A stretch of 64,000 nucleotides of DNA from Diplonema papillatum (Eukaryota; Euglenozoa; Diplonemea; Diplonemida; Diplonemidae), in the NCBI GenBank assembly GCA_030068145.1, contig JAPJBO010000516.1, positions 99,261-163,260 of the forward strand. The letters run 5' to 3'. The notes below the pieces were generated by a model. The model was not told the DNA's origin, searched no databases, and was given only the letters and a program-made list of their open reading frames with translations. Below, piece by piece: positions 1 through 64,000 of this stretch. Both the position numbers and the translations under genes were made by a program. Each line of letters starts with the position of its first letter. Within the stretch, counting starts at the first letter, position 1.

Positions 1-130
1 GGGCTACAGCACATTTACCTCCTTTGAGCTTGGAATATTGTTGTGATAGTGGGAGGACATCGGCATGCCGATGAGTACCACACCGTTGATCTTTCGCAAC
101 TGGCAGCCTCCTCAAGTATTTTCTCCAAAG
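1..130 (+). repeat. R1 dispersed repeat, partial copy
   Basis: Contains the R1 core GCTACAGCACATTTACC followed by GCAACTGGCAGCCTCCTC and a degenerate AAAGCnGnTGCTTATA end. The same order of blocks recurs near 11040-11165 (minus), 34400-34565, 46245-46330 (minus), 53170-53260 and 55395-55490. This copy is interrupted by a block carrying palindrome A. Confidence 0.75.
47..83 (+). repeat. Palindrome copy A (TAGTGG..CATCGGCATGCCGATG..CCACAC)
   Basis: Core CATCGGCATGCCGATG is a perfect 16-bp palindrome, flanked by imperfectly complementary TAGTGGG and CCACAC ends. It is one of four related copies; the others are at 15913, 29776 and 35092. The arms differ between copies in a compensatory way. Confidence 0.75.
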
Positions 131-134
131 CTGC

Positions 135-3100
135 TTATATGGTGTGATCCACAGTAGAAAAATTAACTTCCCGTGAACTTACTAAGAACTTCCAAGTACA
201 CCCCATGTACACTCCAAATAGGGCAAAATGGCGATTTCGGGCGATGTTTTGCATTTGTTTGTACTTCCCGTGAACTTCCCGAGTACACCCTTGTAAGGCC
301 ACCGGATCACCATTGTACAACGAAATCTGCACACCAATATCCGTCGCGGGTAACCCGTCGCCACGCTGCCTGCCGACGAGCAGCGGCTGGACCTGGCCGG
401 GCAGGGAACGCTCGAAAGCGTCGCGCTCGGCGGCCACGGCCTTCTGCTCGACGAGATCGCCGCGAGCTGCCAGCAGGTCGTCCTGCAGCTGCGCGTTGTC
501 CTCCGCCTGCGCCTCGCACTCGCGCGACAGCGCGTCAATCGACGCGTCCTTTTCGGCCAGCAGCGCACGCAGCGCGGCCCGCTCGGCGCCGTGCTTTTCG
601 GCGGACCGGCGCGCCTCCTGCAGCGCCCGGGCTTCGGCTTCGACTTGCACCCTCGCACTCTCGCATTCTTCCCGCAGAGCCGACATCTCCGCGCGCAGGG
701 CACTTTCCGCCAGGGCCGCGTTTCGGACCGCTTCGGCGTGTAGATCGCGCCAGTGCGCGCACTCCCGGGTGGTCTGCTCGGAGGCTTCGGCTAGCTCTGC
801 GAGTTGCGCGGTGCTGCTTTCCTTCGCGTCGGAGAACAGCTTGCTCCACGTCGCGTCGAGGGTTTTGTTCCCTTCGACAAGCCTCCGCACGTCTCCGCGC
901 AGGCACGCGAGCTCGGCCTGCAGCCGGGCTTCAGCGTCTGCGGCCGCGCGAACCGTCGCTTCGTGCAGCTCGCGCCACCGAGCAGCCTCGGCCAGGTGCT
1001 CCGTTGTCGTCGTGCGCACGTTCGCGAGGCGGGGCGTCTGCGCGCCCGCCGCGCGAACTGCCACGTCGCGGGTGTCCTGCAGCAGCACGTCGCAGGCACG
1101 CAGGTCGGCGACGATCCGGCGGCGCTCCGCGCGCAGCTGCTCCGTGCGGGTTTGGGGGTGGTCCGCGGCGGCGCTGCCTCTCCTGCCGTCGCCTGGCTTT
1201 CCGTAGGGACCGCCGTCGTCCCCGCTCGCCGTGCTTTCTTCCGCGGGCGGTTGCTCGATCTCTTTCGGTGTGGACGACGTGCGGGTTTGGGCGTGGTCTG
1301 CGGTCGGGGAAATAGCGTGTCTTCCTCCGACGAGTCTCTCACCTTCGTCGCCGCTCGCTGCACCTTCGTCCGCGGGCGATGGCTTGATCTCTCCCGGTGC
1401 GGAAGACATGCGGGTTTGGGGGTGGCCTGCGGGTCTTTCTTCTTCTCCACTCCCGGTGCTCCTGCGTTTCCCGCCTTCGTCCTCGCTCGCCGGGCCCGCC
1501 GATTGCGAGGCGGCGTCGCCCGCACCGAGAAGTGCGCGTGCGGACGGAGTCGTGGCGGCACAGCCAGCGTTCAGCAGCAGCAGGTCGCACGCTGCGAGCT
1601 CCGCCGCCAGTCGACCGCGCCGCGCCGCGATCGCAGCCTTCTCGTCCGAGTCTCGCGTCGTGGGTCTCGCGTGGCCCACAGCCGCCTCCTCCTGGTTTAC
1701 TGGCTGCGCTGCCCTGCTGTGGGGTTGATGGCCGCCTCCCGCAGTGCAGCTGAGAGCCGGGGCGCCCGGCAGCCGGCCGCAGCAGCAGCTGTGGAAGTCA
1801 GCGGCCTCCTCCGCCTCGATGCGGCGGCGCGATGCGTCGCAGGCATGCGCCGCGGCATCCCGCTCGGCGCCCCACCGGGCCGTTTCGCTCTGCACGAGGC
1901 GCGCGCTCAGCGTGTCGGCACGGGATTGGTGGGCCTGCTCGGATGCCAGCAGCCGGGTCTCCACCCTTTGCAGCTCGCCCCGCAGGTCTCGCCCGGAGGC
2001 TTCCGCGGTTGCCAACGCGGCTTCGCTCTGCACGAGGCGCGCGGTCCGCGTGTCGGCACGGGATTGGTGGGCCTGCTCGGATGCCAGCAGCCGGGTCTCC
2101 ACCCTTTGCAGCTCGCCTCGCAGGTCTCGCCCGGAGGCTTCCGCGGCTTCGCGGGCGGCTTCGCTCTCGCGCAGGGCCGCGTCGAGGGCGAGGAGGCGGG
2201 CGGAGAGGTGCGCGGCGCGCGACGCCAGCGACTCGAGGGCTGCGAGCGCTCCGTCCGCGTGGGCTTCTTGGGCTTGCGCTGGATCAGCTGCGCTGGCATG
2301 GATTTCTCGGATTTGAGCTGGGTCAGCAGCGCTGGCATGGGCTTCTTGGGCTTGCGCTGGATCAGCTGCGCTGGCATGGATTTCTCGGATTTGAGCTGGG
2401 TCAGCAGCGCTGGCATGGGCTTCTTGGGCTTGTGCTGGATCAGCTGCGCTGGCACGGGTTCCTCGAATTTGCGCTGGGTCGGCGGATTCTTCCCGCGCGC
2501 TGTCGCCGATCTCCGCGCAGGAACCGGCCGCTGCGCCGCCTTCGGCAGGGGTTGCGGGCAGGTCCTGCGCCGGGTCTCCTGCGCCCGCACGGGCTTCTTC
2601 GGCCTGCGGCAGGCTGCCGACGATCTGCACTATGCGCGCCTGCAGCGCCTCTAGCGCCGCCTGGTGCTGGGCCTTCGCCGCGCGGGCGGCGGCTTCCTCG
2701 GCGGTCAGGCGCCCTTCGGCGGCGGACAGCTGGAACAAGTCGGTTTTGGAGCGCCGGAGGCACGTGTCGATGCGGCGCAGGGCCTGCGCGAGGTCGGTGC
2801 ACGCGTCGTCCACCAGGGGGGAGCCCCCGCCGGGCGGTGAAGGACAGGTTTCACTCCCTGATTCTGCCGTATCGAAGCTATCGGCGTAGGAGTGCAAGAC
2901 GCGAGCGATTGAATCGGAGAGACCACGGATCTTGGCTTCGCCGGCTTCGACGAGGGCAGTTTTGGAGCGCCCGAGGCAGAAGTCGATGCGGTGCAGGGCC
3001 TGCGCGAGGTCGGTGCACGTGTCGTCCGCCAGGAGGGAGACCCCGGCTGGTTGCGGTGAAAGAGAGGTTTCGCCGGTTTCCGCCGTATCGAAGCCGTCGG

Positions 3101-3961
3101 CGTAGGAGTGCAAGACGCGAGCGATTGAATCGGAGAGGCTGCGGATCTTGGCTTCGCCGGCTTCGACGCGGGCGGTTGCTGCAGCGAGTTCCGACTCCGT
3201 CTTCAGAGTGCGGTGTTCGGCTTCGTAGAGAGCGGCGCGGGTCTCGCCGAGTTGCTCGTCAGCCGCCGCCAACGCCGCGCGGGCAGTCGACGCTTCGACG
3301 TCCTGCGCTTCCAAACGCATAGTCGCCTCGCCCAGCGCCGATTGCAGCATCGCCTCGTCGCCACACTTCGCCTCGTAGTCGGTTCGCAGCCCGTCCAGCT
3401 CCGCCTGCAGGCATTCGGCGGCCGCCGCCGCGGCCCGCCGATTTTCGCCGATTTCGCCGCTCAACGCGTCCTTCTCCCGCGCCACGTCGGCCGCCCGCTT
3501 CCTGGCGACGGTCGCCTCCATGTGCAGGTCCTCCGTCCGCTTTCGGAGCTCGTGCACTTGCTTCTCGAAGGCGTCGGCGCGCGACCGCTGGTCCTTTTTC
3601 TGCTGCAGGTAGTGCGCGCTGGCCTCCTTCGTCTCCGCCAGAAGCGATTCGAGGACGAGGACGCGGTCGTGGTCGTCCGCGTACGTTTCGAGCTCCGCCT
3701 TCTCGTGCCTCAGGTGCGTGACTTCCTTCGTCAGCTGGCAGACCTGCCGGTCCCTCTTCACGAGCTCGCCCTCCAAGCTTTTGTACATCAGGTGCTCCTG
3801 CTCGTAATCGATCAGCCGCGAGCTGCGCAGTGTCTCGCGGTGCAGGTTGCGCTCGAGCCACGCCTGGCGGTATGCGCTCGCTCGCTCGAGAATCGTGTAG
3901 CCGGCTTGCGACGTTATCGACACCCATCCTTCGATGGGAGAGACGATGCGCGCCCGGATGC
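135..3961 (-). CDS. Large Ala/Glu/Arg-rich coiled-coil protein, 5'-partial
   Basis: One uninterrupted minus-strand reading frame of about 1,270 codons. The product is almost entirely heptad-like and rich in Ala, Glu, Arg and Gln. Internal duplications are visible in the DNA: a 216-bp (72-residue) unit near 2745-3170, a 138-bp (46-residue) unit at 1911-2180, and 78-bp (26-residue) units from 2263 on that give repeated ADPAQ and QEAHA motifs. The first in-frame ATG is about 46 codons into the frame. Upstream of the GTG at 3923 the frame continues with RARIVSPIEGW, which resembles an SH3-like 'EGWVS' segment, back to a possible 3' splice site (CAACAG) near 3962. The gene is therefore probably an exon whose 5' partner is missing or lies beyond the adjacent satellite. 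The role is unknown; a structural or cytoskeletal coiled coil is inferred. The last ~60 residues (near 135-320) are less repetitive. Confidence 0.75.
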
Positions 3962-3977
3962 CTGTTGGTCGGTGGTT

Positions 3978-6515
3978 GTACTTCTACCACGGCTTGCGAA
4001 AGAGACAGGTAAAACACATCTACTACGGCAAGCTACAAAGAGACAGGTAGACTACTTCTACAGCTTGCTACTAAGAGACAGGTAGATTATTTCTACAGCT
4101 TGCCACTAAGAGACAGGTAGAACACTTCTACTACGGCAAGCTACTAAGAAACAGGTCGATTATTTCTACAGCTTGCTACTAAGAGACAGGTAAAACACAT
4201 CTACTACGGCAAGCTGCAGAGACAGGTAGATTATTTCTACAGCTTGCCACTAAGAGACAGGTACAACACTTCTATTACGGCAAGCTACTAAGAGACAGGT
4301 CGATTATTTCTACAGCTTGCTACTAAGAGACAGGTAGATTATTTCTACAGCTTGTACTAAGAGACAGGTAAAACACATCTAACGGCAAGCTGCAGAGACA
4401 GGTAGATTATTTCTACAGCTTGCTACTAAGAGACAGGTAGAACACTTCTACTACGGCAAGCTACTAAGAGACAGGTCGATTATTTCTACAGCTTGCTACT
4501 AAGAGACAGGTAGATTATTTCTACAGCTTGCTACTAAGAGACAGGTAAAACACATCTACTACGGCAAGCTGCAGAGAGACAGGTAGATTATTTCTACAGC
4601 TTGCTACTAAGAGACAGGTAGATTATTTCTACAGCTTGCTACTAAGAGACAGGTAGAACACTTCTACTACGGCAAGCTACTAAGAGACAGGTCGATTATT
4701 TCTACAGCTTGCTACTAAGAGACAGGTAGAACACTTCTACTACGGCAAGCTACTAAGAGACAGGTAGATTATTTCTACAGCTTGCTACTAAGAGACAGGT
4801 AGAACACTTCTACTACGGCAAGCTACTAAGAGACAGGTCGATTATTTCTACAGCTTGCTACTAAGAGACAGGTAAAACACATCTACTACGGCAAGCTGCA
4901 GAGAGACAGGTAGATTATTTCTACAGCTTGCTACTAAGAGACAGGTAGATTATTTCTACAGCTTGCTACTAAGAGACAGGTAAAACACATCTACTACGGC
5001 AAGCTGCAGAGAGACAGGTAGATTATTTCTACAGCTTGCTACTAAGAGACAGGTAAAACACATCTACTACGGCAAGCTGCAGAGAGACAGGTAGATTATT
5101 TCTACAGCTTGCTACTAAGAGACAGGTAGATTATTTCTACAGCTTGCTACTAAGAGACAGGTAAAACACATCTACTACGGCAAGCTGCAGAGAGACAGGT
5201 AGATTATTTCTACAGCTTGCTACTAAGAGACAGGTAGATTATTTCTACAGCTTGCTACTAAGAGACAGGTAGATTATTTCTACAGCTTGCTACTAAGAGA
5301 CAGGTAAAACACATCTACTACGGCAAGCTGCAAAGAGACAGGTAGATTATTTCTACAGCTTGCTACTAAGAGACAGGTAAAACACATCTACTACGGCAAG
5401 CTGCAGAGACAGGTAGATTATTTCTACAGCTTGCCACTAAGAGACAGGTACAACACTTCTACTACGGCAAGCTACTAAGAGACAGGTCGATTATTTCTAC
5501 AGCTTGCTACTAAGAGACAGGTAGATTATTTCTACAGCTTGTACTAAGAGACAGGTAAAACACATCTAACGGCAAGCTGCAGAGACAGGTAGATTATTTC
5601 TACAGCTTGCTACTAAGAGACAGGTAGAACACTTCTACTACGGCAAGCTACTAAGAGACAGGTCGATTATTTCTACAGCTTGCTACTAAGAGACAGGTAG
5701 ATTATTTCTACAGCTTGCTACTAAGAGACAGGTAAAACACATCTACTACGGCAAGCTGCAGAGAGACAGGTAGATTATTTCTACAGCTTGCTACTAAGAG
5801 ACAGGTAAAACACATCTACTACGGCAAGCTGCAGAGAGACAGGTAGATTATTTCTACAGCTTGCTACTAAGAGACAGGTAAAACACATCTACTACGGCAA
5901 GCTGCAGAGAGACAGGTAGATTATTTCTACAGCTTGCTACTAAGAGACAGGTAGAACACTTCTACTACGGCAAGCTACTAAGAGACAGGTAGATTATTTC
6001 TACAGCTTGCTACTAAGAGACAGGTAGAACACTTCTACTACGGCAAGCTACTAAGAGACAGGTCGATTATTTCTACAGCTTGCTACTAAGAGACAGGTAG
6101 ATTATTTCTACAGCTTGCTACTAAGAGACAGGTAAAACACATCTACTACGGCAAGCTGCAGAGAGACAGGTAGATTATTTCTACAGCTTGCTACTAAGAG
6201 ACAGGTAGATTATTTCTACAGCTTGCTACTAAGAGACAGGTAAAACACATCTACTACGGCAAGCTGCAAAGAGACAGGTAGATTATTTCTACAGCTTGCT
6301 ACTAAGAGACAGGTAAAACACATCTACTACGGCAAGCTGCAAAGAGACAGGTAGATTATTTCTACAGCTTGCTACTAAGAGACAGGTAAAACACATCTAC
6401 TACGGCAAGCTGCAAAGAGACAGGTAGATTATTTCTACAGCTTGCTACTAAGAGACAGGTAGAACACTTCTACTACGGCAAGCTACTAAGAGACTGGTAG
6501 ATTATTTCTACATGT
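3978..6515. repeat. Satellite of 35- and 38-bp units in higher-order order
   Basis: About 70 units starting GCTACTAAGAGACAGGT alternate among a 35-bp form (TAGATTATTTCTACAGCTT or a TCGATT variant) and two 38-bp forms (TAGAACACTTCTACTACGGC and TAAAACACATCTACTACGGC). A GCTGCAGAGAGACAGGT junction variant marks higher-order blocks. Many units contain a short hairpin, GTAGA-5nt-TCTAC, with the loop changing between forms. The array sits directly 5' of the coiled-coil gene on the minus strand. Confidence 0.95.
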
Positions 6516-6524
6516 GCTTGAAGA

Positions 6525-6680
6525 TAATACAGTGGTGTCACCTGAGGGGGGTAATCTCAGGGCCGCCGAAAGGCTGGGAACTTTTAAGCACATGGATCAG
6601 CATGCACTCAAGTTAAGAAGCAGCTGCCGGCTTATCCTGGGACACCCTTGTATATGTAGTTGGTTATCATGAATACACTA
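6525..6680 (+). repeat. R3 dispersed repeat
   Basis: Starts GGTGTCACCTGAGG and ends GCTGCCGGCTTATCC-tGGGACACC followed by a TATATGTAGTTGGTTATC tail. It matches 44612-44785 almost throughout and 46750-46852 in its 5' half. The ends are complementary with one mismatch, and CCTGAG..CTCAGG forms an internal hairpin. Confidence 0.8.
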
Positions 6681-6686
6681 CACGTG

Positions 6687-6930
6687 TATCCTGAGGGAAA
6701 CTTCGGAGTGAACCAGCTACTAGATGGTTCGATGGGTCTTTCGCCTCTATACCCAGCTTTGACGAGCGATGTGCACGTCAACACCGCAACGGACCTCCAC
6801 CAGGGTTTCCCCCGGCTTCGTCCTATCCAGGCATAGTTCACCATCTTTCGGGTCCCAACAAGTGTACTTAACCTCAAATCCCTTTCCAGTAAATCAGGAT
6901 CGGGCAGTGCTGCGTCCTCAAGGATTGGCA
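6687..6930 (-). rRNA. LSU (28S-type) rRNA fragment
   Basis: On the minus strand the sequence contains the near-universal LSU segments TTGGGACCCGAAAGATGG, GGTGAACTATGCCTG, GACGTGC.CATCGCTCGTC, GGGTATAGGGGCGAAAGA, and ATCGAACCATCTAGTAGCTGG, through CCCTCAGGATA. This covers one contiguous stretch of the central 28S molecule. Both ends abut unrelated repeats (R3 and R2), so it is a dispersed fragment rather than a functional gene. Confidence 0.9.
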
Positions 6931-6954
6931 GAAAGAGTAGCGTCGGCACTCTTT

Positions 6955-7215
6955 TTAGAGTTAAAGTTCGCTTGAAATTCCGGGGGTTTAGGGTCTCCGT
7001 GTGACCGTTCATGAACGGGTTCTCTTGGAGCAAGAAAGGGCTATGTGGTTACGGGTTGCATATTTAGTGCGCGCTTTCGTTATGGGTTATGGCTAGCCAT
7101 GTCCGGGACTGCTTGTGACCAACACGAAGTACATTCCTTCGTGGAGTGTAGTTTTTAGAGTCTTAGGGATCCGGGGTTTTATAGTCTCCGGGTGACCGTA
7201 GTCAGAAAGGTTCCT
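6955..7215 (+). repeat. R2 dispersed repeat (two adjacent partial copies)
   Basis: Contains AAAGTTCGCTTGAAATTCCG, then TTTAGGGTCTCCGTGTGACC and a perfect palindrome CCGTTCATGAACGG. A second partial copy (GGGGTTTTATAGTCTCCGGG) follows near 7165. The same blocks, including the ensuing GGGCTATGTGGTTACGG, recur at 54660-54845. Confidence 0.75.
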
Positions 7216-7261
7216 TTAAGGTATAGTATGTTTGTGTGTATATCTTTGCTGCCTATTGCGG

Positions 7262-7455
7262 GACATTCCCCATTATGCTATTAAAGTTTGCTAATTTCCC
7301 CACTATGCTATTAAAGTTGCTAATTTCCCCATTATGCTACTAAAGCTGCTAATTTCCCCATTCTGGGGGGGTTTTTTGCTAATTTCCCCATTATGCTATT
7401 AAAGTTGCTAATTTCCCCATTCTGCTATTAAAGTGGTGCTAATTTCCCCATTCCA
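7262..7455 (+). repeat. 29-bp tandem array 5' of the YR retroelement
   Basis: Six or so copies of a unit reading TTGCTAATTTCCCCATTATG plus CTATTAAAG, with one copy disrupted by a G-run near 7366. The array ends 1-2 bp before the ATG at 7455. It may be the leader of the retroelement. Confidence 0.85.
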
Positions 7456-7580
7456 TGGACTATGCCGACTTCACGAAGGCGGCCTCGATCCAAGCCCAGA
7501 AGGCCATGGCCGAGCTGGCAAACAAGGCAGACAACAAGGAGGAGAAGAAGGAGCCCTCCCTGAAGAGGCCTCGAAGGTGA
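7455..7580 (+). CDS. Small acidic/basic ORF at the head of the YR element
   Basis: ATG at 7455 opens 41 codons beginning MDYADFTKAASIQAQ and ending in a Lys/Glu-rich, nuclear-signal-like KRPRR just before TGA. The composition looks coding. The end (CGAAG followed by GTGAGG) could equally be a 5' splice site, which would make this the first exon of the recombinase ORF. It could instead be a vestigial gag-like ORF. Confidence 0.4.
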   Translation: MDYADFTKAASIQAQKAMAELANKADNKEEKKEPSLKRPRR

Positions 7581-7616
7581 GGGTCGGCGAGTCCCGCAGG
7601 CCTCCCTCCCGCGGGT

Positions 7617-8587
7617 TTGTGGGCAGAGGTGGTAAAGAGGTCACTACCTCGGAAACAAGACTTCGGGTGTCCCGATCAAGATCGGTTCCGAAGGGATCAG
7701 GAAGCACTCCTCCTCGCCGTGCAGAAATGCTACAAGAGCGCCCCTGCCATGCTGTCAGTGGTGAGCCGCGCTCAGAGATACGCGGAGGAGGCCCGACGCT
7801 TTCGCCCCACGTTATCCGACGAGGAAGCCTTCCTGATGTGGGTGAATCGGAAGGTGACGGCTGGCGAGATCAAGGTCGAGTCGGCTCTCCAGTACGTGAC
7901 CTACTTCCGGATGTCTCGGGTGAACTGGATGAGCGCATGCCGGCGCTCGGTCAGGCTGACCATGGATCAGTTCGAGGACCGACGTACCCGCGATGCCGGG
8001 CGGACCCCATCCAAAGAGGAGGTCCTACAGGTAGTCTCACGAGGCCCCGGCTTGCATACCATGGCCCTCCGGTCCTACAGGTAGTCTCACGAGGCCCCGG
8101 CTTGCATACCATGGCCCTCCGGTTCCAGTGGTCGACGGCGTGCCGGTTCGTGGACCTGCAACGGGTCCGGTTGGACCACATGTGGTCGGTGGACAAGCAA
8201 CAGGTCATGATCCTGTTTGTCGGCGGGAAGACCGACCCGACGTCCCGAGGACAGGGTCTCTTACTGCCACGAAGCGGGGCTTTTCTGACGCCTTTTTGGG
8301 AATGGATCACCATCCAACGCCCTGCCAGCGGCCCCAAGGCGTTCGTGTTCCCCAACCTGTCAAGACAGGCTTACAACAGTTTCCTTCAAGAGGAGCTGGG
8401 GGTTCCTTCACACAGGATCAGACATGCCGCGCTGACTTGGGTGGCTTTTGTGGAAGGAGAGCAAGCAGCGATGTGCGTAGGTCGTCACCTCAACCCCAGG
8501 ACGACGCGGCTGTACACGCCGCATCACCTTTGGCAGCCGGTCCAGCGGACAGTCCCGGGTACAGCTGCGCTGCAGAAAACCGACTGA
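7617..8587 (+). pseudogene. Tyrosine recombinase (integrase), frame broken by a 50-bp duplication
   Basis: Residues before about 8020 form a helical core-binding (SAM-like) domain in one frame. The catalytic domain continues in another frame to the stop at 8585-8587. Catalytic residues are recognisable: first Arg in ACRFVDLQ (near 8141), HRIRHAALTW (near 8410), the GRH of VGRHLNPRTTRLY (near 8483), and the nucleophilic Tyr in RLYTPHH (near 8512). The frame change coincides exactly with a tandem duplication of 50 bp (8021-8070 and 8071-8120). Because 50 is not a multiple of three, the duplication alone accounts for the disruption. The enzyme would integrate the circular cDNA of the element. 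Confidence 0.85.
8021..8120 (+). repeat. 50-bp tandem duplication inside the recombinase
   Basis: GGTCCTACAGGTAGTCTCAC starts at 8021 and again at 8071, and the two 50-bp units are identical. It shifts the recombinase frame by two bases. Confidence 0.97.
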
Positions 8588-8589
8588 AC

Positions 8590-10179
8590 GACCGCCCCGC
8601 TAAGCCTCCATTGTGGCCGCGCCACCTGGACAAGATCCTCCAGGGTTACGACTACGCCAACGGTTGGTTGGACGCCAGCAGTGGAAAACGCGTAACGAAA
8701 GCATCCTATGAAGGTGAAATAGCTTCGACGGCTCCGCCGTTCAGTCACGAAGCGCTCTTGCACGATTTTCCCGCTCTCCGGACCAACATGCGATGGTTAC
8801 TGGATTCCGAGTTCATCGGAAGCATGTTAAGACCGGGTTCGTTCGTATCCGGCCCTGGTCCGCGCAACTCACGAATGAGGCCGCACGTTGAGCGCTTGCT
8901 CGCGTTGAAGATCGCTGCGCCGGTCCCCAAGGCGGCTTCTTCCCGCTGGTTTCACGGCGCGTTTACGGTGGATAAACGGGCCCCCGGTCAGCTTCGGTTC
9001 ATCCTCAGCTGCGAGTCAATCAACCGGGCCACGGCACACGTGCCTTTGCCGCCCTGCGACCTACCCAGCTACGCCACCATCGTGAGTACGGTGCTGTCCC
9101 GCAAGTGGGTGGCTGAGTTCGACTTCCGCTCCTTTTTTTTCCAGTTTGCGCTGCCTCCAGAGGTCAGAAAGTATTTCTGTTTCCGTATTGAGGGCAGGCT
9201 GTTGTGGATGACGCGCCTGCCGATGGGCTACCGCGCTGCGCCTCAGGCGGCCCAGGCGGTCTCGCTGGAGCTTGCGGTTGCCGCCGCTCAGGGTGTGGAC
9301 GTTGAGGTTCTCGCGTGGATCGATAACGTGATATTTGTGGCGGACACTGAGGCCGAAGTTATAGAGGCCTCAGCTCGCTTCAAGGCTTTGACTTCGAAGT
9401 ACGGCTTGACCATCGGGAGCTGGTCCAAGCCTTCTACCCGGGCGGTGCTGCTGGGATTGGAAGTCGACCTCGCAGCGAAGAGATGGCGTGTGGACCCATC
9501 CTGGATAGGGAAGGCTGGACCGGTGATGGATCGCATCCGGGAGTGTAGTGAGGCTCCCGTCCGCGTGTGGTGGAAACTGACTGGGTCTCTGCTCTGGCGT
9601 CGCCACGTGATGGGGTACCCTCTCCACGAGGTACTTCTCCTCTTGCAGTGGATGTCAACCCTGGCTTCCGGCCGTTCGTCCACCGACAGCGCGTTCTGGG
9701 ACTCCGTCGCGCCTTGCCCAGCTGCGGTCAAGAGCTGCCTCGTTGCCCAGTGCTCCGACATGCGGGGTAACGCCTGGCGGCAATGGTGTAAACCGGTTTA
9801 CACTCGTTCGATCGATGTCGTCTCCGACGCCAGCATGTCGGCATGGGCCTTCGTGGCAGACGGGTCCCATGTCTACGGCGGTTTTCCTGCGGAGTTACTC
9901 CACGCGGACATCTTCATGAAGGAGCTATACGCCGTCGTTCGGGCCGTACAGCACGCGGTCCACGGCCAGTCGAGCGTGGACATCAACCTGCTGTGTGACA
10001 ACAAGGCGGTGATAGGCTGCGTACGCCGCGGCTACACGCTTCGTCAGGATGCGATGCAGCTGCTAACTCTGATCAACAAGAGCTTGGCCTCATCCAGGAG
10101 CCGGCTGAATATCAGCTACGTCCCGTCGCTCCAGAACATCGCGGATCAGTACACAAGACTAAATCGCCCGCAGTGCTAG
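8590..10179 (+). CDS. Reverse transcriptase-RNase H of the YR retroelement
   Basis: The frame is open from within the recombinase region to TAG at 10177-10179, with coding character from about 8600 (PPLWPRHLDKIL). No ATG occurs before about 8788, so translation may depend on frameshifting or fusion with the upstream ORF. RT blocks: RFILSCESIN, AEFDFRSFFFQFALP (first catalytic Asp), TRLPMGYRAAPQAAQ, and AWIDNVIF at 9313-9336, where the usual xDD catalytic box reads IDN. RNase H follows with Asp in VVSDASMSAWAF, Glu in MKELYAVV, Asp in LLCDNKAVIG and Asp in IADQYTR. The RNase H is complete. The Asn in the RT box is either a lineage feature or inactivating. Confidence 0.85.
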   Translation, partial: DRPAKPPLWPRHLDKILQGYDYANGWLDASSGKRVTKASYEGEIASTAPPFSHEALLHDFPALRTNMRWLLDSEFIGSMLRPGSFVSGPGPRNSRMRPHVERLLALKIAAPVPKAASSRWFHGAFTVDKRAPGQLRFILSCESINRATAHVPLPPCDLPSYATIVSTVLSRKWVAEFDFRSFFFQFALPPEVRKYFCFRIEGRLLWMTRLPMGYRAAPQAAQAVSLELAVAAAQGVDVEVLAWIDNVIFVADTEAEVIEASARFKALTSKYGLTIGSWSKPSTRAVLLGLEVDLAAKRWRVDPSWIGKAGPVMDRIRECSEAPVRVWWKLTGSLLWRRHVMGYPLHEVLLLLQWMSTLASGRSSTDSAFWDSVAPCPAAVKSCLVAQCSDMRGNAWRQWCKPVYTRSIDVVSDASMSAWAFVADGSHVYGGFPAELLHADIFMKELYAVVRAVQHAVHGQSSVDINLLCDNKAVIGCVRRGYTLRQDAMQLLTLINKSLASSRSRLNISYVPSLQNIADQYTRLNRPQC

Positions 10180-10850
10180 CGCCCAACATCGACAGCCTAC
10201 TTCGTCGAGTCCTCGTCAAGTGGGTCGGTTGGTTCTTCCTCCGTGTGGCATGCAGTTCATCATATCAGGCGAGCAACCGCCTTTTTGCTTAGTTTTCCGC
10301 CGGGTCCCATCCCGCGTTATCAGTCGCTCACGGTAGGAGGGGGGGGGGGTTCGAATAGGGGCCGCTCGTGCTCCGATGCCTGTTCTTTTTTGCGACAACC
10401 AATTTCTGCTTCCCTGAAGACAGTATTTGTTACAGCTAAAAAGAACGTTGGCAGCGGTTTAACCAGAACACATGTAGTTTAAATCGCACAAACAAAAAAT
10501 ATTGCTCGTGCAGATGGCGATTGACCTGAATGTGTGCTTTGCCTAGTCCATGGCTCTTGTGACCGACACCGAGTTCCGTTCGCGAGGAAAGCGATCTCGG
10601 GCCCCCCACGTGCATACATGTTTAGCATTGAGTTCTTTTAAGTACATGAACCACATGGATTAGCATGCACATGTTTAGCAGTGTGAACTTGAAATGCAGG
10701 TACGTTTAGCAGGGGTTGCCATGTAGCCCGTATCGGTCTAGTGTCCTCGTAGTTGTTGCCTTGGCGGCAGTCTGATTGCTATCTGTGTCTTCTATTACGT
10801 AGTTGTGTGCTAAAGGGACTTCTTGAGCTGATAGTTTTTTTTTGAGAAGA
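10180..10850. other. Non-coding stretch with repeat scraps
   Basis: No convincing ORF. It holds a G10 run near 10339, and near 10620-10680 a piece of R3 (GCATTGAGTTCTTTTAAG, then CACATGGATTAGCATGCAC) shared with 46800-46850. GTGTGAACTTGAAATGCAGG near 10682 recurs at 47401. Confidence 0.6.
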
Positions 10851-11165
10851 GCGGCAGTGCTCCCGCTAACCTCACTTTTAGTGAGGAATCCCAAAAACCT
10901 GGGTGAGGCCTTTTTTTTTTTTCTCCCCCGCTAGGCCCTCGCGTTTGGTGCAGGGGGGGCACCCGAGTCTTCCAAATGGGGGGGTCCGGGGGGGCTCCGG
11001 CCCCCCCGACGAGCGGTACCAACGGGAAAAAGGTGAGGAATTCCTCACCCTCTTTTTTTGTATAAGCACCTGCTTTGTAGGAAATGCTTGCGGAGACTGC
11101 CAGTTGTGAATAGATCCAAGGAGGTAAATGTGCTGTAGCCCACACGAAACACAGGTAAATCTGGG
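10850..11165 (-). repeat. R5 repeat joined to an R1 copy
   Basis: Begins CAGTGCTCCCGCTAAC, contains poly-T and C/G-runs with a GGGGGG..CCCCCC hairpin near 10989-11008, then the palindrome GTGAGGAATTCCTCAC. At about 11052 it passes directly into a minus-oriented R1 copy (GTATAAGCACCTGCTTTGTA to GGTAAATGTGCTGTAGC). The R5 blocks recur at 26262-26365 and 26685-26890. Confidence 0.75.
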
Positions 11166-11264
11166 TTTCGTGGCGGGCGTAAGCATTTGTTTGTACGTGC
11201 CGGGGGAGGATTTGCCTGTTAGTGAGTGATAGTGAGTGAATATAATCGGTAGGCTAATCTTCTC

Positions 11265-12718
11265 TCAAACACGCTGCCAGGTTTCTCTTCCGTGTTCACA
11301 ATTAATTGTTAATACGAAAAAAAGACCCCTCTTTTTTTGAGGAATTCCTCGCACTTTTTTTTTCGTTTTAGCGGGAGCCCCGAAGAGCGGCATACCCACG
11401 ACTTCGGCGACTTCGACGGGCGTTCCGAAGCGGAGGGACCCGCCCGCGACGAGCGGCGAGTCGAGGCTGCGCGTCGTGCGGGCGAGGATGCCCTCCTTGC
11501 CGGTGACCACCCATCCCTGCCCCTGCACGGGTTCGAGGAAGGTGTGCACCGGCGGCGGGCTCTCCGACGCCCCGCGGCTCGGCCTGCCTTGGTGCTGCTG
11601 CTGCTGCTGCTGCTGGGACTGCTGCGGCTGCTGGTCGTGCGCCAAGGAGCCGTCTTGGTGCGACACCTCGCGCTTGATGTACGCCCAGCCCTTGGTGCGC
11701 ACGGTCACGTGCACCCTCCCGGAACACTCCTCCAGCACGCACACGCGCGTGCCGCGCGGCAGGCAGAGCGACACCCGGTGGTGACTGAACTTCGAGCCGG
11801 GCGGCGATATCAGCAGCTCCGCCTCGCAAACGGTCACATGCCGCGCCACCCCTGCGCCAGCCCCCCGCTCAGCGTCCCCACCTACCGCCCGCGCCGGGTG
11901 CGCGGCGCCGCTGTGCGTCCGGGTCACCGGGCGGGCTGCCGGCTGCGCAGCGGCGGTGCAGGCATCGTCTCGCTCCCGCGGGCCGAGGGCTGAGGTGGCT
12001 CGCTTTGCGGGCGCGCGATTTTCGCCCATCCGCGTAGTGCGCGGGGCCGACTCTTCTCCGGCTCCGCTGGGTGGAGGGTCCGATTCTTCGGCCAACACGT
12101 CCTTGGAGCGCAGCCAGCCATCCACCAGGACGTTGTCGACGATGGCAACTTGCGTCGCCGTGCCCGTGACTTCGACGTAGAACGGCTCGGTCCGCAGGAC
12201 GTCACCCCTGTACGCCTGCTTCAGGACGATCAAGTCCCTGTCTTCAAATGGCGCAGCAACCGACCCATCGAGCGACAGCCGCGAGCTTCCGCTCGCTCCC
12301 GACAGCCGCCCCGGCGGCGAAGCGCCGCGGAAGGACGCTGCGTCGGCGGCGTGGGGCTCGTGGCCGAAGATGCGGACGGGCTGGAACGGGGAGAGCGAGC
12401 GGCGCGGCTGCGGGTGGTCCTGGTCGAGGGGAGGCTCGCCCGCGGGGGGCGCCGTGTACGCGTAGATGTTCACCGGGTCCCCGGACACGACCAGCCAGGG
12501 GTGGGTCCCGGCCTTCGACGGCTCGTTCAGCGGCGCGAACGCGAACGGCGGCCGGTACCGCGCCGTGTTCGGGCCGTACCGGTACAGCGACCGCAGCAGC
12601 GCCGTGGTGTTAGGCGTGGCGGGGAGGGTGTCGGCTGCGACCGAACTCCGGTTCTGCGACGCCGACGACGCTCGCGACACGCAGCTGCGGACGCTGAGTC
12701 GCCCGGTCTGCTCCTTCG
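11265..12718 (-). CDS. Protein with SH3-like segments and a Gln tract
   Basis: Minus-strand frame of about 480 codons. No ATG opens the frame; the upstream edge looks like a 3' splice site (AAAAACAG just before CCGAAGG at ~12718), so this is probably an internal or terminal exon. Three segments look like small SH3-type beta barrels: one ending DGWLRSKDVL, one around GTRVCVLEECSGRVHVTVRT then GWAYIKREV, and one GWVVTGKEGILARTT. Between them lie low-complexity Pro/Arg/Ala linkers and a poly-Gln run (11590-11620). The last ~25 codons run into R5 repeat sequence, so the true 3' end may be earlier. The N-terminal ~130 codons are duplicated at 13305-13690. Function unknown; peptide or glycan binding is only suggested by the SH3-like pattern. 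Confidence 0.65.
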
Positions 12719-12737
12719 GCTGTTTTTTTTTAGACAA

Positions 12738-13113
12738 GATGTTTGTGTTGTATAACCTATCATAGTCTTATGCAAACAAGTTACGATGTTTGTGTTGTAT
12801 AACCTATCATAGACTTATGCAAACAAGTTACGATGTTTGTGTTGTATAACCTATCATAGTCTTATGCAAACAAGTTACGATGTTTGTGTTGTATAACCTA
12901 TCATAGTCTTATGCAAACAAGTTACGATGTTTGTGTTGTATAACCTATCATAGTCTTATGCAAACAAGTTACGATGTTTGTGTTGTATAACCTATCATAG
13001 TCTTATGCAAACAAGTTACGATGTTTGTGTTGTATAACCTATCATAGTCTTATGCAAACAAGTTACGATGTTTGTGTTGTATAACCTATCATAGTCTTAT
13101 GCAAACAAGTTAC
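12738..13113. repeat. 47-bp satellite, 8 copies
   Basis: Eight near-identical 47-bp units starting GATGTTTGTGTTGTATAACC at 12738, 12785, 12832 and so on; one base varies (AGACTT for AGTCTT). Each unit contains TGTTTG..CAAACA, a possible hairpin. A single diverged unit is at 17394-17431. The array starts about 20 bp upstream of the 12718 exon edge. Confidence 0.95.
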
Positions 13114-13260
13114 GATGTTTTCGGGATAGCAGCGGGGGTTACAAGTTTTAGGTATAGTAAGCTTCTGAGAGCTGCGACTTATGTGTATGTGCAAATTAGT
13201 CGTTGAGCAGCGTACTACACACGAAACTTGCCAAAGCAGGTGTGTCAAGGGACTTTCGAG
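13114..13260 (+). repeat. Dispersed flank shared with 17432-17600
   Basis: TCGGGATAGCAGCGGGG, ACAAGTTTTAGGTATAGTA, TAGTCGTTGAGCAGCG and CACGAAACTTGCCAAAGCAG appear in the same order at 17432-17600, again next to the 47-bp unit and a short CAGCCGAAGG exon edge. The pair suggests segmental copying of the whole 12.7-13.3 kb module. Confidence 0.8.
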
Positions 13261-13304
13261 TTTAGCTTTACGATTCTCACTTCTACGATGTAGCTTTTGA
13301 CGAG

Positions 13305-13690
13305 GGACGCTGCGTCGGCGGCGTGGGGCTCGTGGCCGAAGATGCGGACGGAGAGCGAGCGGCGCGGCTGCGGGTGGTCCTGGTCGAGGGGAGGCTCGCC
13401 CGCGGGGGGCGCCGTGTACGCGTAGATGTTCACCGGGTCCCCGGACACGACCAGCCAGGGGTGGGTCCCGGCCTTCGACGGCTCGTTCAGCGGCGCGAAC
13501 GCGAACGGCGGCCGGTACCGCGCCGTGTTCGGGCCGTACCGGTGCAGCGACCGCAGCAGCGCCGTGGTGTTAGGCGTGGCGGGGAGGGTGTCGGCTGCGA
13601 CCGAACTCCGGTTCTGCGACGCCGACGACGCTCGCGACACGCAGCTGCGGACGCTGAGTCGCCCGGTCTGCTCCTTCGGCTGTTTTTTTG
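13305..13690 (-). pseudogene. Partial duplicate of the SH3-like gene exon
   Basis: Nearly identical to 12330-12727 apart from a 12-bp deletion (PFQP lost) and a few substitutions. It keeps the CAGCCGAAGG acceptor-like edge, but the upstream sequence differs (TTTTGTGTTTCCGACGATCC). The frame enters unrelated sequence at 13305, so the copy is truncated after about 130 codons. Confidence 0.85.
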
Positions 13691-13833
13691 TGTTTCCGAC
13701 GATCCCGAATGGACGTACAGATTGGTGTCTTTGAGCCAATTCACCTACCCCCTGATCGAGTGTAATCGAGCGTAATCGTTTGGATTAGAATGCAAAGAAT
13801 CTGTGGCGATAATCTGCATCGCCGACGGCGCGG

Positions 13834-15027
13834 TTATCTCTTCGCACGTGATGTGTCATGCTTTCGCCTCTTTAGCTCGTCTTGATCGTCGCGCTCAGGC
13901 GCGCGTTTGGTGCTTCGCTTCTTCTTCGATTGCTCGTCGAGGTTCATCGGTTGCGCGTCGATTTCTGCTTTTTCCCAGCGCCTGGGCGATGGTCGTGGCG
14001 CATCGACGCGTCCTTTGCGTCTTTTCGGTACCGGCTCCGCCGCGGAGTCTGGTTGCCGCTTCTTCGCTGGCGTTGGCGCCGTCTTCCCGACCTTCGCTGC
14101 TGATGTCGGCGTTGATGTTGCGGGTTCTCGCTCGTCTTCCTCTGCTTCCGGCAGAACGAGCACCACGTTCTCACGTTTCGCCTGTCTCGGCGCTGGCGCG
14201 GGACCCTCCGGCTCCGCCTTCCTCTTCTTCGCCGTTGTTTCTTCACCTCTCGCCACGGCCGCCCGGTGGTGCCCTTTCCTGCAGCAGTGCCCGGGTCTCC
14301 TACTCCTCAGGTCGGCGTGTTTCTTACAGCCGTCGCACGTCGGCATGCCATGATCGAGGCATCGGTGGTGATGGTTGCGACAGCACTCCGCTGTCGTCTT
14401 ACACGTGGCGCACTGCGTCATCCGGTGCTCGGCACACATTTTTACGGCTAGGCCATCACCCTCCCTGTGATGGGCCTGGCAGCACCACGCCACCGACTTG
14501 CCCCGGCGCTTGCACACGTCGCACTTCACCTTTTGGTGCCCGGGGCACACCCGCTCACCCCACTTTTCGTGTCGGGGAATCCCTTCCGGCACGAGCCACG
14601 GATCCCCTCCGACGACAGCCGACTTCTTCCCTTTCCTCTTCTCCGTAGCGTCATCGAAGGCCGCCCATCTCGCCGCACGCTCCGCCCTTTCTCTTCCGTA
14701 CGTCGGGAAAAGGTCCATCCCCCACGCCTCGCCGGTGAACGCATGCCGGCTCGCCTTCAGCTGCGTCTCCAAGATTCCCATCGTCTCCTCGCCGCCGCGG
14801 AAAATTGGCCTCATCTCGTAGCCCGTGAGGCATGGGGGGGCCCCTACCGTTCTCAATGAACCTATCTTCTCCAGCTTTCTACCCGGCAGAAGCGGCCCCA
14901 CCCCTTTCCGCTCAAGCGCTTCCCCGATCGTTTTCAGCATCCGCGCCAACATTCTCGCACGGATACACAGCGGCGTCCCACCTGTCGTCGCCACTAAACT
15001 GCCCGGTAGATCGAGCCCGGTGTACAC
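13834..15027 (-). CDS. Cys/His-rich putative zinc-binding protein with basic C-terminus
   Basis: Minus-strand frame of about 397 codons that stays open upstream of the GTG at 15027, so the start is uncertain; the first in-frame ATG encodes MLARMLKTIGEAL. The centre (roughly residues 165-255) carries a repeated pattern C-x2-H-x4-C-x2-C followed by CC-x2-HH. Examples are CPGHQKVKCDVC, MCAEHRMTQCATC and CLDHGMPTCDGC, with CCQAHH, CCRNHHH and CCRKGHH between them. This suggests three or four small zinc-binding modules. The C-terminal third is Lys/Arg/Pro-rich with nuclear-type basic clusters and the motif EIDAQPMNLDEQ. Related C-terminal sequence is found at 29480-29660, so the gene belongs to a dispersed, possibly mobile, family. 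Nucleic-acid binding is an inference. Confidence 0.65.
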   Translation of the reverse strand: MYTGLDLPGSLVATTGGTPLCIRARMLARMLKTIGEALERKGVGPLLPGRKLEKIGSLRTVGAPPCLTGYEMRPIFRGGEETMGILETQLKASRHAFTGEAWGMDLFPTYGRERAERAARWAAFDDATEKRKGKKSAVVGGDPWLVPEGIPRHEKWGERVCPGHQKVKCDVCKRRGKSVAWCCQAHHREGDGLAVKMCAEHRMTQCATCKTTAECCRNHHHRCLDHGMPTCDGCKKHADLRSRRPGHCCRKGHHRAAVARGEETTAKKRKAEPEGPAPAPRQAKRENVVLVLPEAEEDEREPATSTPTSAAKVGKTAPTPAKKRQPDSAAEPVPKRRKGRVDAPRPSPRRWEKAEIDAQPMNLDEQSKKKRSTKRAPERDDQDELKRRKHDTSRAKR

Positions 15028-15039
15028 TTCGAAGTCTAC

Positions 15040-15096
15040 TGCGAGCGTAATAGAGTGTAGTAGAGTGTAGTAGAGCGTTGTAGAATGTGATCGAGA
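15040..15096. repeat. 10-bp microsatellite (GAGTGTAGTA type)
   Basis: Five or six decamers of the form GAGTGTARTA lie immediately 5' of the Cys/His-rich gene. A related decamer array (GAGTGTAATC) is at 17012-17098, with two units near 13757. Confidence 0.85.
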
Positions 15097-15332
15097 TTGA
15101 CACTAGTATTTTGGGTTCGACCACTGGTGGACCCCTGACTGGCCCATGGGCGATGTGCATATGAGACCGGAAGCTCTCGAGATGAAGATGTTCTAAATCA
15201 TGGCAGCGAGCACGGGGACTGCAGGCGGGTTGGTGGCGAAAAGGGACAGAAAGATCTTCGAGCGACTGTGAGCAGCCTAGCAAGACGGGATGATGAATGA
15301 TGAAGAAGCGCTAAGTGATCGCAAAGGTCCTT

Positions 15333-15376
15333 GTCTGGCGACCGACCTTCCTTGAAAGGAAGGTCGGTAGCCAGAC
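15333..15376. repeat. 44-bp hairpin, 21-bp arms
   Basis: Left arm 15333-15353 and right arm 15356-15376 are complementary with a single mismatch (G/A at the 8th position); the spacer is 2 bp. It lies in the probable intron downstream of the 15466 splice donor. Confidence 0.95.
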
Positions 15377-15465
15377 ATTTTTGGACGGCTTTGTCAGCAA
15401 GGTGCAGGCGATGCACGGGCTCCATGATGACCTCGTCAACGGCCCCACAGGCGTACACTCACTAG

Positions 15466-15826
15466 CCGTCGTGAAGAGGCCTCTGTCTGTAACCACCTTT
15501 TTCATCCTTGGGAGCAGTGCATCGCCAGGGAGATCGAACCCCAAGGCAAGGAGCGACTCTTGCAGCTTCTGAAAGTAATCCAGCACGTACTGGAGATACT
15601 TGGTTGTCGTTGCTGGATCCTTCTGCCGCACAAGTGCTGCAAACACAAGCCGCATCCTCCATCTCTGCTCCATCGTGTCCAGGTACGAGAACGTCAGGCA
15701 GAGGATATCTTTGCTCCCCGGAAGCTCTCCTGCATCCCCGGCAATGACGAAGTCACCACCCCCAAGCCGGAGCAGAAACTCCATGTCACCGAGGACAAGG
15801 TGCCTACCGAGCGCTCGGCGAACACC
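15466..15826 (-). CDS. Exon of an unrecognised protein
   Basis: Good coding character: about 120 codons including RHLVLGDMEFLLRLGGGDF, EQRWRMRLVFAALVRQ and YLQYVLDYFQKLQESL. The frame is open upstream of the ATG at 15784 to about 15826. At the downstream side, ACGGCTA followed by GTGAGTGTA is a strong 5' splice site; beyond it the frame loses coding character and runs into a hairpin. I find no domain I recognise. It could be a host gene exon or a mobile-element ORF. Confidence 0.5.
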
Positions 15827-15912
15827 CTATCGCCTGGAACTGGCCCGCACCGAATGCCTAAAGGCTCAAGTACTAACTGCGCTAAATTTAATATATGCGA
15901 GCTATTGCGAGA

Positions 15913-15951
15913 TAGTGTGGTACTCATTTGCATGCAAATGACTCCCCACTG
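15913..15951 (-). repeat. Palindrome copy B (CATTTGCATGCAAATG core)
   Basis: A 39-bp near-palindrome, TAGTGTGGTACTCATTTGC and its complement ending CCCCACTGA, in minus orientation relative to copies A, C and D. Adjacent ACGCAACAAGAAGACG is shared, reversed, with copy D (35080) and with 16719. Confidence 0.85.
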
Positions 15952-15954
15952 ACG

Positions 15955-16260
15955 CAACAAGAAGACGCCGATGCTCTATCGAATCACGCGATGGATGAGG
16001 TTCAGAGACGAGCGACAGCCGAGTATCGGGACTCGGCGACCGCGAAATCGTACGCGATGAAGAGCGCGATGCGACGGCTGACGAGTATCGTGCAGACGCC
16101 GATTCACCCGGCGCTTGAGATGCAAGTCAACGTCCTGACGTCTCTCGGAGGCGGGAACATGGCCGGACTCAACAAGAGACCACAAATAGCAAACCAGCAG
16201 GCGTTTGAAGCTGTGATGCGCGCCTACGAAGCCGCCGCACGAGAGCAGACGGCGAAGTAG
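15955..16260 (+). pseudogene. LINE-type RNase H C-terminal remnant
   Basis: The frame encodes DADALSNHAMDEVQRRATAE and continues about 80 residues to a TAG at 16258. The ADALSN..AMD motif matches ADELSNRAMD in a second copy at 43480-43695, where the upstream IPRELNKDADELSN identifies the end of an RNase H domain. Here the domain is cut off by palindrome B. Only the tail of a non-LTR retrotransposon ORF2 is preserved. Confidence 0.6.
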
Positions 16261-16272
16261 GCCGGCGACAAG

Positions 16273-16638
16273 GTGCGAGCCGTACCGCAGGCTGGGCTCC
16301 GCAAAGCTGCAACACTGAATGGCAGTTTTCGACCGCAGACGCATTACCCGTCGGGATGGGAGCGCAAGCAGGCTCGATGGAATCACGAAGTCAAGCAGGA
16401 GAGACGAACTGCGCAGACTGAGCGCAAGACGTGCACCAAGGGCAGACCAGGACGTTGGGACCGTGCGAAGTCGAAGAAGGAGTCCAAAAGCGAAGCAACA
16501 ACACCAACGCGGAAACGCAACTCGAAGGCAGCCAAGCGGGCCTCCAGTGAAGTAACGAAGCTCATCCGAGTGTCCGATGAAACCCCTTGTCAATACCACC
16601 CAACGACTGCGACGCGCGTGCGAAATGTCGGACGCTAG
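16273..16638 (+). CDS. Basic hypothetical ORF
   Basis: An open frame of 121 codons downstream of the RNase H remnant, rich in Lys, Arg and Thr, without recognisable domain. It may be 3' sequence of the same LINE or a chance frame. The start codon was not confirmed. Confidence 0.25.
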   Translation: MRAVPQAGLRKAATLNGSFRPQTHYPSGWERKQARWNHEVKQERRTAQTERKTCTKGRPGRWDRAKSKKESKSEATTPTRKRNSKAAKRASSEVTKLIRVSDETPCQYHPTTATRVRNVGR

Positions 16639-16639
16639 C

Positions 16640-17400
16640 GTCTGTCAAGAGCATGCGTGACTCAGCCGTGTTTTAAAGGTGAGATGAGAGGCACCGGCTC
16701 ACTCTGTCAAAGGACTATACTAACGCAACAAGAAGACGAGCTAATGCGAGATAGTGGTACCCGAGCCCGTACGCACTCGACAACCTGCTTCCGTGAGTCA
16801 GCCCGAGCTTCCTGGTCTCCAGCTACACTGCCTGTCGCGGTCATTTTTTCAGACTAATATTCTTGTTTTTATTCCAATTTCAATATCCTGTCATCAGCAC
16901 CTTTTTAGCCCCGGAAGAAGGTGCGTTAGTGGGCCCGTTGAACCGGCCTATCAAGATTGGCTGAGTGTCACGCCTTTAATCAATTACTGCAGTACCCCCC
17001 CAATTCACCCAAATGTTGATCGAGTGTAATCGAGCGTAATCGAGCGTAATCGAGGGTAATCGAGTGTAATCGAGTGTAATCGACGCGTAATCGAGCTAAA
17101 GTCACTTTCAGGGGGGCTAGGTGAATTGGCTCAGTCTTTCGACCTTTTGTATGCTTGTGGAGTTCAGCTTAGTACGTGCTTGTGGTGATCGGTGGGGTTC
17201 CCAAAATAAAGGAGGTCTTCATTTTCACACACTAACTGTTACAGCAAGGGAAAAGAAAATGAAGATTCTTTTATTATCGATTAGTCAACCTCTACAACCG
17301 TTCAGGAACACCTTCGGAAAGAAGGTTTGTACTCACGTACAAAAGGTTCCTGGTCTGCTCCTTCGGCTGTTTTTTTAGAGTAGAAGTTGACAAGATGTTT
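16640..17400. other. Repeat-bearing intergenic stretch
   Basis: Near 16716-16762 it repeats ACGCAACAAGAAGACG and GCGAGATAGTGGTACC from the palindrome B region. Near 17110-17220, TTTCGACCTTTTGTATGCTTG and GGTGATCGG..GTTCC match 21340-21400. Near 17346-17372 a 24-bp scrap of the SH3-like exon edge (GGTCTGCTCCTTCGGCTG) survives. No gene seen. Confidence 0.6.
17012..17098. repeat. 10-bp microsatellite (GAGTGTAATC type)
   Basis: Eight decamers, mostly GAGYGTAATC, in a row. The reverse or related decamer occurs at 13757 and 15040. Confidence 0.9.
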
Positions 17401-17689
17401 GTGCTGTATAACTTATGCAATGAAGCTACGATGTATTCGGGATAGCAGCGGGGTACCAACTTTGTTGACAAGTTTTAGGTATAGTAAAGCCCCTGAGATC
17501 TGCGACTCACACGAGTACAAATTAGTCGTTGGGCAGCGTACTACACACGAAACTTGCCAAAGCAGGTGCGTCAAGGGACTTTCGGGTTTAGCTTTACGAG
17601 TCGTACGAAGTGTACGGCCTCGCCCAAACACGCGCAGCCCGAAGCACGGCAGCAGAAGGTTTTCAAAACAGCTATACTTCACAGTCCGA

Positions 17690-18300
17690 AATACGGCAAA
17701 CCAGAAAGTTTTCAAAGCAGCTTCAATTTACCAGGCAAATACTAAGTGATCAGGTTATCAAATCAGCTATAAGCTACCAAAGGTTCTACATCAGATCTTA
17801 TTTACCCTGGGTCTACGAAAAACTAGTAGTAACGCAGCGCGCACCGCAACTGCAAGCATGTGACTTCCGCTCGCGCGCGCGCACACAACAAGAAAAGCGC
17901 GCCATACGTATTTTTCGGGGGAAGTGGAGGGGGGCTGCTGCGTGTAGGTCGCGTTTTCGGCGGACGGCGTCGTCGTGATGACCGGCGGCGGCGGCAGCTG
18001 CGCGTCTGGCAGCCCTGGCTTCGCGATCTTGAGGAGGATCTCCGCCGTTTCGAGCCCGCGCTGGAACTCGTCGAGCACGTCGAACGGGGCGCCCGCGGCC
18101 ACGTGCCGGCCGTGCGCCTTGAGCCGCGCCGTCACCCGGGCGAGCGTCGCGCACGCGGACGCCGCAATTTCGCGGTGCCCGGCGCAGAGTGCGCTCCCGC
18201 CCCGCCCTCTCTGCCCTCGCCACCCGCGCCAGCGCCGGGGGAACCCCGCCTGCCTCGCCCAGACACGCGCAGCCCGAAGCACGGCAGCAGAAGGTTTTCA
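17690..18300 (-). pseudogene. Duplicate of the 3' end of the coiled-coil gene
   Basis: 17690-18290 is a direct, nearly identical copy of about 18291-18872, including the same downstream flank (TCAGCTTCAATTTACCAGG and CTACCAAAGGTTCTACATC). It covers the last ~150 codons of the 18411-21065 gene. The copy has a 3-bp loss in the Pro run and a 4-bp gain near 18185, which break the frame, and it lacks the rest of the gene. The units are joined head to tail. Confidence 0.85.
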
Positions 18301-18410
18301 AATCAGCTTCAATTTACCAGGTAAATACTAAGGGATCAGGATATCAAATCAGCTATATAAGTTACCAAAGGTTCTACATCAGATCTTATTTACCCTGGGT
18401 CTACTAAAAA

Positions 18411-21065
18411 CTAGTAGTACGCAGCGCGCACCGCAACTGCAAGCATGTGACTTCCGCTCGCGCGCGCGCACACAACAAGAAAAGCGCGCCATACGTATTT
18501 TTCGGGGGAAGTGGAGGGGGGCCGCTGTGCGTAGGTAGCGTTTTCGGCGGACGGCGTCGTCGTGATGACCGGCGGCGGCGGCGGCAGCTGCGCGTCCGGC
18601 AGCCCTGGCTTCGCGATCTTGAGGAGGATCTCCGCCGTTTCGAGCCCGCGCTGGAACTCGTCGAGCACGTCGAACGGAGCGCCCGCGGCCACGTGCCGGC
18701 CGTGCGCCTTGAGCCGCGCCGTCACCCGGGCGAGCGTCGCGCACGCGGACGCCGCAATTTCGCGGTGCCCGGCGCAGATGCGCTCCCGCCCCGCCCTCTC
18801 TGCCCTCGCCACCCGCGCCAGCGCCGGGGGAACCCCGGCGGCCTCGTCCAGACACGCGCAGCCCGAAGCACGGCAGCAGCCGCAGCCGTCGGTGCCAGCT
18901 TGAGCGACGACCGCCTCCTCGACGCTCTCCCGGAACGCGATTTCCCGCAGGGTCGCAAGCTTCTCCTTCGCGACCGCAAGCTGCTCGGCCAGGGATTCCT
19001 CACGCATCGCGGCTTCACGGCGGTCAACTGCGGCAGCCCGCCGCGACTCCTCAATTTCGCTCGAAAAAAGGTCGACGAGGACGGGCGCCTCGCGGGCCCC
19101 CCGCAGCACATCTTCCACCAGCGACGCGACCTCCGCAAGCCTCCGCTGGCTGTCTTGCTCGGCAGGCGGCCGCTCCGCCGCCCGCTGCCGCTCGGCCTGC
19201 TCCTCGCGGAGGTGGTGCAGGGCGCGTGCTGCGGATTCGAGCGACGCGTGCGCGTCGTCGAGGTCGTCGGCTTTTTCCCGCAGGTAGAGCTCGAGGAGGT
19301 CGTTCTTTTCGACGACGGCGTCCCTCTCGGCGTGCAGCGCGCGGCGCTCGGCTTCGCGGTCGTCGAGCCGGCGCTGCAGGCAGCCGGCCTCATCCCTCGC
19401 GCGCCGCAGCGCGGCTTTCGTGGACCGCAGGGCTGCCAGCAACCGGGCGGGGGGCTCCGCCTGGTCGTGGGACCGAGCAGGGGAATCCACTTCCGTCTCG
19501 GAAGCGGACAGGCTGCTTGTTTCTTCACGCGGGTTCCCTTCCTCCGGGGATTGGAGGTCCTCGGATTCGGTATGTCCCGCCTTGCTTGTCTCGAAAGCGG
19601 ACGGCCGGTGCGGCAGGTGACTTGATTCTTCCCGCAGGCGCAGCTGGTCTTCCTCCGTGGATAGGTGGTTCTCGGATTCGGCTTGCGCCGCCTCCGCTTC
19701 TTCCGCCGCCTTGCTCGTCTCGAGAGCGGACAGCCGGTGCTGCAGGCTGCTCGCTTCATCCCGCTTGCGCAGCAGCTCTTCTTCCGTGGCCTGGAGGACG
19801 CTTCGGAGGCGCTCGGCTTCAGCTCGCGCCGCCGCGTTGCTCGTTTCGGAAGCGGACAATGCTTCTTCCCTCGCGCGCAGCAGCGCTTGTGCCGCCTCCG
19901 CTTCTTCCGCGGCCTTGCCCGTCTCGAGCGCGGCCAACCGGTGCTGCAGGCTGCTTGCTTCTTCCCGCGTGTGCAGCAGCTCTTTTTCCACGGCCTGGAG
20001 ACGCTCGGATTCGGCTTGCGAAACCTCCGCTTCTTCCGCAGCCTTGCCCTTCTCGAAGGCGGCCAACCGGTGCTGCAGGCTGCTTGCTTCTTCCCGCGTG
20101 CGGTGCAGTTCTTCTTCCGTGGCTTGGAGGACGCTTGAAGCCTTCGCCTCTTCCGCCGCCTTGCTTGTCGCGAAAGCGGTCAAACGGTGCTGCAAGTTGC
20201 CTGCTTCTTCCCGCGTGCGCAACAGCTCTTCTTCCGTGGCCTGGAGGACGCTTTGGAGACGCTCTGTTTCGGCGTGTGGAGCCTCCGCTTCTTCCGCCGG
20301 CTTGGTTGTCTCGAGAGCGGTCAACCGGTGCTGCAGGCTGCTCGATTCTTCCCGCGTGCGGTGCAGTTCTTCTTCCGTGGCTTGGAGGACGCTTTGGAGG
20401 CGCTCGGATTCGGCTTGTGCCGCGGCCGCGCGCCTTTCCGCCGCATCGCCCGCCTCTCTCTCGGCCTCGATGTCGGCCCGCAGCCCGGCCAGCTCCACGC
20501 CTTTTCCGGCCAAGGCGGCGGCCTGGGCGGCCAGCTCGGCCTCCAAGCTCTGCACAGCCGCCGCCCTCTGCGAGAACTTCCTCGCCAGCCCGCGCAGCGC
20601 GGACGCGGGCGACGCGGCCGGCTTGTCGTCGGGTGCCGCGTGCGGGTCGGCCGCGGCGATCAGCCTACGGAGCTCTTTCAGCTCCTTCCCGGCGGCCCGC
20701 AGGTTGTGCTGCAGGCGTAGGTTGTCTTCCCGGGTGTGGGCAAGGGTCGCGGCCAAGGACTCGTCCTGCGCCCGGTGCGTCGACAGCTGCTGGACCTCCG
20801 CGGTGAGGCCGTCGAGCTTCCCGCTCAGCAGCGCGCACTCCGGGCAGCTGGCCGGGAGCCCGCGCTCGGCCCGGAGAGTCCCGACCTGCCGCTTGCAGGC
20901 CTCCACGGCGCTGAGCCTCTCCAGCTCCGCAGCGCGGAGGGCGTCCCCCCGCAGCTGGAGCTTCGTTTTCAGCTCTTCGATCTCCTTCCGCGAAGACGCC
21001 AGGTCCGTGTGGTCTTCTGCGTGGTGTTGTTGAGACTCATCGGGCTTAACCCCTACATCACTCAT
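18411..21065 (-). CDS. Coiled-coil protein with ~45-residue repeats, 884 aa
   Basis: A complete frame from ATG (21063-21065) to stop. Residues from about 20 onward are predicted coiled coil. The middle (roughly residues 215-520) is a series of seven or eight repeats built on LQSVLQATEEELHRTREE, SSLQHRLTALE and a KAAEEAEA linker, degraded in the later copies. A CPEC pair near residue 75 and a CGCCRASGCACL cluster near residue 745 are the only Cys-rich places. The C-terminal segment after it (ERAGRERICAGHREIAASAC) is the part duplicated at 17690-18300. The final ~35 residues are in Ser/Arg/Ala-rich low complexity. Family unknown; a structural, cytoskeletal or organelle-associated role is only inferred. 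A 29-bp array covers the first codons and the 5' flank. Confidence 0.8.
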   Translation of the reverse strand: MSDVGVKPDESQQHHAEDHTDLASSRKEIEELKTKLQLRGDALRAAELERLSAVEACKRQVGTLRAERGLPASCPECALLSGKLDGLTAEVQQLSTHRAQDESLAATLAHTREDNLRLQHNLRAAGKELKELRRLIAAADPHAAPDDKPAASPASALRGLARKFSQRAAAVQSLEAELAAQAAALAGKGVELAGLRADIEAEREAGDAAERRAAAAQAESERLQSVLQATEEELHRTREESSSLQHRLTALETTKPAEEAEAPHAETERLQSVLQATEEELLRTREEAGNLQHRLTAFATSKAAEEAKASSVLQATEEELHRTREEASSLQHRLAAFEKGKAAEEAEVSQAESERLQAVEKELLHTREEASSLQHRLAALETGKAAEEAEAAQALLRAREEALSASETSNAAARAEAERLRSVLQATEEELLRKRDEASSLQHRLSALETSKAAEEAEAAQAESENHLSTEEDQLRLREESSHLPHRPSAFETSKAGHTESEDLQSPEEGNPREETSSLSASETEVDSPARSHDQAEPPARLLAALRSTKAALRRARDEAGCLQRRLDDREAERRALHAERDAVVEKNDLLELYLREKADDLDDAHASLESAARALHHLREEQAERQRAAERPPAEQDSQRRLAEVASLVEDVLRGAREAPVLVDLFSSEIEESRRAAAVDRREAAMREESLAEQLAVAKEKLATLREIAFRESVEEAVVAQAGTDGCGCCRASGCACLDEAAGVPPALARVARAERAGRERICAGHREIAASACATLARVTARLKAHGRHVAAGAPFDVLDEFQRGLETAEILLKIAKPGLPDAQLPPPPPVITTTPSAENATYAQRPPSTSPEKYVWRAFLVVCARASGSHMLAVAVRAAYY

Positions 21066-21232
21066 GCCAACTTCTTTCCCGATACATCACTCATTTACAC
21101 TTCTTTCCCGATACATCTCTCATTTACACTTCTTTCCCAAATACATCACTCATTTACACTTCTTTCCCAATACATCACTCATTTGCAACTTCTTCCCCGA
21201 TACATCACTCGTTTGCAACTTCTTTACGGAGG
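21049..21232. repeat. 29-bp array at the start of the coiled-coil gene
   Basis: About six units of ATACATCACTCATTTACACT plus TCTTTCCCG. The first copy overlaps the first codons of the gene on the minus strand, so the array is the immediate promoter/5' UTR. Confidence 0.9.
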
Positions 21233-21239
21233 GAGCGGG

Positions 21240-22430
21240 AGGTGTGCTACAACCAAAATGCGTGGAAATCCACGCCCGAAAAGCGGGGTGACGCCCGCTT
21301 TTGTGTTTCCGACGATCCCGCATGGGCGTACAGATTGGTGTCTTTCGACGTTTTGTGTGTTTGTGAAGTTCAGCATAGTGCGTGCTTGTGGTGATCGGGG
21401 TTCCAAAAGAAATGTTTTGTTGTATCGCATCTTCGAGCTAATTCTGTTGCGTTTCCGCTGGGCTCCTGATAGCGGACTCGAGACAGTATGACTGATGTGT
21501 TGCGGGCTGCAAATTCATCCAAGATTTGTCGGTAGGTTACATTACTCTTTTTTTAACTCACCAGCTTCTCAGGCTGGACTCTTACGATTCATCGTGGGAA
21601 TGTTGCAGCGTAACGACCAATGAGCAGGTCATTGGGGTTTTAGCAACACAAAGCCTAAAAAGTGGAGGAATGCAACTATCAAGTGATCAAGTGAACAAGT
21701 GATCAGTGATCAAGTGATACCACCGCCTGCTCGTGGTACCTAGGTACTAGCCGCTGTGCTGTGTGATGCTAGCTATGGATGCTCTCGCCATGCCGCACTG
21801 TCAGGACGGGCCGTCTGGTGCTGCTGCTCTTGGGTGTGCATACCGCCACTGCTCTGGTACCTATCCACTGTGGTTGCGGGGGTTTAAACCCTCAGCAACA
21901 AGCGGGCCAACAAGCAGGAGTGCATTCGGAAACGAATCCACCCCCATCTACAGCGCAGTCGACGCGCAGACGAGCAGTAAAGCAGCCCGCGTCGCAGGTG
22001 CACAAACCGAAGAAGCCCGTGAGCAGGGAGTGAAGACGAGGTGACGCAAGACGAAGGGGAAGCGCGAAGCGACCAGCCCGGACGGACCAACAAGACACAA
22101 GACCCGCGACCAAGAGAAGGAGGGGGTGCGACCCAGGGACCCGGGCTAAGTAGCCTGGAACTAATGTGATGCACCTAGGGGCTCACGCACTCAAAGATCG
22201 ACTAATACGCACTCGAAGCGCAGTTCTGTCGCAGCTTCCATTATGTTTTTCTTGGGGCTTTTTTCGCGGAAATCTGGGCGCGTTGTGGAGTGCTCCCTGC
22301 GGGGTTTTTGCCAGCGTTTGACCTTGAACCGAGCCCAGTCCGGGTTGGTCCGGGCTGATCCGGGTTTGTCCGGGTTTGGTCATACACCAGAAAGCAGCCA
22401 CAAAAGACGGCAGAAGGGTCAGACTGTGAC
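21240..22430. other. Non-coding stretch
   Basis: It has a repeat block at 21300-21400 shared with 13690-13720 and 17130-17220 (GTGTTTCCGACGATCCCG, GGACGTACAGATTGGTG type). AAGTGATC microsatellites lie at 21675-21718, and GTCCGGGTTKG repeats at 22330-22375. Short open frames at 21760-22045 lack domains; I do not call genes here. Confidence 0.55.
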
Positions 22431-23210
22431 AGGAATGACTCAGGATGTAGTCATTTGTACCCAGGAATGACTCAGGATGTAGTCATTTGTACCCAGGAAT
22501 GACTCAGGATGTAGTCATTTGTACCCAGAAATGACTCAGGATGTAGTCATTTGTACCCAGGAATGACTCAGGATGTAGTCATTTGTACCCAGGAATGACT
22601 CAGGATGTAGTCATTTGTACCCAGGAATGACTCAGGATGTAGTCATTTGTACCCAGGAATGACTCAGGATGTAGTCATTTGTACCCAGGAATGACTCAGG
22701 ATGTAGTCATTTGTACCCAGGAATGACTCAGGATGTAGTCATTTGTACCCAGGAATGACTCAGGATGTAGTCATTTGTACCCAGGAATGACTCAGGATGT
22801 AGTCATTTGTACCCAGGAATGACTCAGGATGTAGTCATTTGTACCCAGGAATGACTCAGGATGTAGTCATTTGTACCCAGGAATGACTCAGGATGTAGTC
22901 ATTTGTACCCAGGAATGACTCAGGATGTAGTCATTTGTACCCAGGAATGACTCAGGATGTAGTCATTTGTACCCAGGAATGACTCAGGATGTAGTCATTT
23001 GTACCCAGGAATGACTCAGGATGTAGTCATTTGTACCCAGGAATGACTCAGGATGTAGTCATTTGTACCCAGGAATGACTCAGGATGTAGTCATTTGTAC
23101 CCAGGAATGACTCAGGATGTAGTCATTTGTACCCAGGAATGACTCAGGATGTAGTCATTTGTACCCAGGAATGACTCAGGATGTAGTCATTTGTACCCAG
23201 GAATGACTCA
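22431..23210. repeat. 32-bp satellite, 24 copies
   Basis: Twenty-four units of AGGAATGACTCAGGATGTAG plus TCATTTGTACCC with a single variant base (22529), then a partial unit. Each unit contains AATGACT-8nt-AGTCATT, a 7-bp hairpin with a bZIP-like TGACTCA in the left arm. It lies at the 3' end of the PH-like gene. Confidence 0.98.
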
Positions 23211-23926
23211 TCTACACTTTTTTTTTCGCCAGATTTGGGACTCGCTTCGTAGAGATTCTGGAAGTCGGCTGAATTCGGACGTGGCCGAAATCTCCATTTT
23301 TCACCATGCTTTCCGTTTCTTTCGCACTTTTGGGTGACATCCTGACCAGTTTCTGGGTCGCGCGCCCTCAACAACCTCATCCGAACCGATTTTGGGGGCG
23401 AACACCGGCAATGATGAAACGGACAAGATCTACCACAATGCAATCGCACCCCCTGACCCCCCCTTGCCTTTTCGGCGTTGGTCCCAAGCCCGAAGTGAAT
23501 GAGGTGGTAGATACCTCCGACGGCACGAAGCATCGGTGGCGGGCACGTCGCCGGGGTTTTGCCCGCGGCCGCAGGCCGGACGACGGTTTGCTGCAGGGCG
23601 GCCTCCCAGCGCTTGTAGTCGTTCTGCTTGGCCGTCGAGAACACGAACGTGCACGGCGCGGGGCACTCGGCTGCTGGTTGGTCGTCGGAAGGCGTCGCTT
23701 CGACGATGAAGTACGACCATTTGACCGCCGCTGCCCCAGCGCCCGGCGCGGCGGTGTGTGAAAACCACGCGAGGCTCCGCAGGGCGTCGTACCGCACCGC
23801 CGCCAGCACCTTCGGCTTCGGCACGAACAGCTCGGTGACCGTCAAGGCGCCCTTCGCATCGTCGACGTGAAGCGTCACCCTCTTCTTCTCGCCGGACCCA
23901 GGCGAATACCACAATTCACCCTTCAT
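23144..23926 (-). CDS. PH-like domain protein
   Basis: The ATG at 23924-23926 opens 260 codons. An upstream 19-codon extension begins only with GTG, and CTGCAG at ~23960 could be a 3' splice site. Residues 1-115 look like a pleckstrin-homology-type fold: MKGELWYSP, an alternation of strands (VTLHVDDAKGALTVTELFV, WSYFIVEA), CTFVFSTA, and a closing helix KRWEAALQQTV. The rest is not recognisable and ends by running into the 32-bp satellite, so the true C-terminus or an intron could come earlier. Inferred role: membrane or protein docking. Pieces of this gene are scattered at 25685-25800 and 26907-26940. Confidence 0.55.
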   Translation of the reverse strand: MKGELWYSPGSGEKKRVTLHVDDAKGALTVTELFVPKPKVLAAVRYDALRSLAWFSHTAAPGAGAAAVKWSYFIVEATPSDDQPAAECPAPCTFVFSTAKQNDYKRWEAALQQTVVRPAAAGKTPATCPPPMLRAVGGIYHLIHFGLGTNAEKARGGQGVRLHCGRSCPFHHCRCSPPKSVRMRLLRARDPETGQDVTQKCERNGKHGEKWRFRPRPNSADFQNLYEASPKSGEKKSVDESFLGTNDYILSHSWVQMTTS

Positions 23927-23989
23927 CCCGCCACCCCCCGTGCCGCGCCCGGATTCTCTGCAGCGATTTTTGTTTGTGCGCACTAGCGG

Positions 23990-25680
23990 AACTCACCTGC
24001 TTTGGTAAGTTTCATGTAGTACGCTGCCAACTACTAATTCGTAGTACCAACAATGCATTGTTAACACAAAAAAAGAGCCTGGAACCGGTGCCAAAAAAGA
24101 AATGCGTAGTTTTGTTTATTATTTTACTTGTTAGTTGTAAAGAATGCACGAGTCCGAAAAGGTCGATCTAAATGCGTCCATAGTGGACGAGACTAAAAAA
24201 CACGTCTTGGATTCTTACAACTTATATACCCCATCGTTGGTACCTCCACAACTTATATTCCCCATCGTTGGTACCTCCACAACTTATATCAGTCATTCTC
24301 CTGGTGACCGTTCAAAAACGACCACCCTATTGCAGCGCATACAGTCACCAAAGGTGTCACTAAATCGACCAATCTTTGATGTTATAAGCGCAGGTGTCCC
24401 CGGTCTTTCTGTTCCCGGGGGTTTAGAAAAAAAGGATGACCCCCCTTGGACGAGTTCAGCCCGATATAATTATACTTAGATTTACCGGGAGCGCGCGTGA
24501 TATGTGCCTGTTGCCCCCGAGAGGACTCGGAATAGAAAGATCGGTCACGAAATCGTCAAAATACCACCTCGGATCCCGGAAAAGGTTGACCTCCATGGCT
24601 CCTCCTTTTGCGCCCCACTTTACCAGGCAATTTCCATCACCCTATGAACGCACTTCAGAACTGGGATAGCAAACGGGCGAAACGACAATGACTGCAGCGG
24701 CAGCAACCACGACTGCAAGATGCAAGGTTCCAAACAACGACGGCGGAGGGTCCTCGTCGAGGCGCCTTCAAGCTGCCCGAATTGGAGGCTCATGGTGAAT
24801 GCTCCTTTCTGCACACACCCCAGAAGTCTCTGCGCGTGTCTTTCAGCGGCGCAAAGCCCCACCTGCCCCTCGATACCCTCTGGAAGGCAAACGTGTCGGC
24901 TGACCACGACAATTTCACACGCATTCTTCAACGAGGTCGCCCGACAATGCCAGCTGTTTTTCTCTGCATGGTTTGCAAGCTCGTGACATGGAATACAATG
25001 AGCAGAAAATCAATGCAGCGTTTTGCGATTGAAGAATCCGGATGCAGTTGCAGAGAGTTCTTCAGGTGGCTTCTGACAGCCATAAAAACTCGGCCGTACG
25101 AGGAATACAGCATCTTCGTCCAAGGCCAGCATCAGAAATAGCCGGCGCAGATAGTGCGATCGGAGATGGAGCAACTCCCGTCTTGCTTCTCTGGGCCCTC
25201 CAGGCTTACTACGACACGCAGAATCTCGTCTTCCTGAGCAATAGGTGCCCTGGATAAAGAGCCTAAGCCCACAGGGACTAGGCCCTCGTGGTGCCCCTGG
25301 TGGTATAGTACGGTGGCACAAGGGGAAGCTGTTGCAGCCCATACACCCACCATCCCCGCCTCTAATAATTTGGCCTATCAAAGATGATTTTAATCCGGAG
25401 CATGCCTGAAAACTCTGTTCCCGGGGTGCTACAAAAACTGGCCACCCCCTCGATGGCAAAACATGAAAATGCGTTTTCGCAAAACCTAATTTTGGGAGCA
25501 GCCCGCCAGATATCGAGCTTGGGAGCCCCTCGAAGGTCGGAATGAAAAGATCGGATTCAAAACAGTTCAAAAACGCCCTCGGACCAAAGAAAATGACGAG
25601 GGGTTGACCTTCAGATGGTTTCTCCCATACTTGAACGGTCGCCAGGAGAATGACTGATATACCCCATCGTTGGTACCTCC
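23990..25680. other. Non-coding stretch, little recognisable
   Basis: It holds a 34-bp duplication at 24228-24295 (CCCCATCGTTGGTACCTCCA), repeated once more at 25658. Frames at 24782-25141 (plus) and 25010-25699 (minus) overlap each other and show no domain; neither is called. GTCATTCTCCTGGTGACCG at 24292 recurs at 45996. Confidence 0.5.
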
Positions 25681-25684
25681 ACAA

Positions 25685-25800
25685 CTTATATACCCACATC
25701 GTCGACGTGAAGCGTCACCCTCTCCGGACCCAGGCGAATACCACAATTCACCCTTCATCCCGCCACCCCCCGTGCGGCGCCCGGATTCTCTGCCCGATTT
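25685..25800 (-). pseudogene. Fragment of the PH-like gene 5' end
   Basis: Repeats 23855-23970 (ATCGTCGACGTGAAGCGTCA, GGCGAATACCACAATTCACC and TTCATCCCGCC) with a small deletion in the Lys/Arg codons and no continuation. A dead copy. Confidence 0.85.
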
Positions 25801-25999
25801 GCGTGGTAAAAAGAGTGCCAGAAAAAGGAATATGAAAACGGGGTTTTGCCTGGAGGCTTTTCGTGCTGGTGCTTCCTTTGTTTGTGCGCACTTCCTTCAA
25901 ACCTGTTTTGTTCATGAGGATAGTACGCTGCCATCGATCGGTTTTTGTTCTTGACAAACTGCATTTGCTAGACTCAAAGAGTTACACGCCTTCCCTTCT

Positions 26000-26200
26000 G
26001 CGCCCTCAATATACCACCTACTGATGCACTGCACACCACCACCTATACACGGTTGATCCTGTTTAGAGAGGTATACGGTATGTGGTGTGTATGCATTCAC
26101 CGATGCAATACCGTGCTGTATAGGGTCCCATACTTCTATTGCCCGTCGCTGGTAATTCCGCATGCATAAGGGAGCCTAGAAATTCAGCGCATTAACCTTG
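26000..26200. repeat. Imperfect inverted repeat region
   Basis: ATGCACTGCACACCACC near 26022 and GGTATGTGGTGTGTATGCAT near 26076 form imperfect inverted arms around a GTTTAGAGAGG centre. No gene. Confidence 0.4.
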
Positions 26201-26261
26201 CGCATGCGCCGCGCAGCCTGCGAGATCACGCGCTTCCGGGGTCGTCCGGATCCGGTCCCAC

Positions 26262-26890
26262 GTGTGCAGTGCTCCCGCTAACGAAAAAGTGCGAGGAATT
26301 CCTCAAAAAAAAAAAGAGGCTCGAAAAAAGAGGGTGAGGAATTCCTCACCTTTTTCCCGTTGGTGGTATCGTGTAGCCATAGCACTGCACCACAGTCTAT
26401 CGTGGGCTGGCGGGCAGAAGTCTGGGGCTGCCACGGGGGCTGGAGCCGAGAAAAAGAGAGTCGAGGATCAGAAGCAGCCCCGGATTTCTTGACAGATTCT
26501 CTCCCAGTCGACACAACTGCCTTGTTCCACGTGATCTCTGGTCTGCGTCTACTCGTGCCAATGATTTACCAGCACGCAGTATCGAGTGGTGGTTGATTTG
26601 AAATGGGCTGTTGCCTCCAGGAATGTGCAGTGTTTATTGTGACAAACAGACTGAGAAGTGCAAACTTTCTCCACCTGTACCGTACCGTTCGCCGGGGGGC
26701 AAAGCCCCCCGGACCCCCCCTGGAGAAAAGCTTCTCGGTCTCAGAGCGAGGTCGGGAAACCTAGGCAAAAACGAAGCTAATAACCTGCACAACACGGGGG
26801 TAAAAAAATTGGGGGGCACCAAAAAAAAACAAGCGCCAAACAGGTTTTGGAATTCCTCACCAAAAGTGAGGTTAGCGGGAGCACTGCACG
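26262..26890 (+). repeat. R5 repeat copies
   Basis: CAGTGCTCCCGCTAACG at 26269 is followed by TGCGAGGAATTCCTCAAA and then the perfect 18-bp palindrome GGTGAGGAATTCCTCACC near 26333. An inverse copy ends at 26890 (GTGAGGTTAGCGGGAGC). Between them, CCGGGGGG-CAAAG-CCCCCCGG near 26691 is a GC-rich hairpin. Confidence 0.75.
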
Positions 26891-26989
26891 TGTGGGAAAA
26901 AAAAAAGAGCACGAATGTGCACGGCGCGGGGCACTCGGAGGAAGGCCCCCCGGTCCAGGCGCCCACCCCTGCAGAAACGCCCTGCCCCA

Positions 26990-28680
26990 CAGCAACTAAC
27001 GAGCAGGGAGTTCATCGAGGACGCGCTGGGTGTGGTCGGATTGACGTGGGGTACAGTCGCCGTCCGACCTGCTGGTCGGAGTCGGAGACGCTCCCCGGGA
27101 CGGATACCCTACGGACCGCTCAGGGCCCCACACTAAGGTTTAAACGCATCCCCCGCTGCCCGCTCGAGCCGGCCCAAACCGACAACTCCCCACGCCTTTC
27201 CGACAGCTTCCGCGCCCCGTCTGCCACCTCGGCCAGCCAACCGAACAGCTGTTCCCCACCGCCCCTGTCGCTCGCCGACCTCACCAGGCTACACGGTGCG
27301 GCCGTTGCACAACGCATCGTCGACGGCCTTCGCCTCCTCGGCGAACAAACAGAACCCCCGAGAGGCAAACCCCTGGCTGGCGGCCTCACCATCGCGGCAG
27401 CCGACTTCCCTGACGACGAGCCGGCTATGGATGTCGACGCTGTGAGCTCGAGTAGCGAGGAGGTTAGGCCTTGCTCGCCCCCCCCAGCGGCCCCCCAGCC
27501 TATTCCCCCTCCCGGCACAACTGACGTCTCGCAGACGGACGCTCTTGCTGCAGCCTTGGGCCAATTCCAGGCCTTGTCTGCGCAAATGCAGGCTGGATAC
27601 CGAGACGCGGTGGCCAAGACCGAGGTCGACTTGCTCTCCGGCTTCCGCATGATCACGGATGAGGTCTACAGCAAGGTTGCCGGCCTCTCCGAGGAGATCC
27701 GAGCGCAGGGCGCGGCACTCTCGAGCACCCGCTCGGAGCTTGCCGCCGACATCCAAAAGCGCGGCGCGGAGATGGAGGGCCCCTTCCGCGATTTAGCCGC
27801 GGCGGTCAGGCTTCAAAGCGTTGCCCTCGACACACTGCGGGGCGAACTGCCCGCTCGCGGGCATGACCTGGACCGCCGCCCGAAGGTTGTGCTGCGGAAG
27901 AAAGCGCGGGACAGGTCAGCAGACCACGAAGCTGAGCTCTGTAAGGGAGAGGCTACCCTCCCCCCCCAGCCCGAAACCAGTTCCGAGCAGGTGTCCCGGA
28001 CGCAGGTGGATCTACCAGTTGACAGTGCCGAACCTTTGCTGCAGGCGCCGCAGCCACACGACACTCCGCTGCCCCTGGTACCACCCCCCGCTACCCATTC
28101 CCCTTCCCCCGCTAAGCCCCGGTCGGCCCTGAAGACTGGGAAGGGACCCAACACCAAGGACACGGCCGAGCGTGCTGCACGGGAGAGGTCTCTGCTGCGG
28201 AAACGATCGGCACGTCCCGCTCTGGATCCAGCGCCCCTGCCGCCCACAGCCGAGCCGCCCCGACCCCAATGCACCCCCGAGCTTCGGGCGGATCAACCGC
28301 AAACTCCTGACCCCGCCCTCGCCACCAGAGCCACCGTCGCGGGCCGGGGCAGAAGTCCGTTTGCGGAATATCCCCCCCCGCGATCCCGCAGCGCTCCCGA
28401 GAGCCTCACCCCGCAGGGTCCGAGGGGAGCCGGGCGGTCCCCGGCCAGTAACGCAACGCCAACGGTTTTGAAGGCCGGTGTGTGGGCGGCGGTCGTGAAC
28501 GACCGCCTGGAGCGCGGTGTGTGGCTGACCGCTCTCGTGGGGCTGCACGATGCGGGTGCCCCCTGTACAGGCTGGTTAATAAGAAAGCTGTCATCAGCCC
28601 GGAGCCCGGAGCCCGGAGCCGTCGGCTGTGTCCGGGCTTGGCGGGGGCCATTTTCCCTGCAGCAACCCCACGGCTACTAA
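26990..28680 (+). CDS. Pro-rich/coiled-coil ORF, possibly retroelement ORF1
   Basis: The frame is open from 26611 to 28680, but coding character begins only near 27000; the first 120 codons are R5 repeat. Order: Pro/Ser-rich N-region, a helical stretch LADLTRLHGAAVAQRIVDGL, an acidic patch AMDVDAVSSSSEE, a coiled-coil region (about 27540-27850, ALGQFQALSAQMQAG to SEEIRAQGAAL), and a long Pro/Arg/Ser tail. The C-terminal 55 codons (GVWLTALVGLHDAGAPC onward) are a repeat also present at 28812-28980. There is no zinc knuckle or RNA-binding motif I can name, so 'ORF1/gag-like' is a guess. No clear start codon. Confidence 0.45.
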
Positions 28681-29460
28681 GATGGTCTCCAGAGGAAGCC
28701 AGTGAAAAACAATTTTTTTTTCAAGTGCCGGAATGATCTAGAATCCGCACTTCGTAAAAGTTTTGTCCCACAGTTTTTCCAGGGGATTCTGACCATTTCA
28801 CCCGTCTGGAGCGGTGTGTGGCTGACCGCTCTCGTGGGGCTGCACGATGCGGGCGCCCCCTGTACAGGCTGGTTAATAAGAAAGCTGTCATCAGCCCGGA
28901 GCCCGGGGCCGTCGGCTGGGTCTGGGCTTGGCTGGGGCCATTTTCACTGCAGCAACCCCACGGCTACTAAGGTGGTCTTGCAGTTTACTGAGGGAATAGG
29001 AGCATGACGCATGGCTAGATGAGCACGACCACCTCGAATCGACACCAGGAGAATTCGGGGTGGAGCTGGCTTCTACAACTATTATAATGTTCCGGTAAAA
29101 GGTAGCACTCCTCAACTAGCCCGAACCAACAGGATCAAAGAAGGTCAGTCACACCTTCCCGAAAATCTTTGGAACCGGTGGCGCCGCTCAAGCGGCCACC
29201 TAATGTCACTCGTTTGGTTGTAAAGATTGCTCCGTTCTTCTCCCTGACGTGTTCCCGGATTAGGATGACACATACTACTACTACTACCACTACTACAAGT
29301 GCCGGAATGATCTAGAATCCGCACTTCGTAAAGGTTTTGTCCCACAGTTTTTCCAGGGGATTCTGACCATTTCACCCGTCTGGAGCGGCGTATGGCCGAC
29401 CGCCCTCGTGCCGGTGGGCTGCACGATGCGGGCGCCTGTACCCCGAGGACGACGATTGGC
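28510..29460 (+). repeat. Tandem-dispersed ~570-bp module
   Basis: GGCTGACCGCTCTCGTGGGG to GCAACCCCACGGCTACTAAG occurs at 28515-28680 and 28812-28977. AGTGCCGGAATGATCTAGAA to CGTCTGGAGCGG occurs at 28726-28814 and 29297-29388. The order of blocks implies two incomplete tandem copies with different deletions. Confidence 0.85.
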
Positions 29461-29469
29461 CATTTTCGG

Positions 29470-29670
29470 TGTGACGCGGAGGCGGCGAATCGGCGACCGG
29501 ACCCGACCCCCGCCGAAAAGGCGAAAAGGACGCACCGAAGCGCAGTCGAAGAAGTCGAGGCGAGTTTGCAGACGAGACGACACGAGAAGAAGCAAAATCG
29601 ACGCGCAACCGATAAACCTGGACGAGCAGCAGAAGAAGAGACGCCCTACCCCTGTACCCCGGGGACGAAC
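29470..29670 (+). pseudogene. Fragment related to the C-terminus of the Cys/His-rich gene
   Basis: The plus-strand frame reads PPPKRRKGR, a basic linker, then KIDAQPINLDEQQKKRR. It parallels PKRRKGR..EIDAQPMNLDEQSKKKR in the minus-strand gene at 13834-15027. Only the C-terminal ~60 codons are present. Confidence 0.7.
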
Positions 29671-29775
29671 GTCGGGTCCGGAGGCGCGCTGCAGGTTGCG
29701 GGTCTGCTACAAGTGAGTGGCGGCGCCGGAGTTGCAGCACATTTTACCGCCTTTGACCTTGGAGTATTGTTGCGA

Positions 29776-29814
29776 TAGTGGGGAGTCACCGGCATGCCGA
29801 TGAGGACCACACTA
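29776..29814 (+). repeat. Palindrome copy C (GGCATGCC core)
   Basis: TAGTGGGGAGTCACCGGCATGCCGATGAGGACCACACTA-type 39-bp near-palindrome. The 50 bp upstream match the same flank as copy A (CAGCACATTTTACC..CCTTTGACCTTGGAGTATTG). The downstream flank matches copy D (TTTCGCTACGTGAC). Confidence 0.85.
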
Positions 29815-30060
29815 AGCCTGCCTTTCGCTACGTGACACCGGATGGGTCACTCTTGGCGCGCTTAGATCCGGAATCGGTGTCCTCGTTCTCTCGCTTCCGG
29901 CGAGCGGCACCGCGAGATGCGGCAGTTGTTGAGGGTCGAGCTGTGTCGGCAGGGGTGCGCGATCGTCGTGTGACCCGTAGGTCGCAGAGGCCGAGGAGCC
30001 GTTTGATCTCTCGCAACTGGCAGTCTCCTCAAGCATTTCCTACGAAGCGGGGTGCTTAGA
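29815..30060 (+). pseudogene. Repeat-borne coding remnant after palindrome C
   Basis: The frame through the palindrome encodes PAFRYVTPDGSLLARLDPES and continues to about 29990. After copy D the corresponding frame encodes PAFRYVTPEGATVAVS before a stop and an array. Shared protein-level similarity suggests a degraded mobile-element ORF. It ends in an R1 scrap (CTCGCAACTGGCAGTCTCCT, 30005). Confidence 0.4.
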
Positions 30061-30711
30061 GTAGTATTAACGTATACAACACAAAAAAGGAGGAGAGACC
30101 CGGGGGTTTAAAGTCTTCGGTGACCATTTTCGTAAATGTTCCTTGAAGGTATCGTATTCTAGTCTGCGTATCGTATCTGCGGTAGGGGCAGTCCGTGTGC
30201 CTTTGTTGCCTATAGCCGACTTGTTTTAGAGCGTTTCTTATCTTCGTAGTGAGCCCTATCAACCACAACACTTCTTCTATCATCGTCATCTTGTTGCGTT
30301 AATGGTTGGTCCGATTTTCAGGTGTGAGTGTGCCTACCTTGGTCCCCCATGAGTAGGAAGCCGACATGTATCCCGTAAACGGCACACGCCGGGCTACAGG
30401 GTTCTTAAAGCGGGTCACTGGTTCACCTGCCCTACGCGAGGCACGTGCCCAGGTCTCGTGCAGGACTACTGTAGCAGTCTCCAAGTTTGCACCTTCCTCA
30501 ACTGCTACAGTCGGGCGGGGGGGCCTTTCAAGTAATTGGGAAAACACGTTCCCCCCCCCCGGCGTGTGCGCGTGGTTTTCCTCCACCAGGGTCACTGCCA
30601 AAGCAGCCGCATCACGTCCTTCCCCCTAACTGGCTCGGTTGCACTGTTGTTGGAAGTTACTGACCAGTTCATAATCCGAAAAAGGAATCGGAATCTTCGC
30701 TTTTTTGGTGT
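30061..30711. other. Non-coding stretch
   Basis: It contains an R2 scrap at 30090-30125 (GGGGGTTTAAAGTCTTCGG) and a (C)10 run near 30550. The short frames in it have no recognised domain. Confidence 0.5.
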
Positions 30712-31035
30712 TCCTGATTTACTGGAAAGGGACTTGAGGTTAAGTACACTTGTTGGGACCCGAAAGATGGTGAACTATGCCTGGATAGGACGCAGCCGGG
30801 GGAAACCCTGGTAGAGGTCCGTTGCGGTGTTGACGTGCAAATCGCTCGTCAAAGCTGGGTATAGGGGCGAAAGACCCATCGAACCATCTAGTAGCTGGTT
30901 CACTCCGAAGTTTCCCTCAGGATAGCTAGAACCAAAACAGGAGTTACGCGAACGATTGGAAGCATTGGGGAAATCGCTTCCTCGACCTATTTTCAAACTT
31001 TAAATGGCGTGAGCTCGGGGTTACTTCACGGGCAG
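30712..31035 (+). rRNA. LSU rRNA fragment, longest on the plus strand
   Basis: Same LSU region as the 6687-6930 piece, extended 3': after CCCTCAGGATAGCTAGAAC it continues with GCGAACGATTGGAAGC, CTTCCTCGACCTATTTTC and AAACTTTAAATGG. This parallels the eukaryotic LSU order CGAATGATTAGAGG..CCTATTCTCAAACTTTAAAT. A short gap relative to other LSUs is apparent just after CTAGAAC. No flanking rRNA, so it is a stray piece. Confidence 0.9.
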
Positions 31036-31469
31036 ACGAGACGAAATGACACGTCCTGCGCCATATATCTTTTCGCACACTTCCATTCCCCGTCGTTTGC
31101 AACTTCTCGCACAATGGTGCCTAAAAAGGGAGCTAAAAAGGGTGCCTGCAAAGGTACCGAAACTGCACACTCAGACATTCGAGCGTCTGCAGACCCCGGA
31201 CAGCGATGAAAGGCAGATTCATAATAGAATCCTCACTCCTATGCTTGTGTCTGTTCACTCTCGTCCACTGCTCCTGCCCTGCTTGCCGCGCGCCGTATGG
31301 TTGGAGCAAAGGTGAAGCCAGAAAGCTGCTCATCTTGCTGCTGACCACATGAAGTGGTGCCAACGATAGAAAAGAAACAAGCTTATTTCCTACTAATAAA
31401 AGGTGACCGTTTGGATTGTCCAATCGTACAGAATGCACGGTGCACCCACAGAAGTCGGGGAAAGGAGCG

Positions 31470-31640
31470 GGCGGGGAAAATCTTAGTTTAATGTTTAGGC
31501 TGAGCACTGCCTCTCATGCATGGTTGGTGCTAGCATCAAGTCTTCTTCGAGGAAGATGTCGTCTAGGAAAGGGATGCAAAATAGAAAGTGGTAAAAAGGG
31601 GAGTGTACGGCTCCCCAAAGTAGGGAAGGGGTGCACAAGG
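31470..31640 (+). repeat. PLE-tail-related repeat
   Basis: Begins GGGGAAAATCTTAGTTTAAT, with hairpins AGGC..GCCT, TTGGTGCTAGCATCAA and TCTTC..GAAGA, followed by GGGGAG..CTCCCC. It matches 50695-50840 over its length and the first ~75 bp of the PLE terminal repeats at 57713 and 63563. Confidence 0.85.
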
Positions 31641-32610
31641 AAAAGCAATGGGGTAGAGAGTACAAGGCACCCGCCCGAGTGACACAAAGTCCGTCCAACC
31701 TGCTGCAGACGGCACACAGGGCACGGGTCGGTACACGGCGGCACCAGTGCTGCGCGTCTTTCGGGGGGGGGAGATCTGTTTCGGGCTCTTGCGCATGGGT
31801 TGTCTCGGCGAGGACGGTTGTCGCGTAGACGGAAAAGTGTGCGCGCCGGGCTGGTTTTACGCAGCTGTGAGCGAGGGGGCCCGAGTCTAGTTTGACTGTA
31901 ACCCAGCATAACCCAGCGTAACCAGCCTGATATTGAGTGCAACTCAGCATGCAAGCAGGAAAGCTGTCGTCGCGGCAAATGCAGAACATTTCCGGAGTTG
32001 GGGCTTGCACTGATAAACGAAGCAACGGACGATCAGCATAAACTGACCAAAAGTGATGAAAATGATAAGGCAAAAAGTTTCTTGTTCTTCGCGTGTAGTA
32101 CAGGGTATAAACCTCGGTTTCCTGTATTAGCACTTTTTCGTTGGCTTCGTTTTCTCTTTCATGTGATAACCGTTGTTCCGGAACTGTTCCCGTCAGTAAA
32201 GATGTACTATTAAAATACTCGACGTAGCTGCTTCGACTCCGAATGGAAGGGGGGAAATATAGAGGTAAGGGGCAAATACAATACAAACACAATCTGATTT
32301 GTTCATCGCTTACACCACCGTATGTTGTTTTCTCACTCAGGATTTTTTGACCTGTTGTGTTTGTGTGATTTGTCGTGTAGGGGTAGACCCGCATGACCTC
32401 ACGTCCGTTCAACACGTGGTTCGGTAGTTACAGCACTTGGGATCCCTTCTGTTCTTTGTCGGGCAGCATCGTCGAGCATTTCCTTTCAAGCTGGCGCTTA
32501 TGTAAAAAAAAAAAACAGCATCGAGGACCTGTCTGAAAATCTCGGGCGAGAGGACAGGGAGCCACTGAAACACACACCTTACAGATCCCTCTCCGAAAGG
32601 CGCGGGACGG
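31640..32610. other. No gene recognised
   Basis: A long minus-strand frame (31495-32415) has an erratic, low-coding composition and overlaps the repeat at 31470; it is not called. Nothing else is visible except a poly-A run near 32503. Confidence 0.5.
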
Positions 32611-32611
32611 G

Positions 32612-33037
32612 TTGCCAGAATACCGTGTAGCGACCGTTCCGAATCCCACAGCACCCTCCCACGTTCCCAGCCCAACCATCATCGCTACAGCAAATGCTGC
32701 AGCTGAGCCGGTCCACCCATATTTCCTGGAACTGCAACGCATGCTGTATCACAGTCTAACAGCAGTCTATCACAGGCGAGCAGAGTCTATAGCAGAAGAT
32801 ATAACCGCGGTGCCGGCGATGCAGAATATCCCCACAGATTCTTTGCATTTTAACCCAGACTATCAGTTTATCAGCAGGGAGTGCATCGGCTCGGCAGTTA
32901 TAAACAGTTTGCCGGCTACAACGCGTCCATCGACACTTTGTCCGACAGATAGATGCCGAATTGCATGCCGACTTCCCGAACCCTGCACAGATCCCGCCTG
33001 CTGCGGCACGCAATGCTTTTCAGAAAGAAATGCGTAG
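32612..33037 (+). CDS. Hypothetical ORF, 141 codons
   Basis: Contains HPYFLELQRMLYHSLTAVYH and RAESIAEDITAVPAMQNIP, which look protein-like, then becomes Cys/Pro-rich (CTDPACCGTQC). No start ATG was confirmed and no family recognised; an exon is possible. Confidence 0.3.
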   Translation: MPEYRVATVPNPTAPSHVPSPTIIATANAAAEPVHPYFLELQRMLYHSLTAVYHRRAESIAEDITAVPAMQNIPTDSLHFNPDYQFISRECIGSAVINSLPATTRPSTLCPTDRCRIACRLPEPCTDPACCGTQCFSERNA

Positions 33038-33599
33038 TTTTGTTTTAAGAAGGATAAGTGCCTCGCTTTTATTCGTGCGCGTCGGTTGATCTCACTTTCC
33101 TGCTTTTTGTCCTGCTTTTTTCTGCATCCCGATCCATTTTTCGAAGCTTTTCCGGTGTGGGGGGAAAAGTCCGTTTGGGCAGTGGGGGGGCGGAGAGAGG
33201 GAGGGTTTGCTTTGTTGTGGGAGTGAGGGGATACGAGGGGCCGATCGCAGAGACACTTTCTCGGTGGTTTTTTTAGCATCAATGCTCTCGGGAAGCCTTC
33301 GACGCGCCCATCGAGCTTAATCACGGTGCCTCGCGGGTCTTCACACGGCGGCCATTGCGGACGGGGGCCAAGCGTACAAACGTTAAAGTGTATTTCTAGA
33401 GCCAGCCCATCCCCGTTCCGATGACAAGAGGATCACCGACCACCGAGTGCTTAACCACTGGCGGATGGAATGTCCAGGAAGCAAAAAAAAAAAAAAACCT
33501 TCTAGAGAAACTCCGGGTCCAACTCAGACAAGAGTTTTACGACTAAACTGAAGGAACCTGGGGCTCCTTGCAAAGGCCTCGTAACACATCCGTTCACAG
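33038..33599. other. Non-coding stretch
   Basis: Poly-A tract near 33483-33498 and G-runs near 33165-33200; no gene or recognisable repeat apart from AAGAAATGCGTAGTTTTGTT at 33026, which is shared with 24098. Confidence 0.5.
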
Positions 33600-33732
33600 T
33601 AGCGGGAAACGGGTCACGAAGGCCTCGTATGACGGAGAGATCGCTGCGACCGCCCCGCCGTTCAATCACGAAGCGCTTCTGCAGGATTTCCCCAGCCTCC
33701 GCAGCAACATGAGGTGGGTCCTCGAAGCGTGA
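33600..33732 (+). pseudogene. Scrap of a second YR retroelement copy
   Basis: The frame encodes GKRVTKASYDGEIAATAPPF and NHEALLQDFPSLRSNMRW, about 80% identical to the start of the RT-RH ORF at 8690-8815. A stop follows at about 33730. No other part of the element is present. Confidence 0.9.
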
Positions 33733-34260
33733 ATTTATTTTGACGTGTCTTTACTCTCTGGAGACGCAGTGTCCGAACTCCAGCTCGGGTTCGGACTTTC
33801 TCGACATATAAACCAACCGGACAGTCCAAGAGGCTGAGTGCTCATGATCGGGCAGTCTGAGGAATCTAAAGCTGTCGGGATAATAATCAAGGGTTGGGCC
33901 AGTCCGAGAAGCTGAAGCTGGCAGACTAAGCTGGAACGGGGGGTAGACCCATGCCCTTTGAAAGGTAGTGCGCGTCTCGGGTAAGCAGCATGCCGCCGAT
34001 GCCAAAAGACACCCCCCTACAACGACACGCCCACCTATTTAAGGGTTGAGTTCTCGTTCGGTAACGGAATCAACCTGACAAATCACTCCACCAACCAGGG
34101 GATGGGCTGGCTCATTCTTGTGCTTCGGGGAGGGAGTGCAAAGAACGTGCTTTGACTGGCGAGTGCTGAACACCGTGTCCTATCTGCGCCCAGGTTCCGG
34201 TCCTGCAACAGTGTTCGCGCTGAGGGAGAAAGCGGCTGATTATCGGATCTAATTTGTCAC
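33733..34260. other. No gene recognised
   Basis: No coding frame with domain character. GGGAGTGCAAAGAACGTGCT at 34133 is a diverged R6 scrap. Confidence 0.45.
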
Positions 34261-34261
34261 T

Positions 34262-34565
34262 GTCAGCCGGAAAAATACTCGAGGGACTGCCTTGTGCTCA
34301 TTTCGAAGGAGGCTAGAGTGGGAGAAAACAATACAACTACAAAGTGGGTCCTTTTTTGTTGAACGCTTACGCCCGCCACTAAACCCAGATTTACCTGTGT
34401 TTCGTGTGGGCTACAGCACATTTACCCTGTATGAGTGCCAACGCTACTCTTTCTATAACTTAGTCCATTCATGATAACCAACTACACGCACATTTACCTC
34501 CTTTGATCTATCGCGACTGGCAGTCTCCTCAAGCATTTCCTACAAAGCAGGTGCTTATACAAAAA
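34262..34565 (+). repeat. R1 dispersed repeat, most complete copy
   Basis: Blocks in order: ACTGCCTTGTGCTCATTTCG, AAGGAGGCTAGAGTGGGAG, ACAATACAACTACAAAGTGG, GTTGAACGCTTACGCCCGCC, ACTAAACCCAGATTTACCTG, GTGGGCTACAGCACATTTAC, an inserted ~55 bp (TATGAGTGCCAACGCTACTC, shared with 44790), then CTGGCAGTCTCCTCAAGCAT and TACAAAGCAGGTGCTTATAC. It defines the family. Confidence 0.85.
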
Positions 34566-35091
34566 GAGTTCTTGAAAAACTGACCGGCTGGGCCGATCAG
34601 AAGGTTTTACGACAACATCGTTGCCGGTGCAGCTGATTCCGCTCATAGCCAAGCCTACACTGTTGAAAATCTGATTTTGTGCGAGTGTGCCGGTAAAAAA
34701 AAGGGCTCGAAATTTAATCAGCCGGCAAGCCGGGTGATCGCGCGCACACTGTCCTGCAACAGAAATAAACGGACCATCATCAACGCGGAACCTGAGAAAG
34801 TGTCTGCAAACAAGACACAGTGGTGTTCGATCTGTTCGGCGTCGACTATCAGTTCGCTCAGAGGATACGTCACGGGCGTTTTACGCTGTTTCGGCCAAGA
34901 GCTTCTGGATCCCTGCCTCCATGGATCGAGGGCTCGCAGCCGGTTCGAAGAAGGTCACCTTGCCCGTGCGCGACACGAGGAACCTGTGGGTCCGTGGAGA
35001 TTACGCTTGTTTACGCGCACTCGACGAAAGGGGTATACACAGAGGGTGAGGGTACCGCATTTTTCCCCCACGAGCCGTCTTCTTGTTGCGT
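34566..35091 (+). other. Possible degraded coding stretch
   Basis: A plus frame at about 34830-35030 reads SFWIPASMDRGLAAGSKKVT then LPVRDTRNLWVRGDYACL, which looks protein-like but has no start or known family. It ends at GGGGTATACACAGAGGGTGA, the founder-like version of the 119-bp satellite unit that follows at 35421. Confidence 0.3.
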
Positions 35092-35130
35092 TAGTGGGGA
35101 GTCATTTGCATGCAAATGAGTACCACACTA
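35092..35130 (+). repeat. Palindrome copy D (CATTTGCATGCAAATG core)
   Basis: TAGTGGGGAGT-CATTTGCATGCAAATG-AGTACCACACTA, a 39-bp near-palindrome preceded by CTTCTTGTTGCGT as in copy B and followed by TTTTCGCTACGTGAC as in copy C. Confidence 0.9.
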
Positions 35131-35153
35131 CGCCAGCCAGCTTTTCGCTACGT

Positions 35154-35272
35154 GACTCCAGAAGGGGCAACTGTTGCTGTCAGTTAGTGACAAGACTCCA
35201 GAAGGGGCAACTTTTGCTGTGAGCTAGTGACAAGGCTCCAGAAGGGGCAACTGTTGCTGTGAGCTAGTGACG
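35154..35272 (+). repeat. 39-bp array, 3 copies
   Basis: CTCCAGAAGGGGCAACTGTT plus GCTGTGAGCTAGTGACAAG, three times with a few substitutions. Confidence 0.95.
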
Positions 35273-35420
35273 AGTTCGTAATCAGAGTGGGCATCGGTAT
35301 CTTCGCTTGCTCTTTTCCGCCGTGCGGCACGCCGAGAGGCGGAAGTCGTGGGAAGCCGGGCCGGGCCGGCAGGAGGACGCGATCGGTGCGCGGCCCGTCG
35401 AGGGCGCAGCAGGGCCACAA

Positions 35421-37830
35421 GCCGTGTTAGTTCACTCCTTGCTAGCATGAGTTGCTCTTGGGGACACAACTGGCGTCGGGGTAAGTCTCCTGGAATGGGG
35501 TATCCACAGAGGGTGAGAGTCCCCGCATTTTCTCGACGAGCCGTGTTAGTTCACTCCTTGCTAGCATGAGTCGCTCTTGGGGACACAACTGGCGTCGGGG
35601 TAAGTCTCCTGGAATGGGGTATCCACAGAGGGTGAGAGTCCCCGCATTTTCTCGACGAGCCGTGTGAGTTCACTCCTTGCTAGCATGAGTCGCTCTTGGG
35701 GACACAACTGGCGTCGGGGTAAGTCTCCTGGAATGGGGTATCCACAGAGGGTGAGAGTCCCCGCATTTTTCGTTTTCGTTCACTCCTTGCTAGCACGAGT
35801 CGCCCAGTTCGGGAATGCCGAGCTAATCGGCAGGTATCTTGGGGCACACAACTGGCGTCGGGGAAAGGCTCCTGGAATGGGGTATCCACAGAGGGTGAGT
35901 GTCTCCGCATTTTCTCGACGAGCCCTGTTAGTTCACTCCTTGCTAGCATGAGTCGCTCTTGAGGACACAACTGGCGTCGGGGTAAGTCTCCTGGAATGGG
36001 GTATCCACAGAGGGTGAGAGTCCCTGGGGACACAACTGGCGTCGGGGTAAGTCTCCTGGAATGGGGTATCCACAGAGGGTGAGAGTCCCTGGGGACACAA
36101 CTGGCGTCGGGGTAAGTCTCCTGGAATGGGGTATCCACAGAGGGTGAGAGTCCCCGCATTTTCTCGACGAGCCGTGCTAGTTCACTCCTTGCTAGCATGA
36201 GTCGCTCTTGGGGACACAACTGGCGTCGGGGTAAGTCTCCTGGAATGGGGTATCCACAGAGGGTGAGAGTCCCCGCATTTTCTCGACGAGCCGTGTTAGT
36301 TCACTCCTTGCTAGCATGAGTCGCTCTTGGGGACACAACTGGCGTCGGGGTAAGTCTCCTGGAATGGGGTATCCACAGAGGGTGAGAGTCCCCGCATTTT
36401 CTCGTGTAGTTCACTCCTTGCTAGCATGAGTCGCTCTTGGGGACACAACTGGCGTCGGGGTAAGTCTCCTGGAATGGGGTATCCACAGAGGGTGAGAGTC
36501 CCCGCATTTTCTCGACGAGCCGTGTAGTTCACTCCTTGCTAGCATGAGTCGCTCTTGGGGACACAACTGGCGTCGGGGTAAGTCTCCTGGAATGGGGTAT
36601 CCACAGAGGGTGAGAGTCCCTGGGGACACAACTGGCGTCGGGGTAAGTCTCCTGGAATGGGGTATCCACAGAGGGTGAGAGTCCCTGGGGACACAACTGG
36701 CGTCGGGGTAAGTCTCCTGGAATGGGGTATCCACAGAGGGTGAGAGTCCCTGGGGACACAACTGGCGTCGGGGTAAGTCTCCTGGAATGGGGTATCCACA
36801 GAGGGTGAGAGTCCCCGCATTTTCTCGACGAGCCGTGATAGTTCACTCCTTGCTAGCATGAGTCGCTCTTGGGGACACAACTGGCGTCGGGGTAAGTCTC
36901 CTGGAATGGGGTATCCACAGAGGGTGAGAGTCCCCGCATTTTCTCGACGAGCCGTGTGAGTTCACTCCTTGCTAGCATGAGTCGCTCTTGGGGACACAAC
37001 TGGCGTCGGGGTAAGTCTCCTGGAATGGGGTATCCACAGAGGGTGAGAGTCCCTGGGGACACGGGTAAGTCTCCTGGAATGGGGTATCCACAGAGGGTGA
37101 GAGTCCCTGGGGACACAACTGGCGTCGGGGTAAGTCTCCTGGAATGGGGTATCCACAGAGGGTGAGAGTCCCCGCATTTTCTCGACGAGCCGTGTTAGTT
37201 CACTCCTTGCTAGCATGAGTCGCTCTTGGGGACACAACTGGCGTCGGGGTAAGTCTCCTGGAATGGGGTATCCACAGAGGGTGAGAGTCCCCGCATTTTC
37301 TCGACGAGCCGTGTTAGTTCACTCCTTGCTAGCATGAGTCGCTCTTGGGGACACAACTGGCGTCGGGGTAAGTCTCCTGGAATGGGGTATCCACAGAGGG
37401 TGAGAGTCCCCGCATTTTCTCGACGAGCCGTGTGAGTTCACTCCTTGCTAGCATGAGTCGCTCTTGGGGACACAACTGGCGTCGGGGTAAGTCTCCTGGA
37501 ATGGGGTATCCACAGAGGGTGAGAGTCCCTGGGGACACGGGTAAGTCTCCTGGAATGGGGTATCCACAGAGGGTGAGAGTCCCTGGGGACACAACTGGCG
37601 TCGGGGTAAGTCTCCTGGAATGGGGTATCCACAGAGGGTGAGAGTCCCCGCATTTTTCGTTTTCGTTCACTCCTTGCTAGCACGAGTCGCCCAGTTCGGG
37701 AATGCCGAGCTAATCGGCAGGTATCTTGGGGCACACAACTGGCGTCGGGGTAAGTCTCCTGGAATGGGGTATCCACAGAGGGTGAGTGTCTCCGCATTTT
37801 CTCGACGAGCCCTGTTGGTTCACTCCTTGC
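35421..37830. repeat. Nested 119-bp / 65-bp satellite
   Basis: Unit of 119 bp: GCCGTGTTAGTTCACTCCTT, GCTAGCATGAGTCGCTCTTG, GGGACACAACTGGCGTCGGG, GTAAGTCTCCTGGAATGGGG, TATCCACAGAGGGTGAGAGT, CCCCGCATTTTCTCGACGA. The 65-bp second half is itself tandemly expanded at 36024, 36089, 36616 and beyond, and again after 37050 and 37520. A diverged unit with TCGCCCAGTTCGGGAATGCC appears twice, at 35770 and 37665, implying duplication of a longer block. The periodic open frames across it are by-products. Confidence 0.97.
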
Positions 37831-38386
37831 TGGCACGAGTCGCTCAGTTCGGGAATGACGAGTATTCCTTTGCTAGGCTAAATATCTCTCGGGGGTCGAT
37901 ACACTGGCGCACAAGTACAGTGGTGGTGAGATGCGAGGTCAAGAATCCCTGAAGTCGATGCGTTCAAATCTCAACCATTGCTCTTTCTCTGAGGTTGTGG
38001 ATATGCCCTGTCTCCAATCTGCGCTAACTTAGGTTCCACCGATTAGGGACTACCAGAATTGTGAACACGCAGACCCCAAAAGGTTTGCTTCCTCCGGTTT
38101 CGTTTTCTCTTGCGGTTTGCCACATACAAGGTTTTTGGCAAGCTGCGCTTGCCGCCTGCCTCCGCGGGAACAGCGGGCATGGAGTTGCCATGTGCGGCAG
38201 CAATGGTTGAAGCACCGAAGGGAAAGGGGAGCGAGGAAGTAATCCCGCGAGATGAGGGCAGCCTGTCGCGCAAAGGCACCTCTCGCCGCCTACCCGTGTG
38301 TTCTCGTGGTCATCGCTACCACGCTAACCTTTCCTGACACAGGGAGAGAGACGAGTTAGAGTGCAGGGACAATCTCCGAGGAATTT
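37831..38386. other. Non-coding stretch
   Basis: No gene called. GAGACGAGTTAGAGTGCAG at 38349 starts a block shared with 43798 (ending TTTCCGGTC). This is the sequence in which a 3' UTR and SECIS of the adjacent peroxidase gene might be sought. Confidence 0.45.
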
Positions 38387-38690
38387 CCGGTCGCCTAGGC
38401 GACTGGAAGAGATGGCGCTTTACATCTTACAGAGTAGGGAGGCGACCGGAAGAGATGGTGCTTTACATCTTACAGAGTAGGGAGGCGACCGGAAGATATG
38501 GTGCTTTACATCTTACAGAGTAGGGCGACCGGAAGAGATGATGCTGTGCATCTTACAGAGTAGGGAGGCGACCGGAAGAGATCCCTACTCTGTAAGATGC
38601 AAAGCACCATCTCTTCCAGTCGCCTCCCTAGTCTGTAAGATGCAAAGCACCATCTCTTCCGGTCGCCTCCCTACTCTGCAAGATGGAAAG
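38387..38690. repeat. 43-bp tandem array with inverted half
   Basis: Four plus-oriented units (starting GGCGACYGGAAGAGATGG at 38399, 38441, 38484 and 38524) meet two and a half inverted units at 38582/38583, giving a long potential hairpin. At the outer end CCGGTCGCCTAGGCGACTGG is itself nearly palindromic. The inverted half overlaps the C-terminal codons of the glutathione peroxidase frame. Confidence 0.95.
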
Positions 38691-39238
38691 CGAGAAGTAA
38701 TGGCATACTTGGCAAAGTTCCAAGAGATTTCGACGTCGCCCGCGGCTTTCTTGAGGCGCCGGTACAGCGGGTGCAGCCCCGCGCCTTTGACGTCGATCTT
38801 CGCGAACATCGGGAACCTGACGCTGTACGCCTTCACGAATTCGGCTATCTCCGACTCGGTGCCGGGCTCCTGTTTTCCGAACTGATTCGACGGGAACGCA
38901 AGGACTACAAAACCTGCGGCCTGGTACTTCTCGTGCAGGTATACCAGCTCTTTGTAGTCCCTGTCTGTGTATCCTCAACGGGAAGCGACGTTGACAACGA
39001 GAGCCACGGAGCCGATGTACCGCCTGAGGTCCACCCGCGCGCCTTGGATGTCGGTCGCGGTCAACCCGAACACGCTGTCAGGGTCGATTTTCGCGTGCGC
39101 TCGCGGCAGCGGCGCTTCGGAGGCTACCGCCTGCTCCAGCGGCGCGATCGAGCCCGGGCTGAACACGAGGAAGAACGCGACCAAGCTGCACACCGCCGTG
39201 GCCAGCAGGACTTGCACCGGTTTGGTGGAGCCCGCCAT
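38585..39238 (-). CDS. Glutathione peroxidase, selenocysteine type (Sec at UGA)
   Basis: ATG at 39236-39238. Residues 9-30 are a hydrophobic segment (VLLATAVCSLVAFFLVF), a signal anchor or signal peptide. The thioredoxin-fold peroxidase follows: DIQGARVDLRRYIGSVALVV, then NVASR-TGA-GYTDRDYKELV, LAFPSNQFGKQEPG, FPMFAKIDVKG, HPLYRRLKK and ISWNFAKY. TGA (38975-38977) falls exactly on the catalytic Cys/Sec position, and the frame stays open and conserved on both sides. The other catalytic residues (Gln in SNQFG, Trp and Asn in WNF) are present. It should reduce lipid or hydrogen peroxides with thiol reductant. The usual last ~35 residues (FLID...RYGP) are absent: after WNFAK the frame enters the inverted 43-bp array. 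AA-GTATGC there is a possible 5' splice site, so the final exon may be elsewhere, or the gene may be truncated. Total frame 217 codons. Confidence 0.85.
38975..38977 (-). other. In-frame TGA, predicted selenocysteine codon 88
   Basis: Reads CGT-TGA-GGA-TAC on the minus strand, at the position of U in animal GPx NVASxUG. I did not identify a SECIS element. Confidence 0.8.
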
Positions 39239-39239
39239 T

Positions 39240-39950
39240 TCGTTGGGCAGAGGGTTGGACTTCCCCTCCAGGGCACTTGGGGCTGCTGGGCACCCCCCAG
39301 GGATGTGTATTTTGTTACCCTCCCCACTTTTTTGTGCTTGGTGGATGGAGGCTGCTTACACTAACAGGGGTTTCCTTCTCTGTCACTTCCCACCGCTAGG
39401 GGCACATCCTCGTAAGGTTTACTCCGCAAGGCGCTGGTCTGATGCAGTCCGCCATTTCTTGCACGGCGGGTGGACTTCCCTTCCAGGGCACATTGCTGGG
39501 CACCCAGGGATGTGTATTTTGTTACCCTCCCCACTTTTTGTGTTTGGTGGATGGAGGCAGCTTACACTAACAGGTGTTTCCTTCGCATTGTCACTTCCCA
39601 CCGCTAGGGGCACATCCTCGTAAAGTTTACTCCGCAAGGCGCTGGTCTGATGCAGTCCGCCATTTCTTGCACGGGTGGACTTCCCTTCCAGGGCACATTG
39701 CTGGGCACCCAGGGATGTGTATTTTGTTACCCTCCCCACTTTTTTGTGTTTGGTGGATGGAGGCAGCTTACACTAACAGGTGTTTCCTTCGCATTGTCAC
39801 TTCCCACCGCTAGGGGCACATCCTCGTAAAGTTTACTCCGCAAGGCGCTGGTCTGATGCAGTCCGCCATTTCTTGCACGGGTGGACTTCCCTTCCAGGGC
39901 ACATTGCTGGGCACCCAGGGATGTGTATTTTGTTACCCTCCCCACTTTTT
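39240..39950. repeat. 206-bp tandem array 5' of the peroxidase gene
   Basis: GGATGTGTATTTTGTTACCC marks units at 39301, 39509, 39713 and 39919 (spacing 208, 204, 206). Each unit also contains a GAAATGGCGG start-like motif on the minus strand, matching the start region of the peroxidase (GAAATGGCGGG). The array appears to be an amplification of the gene's own promoter and first codons. Confidence 0.93.
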
Positions 39951-39954
39951 TAGA

Positions 39955-40080
39955 GCTAAGGTTTTTAGAGTGAAAGTTCGCTTGAAACTCCGGGGTTTTA
40001 AAGTCTCCGGGTGACCTTCGTCGTTAAGGGAAGATATTCTTTGTCCTCTGAGTGTCGTAAGAGTGGTGGTTACACGAGGT
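39955..40080 (+). repeat. R2 dispersed repeat
   Basis: AAAGTTCGCTTGAAACTCCG, GGGTTTTAAAGTCTCCGGGT, GACCTTCGTCGTTAAGGGAA. Almost identical to 41005-41110 and 54960-55060. Confidence 0.85.
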
Positions 40081-41004
40081 AAGAGGATCGGTGGGTACCT
40101 TGGTTGTTGGTCATTGGTGGTTTCGGCCATTGTCCACATACCTTACTTACGGTAGGCCCTCCTCAGTATGGTGCCGCAGTAGGTGACTGCCTGTCTTCTT
40201 GGTACCGTCTGACCGTCTCTTTTCGTGTATTTGTGGTGCTGCTTATGGTTTGCGCAGGTTGAATATCCGTAACTATATCGTATTGCAATACGGGTGGGGT
40301 GCTACAATTAAGGTTTTTGTGTGTTTCCTGATACTTGTGCCGGTTGATCGTTTTCCCGCCCGCTTTTACCAGTGTTGCCTGTTCAAGTTAAGAATTCTGT
40401 TTCAGTTAAGAATTCTGTTTCACCACCAACCATGCTGCGCGTTCACAACCCCGCAGGGATTGTTCGGTACAAAGAACAGAAAGAAACCAGTGGGAACAGT
40501 GAGAATCTTTCGGGTCCTCTCTATGGCGCGGTTTTTTTTTTTCCTTTTCTTTTTGTTGTGTTTCCATTTTTTTTTCTCTTTTATTGCCCGCCTCTCTACT
40601 GGGCGCTGCACCCTTCGGGGGGTTGTACAGGACTGGAGGTGCTGCCCGGTGCTTATTTCGACGGAGGCTAGGTGCGGAGATGCAATCCTCCGCAAAGGTG
40701 GGTCTTTGCAGTTGTTCCCATGCGTTCCGTGTGGAGAGGCGGCACAGCTTCTCGCGTTTTATTATGGTTGTCTTGGCCTCACGTCTCGTTAGCCACTGTT
40801 AAACGACTGACCAAAACACCCGCTTTCGTTCGGTACCCTGTGAGCAGTAGACTGTCCATCACTATTATGATGAATGTCCAGACTCCTCTAGTCCGTATCC
40901 TATCATGTCCCCACACAAAAACAACACGCCGACAGAGATCAACGTGAATTCCAGCAGCACCAATGGGATCTTCTTCAGAGTGGCGGCCCAGCTGCTCGCG
41001 TTTT
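40080..41004. other. Repeat mosaic, no gene
   Basis: A diverged R1-like block at 40610-40800 (CTGCACCCTTCGGGG, GACGGAGGCTAGGTGCGGAG, GGTTGTCTTGGCCTCACGTC) is shared with 44060-44270. Poly-T stretches lie at 40530-40580. Confidence 0.55.
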
Positions 41005-41110
41005 ATTAGAGTGAAAGTTCGCTTGAAACTCCGGGGTTTTAAAGTCTCCGGGTGACCTTCGTCGTTAAGGGAAGATATTCTTTGTGCTCTGAGTGTCGTA
41101 AGAGTGCTTT
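41005..41110 (+). repeat. R2 dispersed repeat
   Basis: Copy of 39955-40075 with GTGCTCTGAGTGTCGTAAGA at its end, as in 55030. Confidence 0.85.
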
Positions 41111-41149
41111 ATTGTGGGTTGTCTTGGGCCTCTCAGTCTCGTTTGAGAT

Positions 41150-41335
41150 TTTTAGCCACATTGCATGGGGAAACTGAACCGCCCAAGTAGGACCTTCTGA
41201 TCGTGATCATTTGCCAATTTGCCACCTGAAACCACGTCCAGGATTTGGGCGCAGGGCAATGCGGTCAACGAAAACTCTAGTTTCTCTTTTCTACTTTCTC
41301 CTACTCTCGCGGTGTACGGTTTTGCGTGCGGAGGG
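41150..41335 (+). repeat. Inverted copy of 53245-53425
   Basis: ACTGAACCGCCCAAGTAGGA, GACCTTCTGATCGTGATCAT, ACCACGTCCAGGATTTGGGC and AACTCTAGTTTCTCTTTTCT read in the opposite orientation at 53245-53425 with about 92% identity. A shared frame MPICHLKPRPGFG starts at TTG and is probably incidental. Confidence 0.85.
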
Positions 41336-41496
41336 CCTCGAGTATTACCACAAAGCGGGGCCGAGGGCACCTTCGACGCTGAATGAATACACATGGAAGT
41401 GACCCAGGACGGGCACCCGTGGCCTCTTGCAGAGACCCGGATAAACTTGAATTAACTACGCCAAAATATGGAGTAGTTCGTCCGTATGTGGATTCA

Positions 41497-41690
41497 CCAC
41501 CGCAACGGACCTCCACCAGGGTTTCCCCCGGCTTCGTCCTATCCAGGCATAGTTCACCATCTTTCGGGTCCCAACAAGTGTACTTAACCTCAAATCCCTT
41601 TCCAGTAAATCAGGATCGGGCTGTGCTGCGTCCTCAAGGATTGGCACATCTCCCTTTCAGTGCGGCTTGTGGGTTTGACACCCTAAAACG
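41497..41690 (-). rRNA. LSU rRNA fragment
   Basis: Minus strand: TAGGGTGTCAAACCCACAAG, GCCGCACTGAAAGGGAGATG, then CCGATCCTGATTTACTGG, TTGGGACCCGAAAGATGG and GGTGAACTATGCCTGG. It ends within GTAGCGGT-equivalent sequence. It overlaps the 5' part of the 6687-6930 fragment and extends further 5', linking it to the 49787 piece. Confidence 0.88.
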
Positions 41691-42954
41691 GCGTTCAACC
41701 GCAACCCACCCCGTGGTAGAAGCACGCCCCTGACTGATCGAACAACCGTAGACACCAAGGACCGGCAACACGAGCTCCCAGTATCGCAAGACGAAAAAGC
41801 GGTGTCCGTTCGCACCTTCGGTGCACTCGGGCGCATTCACAGCGTTTTACACACACCCTCAATGGGGGAAGGTTCTTACAACACACGACCAACCAGGTCG
41901 GCAACACCGCAATTTCACTCACAGAGGCTCAGACGGTCGAGGGAAAACAACTATGAATTTCGTACTAATTGGTACTAACGGCAACATTCACAGATGGAAA
42001 CGTGAGTCTTCTTGCTTCTTGACTTATTTCTTATTTTGTTTTTCCTTCTTATTTTAGTCTTCATTTTCCCCCTATTTCTTCTTGCTTTTTTTTTCACACA
42101 CCCGCTCCCCCCCTTTTTTCTGGACACGGGGGGGGGGGGTTTGCGTGGCAATTGGCCAGCGTGTACGCTTTGAGGCTAGTGGCCTGTCCTTTCGGGGAGT
42201 TCTCCGTTCAGGAACAGGCGGGGCGTAGTATTGATTGCGCTGTGTTTTCTTGTTTCTTGACACGGACCCCGGCGGCACGCTCAGAACTGGGAAAGTCGCT
42301 TTCCGTATCGTAAATCGCCTTTCGCAGATGATCTTGGTTTGGGGTTGTTACACCCCCATACAGACTCTCGGCATCGAACCACGCACGCCCCCTTGGGCTC
42401 CATAATGGAACCCTTCTTCGAGGAGGGGGAGTGCAAGAACGTGCTTGAAAATGGGTTTGCGCTCAAAACTCAAGGGGATGGGAGTCGAATAATAACAGCT
42501 AATTGACACGCGCCTGCCTGTCAGCATTTTGCTGCATTTTTTCGACCCTCCTGATGTCGTGTTTCGGCACATCGTGCCTCCCCTGATTTTTTTTACTTTT
42601 TTAGTTTTTGCAGGGCATTGGCTTGGTTTCCGGCCCATTTTCCAAATTTGGACCGCTAACGGCTTTTTGCGTCCTCACGCAGGGCTCAACACAGCACGAC
42701 GCGACGTATCTTGACGACAATGCTGGGCCCTGAGAGGCCCTCGGATTGCACACTGGCCACCTCTGCCGGGGGCCTGGGTGGTGGTGCAGTGCCATTTATT
42801 TCTTCTTCTTCCCCGCCGGCTTTTCCAAATTTGGACTGACAGTCCAAATGTGGATATAGAAGCTAATCCCCTGAAAATTTTTTGACGAGTCGAATAATCG
42901 CTCAGGTGTTGTTATTCGACCCGTTCCTGTAACGCCCTTCTTTGAGGGCACGGG
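41691..42954. other. No gene recognised
   Basis: 41700-41940 could be LSU expansion sequence adjoining the fragment but lacks universal motifs. A G11 run lies at 42129 and T-rich tracts at 42030-42110. GAGTGCAAGAACGTGCTTG at 42429 is an R6 scrap. Confidence 0.45.
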
Positions 42955-43030
42955 AAGCATGGTTTAATGTTTAGGTAGAACATCGCCTCTCAGCAGCAAT
43001 AGCAACGAGGCTTCTTCGAACACAATCGAG
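42955..43030 (+). repeat. Diverged PLE-tail repeat
   Basis: TGGTTTAATGTTTAGGTAGA, ACATCGCCTCTC and GGCTTCTTCGAA follow the order of 31474-31560, with a partly compensated AGG..CCT stem. Truncated. Confidence 0.6.
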
Positions 43031-43479
43031 CCGGGAGCCACCGGAGAAGGTGAATTGCAAGTGCTTTCACATCGTTATGTTGATAACACGTGAGAGAGCA
43101 TGTGATCGCATGGATGTACACATGTAGCCTCATGACTCTAATTCATTCGCAAATGCAAAATACGTGGTCGGATGCTCGTTTAGGCTGAAATAATGGCTGC
43201 AGAATGCAAAAACATGACAGAGTCACCTCCCACAAGGCAATTCCTTAAGGAAAACATCAGAAAACCCAGGGGGGGCGTCACCAGAAATCCAGAACTCGAA
43301 ACCTACCACTCAGGTGCTCATAAAATGAACCAGGGTCGACTGCTTACCGGGGCAGAGCCGGCGGACGGGAGGCGCACACATCTGCGAGGCAGGTATGCAC
43401 GACGCGAGGAGCTATGGTCCCCTGAGGCTGGTGAGGTGGTTGACGCGCATCTCGAGGGCCGGGTGGACGGTCTTCACGC

Positions 43480-43695
43480 GCGCAATCTTGCCCAACCTCG
43501 CTCAGCGCGGTCCTCACCGCCCACCCTTTCGCGGCCGCCGAGTTGCTGTAGGCCTGTGCCGCCTGTCGCTGTGCGGTGTCCATGGCGCGGTTGGACAGTT
43601 CGTCCGCATCCTTGTTGAGCTCGCGAGGAATGTGAATTGGTCTACGAAGCAACGCGATAAAGTTCTTGGAATGATACGCTCAGTGGTCGCGAAGG
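43480..43695 (-). pseudogene. LINE RNase H remnant
   Basis: The minus frame reads HSKNFIALLRRPIHIPRELN then KDADELSNRAMDTAQRQAA. IPRELNKDADELSN is the typical end of an RNase HI domain in LINE ORF2 (the last catalytic Asp in DADELSN). Sequence beyond both ends lacks the rest of the ORF. It is a sister of the 15955-16260 remnant. Confidence 0.75.
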
Positions 43696-44610
43696 CAAGG
43701 CAAAGGCTCGGCAGCGGACAAGTGGGTGCGATGACGGTAGCAGAACGCAACGCACGGAACGTCTACTACAACTACACAACATGAGAGAGAGAGAGAGAGA
43801 CGAGTTAGAGTGCAGCGACCATCTCTCCGGGGAGTTTCCGGTCTCCTCACTTCTCTTCGCATTGCTACAGCGGGCGTAAGTCGCTCCGGAGGCGCGCTGC
43901 AGGTTGCGGCTCTGCTACAGTGGGTGGCGGCACCGGAGTTGGTGCTGCAGTGGGCGCTCTGGCCGGCGGGTGAGCTCGTCTCGCGGGGGATCGCCGCCTT
44001 CCACATGATAACATGTGAAACCTCATAGCAAGCGGGTCGTGCTGCAACGGTCGCTGCACCCTACGGGGACTGGAGGTGCCGGCCGGTGCTCGTTTCGACG
44101 GAGGCTAGATCGGGGGAGATGCAGTCCACCGCAAAGGGGGTCTTTGCAGTTGTCTGGCTGAACGCCCCGACAACGAACTCCAAGATGTTACCTGTGCTTC
44201 GTCCGGGGCTGCGGCACAGCTTCCCGCGTCTTATTGTGGTTGTCTTGGCCTCACGTCTCGCTAGCGATGCTGCGTGCGGAAGGCCTCGAGTATTCCCACA
44301 AAGCGGGGCCGAGGGTGCTCAGCAGGTCGCAGAGCCCCTGTGCGGCGAGTAAGTTATCACCTTAGGACGAGCACCAAGCAAGTTGTCCTGGAAGTGGAAC
44401 TCATGCATTTGCAGCGTTATTTGTGGATTATAAGGTCGGTATTTTAAAGTCGCCGGTTGACCGTAGAGGCGTGAGTATGGAGTATGGAGGGGGGTTGAGA
44501 AAAGTAAGAGGGTGCAGCTCGTTTCGGGTGTTGTGTCACTCCGTTGTAATTTGTATTTGTAGTTTGGTGGTCGCCCGATGGCCAAGAAAAGTTGAAGTAT
44601 GGCTAAAGAT
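43696..44610. other. Repeat mosaic
   Basis: (GA)n at 43783-43800; a block shared with 38349 at 43798-43850; CGGAGGCGCGCTGCAGGTTG at 43885, shared with 29678; a diverged R1-like block at 44055-44280; an R2 variant at 44405-44535 (GGTATTTTAAAGTCGCCGGT) that is the relative of the 52-kb array. No gene. Confidence 0.6.
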
Positions 44611-44611
44611 A

Positions 44612-44785
44612 AAGTGGTGTCACCTGAGGGGGTGATCTCAGGGCCGCCCATGTGATAAAGCCGATAAGCACTGGGAACTTTTAAGTACACGGACCACAAG
44701 GATCAGCATGCACTGTGAAGCGGCTGCCGGCTTATCCCGTGACACCTTTTATATGTAGTTGGTTATCATGAATGGACTACGTTAT
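44612..44785 (+). repeat. R3 dispersed repeat, complete copy
   Basis: GGTGTCAC (44617-44624) pairs with GTGACACC (44739-44746), GATAAGC (44663-44669) with GCTTATC (44730-44736), and CCTGAG with CTCAGG forms a side hairpin. The tail TTTTATATGTAGTTGGTTAT follows. Nested pairing suggests a folded transcript or hairpin-ended DNA element. Confidence 0.8.
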
Positions 44786-44817
44786 AGAAAGAGTAGCGTT
44801 GGCACTCATACAGGGTA

Positions 44818-44965
44818 ATGTGCTGTAGCCCACACGAAACACTAAATCTGGGTTTAGTGGCGGCGTAAGCGTTCAACCAAAAAGACCCACTTTGTAGTTG
44901 TATTGTTTTCTCCCTCTCTAGCCTCCTTCGAAATGAGCACAAGGCAGTCCTCGAGTATTTCCTGT
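44818..44965 (-). repeat. R1 dispersed repeat (minus)
   Basis: AATGTGCTGTAGCCCACACG through TGGCGGCGTAAGCGTTCAAC to CTAGCCTCCTTCGAAATGAG and CAAGGCAGTCCTCGAG. It provides the last ~35 codons of the zinc-finger ORF frame. Confidence 0.85.
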
Positions 44966-45663
44966 TCTACGAGCGCCGGAGAAGCCTTGGCGGGGTTCTC
45001 GGCACCAGGGCCCGGCCCCTGGGCCTCCCCCATGGGCGCGTCGCTCCCCGGGTCCTTGTGCTCGCCGGGTTGGGGGGGGCCGGCCTCTGGCCGCTGCGAC
45101 CCCATGAGGACGTCGCAGCCCGGGGGTCCGGGGGGATCTTTTTTGATGGCGAGGGCGGCGAGGGCGAGGGCGAGGCGGCACTCCTTGTCCTCCTTCATTT
45201 GGGCGAGGGCCTCTGTGGCCTCCGCCGCCTCCAAGAAGGCGACGTCCCTCCTCCCCTCCCTCTCCCCGACTTGCAGATGCAAGGATCTGCGGGGCCACTG
45301 CCTCGCTTCTTCGAGGGCGATCCCCTCCCTCTCCTTCCCCTCGCGCGTCATCTGCGCTTTCTGGGCCTCGTACTCCTGGGAGAGTACAAGGGCCCCTGCG
45401 GCGTGCGCCTTCAGCCCGGCCTCCATGTACCGGACGCACGTCCCGTACATGTTCCCCCAGGCCCGGGCCGCCACCTCCGCCCTGTGCATGGCGGAGTGGT
45501 GCTCCACCTCTCCCCGGGTGGCGACCACCGCCCCGCAGCCCGAGCAGACCTCGCCCGCGAAGCCCAGCTTCGTAAGCGCGAGCGGCTCTGACTCGCGCAC
45601 CGTGGCTTGAAGGACCGAACCACGGCGCAGACGGGACCAGTGCGGCGTTGAGCGCATATCCAT
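44854..45663 (-). CDS. C2H2 zinc-finger/coiled-coil ORF
   Basis: The minus frame runs from ATG 45661-45663 (inside the R6 repeat) to the stop in R1. The coding-like body (about 44970-45620) has one C2H2-type finger, VCSGCGAVVATRGEVEHH then SAMH, early on. It continues with a Glu/Ala/Lys-rich helical region (LEEARQWPRRSLHLQVGERE, EAAEATEALAQMKEDKECR) and a Gly/Pro-rich acidic tail. Both ends are repeats, so this is either an exon or the N-terminal part of a mobile-element protein. A single C2H2 finger plus helices occurs in some LINE/gag proteins, but that link is speculative. Confidence 0.45.
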   Translation of the reverse strand: MDMRSTPHWSRLRRGSVLQATVRESEPLALTKLGFAGEVCSGCGAVVATRGEVEHHSAMHRAEVAARAWGNMYGTCVRYMEAGLKAHAAGALVLSQEYEAQKAQMTREGKEREGIALEEARQWPRRSLHLQVGEREGRRDVAFLEAAEATEALAQMKEDKECRLALALAALAIKKDPPGPPGCDVLMGSQRPEAGPPQPGEHKDPGSDAPMGEAQGPGPGAENPAKASPALVEQEILEDCLVLISKEAREGENNTTTKWVFLVERLRRH

Positions 45664-45700
45664 TCCAAGCACGTTCTTGCAATCCCCCCCCCCCCCCGAA
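45640..45700 (-). repeat. R6 repeat (poly-G junction, minus)
   Basis: C14 run at 45687 preceded by CCAAGCACGTTCTTGCAATC. Plus-oriented relatives at 50975 and 57465 have G14 and G11 runs at the same junction. Confidence 0.85.
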
Positions 45701-46244
45701 ACACGTTAGGGCACATTCTACACGGTTTCACGACGGGGGGGAGGGGTGACACGAACATTACTCTCCCTTTTTTTCTCGTCCCTCCCGAAGCTCCTCATCC
45801 TCAAGTCTCTACGGTCAACTGGGGGGCTGTTCCAAATACATACCGACTTACCATCTCACAAAATACTTAAGCCGGTCCACACGTAAGTAGACGGCACGGC
45901 TGCAGTGGTCGGACTGACACCGTAGTAGAGTCCGGGCCCCGGGGCCGAGGCTCTCCGAGCTGGGAATGGATCTACCGGGCAAAGCAGTAGAATTCAGTCA
46001 TTCTCCTGGCGACCGTTCAAATATGAAGAAAGCCATCCGGAGGTCAACCCCGGGTCAATTCTTTGTTGCCAAACATGCAATGTTGGAGGAAATAAGAACG
46101 CGTCACAGGCCTTCCACGGCGTTTCCTTGCGCCCTGTACCAAGAAATAAACGTCCAGGGCAAAGCGTTCAACGAAAAACAATCCCCTCCCCTCATCATTT
46201 TCCGGTTTCAACCGTGGTTAGCCAGTGACGCATCATATTTTATA
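45700..46244. other. No gene recognised
   Basis: No coding frame. GTCATTCTCCTGGCGACCG at 45996 is shared with 24292. Confidence 0.45.
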
Positions 46245-46450
46245 AGCACCTGCTTTGTAGGAAATGCTTGAGGAGACTGCCAGTTGCGAAAGATCAAGGG
46301 AGATAAATGTGCTGCAGCCCACACGAACACAGATAAATCTGAGTTTAGTGGCGCGTAAGCGTTCAACAAAAAAGACCCACTTTGTAGTTGTATTGTTTTC
46401 TCCCACTCTAGCCTCCTTCGAAATGAGCACAAGGCAGTCCCTCGAGTATT
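46245..46450 (-). repeat. R1 dispersed repeat (minus), near complete
   Basis: ATAAGCACCTGCTTTGTAGG through GACTGCCAGTTGCGAAAGAT, AAATGTGCTGCAGCCCACAC and CTACTCTAGCCTCC-type blocks to GGCAGTCCCTCGAG. Lacks the 55-bp insert seen at 34430. Confidence 0.88.
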
Positions 46451-46749
46451 TTTTGGTCCGCCCCATCTCCCCTCGAACTGGCAAGCCAACTGGAAAGGAT
46501 GTAGCTGCAGCCCCGATTCGAGGACAACGAAATGAAGCCAAACCCAAGCAACTTGCCGGCGGCAGCAAAAGCAACCTGCCGAAAAAGGGATCAATCGCAC
46601 TCGGGACGAGGACACATAAGCCCCACGTGCACTAGTCAGTAGTAAGAATGTGTCCACTTTTGCAGGAAGAGCTTATAAAGGGATTCCTTCACACAAAGCA
46701 GTGGTCACTGGTAAGTCTTAAAGACAGTTGAAGTATGGCTAAAGATAAA

Positions 46750-46852
46750 GTGGTGTCACCTGAGGGGGTAATCTCAGGGCCGCCCACGTGATAAGCCGCT
46801 AAGCATTGAGTTCTTTTAAGTACATGAACCACATGGATTAGCATGCACTGCC
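46750..46852 (+). repeat. R3 repeat, 5' half
   Basis: GTGGTGTCACCTGAGGGGGT, CACGTGATAAGCCGCTAAGC, then TTCTTTTAAGTACATGAACC and GGATTAGCATGCACTG. The complementary 3' half is missing. Confidence 0.85.
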
Positions 46853-46864
46853 TTGAAAGTCAGG

Positions 46865-47449
46865 TTATCGGATGACGTCGTCACCTGCCATTGCGTCGTC
46901 AAGGTCGAGCATTTGTGGAGCTAGCGGGATTTGGCTTTCTTGTGATTTCAGAGACTGAGTCGGCGAGTACGAGGGCGGGCTCGTGTGCCCGTTTTTCACT
47001 TTCGAGGGCATTGGCGTGCCCGTGGTCCCCGGTCGTTTCTGAGAGCTGCTTGCCCTCGGAACCTTCTTCTTCCTTCGATGCACCCCTGAGTCGGGGGTGG
47101 TCGCCTTCGTCTTCTTCCGCTTGCGGCCGGCGATCGGGCCTTCCTTCGGGGTGCCTAGCACCCTTTTCTTCAGCGCTGGTCGTTCGCTGGTTCCTGGCGT
47201 TGGTGGCGGCCTTTTGGTCGCCCGTCCGGTCGTCGCCGTCTCCTTTTTCGTTGCCGCGGGCGGCGCTTGCGCCGCTCGCTTTCCAACTGGCGTTCCCCGT
47301 TGTACGCCCACCTGGGTGGGTGAGGAGGGCCTCTTCTTCTTGTTGCGTCCGGGGGTTGACGGGACGTTCGGTTCGTTGGACTGGTGGTGGCCGTTAAGCA
47401 GTGTGAACTTGAAATGCAGGTACCACAGGGGTAAGCTTGCATTTGTCAT
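46865..47449 (-). CDS. Basic Lys/Arg/Pro/Thr-rich ORF
   Basis: ATG at 47447-47449. After 20 residues that derive from a dispersed repeat (FKFTLLNGHH), the product is strongly basic with repeated nuclear-signal-like clusters (NKKKRP, GRKRKKTK, RRKKKVPR). It ends in a short acidic segment, QMLDLDDAMAGDD. The layout (basic linker then short acidic tail) resembles the C-terminal half of the 13834-15027 product and its fragment at 29470. A gag-like or nuclear protein is possible; no domain is recognised. Confidence 0.45.
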   Translation of the reverse strand: MTNASLPLWYLHFKFTLLNGHHQSNEPNVPSTPGRNKKKRPSSPTQVGVQRGTPVGKRAAQAPPAATKKETATTGRATKRPPPTPGTSERPALKKRVLGTPKEGPIAGRKRKKTKATTPDSGVHRRKKKVPRASSSQKRPGTTGTPMPSKVKNGHTSPPSYSPTQSLKSQESQIPLAPQMLDLDDAMAGDDVIR

Positions 47450-47460
47450 AGGCTAGGGTT

Positions 47461-47760
47461 ATTTGAATACGTCGTCCGAGGACGATCTCAGAGCGGACGA
47501 GGACGGTGATAATAGGCTGGTGATATCCAGCTCCATTCGTCTTTTGTTGCGCTTTCGCGCCGGCTGTCCTGCCGAAGCAGTCGCTCGAGGGGGCGATCCT
47601 GACATGGATGAGGATGAAGTCGAGGTGGCAGGGCTGGTGATATCCAGCTCCATTCTCGAAATGTTGCGCTTTCGCGCCGCGTGCTTTTTTCCGGGTTTTC
47701 CCGCCGTTAAGCAGCGGCTGCCGGCTTATCCCGTGACACCTTTTATATGTACGTTATTGA
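47461..47760. repeat. Duplicated short module and R3 3' scrap
   Basis: GCTGGTGATATCCAGCTCCA, followed by GTTGCGCTTTCGCGCCG, occurs at 47517 and 47634. The minus frame repeats MELDITS with RKRN. R3's 3' end (GCGGCTGCCGGCTTATCCCG) follows at 47712. Confidence 0.75.
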
Positions 47761-48892
47761 AAGAGTAGCGTTGGCACTCTTACAGGTTCGTTCCCTCGTA
47801 GCTCGCCGGTACAGTAAGAATCACTGGTAAGAATGACTAGTCAGCCATACTACTACTGAAAGGGAAGCACTTTTCAGCAGTAATATTGACTAGTCGCGTC
47901 AAATCAAGTAGGTAAGCACTTTTCAGTAGCAATATGACTACTGATTTTCGCTGTTTTCAAATGACTAGTGCACTGTGCGGACCGGGAGAGAGGGGGTGGG
48001 GGTTGTTCTACCGCGGCGGGAAAGGTCAGCTTTCCGTTCATTCTTCCAATGTATACTCTTTATGTACGTCTGAACACGATGGAGGGAGAAGGACGATGTG
48101 GGAGGACAGACAGAAGAGGTGGTGGGGCGGGAAGACAAAGAAAGGAACATCTCCGCGCCGAGCTGGAAATTTGCAAAATTCGCACGGGTGGTGAGCGATG
48201 AGGCTCGCGGATGCCTGCTATTCGCGAAAGAACCATCTCATGCGAAAACATGTCATGTTGCATGTCATCAAAACGCTGTTACTTCCACGCCAAGTGCGGT
48301 CGTGATAGCACGTTTTGGCCGTTAATCTTGGGAAGTGTTCCTTTCTGTGCACCGGTACTGCTGTAGTATTAGTGTGTGTGTCGTCTGCCGAAGCAGACGG
48401 AGACACAGGCGCAGGGGGCAGGTCTTGCTTCACTTTTCTCTTTCATAGAGACCCGCCCCCGGCATCCCGACTGTCCAATCACTGTCGAGAAAGGTTTGCG
48501 CCTGTTGTGATGAGGTGGTTGACCAGGCCCGCGAAGCCTTATACACAACACGGCTACAACACGAGGATGCAGCCCTGCTTCGGTGTGCACTCAGCCATCA
48601 GGCCATTGGCTGCTAAGCACCCCCCGACCGGTCGATTTGCCACTTTTGCGGCCCTCAATTCGCCGGGCGGTGTTGTCAGCACTTGTTCCGCGTCGCATCA
48701 AGTACGTGATGCTGGCGGTTGGGGGATCGGCGACCGCGACTCAATTGAGGTGCGGTCAACAGTGTCGCCACGTGAAGGCCCCCCCCATGACACCTAAAGG
48801 TACTACTGAAAAAAAAGGAAAGGAACGCGTCGTTTGGTTTCATGGGAAAACGGCCGCCCTCACTGAGGGCCGGTGGGAGATACCTGCGGAAA
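47761..48892. other. No gene recognised
   Basis: ACTAGTCA-type direct/inverted words recur at 47836-47970. CACAACACGGCTACAACACG at 48544 and neighbouring GAGGATGCAGCC recur at 49330. No coding frame with domain character. Confidence 0.5.
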
Positions 48893-49075
48893 GATACTCG
48901 AGGCGCCGCCCGGTGCTTAAATCGGACGGAGGCTAGAGAGAAAAGAGGTGGGAGAAACGATACAGCTACGAAAATCGGTCGGACGGCTGACACACGGCAC
49001 TAAACCCGGGGTGCGCCTGCGTCTGGTCCGCCGTTTCCTCCTCAGGCCTTCGAGTACTTCCTAAAAAGCAGGTGG
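48893..49075 (+). repeat. Diverged R1 copy
   Basis: CCCGGTGCTTAAATCGGACG, GAGGCTAGAGAGAAAAGAGG, GATACAGCTACGAAAATCGG, CGGCACTAAACCCGGGG and CCTTCGAGTACTTCC keep the order of R1 blocks with heavy divergence. Confidence 0.6.
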
Positions 49076-49616
49076 TCATTAAAGCGAAAGAAAAAAATGA
49101 AGAAATGAAAGAAGAACAAACAAAGAACGAAGTTTACTTAGTTGAAGTTCACAAAACCTAACTGGATGGGGGGGCAGACTGGTTCGATAGCTTGAATGCC
49201 GCTTCTTCTGGTAGAACGCGGTATACATGGACCCGCCCCCGGCAATCCCGCCTAGTCCAATCTCTCAGTCGCGAAAGGTTCGTGCCCTCTAGTGATGAGG
49301 AGGTTGGCAAGGCCCCCAAGCCGCCGTATGCGCAACACGGCTGCAACACGAGGATGCGGCCTCGCCTAGGGTGTGCACTCAGCCATCACAGGGCCTAAGA
49401 TCTCGCACCTAGACACCTCTGTTCGCCGCACACGAAACTCATCAAACCCCCCTCATTCCGGATACGCAGGGGCAAGACAGAAAAGGCGCGCGGTGGATGT
49501 AAAGGGGAGGTGCAAAAGTCCTTCGAGATGAAGCACATCCCCGACAGTCGTTTCCTTGTGACGGTGTCGCCGGCCCGTGAGAGATCGTGAGGTCAGGTAG
49601 AGATTCGCAGCGTGGG
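49076..49616. other. Repeat-bearing stretch
   Basis: 49190-49400 repeats 48440-48600 (CCGCCCCCGGCA, TGATGAGG, GCTACAACACGAGGATG and TGTGCACTCAGCCATCA blocks) with divergence. No gene. Confidence 0.6.
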
Positions 49617-49712
49617 CCGCACACATCCTTCGTCCACGTTGCAAGACGGGCAATAGAAGAACGCTGTGTTGACATGAAGCATCTAACCACGTCAGGCCAA
49701 TGGGAGCACTGG
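49617..49712 (-). rRNA. Diverged LSU rRNA fragment
   Basis: CGTTGCAAGACGGGCAATAG, then GCTGTGTTGACATGAAGC and AACCACGTCAGGCCAATGGG, run parallel to 49870-49960, with several substitutions in motifs that are universal in LSU. A decayed copy. Confidence 0.65.
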
Positions 49713-49719
49713 GTTATTA

Positions 49720-49786
49720 GAGTTAGAGCTCGCTTGAAATTCCGGGGTTTTAGGGTCTCCGTGTGACCGTTCATGCATGGGTTCTC
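49720..49786 (+). repeat. R2 dispersed repeat
   Basis: GCTCGCTTGAAATTCCGGGG, TTTTAGGGTCTCCGTGTGAC, CGTTCATGCATGGGTTCTC. It sits between the two LSU pieces. Confidence 0.85.
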
Positions 49787-49965
49787 TGTGCTGCGTCCTC
49801 AATCATTGGCACATCTCCCTTTCAGTGCGGCTTGTGGGTTTGACACCCTAAGCCTCGCACACGTGTTAGACTCCTTGGTCCGTGTTTCAAGACGGGTAGT
49901 AGAAGATCGCTGTGTCTGACATGAGCCTGCGAGCGTTTAACCACGTCAGGCCAGCGGGAGCAATC
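49787..49965 (-). rRNA. LSU rRNA fragment
   Basis: The minus strand carries CCCGTCTTGAAACACGGACC and AAGGAGTCTAACACGTGTGC, a hallmark LSU segment, followed by TAGGGTGTCAAACCCACAAG and GCCGCACTGAAAGGGAG. It adjoins in LSU order the 41497-41690 fragment. Confidence 0.92.
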
Positions 49966-50470
49966 CGAGCACCGCGATGATCCTTCCGGCATCTCATCGC
50001 CCGCCAGGAGGCTGGCGACAGAGCGAGTAGCCAACACACTCTTTCCGCACAGCTGTATTACAAAATCCAGCTACATCTACCTAACCTTATAAAAAGGTGT
50101 CACGGAAAAGCTCAACCAATACGCTATGGTCCGCAGGCTTATACCCACTTCTCCAAAGGAAATAATCTCCAATGCAGGGTCACCGTCTCTTCGGTGTGGT
50201 TTGTTGGGGACAATTCGGGTTGAAAAAGAACACGAGAGAGTCAACGTATGATTGAAAACGTAGTTCAGTGGTGTCACCTGCGGGGGGTAATTTTCATGAG
50301 AGAGCCGTCGAGCACAGCGGCTGTTGCAGTTCCCTAGAACCCCCCCGCCCCCGATGAACGTAAAATTTTGGACAGCCGGTTCCAGGCAGAACGTTCTTTT
50401 TCTTCACGGGAAAACGGAGAGGTGCTTCCGTTTTCCCGTTGCAAGGAAACATGGGGCGGGAGATACGGGG
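49966..50470. other. No gene recognised
   Basis: An R3 5' scrap (CAGTGGTGTCACCTGCGGGG) at 50268. Poly-C at 50340. No coding frame. Confidence 0.5.
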
Positions 50471-50690
50471 GGAAAATCTTAGTACCTACCCCCCCGGGGT
50501 AGTGTCGCCTCTGTTTAGCCCTTGTCAGTGTCGCCATTTTGCCTGAAAACGCGAGGCGACACTAACACGGGAAGACGGTTCTCAATAGGGTTCCCTGTAT
50601 TTGCATGAAGAATGTCTCATCCTCACCAACGGCTTCCCGTGTTAGTGTCGCCTTTTAGGAAAAGGTACGTTTAGGTAGGCGACACTAAAC
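50471..50690. repeat. Inverted-repeat cluster around AGTGTCGCC
   Basis: AGGCGACACTAACACGGGAA at 50554-50574 and its perfect 21-bp reverse complement at 50633-50653 enclose ~58 bp. Further AGTGTCGCC words lie at 50502, 50526 and (inverted) 50678. GGGGGGAAAATCTTAG at 50468, the PLE terminal motif, opens the cluster. Confidence 0.93.
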
Positions 50691-50691
50691 A

Positions 50692-50840
50692 CACGGGGGG
50701 GAAGTCTTGGTTTAATGTTTAGGCAGAGCACTGCCTCTCATGCATGGTTGATGCTAGCATCAAGTCTTCTTCGAGGAAGATGTTGGGATGCAATACAGAA
50801 AGAGGTAAAAAGGGGAGTGTACGGCTCCCAAAGTGGTATG
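50692..50840 (+). repeat. PLE-tail-related repeat
   Basis: GGTTTAATGTTTAGGCAGAG, CACTGCCTCTCATGCATGG, TTGATGCTAGCATCAA, CTTCTTCGAGGAAGA and GGGAGTGTACGGCTCCC. Same order and hairpins as at 31470-31640. Confidence 0.88.
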
Positions 50841-50974
50841 AGCCCTTGAGGGACTAGCCCCGTGTGTTTTTTTCACCGCGGTGTTGTGTGCACCTCGTTC
50901 TTCGTCTCAGGTTGCGCTCTTGAACGCAGACCAATCCAAAGTCAGAGCTCATCAGTGGGTCCTTCCAGTGGGGG

Positions 50975-51050
50975 GGGGGGGGGGGGGATTGCAAGAACGT
51001 GCTTGGAATGGATGTGTGCTCAACACCGCACTCTAAAAAGAGTCGAGCTA
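50975..51050 (+). repeat. R6 repeat (poly-G junction)
   Basis: G16 run then ATTGCAAGAACGTGCTTGG, AATGGATGTGTGCTCAACAC. Confidence 0.85.
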
Positions 51051-51289
51051 ATCGATCCCTTACTAGTTATGCCATGCTTTACCATTCACGGCGAACGCCT
51101 GCTTCGGGCACGCTGGTTTGTTCACACGCGCGGACGCAAAGCGCCGGAGCGGCACTCCCTACCCACCCTGCAAACCGGACTCACACTGCCGCTGCCCCCA
51201 GTCCAGTCTGCAGACACTCAGGTTCCGCGCTGACGATGTTCGCTTGAGATTCTGGGAATTAGGGTCTTTGGGTGTCCTTTGTTTGATGG

Positions 51290-51597
51290 GCTCTCCCACA
51301 TTGAGAAGGAACCATCGAAACGAACGTTCTCAGCCGTCGCACCCCGACGTGCGTTTGTACCCGTACCGAACGGTGGTGCCGTGATGCCATGGACTGGTCA
51401 CGAACCGTACCGACAGGAAATCGCCGGTTATTCTCCTGTGTCTGAGTGCGTGGTCCACGCCTGGCGCCTCGATGGAGCGTGGATGAGTGCAGATCTTGGT
51501 TGTAGTAGCGAGCATTCAATGGAGAACATTGAAGGCCGAAGTGGAGAAGGTTTCCGTGTCAACAGCAATTGGGCATGGGTCAGTCGGTCCTAAGGCA
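51290..51597 (+). rRNA. LSU rRNA fragment (central-3' part)
   Basis: ATGAGTGCAGATCTTGGTTG and TAGTAGCGAGCATTCAATGG, then AACATTGAAGGCCGAAGTGG, AGAAGGTTTCCGTGTCAACA, GCAATTGGGCATGGGTCAGT and CGGTCCTAAGG. These match the universal LSU block GTGCAGATCTTGGTGGTAGT through GGTCAGTCGGTCCTAAG. Sequence 5' to about 51290 fits the preceding helix region less strongly. It stops abruptly after CCTAAGG. Confidence 0.93.
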
Positions 51598-51772
51598 AGG
51601 TGTAATTGCTCGCCTCAAAGCTGCCACTGACGAGCTTGCTCGGACGTGCAGGATTGCCGAAAGTAAGGTAGGAATCACCAACACAGTGACGGGCGTGTTC
51701 AACAAACAGTGACCGTGCGGGCCTGGCTTCATGTTCTCTTCTTCTTCGGCATGCGTGCGGTTCGGTTCGTTT

Positions 51773-52123
51773 TCAGGACGCTTGCGCAGCGACTTCCTCA
51801 ATACGCTCGCACAGCGACTGTCCTATGTCTGAGAGCTTGCACAGCCGGTCTGCGTATTCGTTGTACCGAGCGGAGATCCCAGCATCGGATGTAGTCGCCG
51901 CGAGTGCGTCGTCTGGCATCATGTTGTCGATAGTCTCGAGCAGGTCATCGACGTCCGCCGTGTCCTTACCGTGCACTTTATGGTGGGCCGCCTGCAGGTC
52001 CTCGAGAAGACTGAAGCAGAACTCCACCGCGTCTTTCAACTCCTGCTCACGCTCCTGCAGCATGTGCGGCGTCGGTCCGAAATCGCAGATCGCGATGGTG
52101 CCCTCCTGGGAAGGCGATGACAT
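51773..52123 (-). CDS. Small helical protein, 116 aa
   Basis: A complete frame, ATG at 52121-52123 to stop. Good coding character: MLQEREQELKDAVEFCFSLL, EDLQAAHHKVHGKD, DVDDLLETIDNMMPDDAL, YADRLCKLSDIGQSLCERIE. It is acidic, predicted nearly all helical with two hairpin-like helices, with no signal peptide and no metal motif. It could be a complete small gene or one exon. The family is not recognised. A 210-bp array lies 5' of it. Confidence 0.6.
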   Translation of the reverse strand: MSSPSQEGTIAICDFGPTPHMLQEREQELKDAVEFCFSLLEDLQAAHHKVHGKDTADVDDLLETIDNMMPDDALAATTSDAGISARYNEYADRLCKLSDIGQSLCERIEEVAAQAS

Positions 52124-52139
52124 CTCCGTTTGCTGTGTT

Positions 52140-53010
52140 TTAAAGCGTTATTTGTGGATTAGAAGGTCCGGTATTTTAAAGTCTCCGGTTGACCGTAGAG
52201 GCTTGGGTATGGAGGGGGGTTGAGAAAAGTGAGAGGGTGCCGCTCGTTTCGGGTGATGTGTCGTTCTGTTGTGAAACCTTGTGAAGTCCCCTAACGCGTT
52301 TAGGGGGTGTTTGGGATTGGGTAGGGTGTGGTTGTTCTGCTACGGCGTGAAGAGCCAGGAAGTTCCAAGCGACTAGAAGGTCGATATTTCAGAGTCTCCG
52401 ATAGACCGTAGAGGCTTGGGTAAAGCGGGGGGAGAGAGAAGTGAGAGGGTGCTGCTCGTACCGGGTGATGTGTCACTCCCGTGAAACCTTGTGAAGTCCC
52501 CTAACGCGTTTAGGGGGTGTTTGGGATTGGGTAGGGTGTGGTCGTTCTGCTACGGCGTGAAAAGCCAGGAAGTTCCAAGCGACTAGAAGGTCGATATTTC
52601 AGAGTCTCCGATAGACCGTAGAGGCTTGGGTAAAGCGGGGGGAGAGAGAAGTGAGAGGGTGCTGCTCGTACCGGGTGATGTGTCACTCCCGTGAAACCTT
52701 GTGAAGTCCCCTAACGCGTTTAGGGGGTGTTTGGGATTGGGTAGGGTGTGGTCGTTCTGCTACGGCGTGAAGAGCCAGGAAGTTCCAAGCGACTAGAAGG
52801 TCGATATTTCAGAGTCTCCGGGTTGACCGTAGAGGCTTGGGTAAAGCGGGGGGAGAGAGAAGTGAGAGGGTGTGCTGCTCGTACCGGGTGATGTGTCACT
52901 CCCGTGAAACCTTGTGAAGTCCCCTAACGCGTTTAGGGGGTGTTTGGGATTGGGCAGGGTCGTTCTGCTACGGCGTAAAAAGCCAGGAAGTTTCGACGCT
53001 AATCTCCGAC
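52140..53010 (+). repeat. R2-headed 210-bp tandem array
   Basis: GTGAAACCTTGTGAAGTCCC marks units at 52271, 52481, 52691 and 52904. Each unit contains CCTAACGCGTTTAGGGGG (a CCTAA..TTAGG hairpin), GGTCGATATTTCAGAGTCTC and GTACCGGGTGATGTGTCAC. A first half-unit at 52140-52270 resembles 44405-44535. Confidence 0.95.
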
Positions 53011-53084
53011 GCTTGGCCATGTACTAAGAATGACGACGATGGTCACCCGGGGACTATAAAAACCCGGATCTCTGAGAGTGAACT

Positions 53085-53265
53085 TACGGGGGAGACAACA
53101 ATACAACTACAAAGTGGGTCTGTTTCGTTGAACGCTTACGCCCGCCACTAAACCCAGATTTACCTGTGTTTTGTGTGGGCTACAGCACATTTACCTCCTT
53201 TGATCTTTTGCAGCTGGCAGCCTCCGTATTTCCTACAAGGCAGGTGCTTACGTACAAAAACCGTA
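53085..53265 (+). repeat. R1 dispersed repeat
   Basis: ACAACAATACAACTACAAAG, GTTGAACGCTTACGCCCGCC, GTGGGCTACAGCACATTTAC and CAAGGCAGGTGCTTACG. Joined at its 3' end to the 53245-53425 repeat. Confidence 0.88.
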
Positions 53266-53411
53266 CACCGCGAGAGTAAGAGAAAGTAGAAAAGGGAAAC
53301 TAGAGTTTTCGTTGAGCGCACTACCCTGAGCCCAAATCCTGGACGTGGTTTCAGGTGGCAAATTGGCAAATGATCATGATCAGAAGGTCCTACTTGGGCG
53401 GTTCAGTTTCC

Positions 53412-54033
53412 TCACACATTGCATGTGGCTAAAAAGAAAAAGCAAACCTCGTCCACTTTTGTGGCCGGCTTCCTGAGCCCGAACTTGAGGTCGTCCCAAG
53501 GAGTGCCGTGGCGCGAGCCAGGCGACTTAGGGTGGCGCATGACGGTGTGTCCACGGGCGCGGGATGCGGCGACGTGGTGGAAGGGCGCAGATGCGATCGA
53601 GACCAACGACGACCGCCGCGACTGCACGCCGGATTCACAGCCGAAGGCAGAGGTCCTCGACTCGCACCGCGACAGGAGCATCGGCTCCGCAGGTGTGCCG
53701 TACTTCCTGGGAGTCGGCAGGGTCGCTTGGTGGACCTCTGTGACCGCGGTCACAGTGGAGATCTCCCGGCGCATGCTGCTCTGCCGCGAGATGTTGTTGA
53801 CCTCCATGCTGTCCGTCTTGTACGACCCTTGCAGGCTCCCCAGCGACGTCTTCTGCCCGCGCATCCCGTTCGTCTCGCGCTCGATCTCGTCGAGGCGGCC
53901 CTTCAGCTCGCGGCCTTCCTTCTCGGCGGCAATCCGCTTCTTCCGCTCTTCCTCTCCTTTCATGTACTCGGCGTGCGCTTCGGCTCGGATCTTTTCGCAA
54001 TTTGCTTCGTGGCTTTGTTGAAGGTTATTCATG
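53412..54033 (-). CDS. Coiled-coil protein, 3' exon
   Basis: The minus frame begins at a 3' splice site (CCGCCACAG before C-ATG at 54033) and encodes MNNLQQSHEANCEKIRAEAH, a Glu/Lys/Arg coiled coil (EYMKGEEERKKRIAAEKEGR, ELKGRLDEIERET), then a Ser/Thr/Arg-rich region (SMRREISTVTAVTEVHQ, RHPKSPGSRHGTPWDDL). The exon probably ends before the frame's stop: GACGAG-GTTTGC with a pyrimidine tract after it near 53440 looks like a donor. Spliced to 55122-55223 it gives a continuous heptad pattern. Function unknown, cytoskeletal-type coiled coil likely. Confidence 0.6.
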
Positions 54034-54065
54034 CTGTGGCGGATTCGTGTTTTTATTTGCGGTGT

Positions 54066-54443
54066 TGAAGGTTATTCAAGCTGTGGTGGGTTTGTGTTTG
54101 TTTGCGGTTGTGTTTTGTACGTGTTCGTGCTAAGGATTTGTCCTGCATCTGCCAGTGTTGGTGTTTGTGCTTGCTTTAGTTGTGGTCCCGTCGTGTTTGG
54201 GTTTGAGTTTGCGTTTGTGTTGTGATTGTGGTTGGGAGTCGGCAGGGTCTTGGTAGTGGAGATCTCCCGGCGCATGCTGCTCTGCCGCGAGATGTTGTTG
54301 ACCTCCATGCTGTCCGTCTTGTACGACCCTTGCAATCCGCTTCTTCCGCTCTTCCTCTCCTTTCATGTACTCTGTACTCGGCGTGCGCCTCGGCTCGGAT
54401 CTTTTCGCAATTTGCTTCGTGGCTTTGTTGAAGGTTATTCATG
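54066..54443 (-). pseudogene. Duplicated, decayed copies of the coiled-coil exon
   Basis: From 54443 (acceptor CCACCACAG) the exon start is repeated (ATGAATAACCTTCAACAAAG). A 7-bp insertion in GAGTAC-AGAGTAC-ATG and a large internal deletion break the frame, which then joins 53770-53830-like sequence (AACAACATCTCGCGGCAGAG). A third stub of only the acceptor and ~15 bp is at 54066-54080. TG-rich flanks (GTTTGTGTTTG type) are duplicated with the exons. Confidence 0.8.
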
Positions 54444-54655
54444 CTGTGGTGGGTTTGTGTGCGGTTGTGTTTTGTACGTGTTCGTGCTAGGATTTGTCCT
54501 GCATCTGCCAGCGTTGGTGTTTGTGCTTGCTTTGGTTGTGGTTCCGTCGTGTTTGGGTTTGAGTTTGCGTTTGTGTTGTGATTGTGGTTGGATTTGCGAT
54601 GGTGAACTTGTGCTTGTAAGTGGGTTTGAGCTTGTGCGTTGTGCTTGTGCTTGTT
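54444..54655. repeat. TG-rich intron-like duplication
   Basis: GTTGTGTTTTGTACGTGTTC and GGTTGTGGTTCCGTCGTGTT repeat 54105-54235. Probably intron sequence copied with the exon. Confidence 0.75.
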
Positions 54656-55080
54656 TTTAGACTATTAGTTAAAGTTCGCTTGAAATTTTGGGGGGTTAGG
54701 GTCTCCGTGTGACCGTTCATGAATGGGTTCTCTTAGAGCAAGAAGGGGCTATGTGGTTACGGTTGTATATTTAGTGCACGCTTTCGTTATGGGTTATGGC
54801 TAGCCATGTCCGGGACACATTCCTTCGTGGAGTGTAGTCTTGGGCCCCCCACGTTCTACTACTTTTTCTGGGTTTGGAACCGTCTTTCTGATGTTCTGCT
54901 TCAAGGCTTCCGAAGGCCCTTGAAGTTCCCTGAGGAAAGTTGAGTTCAGTTTGTGCGGCTGTTGAAACTCCGGGGTTTTAAAGTCTCCGGGTGACCTTCG
55001 TCGTTAAGGGAAGATATCCTTTGTGCTCTGAGTGTCGTAAAAAAGAGTGGTGGTTACACGAGGGAAGAGGATCGGTGGGT
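54655..55080 (+). repeat. Two R2 copies
   Basis: 54660-54845 matches 6955-7145 including GGTTATGGCTAGCCATGTCC. 54960-55080 matches 39965-40090 including GGTTACACGAGG.AAGAGGATC. Inserted in the presumed intron of the coiled-coil gene. Confidence 0.85.
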
Positions 55081-55121
55081 ACCTCGGCGAGAAAAAAGAA
55101 CACAGGGACCCGGGGCCATAC

Positions 55122-55223
55122 CTTTTTCTTACTTCGTCGAGCTCCTTGCGTAGCTGCTCCTCGGCAAACTCGTGTTCCTTCTTTGAAGCCCTCAGTTCAG
55201 CCTCGTGCTTGGCTATGAACACG
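55122..55223 (-). CDS. Coiled-coil protein, upstream 102-bp exon
   Basis: Bounded by TTTACAG (3' splice site, before 55223) and AAAAAG-GTATGG (5' splice site, after 55122). It encodes VFIAKHEAELRASKKEHEFA then EEQLRKELDEVRK, a clean coiled coil. The exon ends in AG and the 54033 exon begins with C, making a Ser codon and keeping the frame; its own start has the same phase. Further 5' exons were not found. Confidence 0.55.
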
Positions 55224-55349
55224 CTGTAAAGTTTGAAAAGGGTGCTCGAAAGACGTGTAATATCTCCAGTATCACGCGCTGTACAGTTTGAGTGAGAGAA
55301 AGCAAGACGTGTTTATTTCAGGATAGTTGAGTCGCAGCTCTTGATGAAG

Positions 55350-55492
55350 CGTTTGTTGAACGCTTACGCCCGCCACTAAACCCAGATTAACCTGTGTTTC
55401 GTGTGGGCTGCAGCACATTTACCTCCTTTGATCTATCGCAACTGGCAGTCTTCTCCAGCTTTTCCTACAAAGCAGGTGCTTATACAAAAAAA
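55350..55492 (+). repeat. R1 dispersed repeat
   Basis: GTTGAACGCTTACGCCCGCC, ACTAAACCCAGATTAACCTG, GTGTGGGCTGCAGCACATTT and TACAAAGCAGGTGCTTATAC. Confidence 0.88.
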
Positions 55493-55774
55493 AAAGAAGG
55501 TATTTTTATTCTTCGCTTTTTCTCACGAACGGGGGGGTCGGTCCTGCTTTTGGCTTTGTAGGTTCTCCCGACTCCCAAATTGTGGTTAGCACAAACTCAA
55601 GAGGTCTAGTCAACTATTCCCTGCAGTATTAGCATACTTTCAAAAGTAAAATCTCCCACCGTCGAGGCTTCGGTGGGATGGGAGATTGGGTGGAGTCGAA
55701 AAAGACTGGCGCGAGTGTTCTCGGGTGATGTGTCACTCCGTCGTGAAAACTTCAGTCTGTGTACTGCTACCCAG
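55493..55774. other. Non-coding stretch
   Basis: Poly-A at 55486; an imperfect inverted pair TCTCCCACCGTCGAGG / CTTCGGTGGGATGGGAGA at 55651-55687; CGGGTGATGTGTCACTCCGT as in the 210-bp array. No gene. Confidence 0.55.
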
Positions 55775-57440
55775 GCCAAAGACTTGTTCCGCAGGAAATC
55801 GATGGAGCCGAGGTATTTGTAGTCCGGAACCTCACGGAGGGAGGCCCCGTTACGGTACGTACAACTGGCGAACCCAGGACGACTACCTCTGTCTTGCCTA
55901 CGCCGTAGTTGACCTTCAGGCCATACTTCGCGGCTGCCGCAGTGAGCTTGTGCAGGAGAACTCTGGCTGCTTCTGCGGATCGGGCTATAAGAACAATGTC
56001 ATCGACAAATTCAAAGGTGCTTCAGGCGGATATGCCATCGTCCACACGTAGGACCAAAGCACACGCCCGCGTTCGAAATGTCCACCCCCTCAACTTCTCT
56101 CATGATCGCATCGATCACGGGGTTGAACAGCGTTGGGGCCAATGTGTCCCCTTGGAGGACGCCCGAGCAAAGCTCGATGGCCTCCGTTAGACCATAGGGC
56201 GTGCGAACCTGTGTTGTCGCCCCACGGTATGCACTAATGATAGCACTCCGGAGCGAATCCGGTACACCGTAGGCTCCGAGAAGTTTTTCCAATGCGGACC
56301 AGAAAACGCTGTCGAAAGCGGTCGAAAAGTCTACGAACACTAAAAGATCTTCGCCTTCCTTTTCCATCCTGATCTGCTGTACTACGCTTCTCAGGCAGAG
56401 GACGTGTTCAGACGTGCCCCTGCCTGGCCTTCCCCCATTCTGTGTTGGAACAAAGACGCTGTCAACTTGCCCAATTTGGTCACGTAGGGCCTGCCGGATC
56501 CTCCCTCGCAGTACTGCGTTGTACAGCTTCCCGCAGCACGATGCGAGGGTGATTTGGCGGTAGTTCCCTAAATCACGCCGGTTGCCTTTCTTGTACAGCG
56601 GTTGGGTCTCAGACCGCATCCACTCTGCAGGCGGTGCCTGCATGTACGCCTTCCGACAACACTCGGTGATCTTTTCTTGTACGTCAGGGACGCGCAAGAA
56701 TGCGTTCGGAACTCCATCCGGACCGGCCGCCTTGCTGACCTTAAGCCTACGAGAGGCACCCGCAACTTCAGAGATCGTGGGCGGTTCTGTCTTCCAGTCA
56801 AGGTTTCTGGCTATTAGTCGTGGTATCGCGGATGAGTCCTCACAATCGCCGTGTTGACTGCGGAGAGCTCGGAAGTGCGCATCGTACTCCCCCTTTGACA
56901 GAGGGGGGAGACAGGCACGACTCTTCCATAGGCAGGAAAGGGCCTTCCAGGCTGCGTGGGCCGATGTTCTTCAAAGAAACGCAGCAGGGTGGCTACAGGG
57001 CGTGCGGCTGCAGCGTTGTAGTCCGCGTTGCCTCCTTCCGGCGGTCCCAGCAAGGCTTTCTCGAGCTCTGGTGTCGGTAGCCGCGGCAGCTCACCAACAA
57101 GGGACCGTGACAAACTGCAGAACTCCTCATACGTGGCTGCACGGGTGAGAGTATCTGCTATCTTCGCTTCTAGTGGCGCGCTCCTTGCGACGCTAGCGAA
57201 GTCGGGCTTTGGGGGTGCGGGCCTCCTTGGGTCCGCGTATCTGACCCGAAGGGTCATCTCGACCATCTTGTGATCGGAGACGAGGGTACTGAACCACCGG
57301 CTAGGTTCGTAAGCTTCAGGCATACGTGGTCAATCATGCGATTTCTCCACGTTGGTCGCGCGCTGTGTTGTCTCATGGTCGCCGCACTCACGAGATCATT
57401 GGCGTGCATGAGGTCGCCTAGGCATCTTGCGGTGCATCGC
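55775..57440 (-). pseudogene. LINE (non-LTR retrotransposon) ORF2: endonuclease end plus reverse transcriptase
   Basis: Minus strand, in order: PTWRNRMIDHVCL and STLVSDHKMVEMTLR (end of an exonuclease-endonuclease-phosphatase-type endonuclease, SDH motif). Next a spacer of ~130 residues, then RT: KVSKAAGPDGVPNAFL, YKKGNRRDLGNYRQITLASC, QNGGRPGRGTSEHVL, VFVDFSTAFDSVFW (catalytic Asp), CSGVLQGDTLAPTLF, FEFVDDIVLIARS (FVDD box) and DYKYLGSIDFL. Frame changes occur within the endonuclease (~57300), before the RT (~56850), just before FVDD (~56040) and before the KYLG block (~55850), so the copy is inactive. It is 5'-truncated and loses its 3' end at 55775. Family within LINEs not assigned; the RNase H scraps at 15955 and 43480 may belong to relatives. 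Confidence 0.9.
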
Positions 57441-57464
57441 GGCGCGATGCGAGCGGCGCGGCGG

Positions 57465-57565
57465 CATCGTCGGGGGGGGGGGTTTGCAAGAACGTGCTTG
57501 GAATGGGTATGTGCTCAACACCGCACTGGTCCCGTCTGCGCCGTGTTTCGGTCCTTTAAGCCACG
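57465..57565 (+). repeat. R6 repeat (poly-G junction)
   Basis: G11 then TTTGCAAGAACGTGCTTGG, AATGGGTATGTGCTCAACAC, CGCACTGGTCCCGTCTGCGC. The reverse of 45600-45690. Confidence 0.88.
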
Positions 57566-57712
57566 GACACATAAGGCGGACCATCATCAGCGTGGAACCT
57601 GAGTGTCTGCAGACAGGACTGCGGCGTGAGTCTGGTTTGTCAGGCGGCTGTTCGTAGCTCGTCACAGCCAGGACCACCCGTGCTACAAGAGCACAGGCGA
57701 ATCCGTCACGTC

Positions 57713-58150
57713 GGGGGGAAAATCTTAGTTTCGTGTTCAGGCGCTACTTGCCTCTAAGTGTTTGATGCTAGCATCAAGTCTTCTTCGCGGAATGCAGAGT
57801 CTTTTTTCTTCTTTTTTTCTTTTTTTCCGTTTTCTGTTTTTTCTGTTCTTTCTTTCGTTGTCGCCAATTTCTTTTTTCTCCTTTTACTTCTAATTTTAAC
57901 TTTAATTTTCTTTACCATGGTATTTTTGGACTTTCTGGTGCCGTAGAGTAGTTCTTCTTTCTCTATGCCGCCCACGTCGATGTTCGTTTAGCAGCGGCTG
58001 CCGAATCATGCCGTGGCACCGTCCTTTTGTGCGTCTGCCTTGCTGAAGAAGTGTGGGAAAGGAGTCCAGGACTCCGTGGTTTGAAACCATGTGCTATGGC
58101 TTCACTTCCTCCTCCCTTCGTCCGTTTTTCTTTAAAAAAAGGGGGTTTAC
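57713..58150 (-). repeat. PLE terminal direct repeat, 3' copy
   Basis: GGGGGGAAAATCTTAGTTTC to the A/G-run at 58131-58147. Contains the palindrome TTGATGCTAGCATCAA, an AGGC..GCCT stem, T-rich tracts, and GCAGCGGCTGCCGAATCATG then CCGTGGCACC, which resembles the 3' end of R3. Identical to 63563-64000 except for poly-T length and a few bases. Confidence 0.93.
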
Positions 58151-58211
58151 AAATTGGGTTGTGGCTCGTAACCAACCGCCACGGGGCACTACTTCCACCA
58201 GGTGAAAGTGT

Positions 58212-61200
58212 TTACGCTTTCTCGAGAGAGATGACGTAGCCATTGGTTGTGAATCTCCTGGCACATTCCTCCCATGAGAGTACGGATACTTGCTGGTCGT
58301 CGTAGCATACCCATTCATCGTCTTCCTTTACCACGGTATAGTAATGACCTGCCGTTGCTCTTCCGGTGTGGATAATGAAGCCTTTTACCGTGTAGGAGTC
58401 TTCACCGATCAGTATGGTTTGTCGGATCGGGGTGCGGGCTGGTATTTTTATTTCTTCGCGTGTTTTTTTCGATAGCTGTGCTCGTTGCAGTAGTACATCC
58501 ATTTGCTTTGGAAATGTGTAATCTTCCTTCGTGGATCCAACGGTCTTTTTGTTACAGGTGCTACAGGGGAAGTCGTCCACTTTGGTTGCTCTCTTGTTTT
58601 GCACTTTCTTTATCAGATCCTCAACTGACTCGGTGTAGGGCTTCTCCCTGTTTTTGAGTTCAAGCATCAGGAACGGTTCTGACGCCGGCGATGCTCGTGA
58701 AGACTCTTTGCATATTGTGCACGTTGTCAAACGGGAGTATGTCACCGTAGCTTGGTCGTCGTCGTCGCCCGTCACGCAGGAGCGTATCCACGTCAGCAGT
58801 TCGTGCACGTCCCGATGCGCGGAGTCGTCTGCCGTCGTGTTGAACACGAGGCTCCGGAGTGTGGCCATTGTACCGTGGATGTTTTGGCCTGCGTCGAAAT
58901 CCGTGAACAGCCTCTGCACCATCTGCTGGTTGGTGTCCAGGTGCGTTAGGTTTGCGAGTTGTAGTCGGAAGGACGTCCTTCGCGCCAGGAACTGCACGCT
59001 GGCGGCGAAGAAACATGAGTTGCGAATGTTCGTTATGCCGTTGCGTCCAGGTGGGTTTGTTGGTTTCGTCGCAGGGTGCGTAGTGCTGGTGGGTTCGGAT
59101 TTGTGCGGCGACGTAGACTGCGGCGAGGTTCTCCCGGGTGGATGTTTCGGTGAGCCGTCGGGCGGTTGCGGCGTGCGGATGCTGATGTACGATTTTTCCT
59201 CGTTGGTCGGGCGACCTTCGTCATAGGCCTTTCCGACGAAGTGGTAAAACCGTGACAGCACTCGCGCATCTAATTCGTACTTTCCGTACGTTTGTGCCAC
59301 GAACGTGTCGAACGTGCGCCGGAGTTCCCGTCCAGAGAATCCTCGGTTCCGAAGTCTGTAGTACACCTTCATGACCTCGACCTTCAGATCTGGCATGTTG
59401 TTGCAGATGCGCGCTGCTCGGATCAGTGCGCCTTTGAAGATCGAGGTTCCGGTGTTTCGTGGTACCGTGGATTCGACGTGGGTGTACTTTATCGGATTCC
59501 AGGGGAATTCCTCACCCTTGTCCAGGACAGACATCCGAATGAAGTCCGTCTTGTCATTCCTCTCCATCCGGATCCGCATCCCCAAAAAGACTACGTCGTC
59601 GACACCTTTCGACGTTTCACCATACTCCATGCCGTAGATATCTTCCGGCGGTGGTCGAACACCCCAGGTCAGGAAGTCGTCAATGAATCTGACGCTGTCG
59701 GCGTGATTCCTGGCCTCTTCTTGCAATCCTTTCGCGACCAGGCCGTCGATGTACTGCTTTTCGCACCAGTAGCAGTATAAGTTGGCGAGGTCTGGGCTTG
59801 CATTGCCGCCCATGGGGATTCCGGATACCTGCTGGTAGCATGTTCCACCGTTGGTGACGAAGGTGTTACCAACAATGAAGCTGACCAGTGCTCGAATCTC
59901 TTCGACATTGTAGGAGGTCGTGTTCGATTCGTCTGGTTTCCCAAATTCGAAGCGGTGTTTGGCGCGCTGGGCTTCTACGTTCGCTCCTTTTTCGGACTTC
60001 ATGTACTCGAAAGCCTCTGCAACCGCAGACATAACATAGTCAACAATCTGCTTCTGCGGAATCTTCGTGTACATCTCTTTGAAGTCGAAGGTTCGTGGCG
60101 CTTTTTTGCGCAGTCGAGCGTAGTTCGTCTTTATGTGTACTGCTACGTCATCGACCGACTCCACGACGAAGAAACGACGTATCCCCGTTTGCAAAAACGT
60201 CGCTTCGTCCTTGCTTCGGAGCGTTGCTAGCACCAGCTTCAGCAAACCGGAGGCTTCTTGGTGTGCAGGGGTTGTGGATGCACGTGTCTTCATTCGTTTC
60301 TTGTCGCGGCCTTTTTCGTCTCGGTCCTTCTGTTCGTCTTTCTTCTCAACGTTTCCTTTCTCCGACACGCCGGCAATGTACCGCATCCGTGGTTCGGGTT
60401 TGTGGAGCTTCGGGATGCCGTAAAGGTACGGTAGGTTGTCGGTGTGTACGAACTTGTGTGACTTGTTGAAGTCACGGTGTCGTTCGAGCACGTCATCAAT
60501 CGACTCGCCAACTTCCTGGTACGTTGAACTCTGTTGTAATTCGTCCCGTAAGAGCTCCTTGTATTTTTCCTTGCAGATAAACCCGAAGTCATGGGACGTC
60601 TTATCTACAGGGAGAAACACGAGGTGCTCCTGGAGCTTCTTCAGGGTGCGTAAGGCGTCTCGGAGTTGAGGTTCGTCGGTGTGCGCGTTGAGAGTTCCAA
60701 GGACGGCGTCGAACTCTTCGACCAGAGTTGTTGAAAATCTGGTCTTCTCGTCCTCGCTCGCCTTCGGGAAATTCGAGTTCACGAATTCTTCGACGTCGTG
60801 TCTTATCGAGTCGTACATAGTCATCGGACTACTCGCGACCCGGTATTTTCGTCCTTTTCGAAAAAGTGAAAGGAGGGCTTCGTCAGTCTTCAGATCCGTT
60901 GCAAGTCCTAAAGCGTGTCCACCAAGATCCGGGCGGTGTGGTGTCATATGCTGCATGCATGGGCAAACCGAACCTGAGCTAGTCGGTTGATTCGCTTCGT
61001 AACTTACTTCGGTGACGTTGCTGACGAGGGTTACCAAAGGTGGCTTCAGGCGGTTGCTCACCATGAGGTTTTTGAGGACGGCCGGGTTGGGGCACGTTTC
61101 GCGAACCCGTGCGCGTGACAGGACGCCGGCAATTGCTGTCCGGTCTTGTGCCGGGTGATGATGCGTCAGCTTGAAATACCGTCGTGGGGGGGCCGCCGGT

Positions 61201-62723
61201 TTCTCGGTTCTGTTGCGGATGCGCGCACTGAGGAGTCGTTCAAGGATTCGTACTTTGTCTGTGACGTCTTTTCCTTGAACGAAGGTTCTCAGCCACGTGC
61301 GTAGGCGGAGGGCGCGATTGGGATGCCATGTTGACATGTCGTAGGTTCCCAGTCGGTCCTGTGGGAGTGTCAACAGGTGGTCCAACTGTTTCCTCAACCC
61401 AGAACAGAAGCCCGGGGAGGTGTCAATGTGGAGTTCGTCGTTTTCCATGCGGTGCCAGACGCTGCCGTCGGTGCGTCGTTTGCGGAGGCGTTGCGGTGGA
61501 CGTTGCCTCCTCTTCTTCTTTGCAGCCTTGTTGTTGACCCTCTCTCCCTGTCGCCGATTCGTCATGTTCAATGGCGGGTTTAGCCATTTGATCCAAAACT
61601 CTTCGATTGGGAGAGCCACGCGCGCGAAGTCAGCGGGCTGTGCGTACAGCCGTTCCGGAACATTCTGTATCGGACACGCGTAGAGCTTCCGGCCTCGCTT
61701 TCGTAATTGTTGCGATACACGGTTGCCCTTTGAGTTCCGATTTTCCCAGTGCTTGCTGTTTCGCACCTCGGCCGTCTTCGACGTCTGACCCACGTAGAGG
61801 ACGGTGCCCCCTTCGTTCAGAAGTACGTAGATCACTCCCGTCGTGTTGTCGGCGACGTCGCTTCGGTCGGTTCCGCATTTGTTCCGCCCATTCGACACTT
61901 TTGTGCCGTATCGCTTCCAGAAGATTTCGATCGCGCTTTTTCTTCGGCTTCCGTGATCGTCGTCGTCGTCGTCAGGGTGGCGGCGCGTGTGGACAAAAGC
62001 GGCGAGGAAACGAGTGTCAGATTTGGGCCGGTTTGTTTTTTGTTTTCGCCGTTCTTTTCTGTTGGCGCGTGCACTTTTATTGTTTTTTTGGTTTTTTTGG
62101 TTTTTTTCGTTTTGTTTTTTTGCCTCAGAGTCACGTGGTCGTTCTTCCGATTTTTCTTGGCGGCGTTTTCGTGCTTGTGCTCTGGGTTTTTCTTTTTGCG
62201 GCCTCTTTTGTTCGCGCTCCTTTTGTCGATCGTTGTGAACCGGGTGGCTAGTCGTTCCACGGTTCCTCTGTTCTGGGGCTGCTTGGGGTCTGGAAAGACC
62301 TTTCTCGCAGGGCTTCTTTGTTTTGGGGGCCGCTTGGGGTCTGGGGTGACCTTTGTCGCAGCGTTTCTCTTCCTTTCCCTCTCTCCGTGTCGCTGGGAAA
62401 CGACCAACAAGTTCAGGTCCTTCCTGGGAGTGGCGCTGTCGGAAAATAAGGCATTCGTCATCTGTCCGAATCGGATATCCGACGACTACCTTAGCGTCTG
62501 TTCCGTCGAGTTCATCATCAAAGTAGTTAACTTTCATGTTATCGGACTCGGTGGTGGTAGACGACGCAGCACTCCGCCTCGAATGGTTGTGCTTCCTAGG
62601 CACTTTCAATGGCGATTTAGAGACGGGTGTGGGATTTTTTATTTTGGGTCTATCAACGTGTCGGGCTGACAGGTCCAAAAGCGGTCCTGCGGCGTTTTTT
62701 AGGGCCACACGGCAAGGGGCCAT
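58212..62723 (-). CDS. PLE polyprotein: GIY-YIG nuclease - reverse transcriptase - ubiquitin-specific protease
   Basis: 1,503 codons from ATG (62721-62723), no interruption. Residues 1-290: basic, low complexity. ~294-390: GIY-YIG endonuclease with GVIYVLL, VLYVGQTS, Arg in AEVRNSKHW, Glu in PIEEFWIKWLNPPLN. ~585: Cys/His cluster VCPCMQHM. ~700-1170: PLE-type RT with PVDKTSHDFGF (the PLE 'DKG' region), PYLYGIPKLHKPEPRMR, DFKEMYTKIP, QVSGIPMGGNASP and the catalytic RFIDDFL; a Lys/Glu-rich insert of ~25 residues follows YIAGVSEKGN. ~1170-1225: Pro-rich linker. ~1228-1503: USP-type deubiquitinase with Cys box NGITNIRNSCFFAASVQFL (Cys ~1237), HRDVHELLTWI, two CxxC pairs (CTIC, CSTC) and His/Asp box GRATAGHYYTVV, WVCYDDQQVSVL (His ~1460, Asp ~1475). 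The RT copies RNA primed at a nick made by GIY-YIG; the USP would cleave ubiquitin conjugates, plausibly protecting the element's own protein. N-terminal placement of GIY-YIG recalls the Naiad/Chlamys-type PLEs with permuted domains. Confidence 0.93.
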   Translation of the reverse strand: MAPCRVALKNAAGPLLDLSARHVDRPKIKNPTPVSKSPLKVPRKHNHSRRSAASSTTTESDNMKVNYFDDELDGTDAKVVVGYPIRTDDECLIFRQRHSQEGPELVGRFPATRREGKEEKRCDKGHPRPQAAPKTKKPCEKGLSRPQAAPEQRNRGTTSHPVHNDRQKEREQKRPQKEKPRAQARKRRQEKSEERPRDSEAKKQNEKNQKNQKNNKSARANRKERRKQKTNRPKSDTRFLAAFVHTRRHPDDDDDDHGSRRKSAIEIFWKRYGTKVSNGRNKCGTDRSDVADNTTGVIYVLLNEGGTVLYVGQTSKTAEVRNSKHWENRNSKGNRVSQQLRKRGRKLYACPIQNVPERLYAQPADFARVALPIEEFWIKWLNPPLNMTNRRQGERVNNKAAKKKRRQRPPQRLRKRRTDGSVWHRMENDELHIDTSPGFCSGLRKQLDHLLTLPQDRLGTYDMSTWHPNRALRLRTWLRTFVQGKDVTDKVRILERLLSARIRNRTEKPAAPPRRYFKLTHHHPAQDRTAIAGVLSRARVRETCPNPAVLKNLMVSNRLKPPLVTLVSNVTEVSYEANQPTSSGSVCPCMQHMTPHRPDLGGHALGLATDLKTDEALLSLFRKGRKYRVASSPMTMYDSIRHDVEEFVNSNFPKASEDEKTRFSTTLVEEFDAVLGTLNAHTDEPQLRDALRTLKKLQEHLVFLPVDKTSHDFGFICKEKYKELLRDELQQSSTYQEVGESIDDVLERHRDFNKSHKFVHTDNLPYLYGIPKLHKPEPRMRYIAGVSEKGNVEKKDEQKDRDEKGRDKKRMKTRASTTPAHQEASGLLKLVLATLRSKDEATFLQTGIRRFFVVESVDDVAVHIKTNYARLRKKAPRTFDFKEMYTKIPQKQIVDYVMSAVAEAFEYMKSEKGANVEAQRAKHRFEFGKPDESNTTSYNVEEIRALVSFIVGNTFVTNGGTCYQQVSGIPMGGNASPDLANLYCYWCEKQYIDGLVAKGLQEEARNHADSVRFIDDFLTWGVRPPPEDIYGMEYGETSKGVDDVVFLGMRIRMERNDKTDFIRMSVLDKGEEFPWNPIKYTHVESTVPRNTGTSIFKGALIRAARICNNMPDLKVEVMKVYYRLRNRGFSGRELRRTFDTFVAQTYGKYELDARVLSRFYHFVGKAYDEGRPTNEEKSYISIRTPQPPDGSPKHPPGRTSPQSTSPHKSEPTSTTHPATKPTNPPGRNGITNIRNSCFFAASVQFLARRTSFRLQLANLTHLDTNQQMVQRLFTDFDAGQNIHGTMATLRSLVFNTTADDSAHRDVHELLTWIRSCVTGDDDDQATVTYSRLTTCTICKESSRASPASEPFLMLELKNREKPYTESVEDLIKKVQNKRATKVDDFPCSTCNKKTVGSTKEDYTFPKQMDVLLQRAQLSKKTREEIKIPARTPIRQTILIGEDSYTVKGFIIHTGRATAGHYYTVVKEDDEWVCYDDQQVSVLSWEECARRFTTNGYVISLEKA

Positions 62724-63562
62724 CGTGTGGTTACAACATCCATGAGGTCGGTATCAGTTCGGGTCTCCGTCGTTGCCCGGGGTTCTGGTTTCCCTGGTCT
62801 TGCTGCACTGGTGTGGATGGCACCTGTGCTTTTCTGTACCCTTTTTAGTTGGGGTATTTTTGCTTAGAAAGGACCCTGGAGTTCGTCCGTTCGTCTTCTT
62901 CCTGTCAGTTGTGAATGGCTGCCCCGACAAGAGCCACTGACGGGGAGTTGGCTTGGGGCTCGCTCAAAGGTTGTTCTAAGCTGGGGGAAAAAGTGGGGCG
63001 CAGGAAGGTTGACAGCCTTCCTCTCTGACGCGGGGTTGCGGGGCGGGGGTAAAATAAAACTTTTACTTTGCATCGGGGCCGGTACCGTATGGCGCTCGAA
63101 AGTACTGTAGTGGTACCGGCCGCGGCCAACAAAGGGATGCGGGGTTTTGCTTCCGGCTATCAGTCCCTGTGCTGCAGAGAAGCTGGGACGTCACATTTTG
63201 CATCCGGTAGGCGGGACGGGGGTAGGCAGCTGAGTGCTTTGTTTTCCGTTTCGCCACCCGGAAGACTGTTCTTTGTTGGGAAATGAAGGAGGGAAGAGAA
63301 TAACTGGCAATTGACCTTTTCCCGCGTAGACAACGCGGTCCTTTCCAAATCTCGCCTTGTTTTGGGAATTCGGAGGTGGGGTGTTGTCAGTTCGATGCTG
63401 TTTATTGGGCCGTTCTCCTGCCGGTGCTGCTTTACTGCAGTCGGCCAGAGTTTTCCTATCTTCGTAGGTTGTTGGGTATTCCCTTGTTTTTGGGGAACTG
63501 TTGTCTTCTCCATTGGAGAGCAGAGTAAGACCTGTGTCTTCAGAAGACCGGCATACTCCGTA
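62724..63562 (-). other. PLE leader, non-coding
   Basis: Between the 5' direct repeat and the ORF. No domain-bearing frame. It holds an imperfect GGTACCGTATGGCGC / AGTAGTGGTACCGGCC pair near 63080-63122. Promoter activity would be expected here or in the terminal repeat, but no motif is identifiable. Confidence 0.5.
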
Positions 63563-64000
63563 GGGGGGAAAATCTTAGTTTCGTGTTCAGGCGCTACTTG
63601 CCTCTAAGTGTTTGATGCTAGCATCAAGTCTTCTTCGCGGAATGCAGAGTCTTTTTTCTTCTTTTTTTCTTTTTTTTTCCGTTTTCTGTTTTTTCTGTTC
63701 TTTCTTTCGTTGTCGCCAATTTCTTTTTTCTCCGTTTACTTCTAATTTTAACTTTAATTTTCTTTACCATGGTATTTTTGGACTTTCTGGTGCCGTAGAG
63801 TAGTTCTTCTTTCTCTATGCCGCCCACGTCGATGTTCGTTTAGCAGCGGCTGCCGAATCATGCCGTGGCACCGTCCTTTTGTGCGTCTGCCTTGCTGAAG
63901 AAGTGTGGGAAAGGAGTCCAGGACTCCGTGGTTTGAAACCATGTGCTATGGCTTCACTTCCTCCTCCCTTCGTCCGTTTTTCTTTTTAAAAAAAGGGGGT
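63563..64000 (-). repeat. PLE terminal direct repeat, 5' copy (cut by window end)
   Basis: Direct copy of 57713-58150. The poly-T near 63665 is 2 bp longer and one base differs in CTCCGTTTACTTC. It continues to the end of the window. Confidence 0.93.

Follow-up and report, generated by a model that had tools for sequence, protein, structure and literature searches.

A Penelope-like retroelement of Diplonema papillatum whose protein ends in a predicted USP-type deubiquitinase

Organization of the element and its locus

The window analysed here (64,000 nucleotides of Diplonema papillatum contig JAPJBO010000516.1, positions 99,261 to 163,260) contains a retroelement whose protein appears to end in a deubiquitinase. 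The element lies on the minus strand, and its single open reading frame (ORF; 58212..62723) comprises 1503 codons, with an ATG start and zero internal stops. An upstream direct terminal repeat (pseudo-LTR, 63559..64000), cut by the window end, is followed by a 5′ untranslated stretch defined by position only (62724..63558). Within the protein, a basic low-complexity N-terminal region (residues 1-285, 61869..62723), of which a relative matches the last 20 residues only, is followed by a GIY-YIG endonuclease (residues 296-383, 61575..61838), a CxC motif (CPC, residues 587-589, 60957..60965) between the nuclease and the reverse transcriptase (RT), a Penelope-type RT (residues 641-1175, 59199..60803), a Pro-rich linker (residues 1176-1227, 59043..59198), and a USP domain (residues 1229-1497, 58233..59039). 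A downstream direct terminal repeat (pseudo-LTR, 57709..58146) completes the element, the 3′ end of which lies near 57713. A sequence-only reading had described a single intact frame of 1,503 codons encoding a GIY-YIG nuclease, a Penelope-like element (PLE) RT, and a USP with a seemingly complete catalytic triad, a description borne out by Pfam, by the motifs, and by the uninterrupted frame.

The terminal repeats, previously called nearly identical, showed 98.64% identity over 442 columns (57709-58146 versus 63559-64000, with 2 mismatches and 4 gaps, the upstream copy being incomplete). Since the frame is intact and the repeats are near-identical, the element is probably a recent insertion in D. 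papillatum. A hammerhead ribozyme in the repeats was considered and ruled out, as Rfam returned no hammerhead or other ribozyme between 56500 and 64000; the sole match in this interval, NPPA-AS1_1 (56934-57118, E=1.2), was below the gathering score and outside the element.

The nuclease matched PF01541 with E=7.7e-6 (26.6 bits against a cut-off of 22.6), and residues 286-399 were 84% identical to P0007, one of the retrieved homologues (P0001 to P0033, described below). By eye, no Cys/His cluster was recognized in the window nuclease. The RT matched Pfam RVT_1 (PF00078) weakly (E=0.043, 13.9 bits, under the cut-off of 29.6), and its identification is therefore based on relatives and motifs; matches to RT models in the NCBIfam scan were also weak and far under their cut-offs. 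The motifs comprise motif A from residue 878 (TFDFKEMYT), motif C at 1012 (RFIDD), and GIPMGG..SPDLANLY, while blastp of residues 641-1180 against the 33 retrieved proteins gave identities of 23-81% over 260-552 columns, near-copies excluded. The comparison with the Naiad-like protein P0022 yielded E=6.7e-29 within this set of 33, and the RT trees presented below contain no named PLE or telomerase rows. Because its nuclease is at the N-terminus, the element groups by domain order with the N-terminal-endonuclease (N-terminal-EN) PLEs of the Naiad/Chlamys type and not with canonical PLEs. The N-terminal GIY-YIG of the earlier reading thus stood, its general PLE assignment was narrowed to the N-terminal-EN type, and its single kind of added enzyme was widened, as deubiquitinases beyond USP also occur in relatives.

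When considering the C-terminal domain, Pfam UCH/USP (PF00443) matched residues 1229-1497 with E=1.3e-15, covering positions 2-251 of the 254-position profile (score 58.2 bits, or 61.7 bits when the USP region was scanned alone, with a curated cut-off of 23.9). This is the profile check that had been proposed for the domain, and its outcome was strong; a full-length match of E~1e-15 that shares its frame with an RT and a nuclease is not a chance match. The Cys box, the two CxxC pairs, and the His/Asp box that had been read from the sequence were all present, namely NSCFF at 1235-1239 (C1237), C1335/C1338 and C1387/C1390 as zinc cysteines, GHYY at 1459-1462 (H1460), and CYDD at 1473-1476, the first D of which (D1475) we take to be the catalytic Asp by USP numbering. 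The domain also contains a QDAHE-like box (D1305..E1308). Against PDB sequences, the window protein alone gave USP15 as its best match, while a profile of six PLE USP domains gave USP12 (131.9 bits, E=3.1e-37); the best matches of the PLE USP set, P0023, and P0008 were USP12/46/36, a similarity of names only. The window USP thus looks catalytically competent, and we infer that it would be active on ubiquitin.

A host USP gene merely adjoining a PLE was ruled out, as the USP is in frame and lies between the terminal repeats. Over its RT and USP, the window ORF shares 99% identity with the D. papillatum GenBank protein P0001, which represents a cluster of 18 member sequences. The gene model of the window locus itself, P0002 (DIPPA_01893, 1,049 residues), could be read exactly from end to end as four minus-strand stretches (60824-58722, 55222-55124, 54035-53448, and 52132-51776); in it, the RT and a portion of the USP are followed by unrelated downstream exons, and the remaining USP is missing despite the intact genomic frame. 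Several GenBank models, that of the window locus included, splice out part of the USP. Another D. papillatum protein, P0004, carries the GenBank name 'Ubiquitin carboxyl-terminal hydrolase 26', and a transposon origin explains misleading names of this sort. The main text of the D. papillatum genome paper (PMC10161547) contains neither 'Penelope' nor 'ubiquitin'.

Deubiquitinase domains in related elements

Three protein searches returned 33 proteins, of which P0032 and P0033 are plain USPs and the other 31 carry a PLE RT or part of one. These searches scored regions including the USP or Josephin part and so favoured carriers; the RT similarity of each deubiquitinase carrier holds independently, by blastp on the RT alone. 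The Pfam scan covered 26 of the 31, while P0002, P0003, P0005, P0006, and P0029 were judged from precomputed domains and by reading the sequence. Candidate relatives in viral contigs (1, 13, and 21 stretches matched by the patterns) and in prokaryote genome contigs (86 stretches matched) yielded zero confirmed cases.

A USP above the cut-off was found in six of the 31 proteins, read as representatives of clusters of 18 (P0001), 7 (P0004), 11 (P0023), 1 (P0008), 3 (P0009), and 14 (P0027) member sequences. The search for further copies or relatives with the same C-terminus, as suggested earlier, therefore revealed the USP in further families, two of them in the same genome, with RTs 81% (P0004) and 37% (P0023) identical to that of the window. 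P0008 is a transcript with the EukProt prefix Rhum, which we take to be Rhynchopus humris; P0009 comes from JGI and P0027 from ENA. All six trimmed USP domains matched UCH, and 12 columns are invariant across them; the Cys, the His, and three of the four zinc cysteines belong to these, as does the second Asp of DD. The window USP is approximately 16-30% identical to the relatives compared outside its own family (A) and that of P0004 (B). The catalytic Cys, His, and Asp or Asn were kept in P0004, P0008, P0023, P0009, and P0027, the Asn being that of P0027, and a residue of this kind is allowed at the catalytic Asp position of USPs.

Eight of the 31 proteins (P0002, P0003, P0005-P0007, P0025, P0028, and P0029) are truncated or joined D. 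papillatum models. They were read as broken gene models, P0002 having been checked on DNA and the other seven on protein only, and the situation that would have spoken against the domain, copies without the USP together with a host USP gene ending at the junction, was not encountered. Four PLE RT proteins (P0022, P0026, P0030, and P0031) show no deubiquitinase, so not every such PLE requires the domain. Other parts of the architecture were variably represented. GIY-YIG was above the cut-off in P0007, P0023, P0028, and P0030 and under it in P0010, P0022, P0027, and P0031, with P0027 falling just short and showing a Naiad-like Cys/His cluster by eye; in the sequence examined for P0008, P0009, and P0024, no nuclease was found. 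The CxC motif ahead of the RT was present in P0007, P0008, P0010-P0012, P0014-P0017, P0019-P0023, P0026, P0027, and P0031; it was not found in P0024 and P0030, and the sequences of P0001, P0004, P0009, P0013, and P0018 begin too late to include it.

Some other relatives carry deubiquitinases of different families. Pfam Josephin was above the cut-off in two of 12 members of one clade (P0011 and P0021, whole proteins), and the remaining ten (P0010 and P0012-P0020) belong to the same RT clade and were aligned with both at the C-terminus. Among six trimmed Josephin-like pieces, four matched Josephin at E<=1, the best with E=4.3e-12 and 46.6 bits. The Josephin Cys was present in 11 of 12 rows (absent in P0018), the His-Trp/Tyr in all 12, and an acidic residue four positions past the following Trp in 11, P0016 ending too early. 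A profile of the six pieces found no Josephin among its nine matches in PDB sequences (best match a PUF4 chain, E=0.0071), and for this reason the assignment is based on Pfam and the motifs. With single sequences, phmmer against PDB sequences returned zero matches for P0021 (E<=1) and P0027 (E<=0.01). In P0024, an OTU domain was recognized by Pfam (33.8 bits against a cut-off of 23.3) and by the motifs DGSC and HF; its matches in PDB sequences were DnaJ chains and, weakly, an OTU1 chain (E=0.13). A DnaJ domain stands beside the OTU in P0024 (68.6 bits; also found by NCBIfam) and beside the USP in P0009 (71.1 bits). By these assignments, three unrelated kinds of deubiquitinase, USP, Josephin, and OTU, would occupy the same place in related PLEs.

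The comparison of families A and B bears on whether the USP could be a passenger, that is, a host sequence captured once and tolerated as a dispensable C-terminal tail. Identity amounted to 432/535 (81%) in the RT, 187/275 (68.0%) in the USP, and 22/49 (44.9%) in the linker; conservation of the USP is below that of the RT and clearly above that of the adjoining linker. The faster evolution of the USP relative to the RT is what a passenger would show, the four relatives without a deubiquitinase are compatible with it, and PLEs can capture host DNA, as described in part of PMC3846280. However, the catalytic residues are kept in 7/7 USP rows while the adjoining linker has diverged, and three unrelated deubiquitinase families stand at the same place in relatives, which makes a passenger improbable in our assessment. 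The earlier proposal of a selected domain rather than a chance fusion is supported by the USP of P0004, P0008, P0023, P0009, and P0027 with its catalytic residues kept.

A protease located within a long multi-domain protein could also be thought to mature the element's own polyprotein, like retroviral proteases, rather than to remove ubiquitin. The catalytic His is immediately followed by an aromatic residue in 7/7 USP rows, 12/12 Josephin-like rows, and the OTU row, and such a gatekeeper has been linked to cleavage after the Gly-Gly of ubiquitin-like proteins (Hermanns et al., PMC7391069, in the part available). Together with family membership, it points away from processing of the polyprotein, as does the absence of ubiquitin-like domains from the Pfam matches of the ORF at E<=1, and we regard this alternative as very improbable.

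RT trees and the number of captures

Two RT trees were used to follow the history of these domains. The first comprised 23 of 32 rows, the window counted, and left out P0001-P0003 and P0005-P0007 as near-copies and P0025, P0028, and P0029 as broken models; the second comprised 16 rows, with P0012-P0017 and the very long P0031 left out as well. The four diplonemid USP rows grouped with support of 93/90 (23 rows) and 89/92 (16 rows). The OTU-bearing P0024 grouped with P0009 and P0026, the latter presumably from Euglena according to its EukProt label (97/92 and 91/93, respectively), the Josephin-type rows formed one RT clade (100/100), and P0027 grouped with the Naiad-like P0022 and P0030 (99/98 and 100/99).

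A single ancestral PLE deubiquitinase, which some lines later lost or exchanged for another, would be an alternative to several independent gains. It would fit the grouping of the four diplonemid USP rows and the USP tree (8 rows), which is poorly resolved and compatible both with a single origin of the six PLE USPs (p=0.505) and with their mixing with host USPs. Forcing the six USP rows together on the 16-row RT tree, in contrast, cost 90 log-likelihood units (AU p=1.8e-11), and forcing the diplonemids together with P0009, a group named after seeing the first tree, cost 36 units (p=4.4e-4); several branches are long and the P0009 RT is partial, so these AU values are not to be read literally. 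Furthermore, Josephin and OTU are distinct families, and at least those must therefore have been brought in separately. We consider one ancestral gain rather unlikely. Since the USP bearers do not form one RT clade, gain or exchange of different kinds of deubiquitinase appears to have taken place repeatedly among PLEs.

Possible role of the domain and comparison with known systems

In the mechanism that we propose, the GIY-YIG of the element protein would nick DNA and its RT would copy RNA, while the USP would act in cis. By removing ubiquitin from the protein or RNP of its own element as this enters the nucleus and performs target-primed copying, the USP would spare it proteasomal disposal and quality control. 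Action in cis on the protein itself and its bound partners is proposed because the USP is part of the RT-nuclease polypeptide. The DnaJ domains beside the USP or OTU of two relatives (P0009 and P0024) would fit a role in proteostasis, and the swap among three unrelated deubiquitinase families suggests that ubiquitin removal itself has been kept, not a particular partner interaction. We give roughly an even chance to an active USP that mostly deubiquitinates the element's own protein or RNP in cis.

A close second to protection in cis is deubiquitination at the target site, where chromatin or repair proteins of the nicked DNA would be the substrates. The USP would then act on histones, PCNA, or repair factors, leading to easier integration or a quieter damage response. 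It is tied to a nuclease-RT sitting at the target, and the best PDB matches of the PLE USPs were USP12/46/36, which are partly nuclear, though this is a matter of names only and the window protein alone matched USP15. In addition, the OTU and Ulp1 proteases of DNA transposons have been proposed to act on repair factors (Bao et al., PMC2836005, in the part available). The sequence, however, names zero chromatin substrates, and a role in proteostasis accounts better for the J-domains of P0009 and P0024, so that we consider action at the target possible but on the doubtful side.

Beyond protection of the single element in cis, a broader and tentative proposal, to which we give somewhat less than an even chance, is that a whole PLE branch depends on a built-in deubiquitinase, with USP, Josephin, and OTU as interchangeable ways of countering the ubiquitylation that the host would impose on the RT-nuclease particle or its target. 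The module, joined by a J-domain in some elements, would be as integral as the nuclease and would derive from at least three to five host captures. What is known of ubiquitin control of retroelements concerns mainly the host. The presence of three unrelated deubiquitinase kinds in related elements suggests that deubiquitination matters for the movement of these PLEs, and their repeated uptake with catalytic residues kept would be evidence from nature that ubiquitin hinders telomerase-related RTs in retrotransposition. Cys1237 offers a single point mutation for asking directly whether ubiquitin limits retrotransposition.

Among known systems, fused proteases of this sort are found in DNA transposons, including Ginger1 with OTU or Ulp1, Mutator-like elements with Ulp1, Helitron/Helentron with OTU, and a T. 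vaginalis IS5-like transposase with a Peptidase C19 (USP) domain (PMC2836005 and PMC6431247, in the parts available). The elements described here resemble them in carrying a fused or C-terminal ubiquitin or SUMO protease whose family varies among related elements, but those are DNA transposons, whereas the window element is RT-based and belongs to the telomerase-related PLE class. The NeSL and Utopia non-LTR retrotransposons carry an Ulp1-like protease (PMC4640811, in the part available) and likewise fuse a retroelement protein to a protease acting on ubiquitin-like modifiers. In contrast to the USP, Josephin, or OTU of these PLEs, their Ulp1 (SUMO) protease is N-terminal and accompanies a restriction-like endonuclease. 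Ubiquitin and SUMO proteases are thus known from DNA transposons and NeSL/Utopia, while a deubiquitinase in a PLE is apparently new, as no report of one was seen in the open-access literature among the matches listed (titles and abstract starts), although a mention in Craig et al. 2021 is possible. Compared to cellular USPs (USP15, USP12/46, USP36, and USP21), the window USP is alike in its catalytic residues, two CxxC pairs, and whole-domain profile match, and differs in being fused to an RT.

The nearest likeness is to the N-terminal-EN PLEs Naiad and Chlamys, which Craig et al. in 2021 are said to have described with a CxC motif between nuclease and RT; to our knowledge, that work describes no C-terminal deubiquitinase. 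The window element shares with them the N-terminal GIY-YIG, the CxC, the direct pseudo-LTRs, and the lack of a hammerhead match in Rfam, together with an RT of probable PLE type; its nuclease, without a Cys/His cluster by eye, is like that of Chlamys. The study (Craig et al. 2021) is cited in the available parts of PMC11167929, PMC8969392, PMC9033089, and PMC12477816, the last of which describes the Chlamys-type PLEs of Ectocarpus as the first from TSAR and does not mention ubiquitin in the part available. To this plan the window element adds a C-terminal USP, and its relatives Josephin, or OTU with DnaJ. Its host, unlike those of Naiad and Chlamys, is a diplonemid (Euglenozoa), so that these abundant marine flagellates join the hosts of PLEs with an added enzyme.

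Gene models fused to element sequence

The GenBank model DIPPA_01893 (protein P0002) was read exactly from four stretches of the minus strand (60824-58722, 55222-55124, 54035-53448, and 52132-51776) and joins the reverse transcriptase (RT) and part of the deubiquitinase (USP) domain of the Penelope-like retroelement (PLE) to unrelated downstream exons. In five other D. papillatum gene models (P0003, P0005, P0006, P0007, and P0029), element sequence was fused to UNC93-like, TPR, dynein-like, membrane-protein-like, and RRP12-like sequence. An exit from the USP within residues 1326-1334 was common to all four of the models P0002, P0003, P0005, and P0006. Such junctions may stem either from mis-annotation or from genuine splicing.

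Additional domains in related PLE proteins

Among the JGI PLE relatives, a DnaJ domain was located downstream of the USP in P0009 (residues 1116-1179) and downstream of the OTU deubiquitinase domain in P0024 (residues 1326-1389). The C-terminus of P0023, representing a third USP-bearing D. papillatum PLE family, extends beyond the USP as a tail in which a C2H2-like finger can be made out by eye. The same tail is retained in the gene model P0025, where the USP is missing.

Repeats and related fragments in the window

A 683-codon ORF at 8128-10179 (+) encodes a second and different RT (Pfam RVT_1, E=2.5e-8). The N-terminal low-complexity part of the element ORF contains an imperfect 43-nt tandem repeat (62275-62368, 84%). 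Sequence comparison revealed two minus-strand fragments, at 31473-31554 and 50694-50778, that match the terminal ~80 bases at the 3' end of the element with roughly 80% identity; they are probably the ends of a related PLE family. Further mutual similarity upstream of the two fragments was observed by eye. Near the 3' end of the terminal repeat, a perfect 16-base palindrome, TTGATGCTAGCATCAA, is situated at 57762-57777, with an equivalent site in the upstream repeat, and it is also present in the fragment at 50694-50778. Palindromes have likewise been described in the pLTRs of rotifer Penelope elements (PMC3846280).
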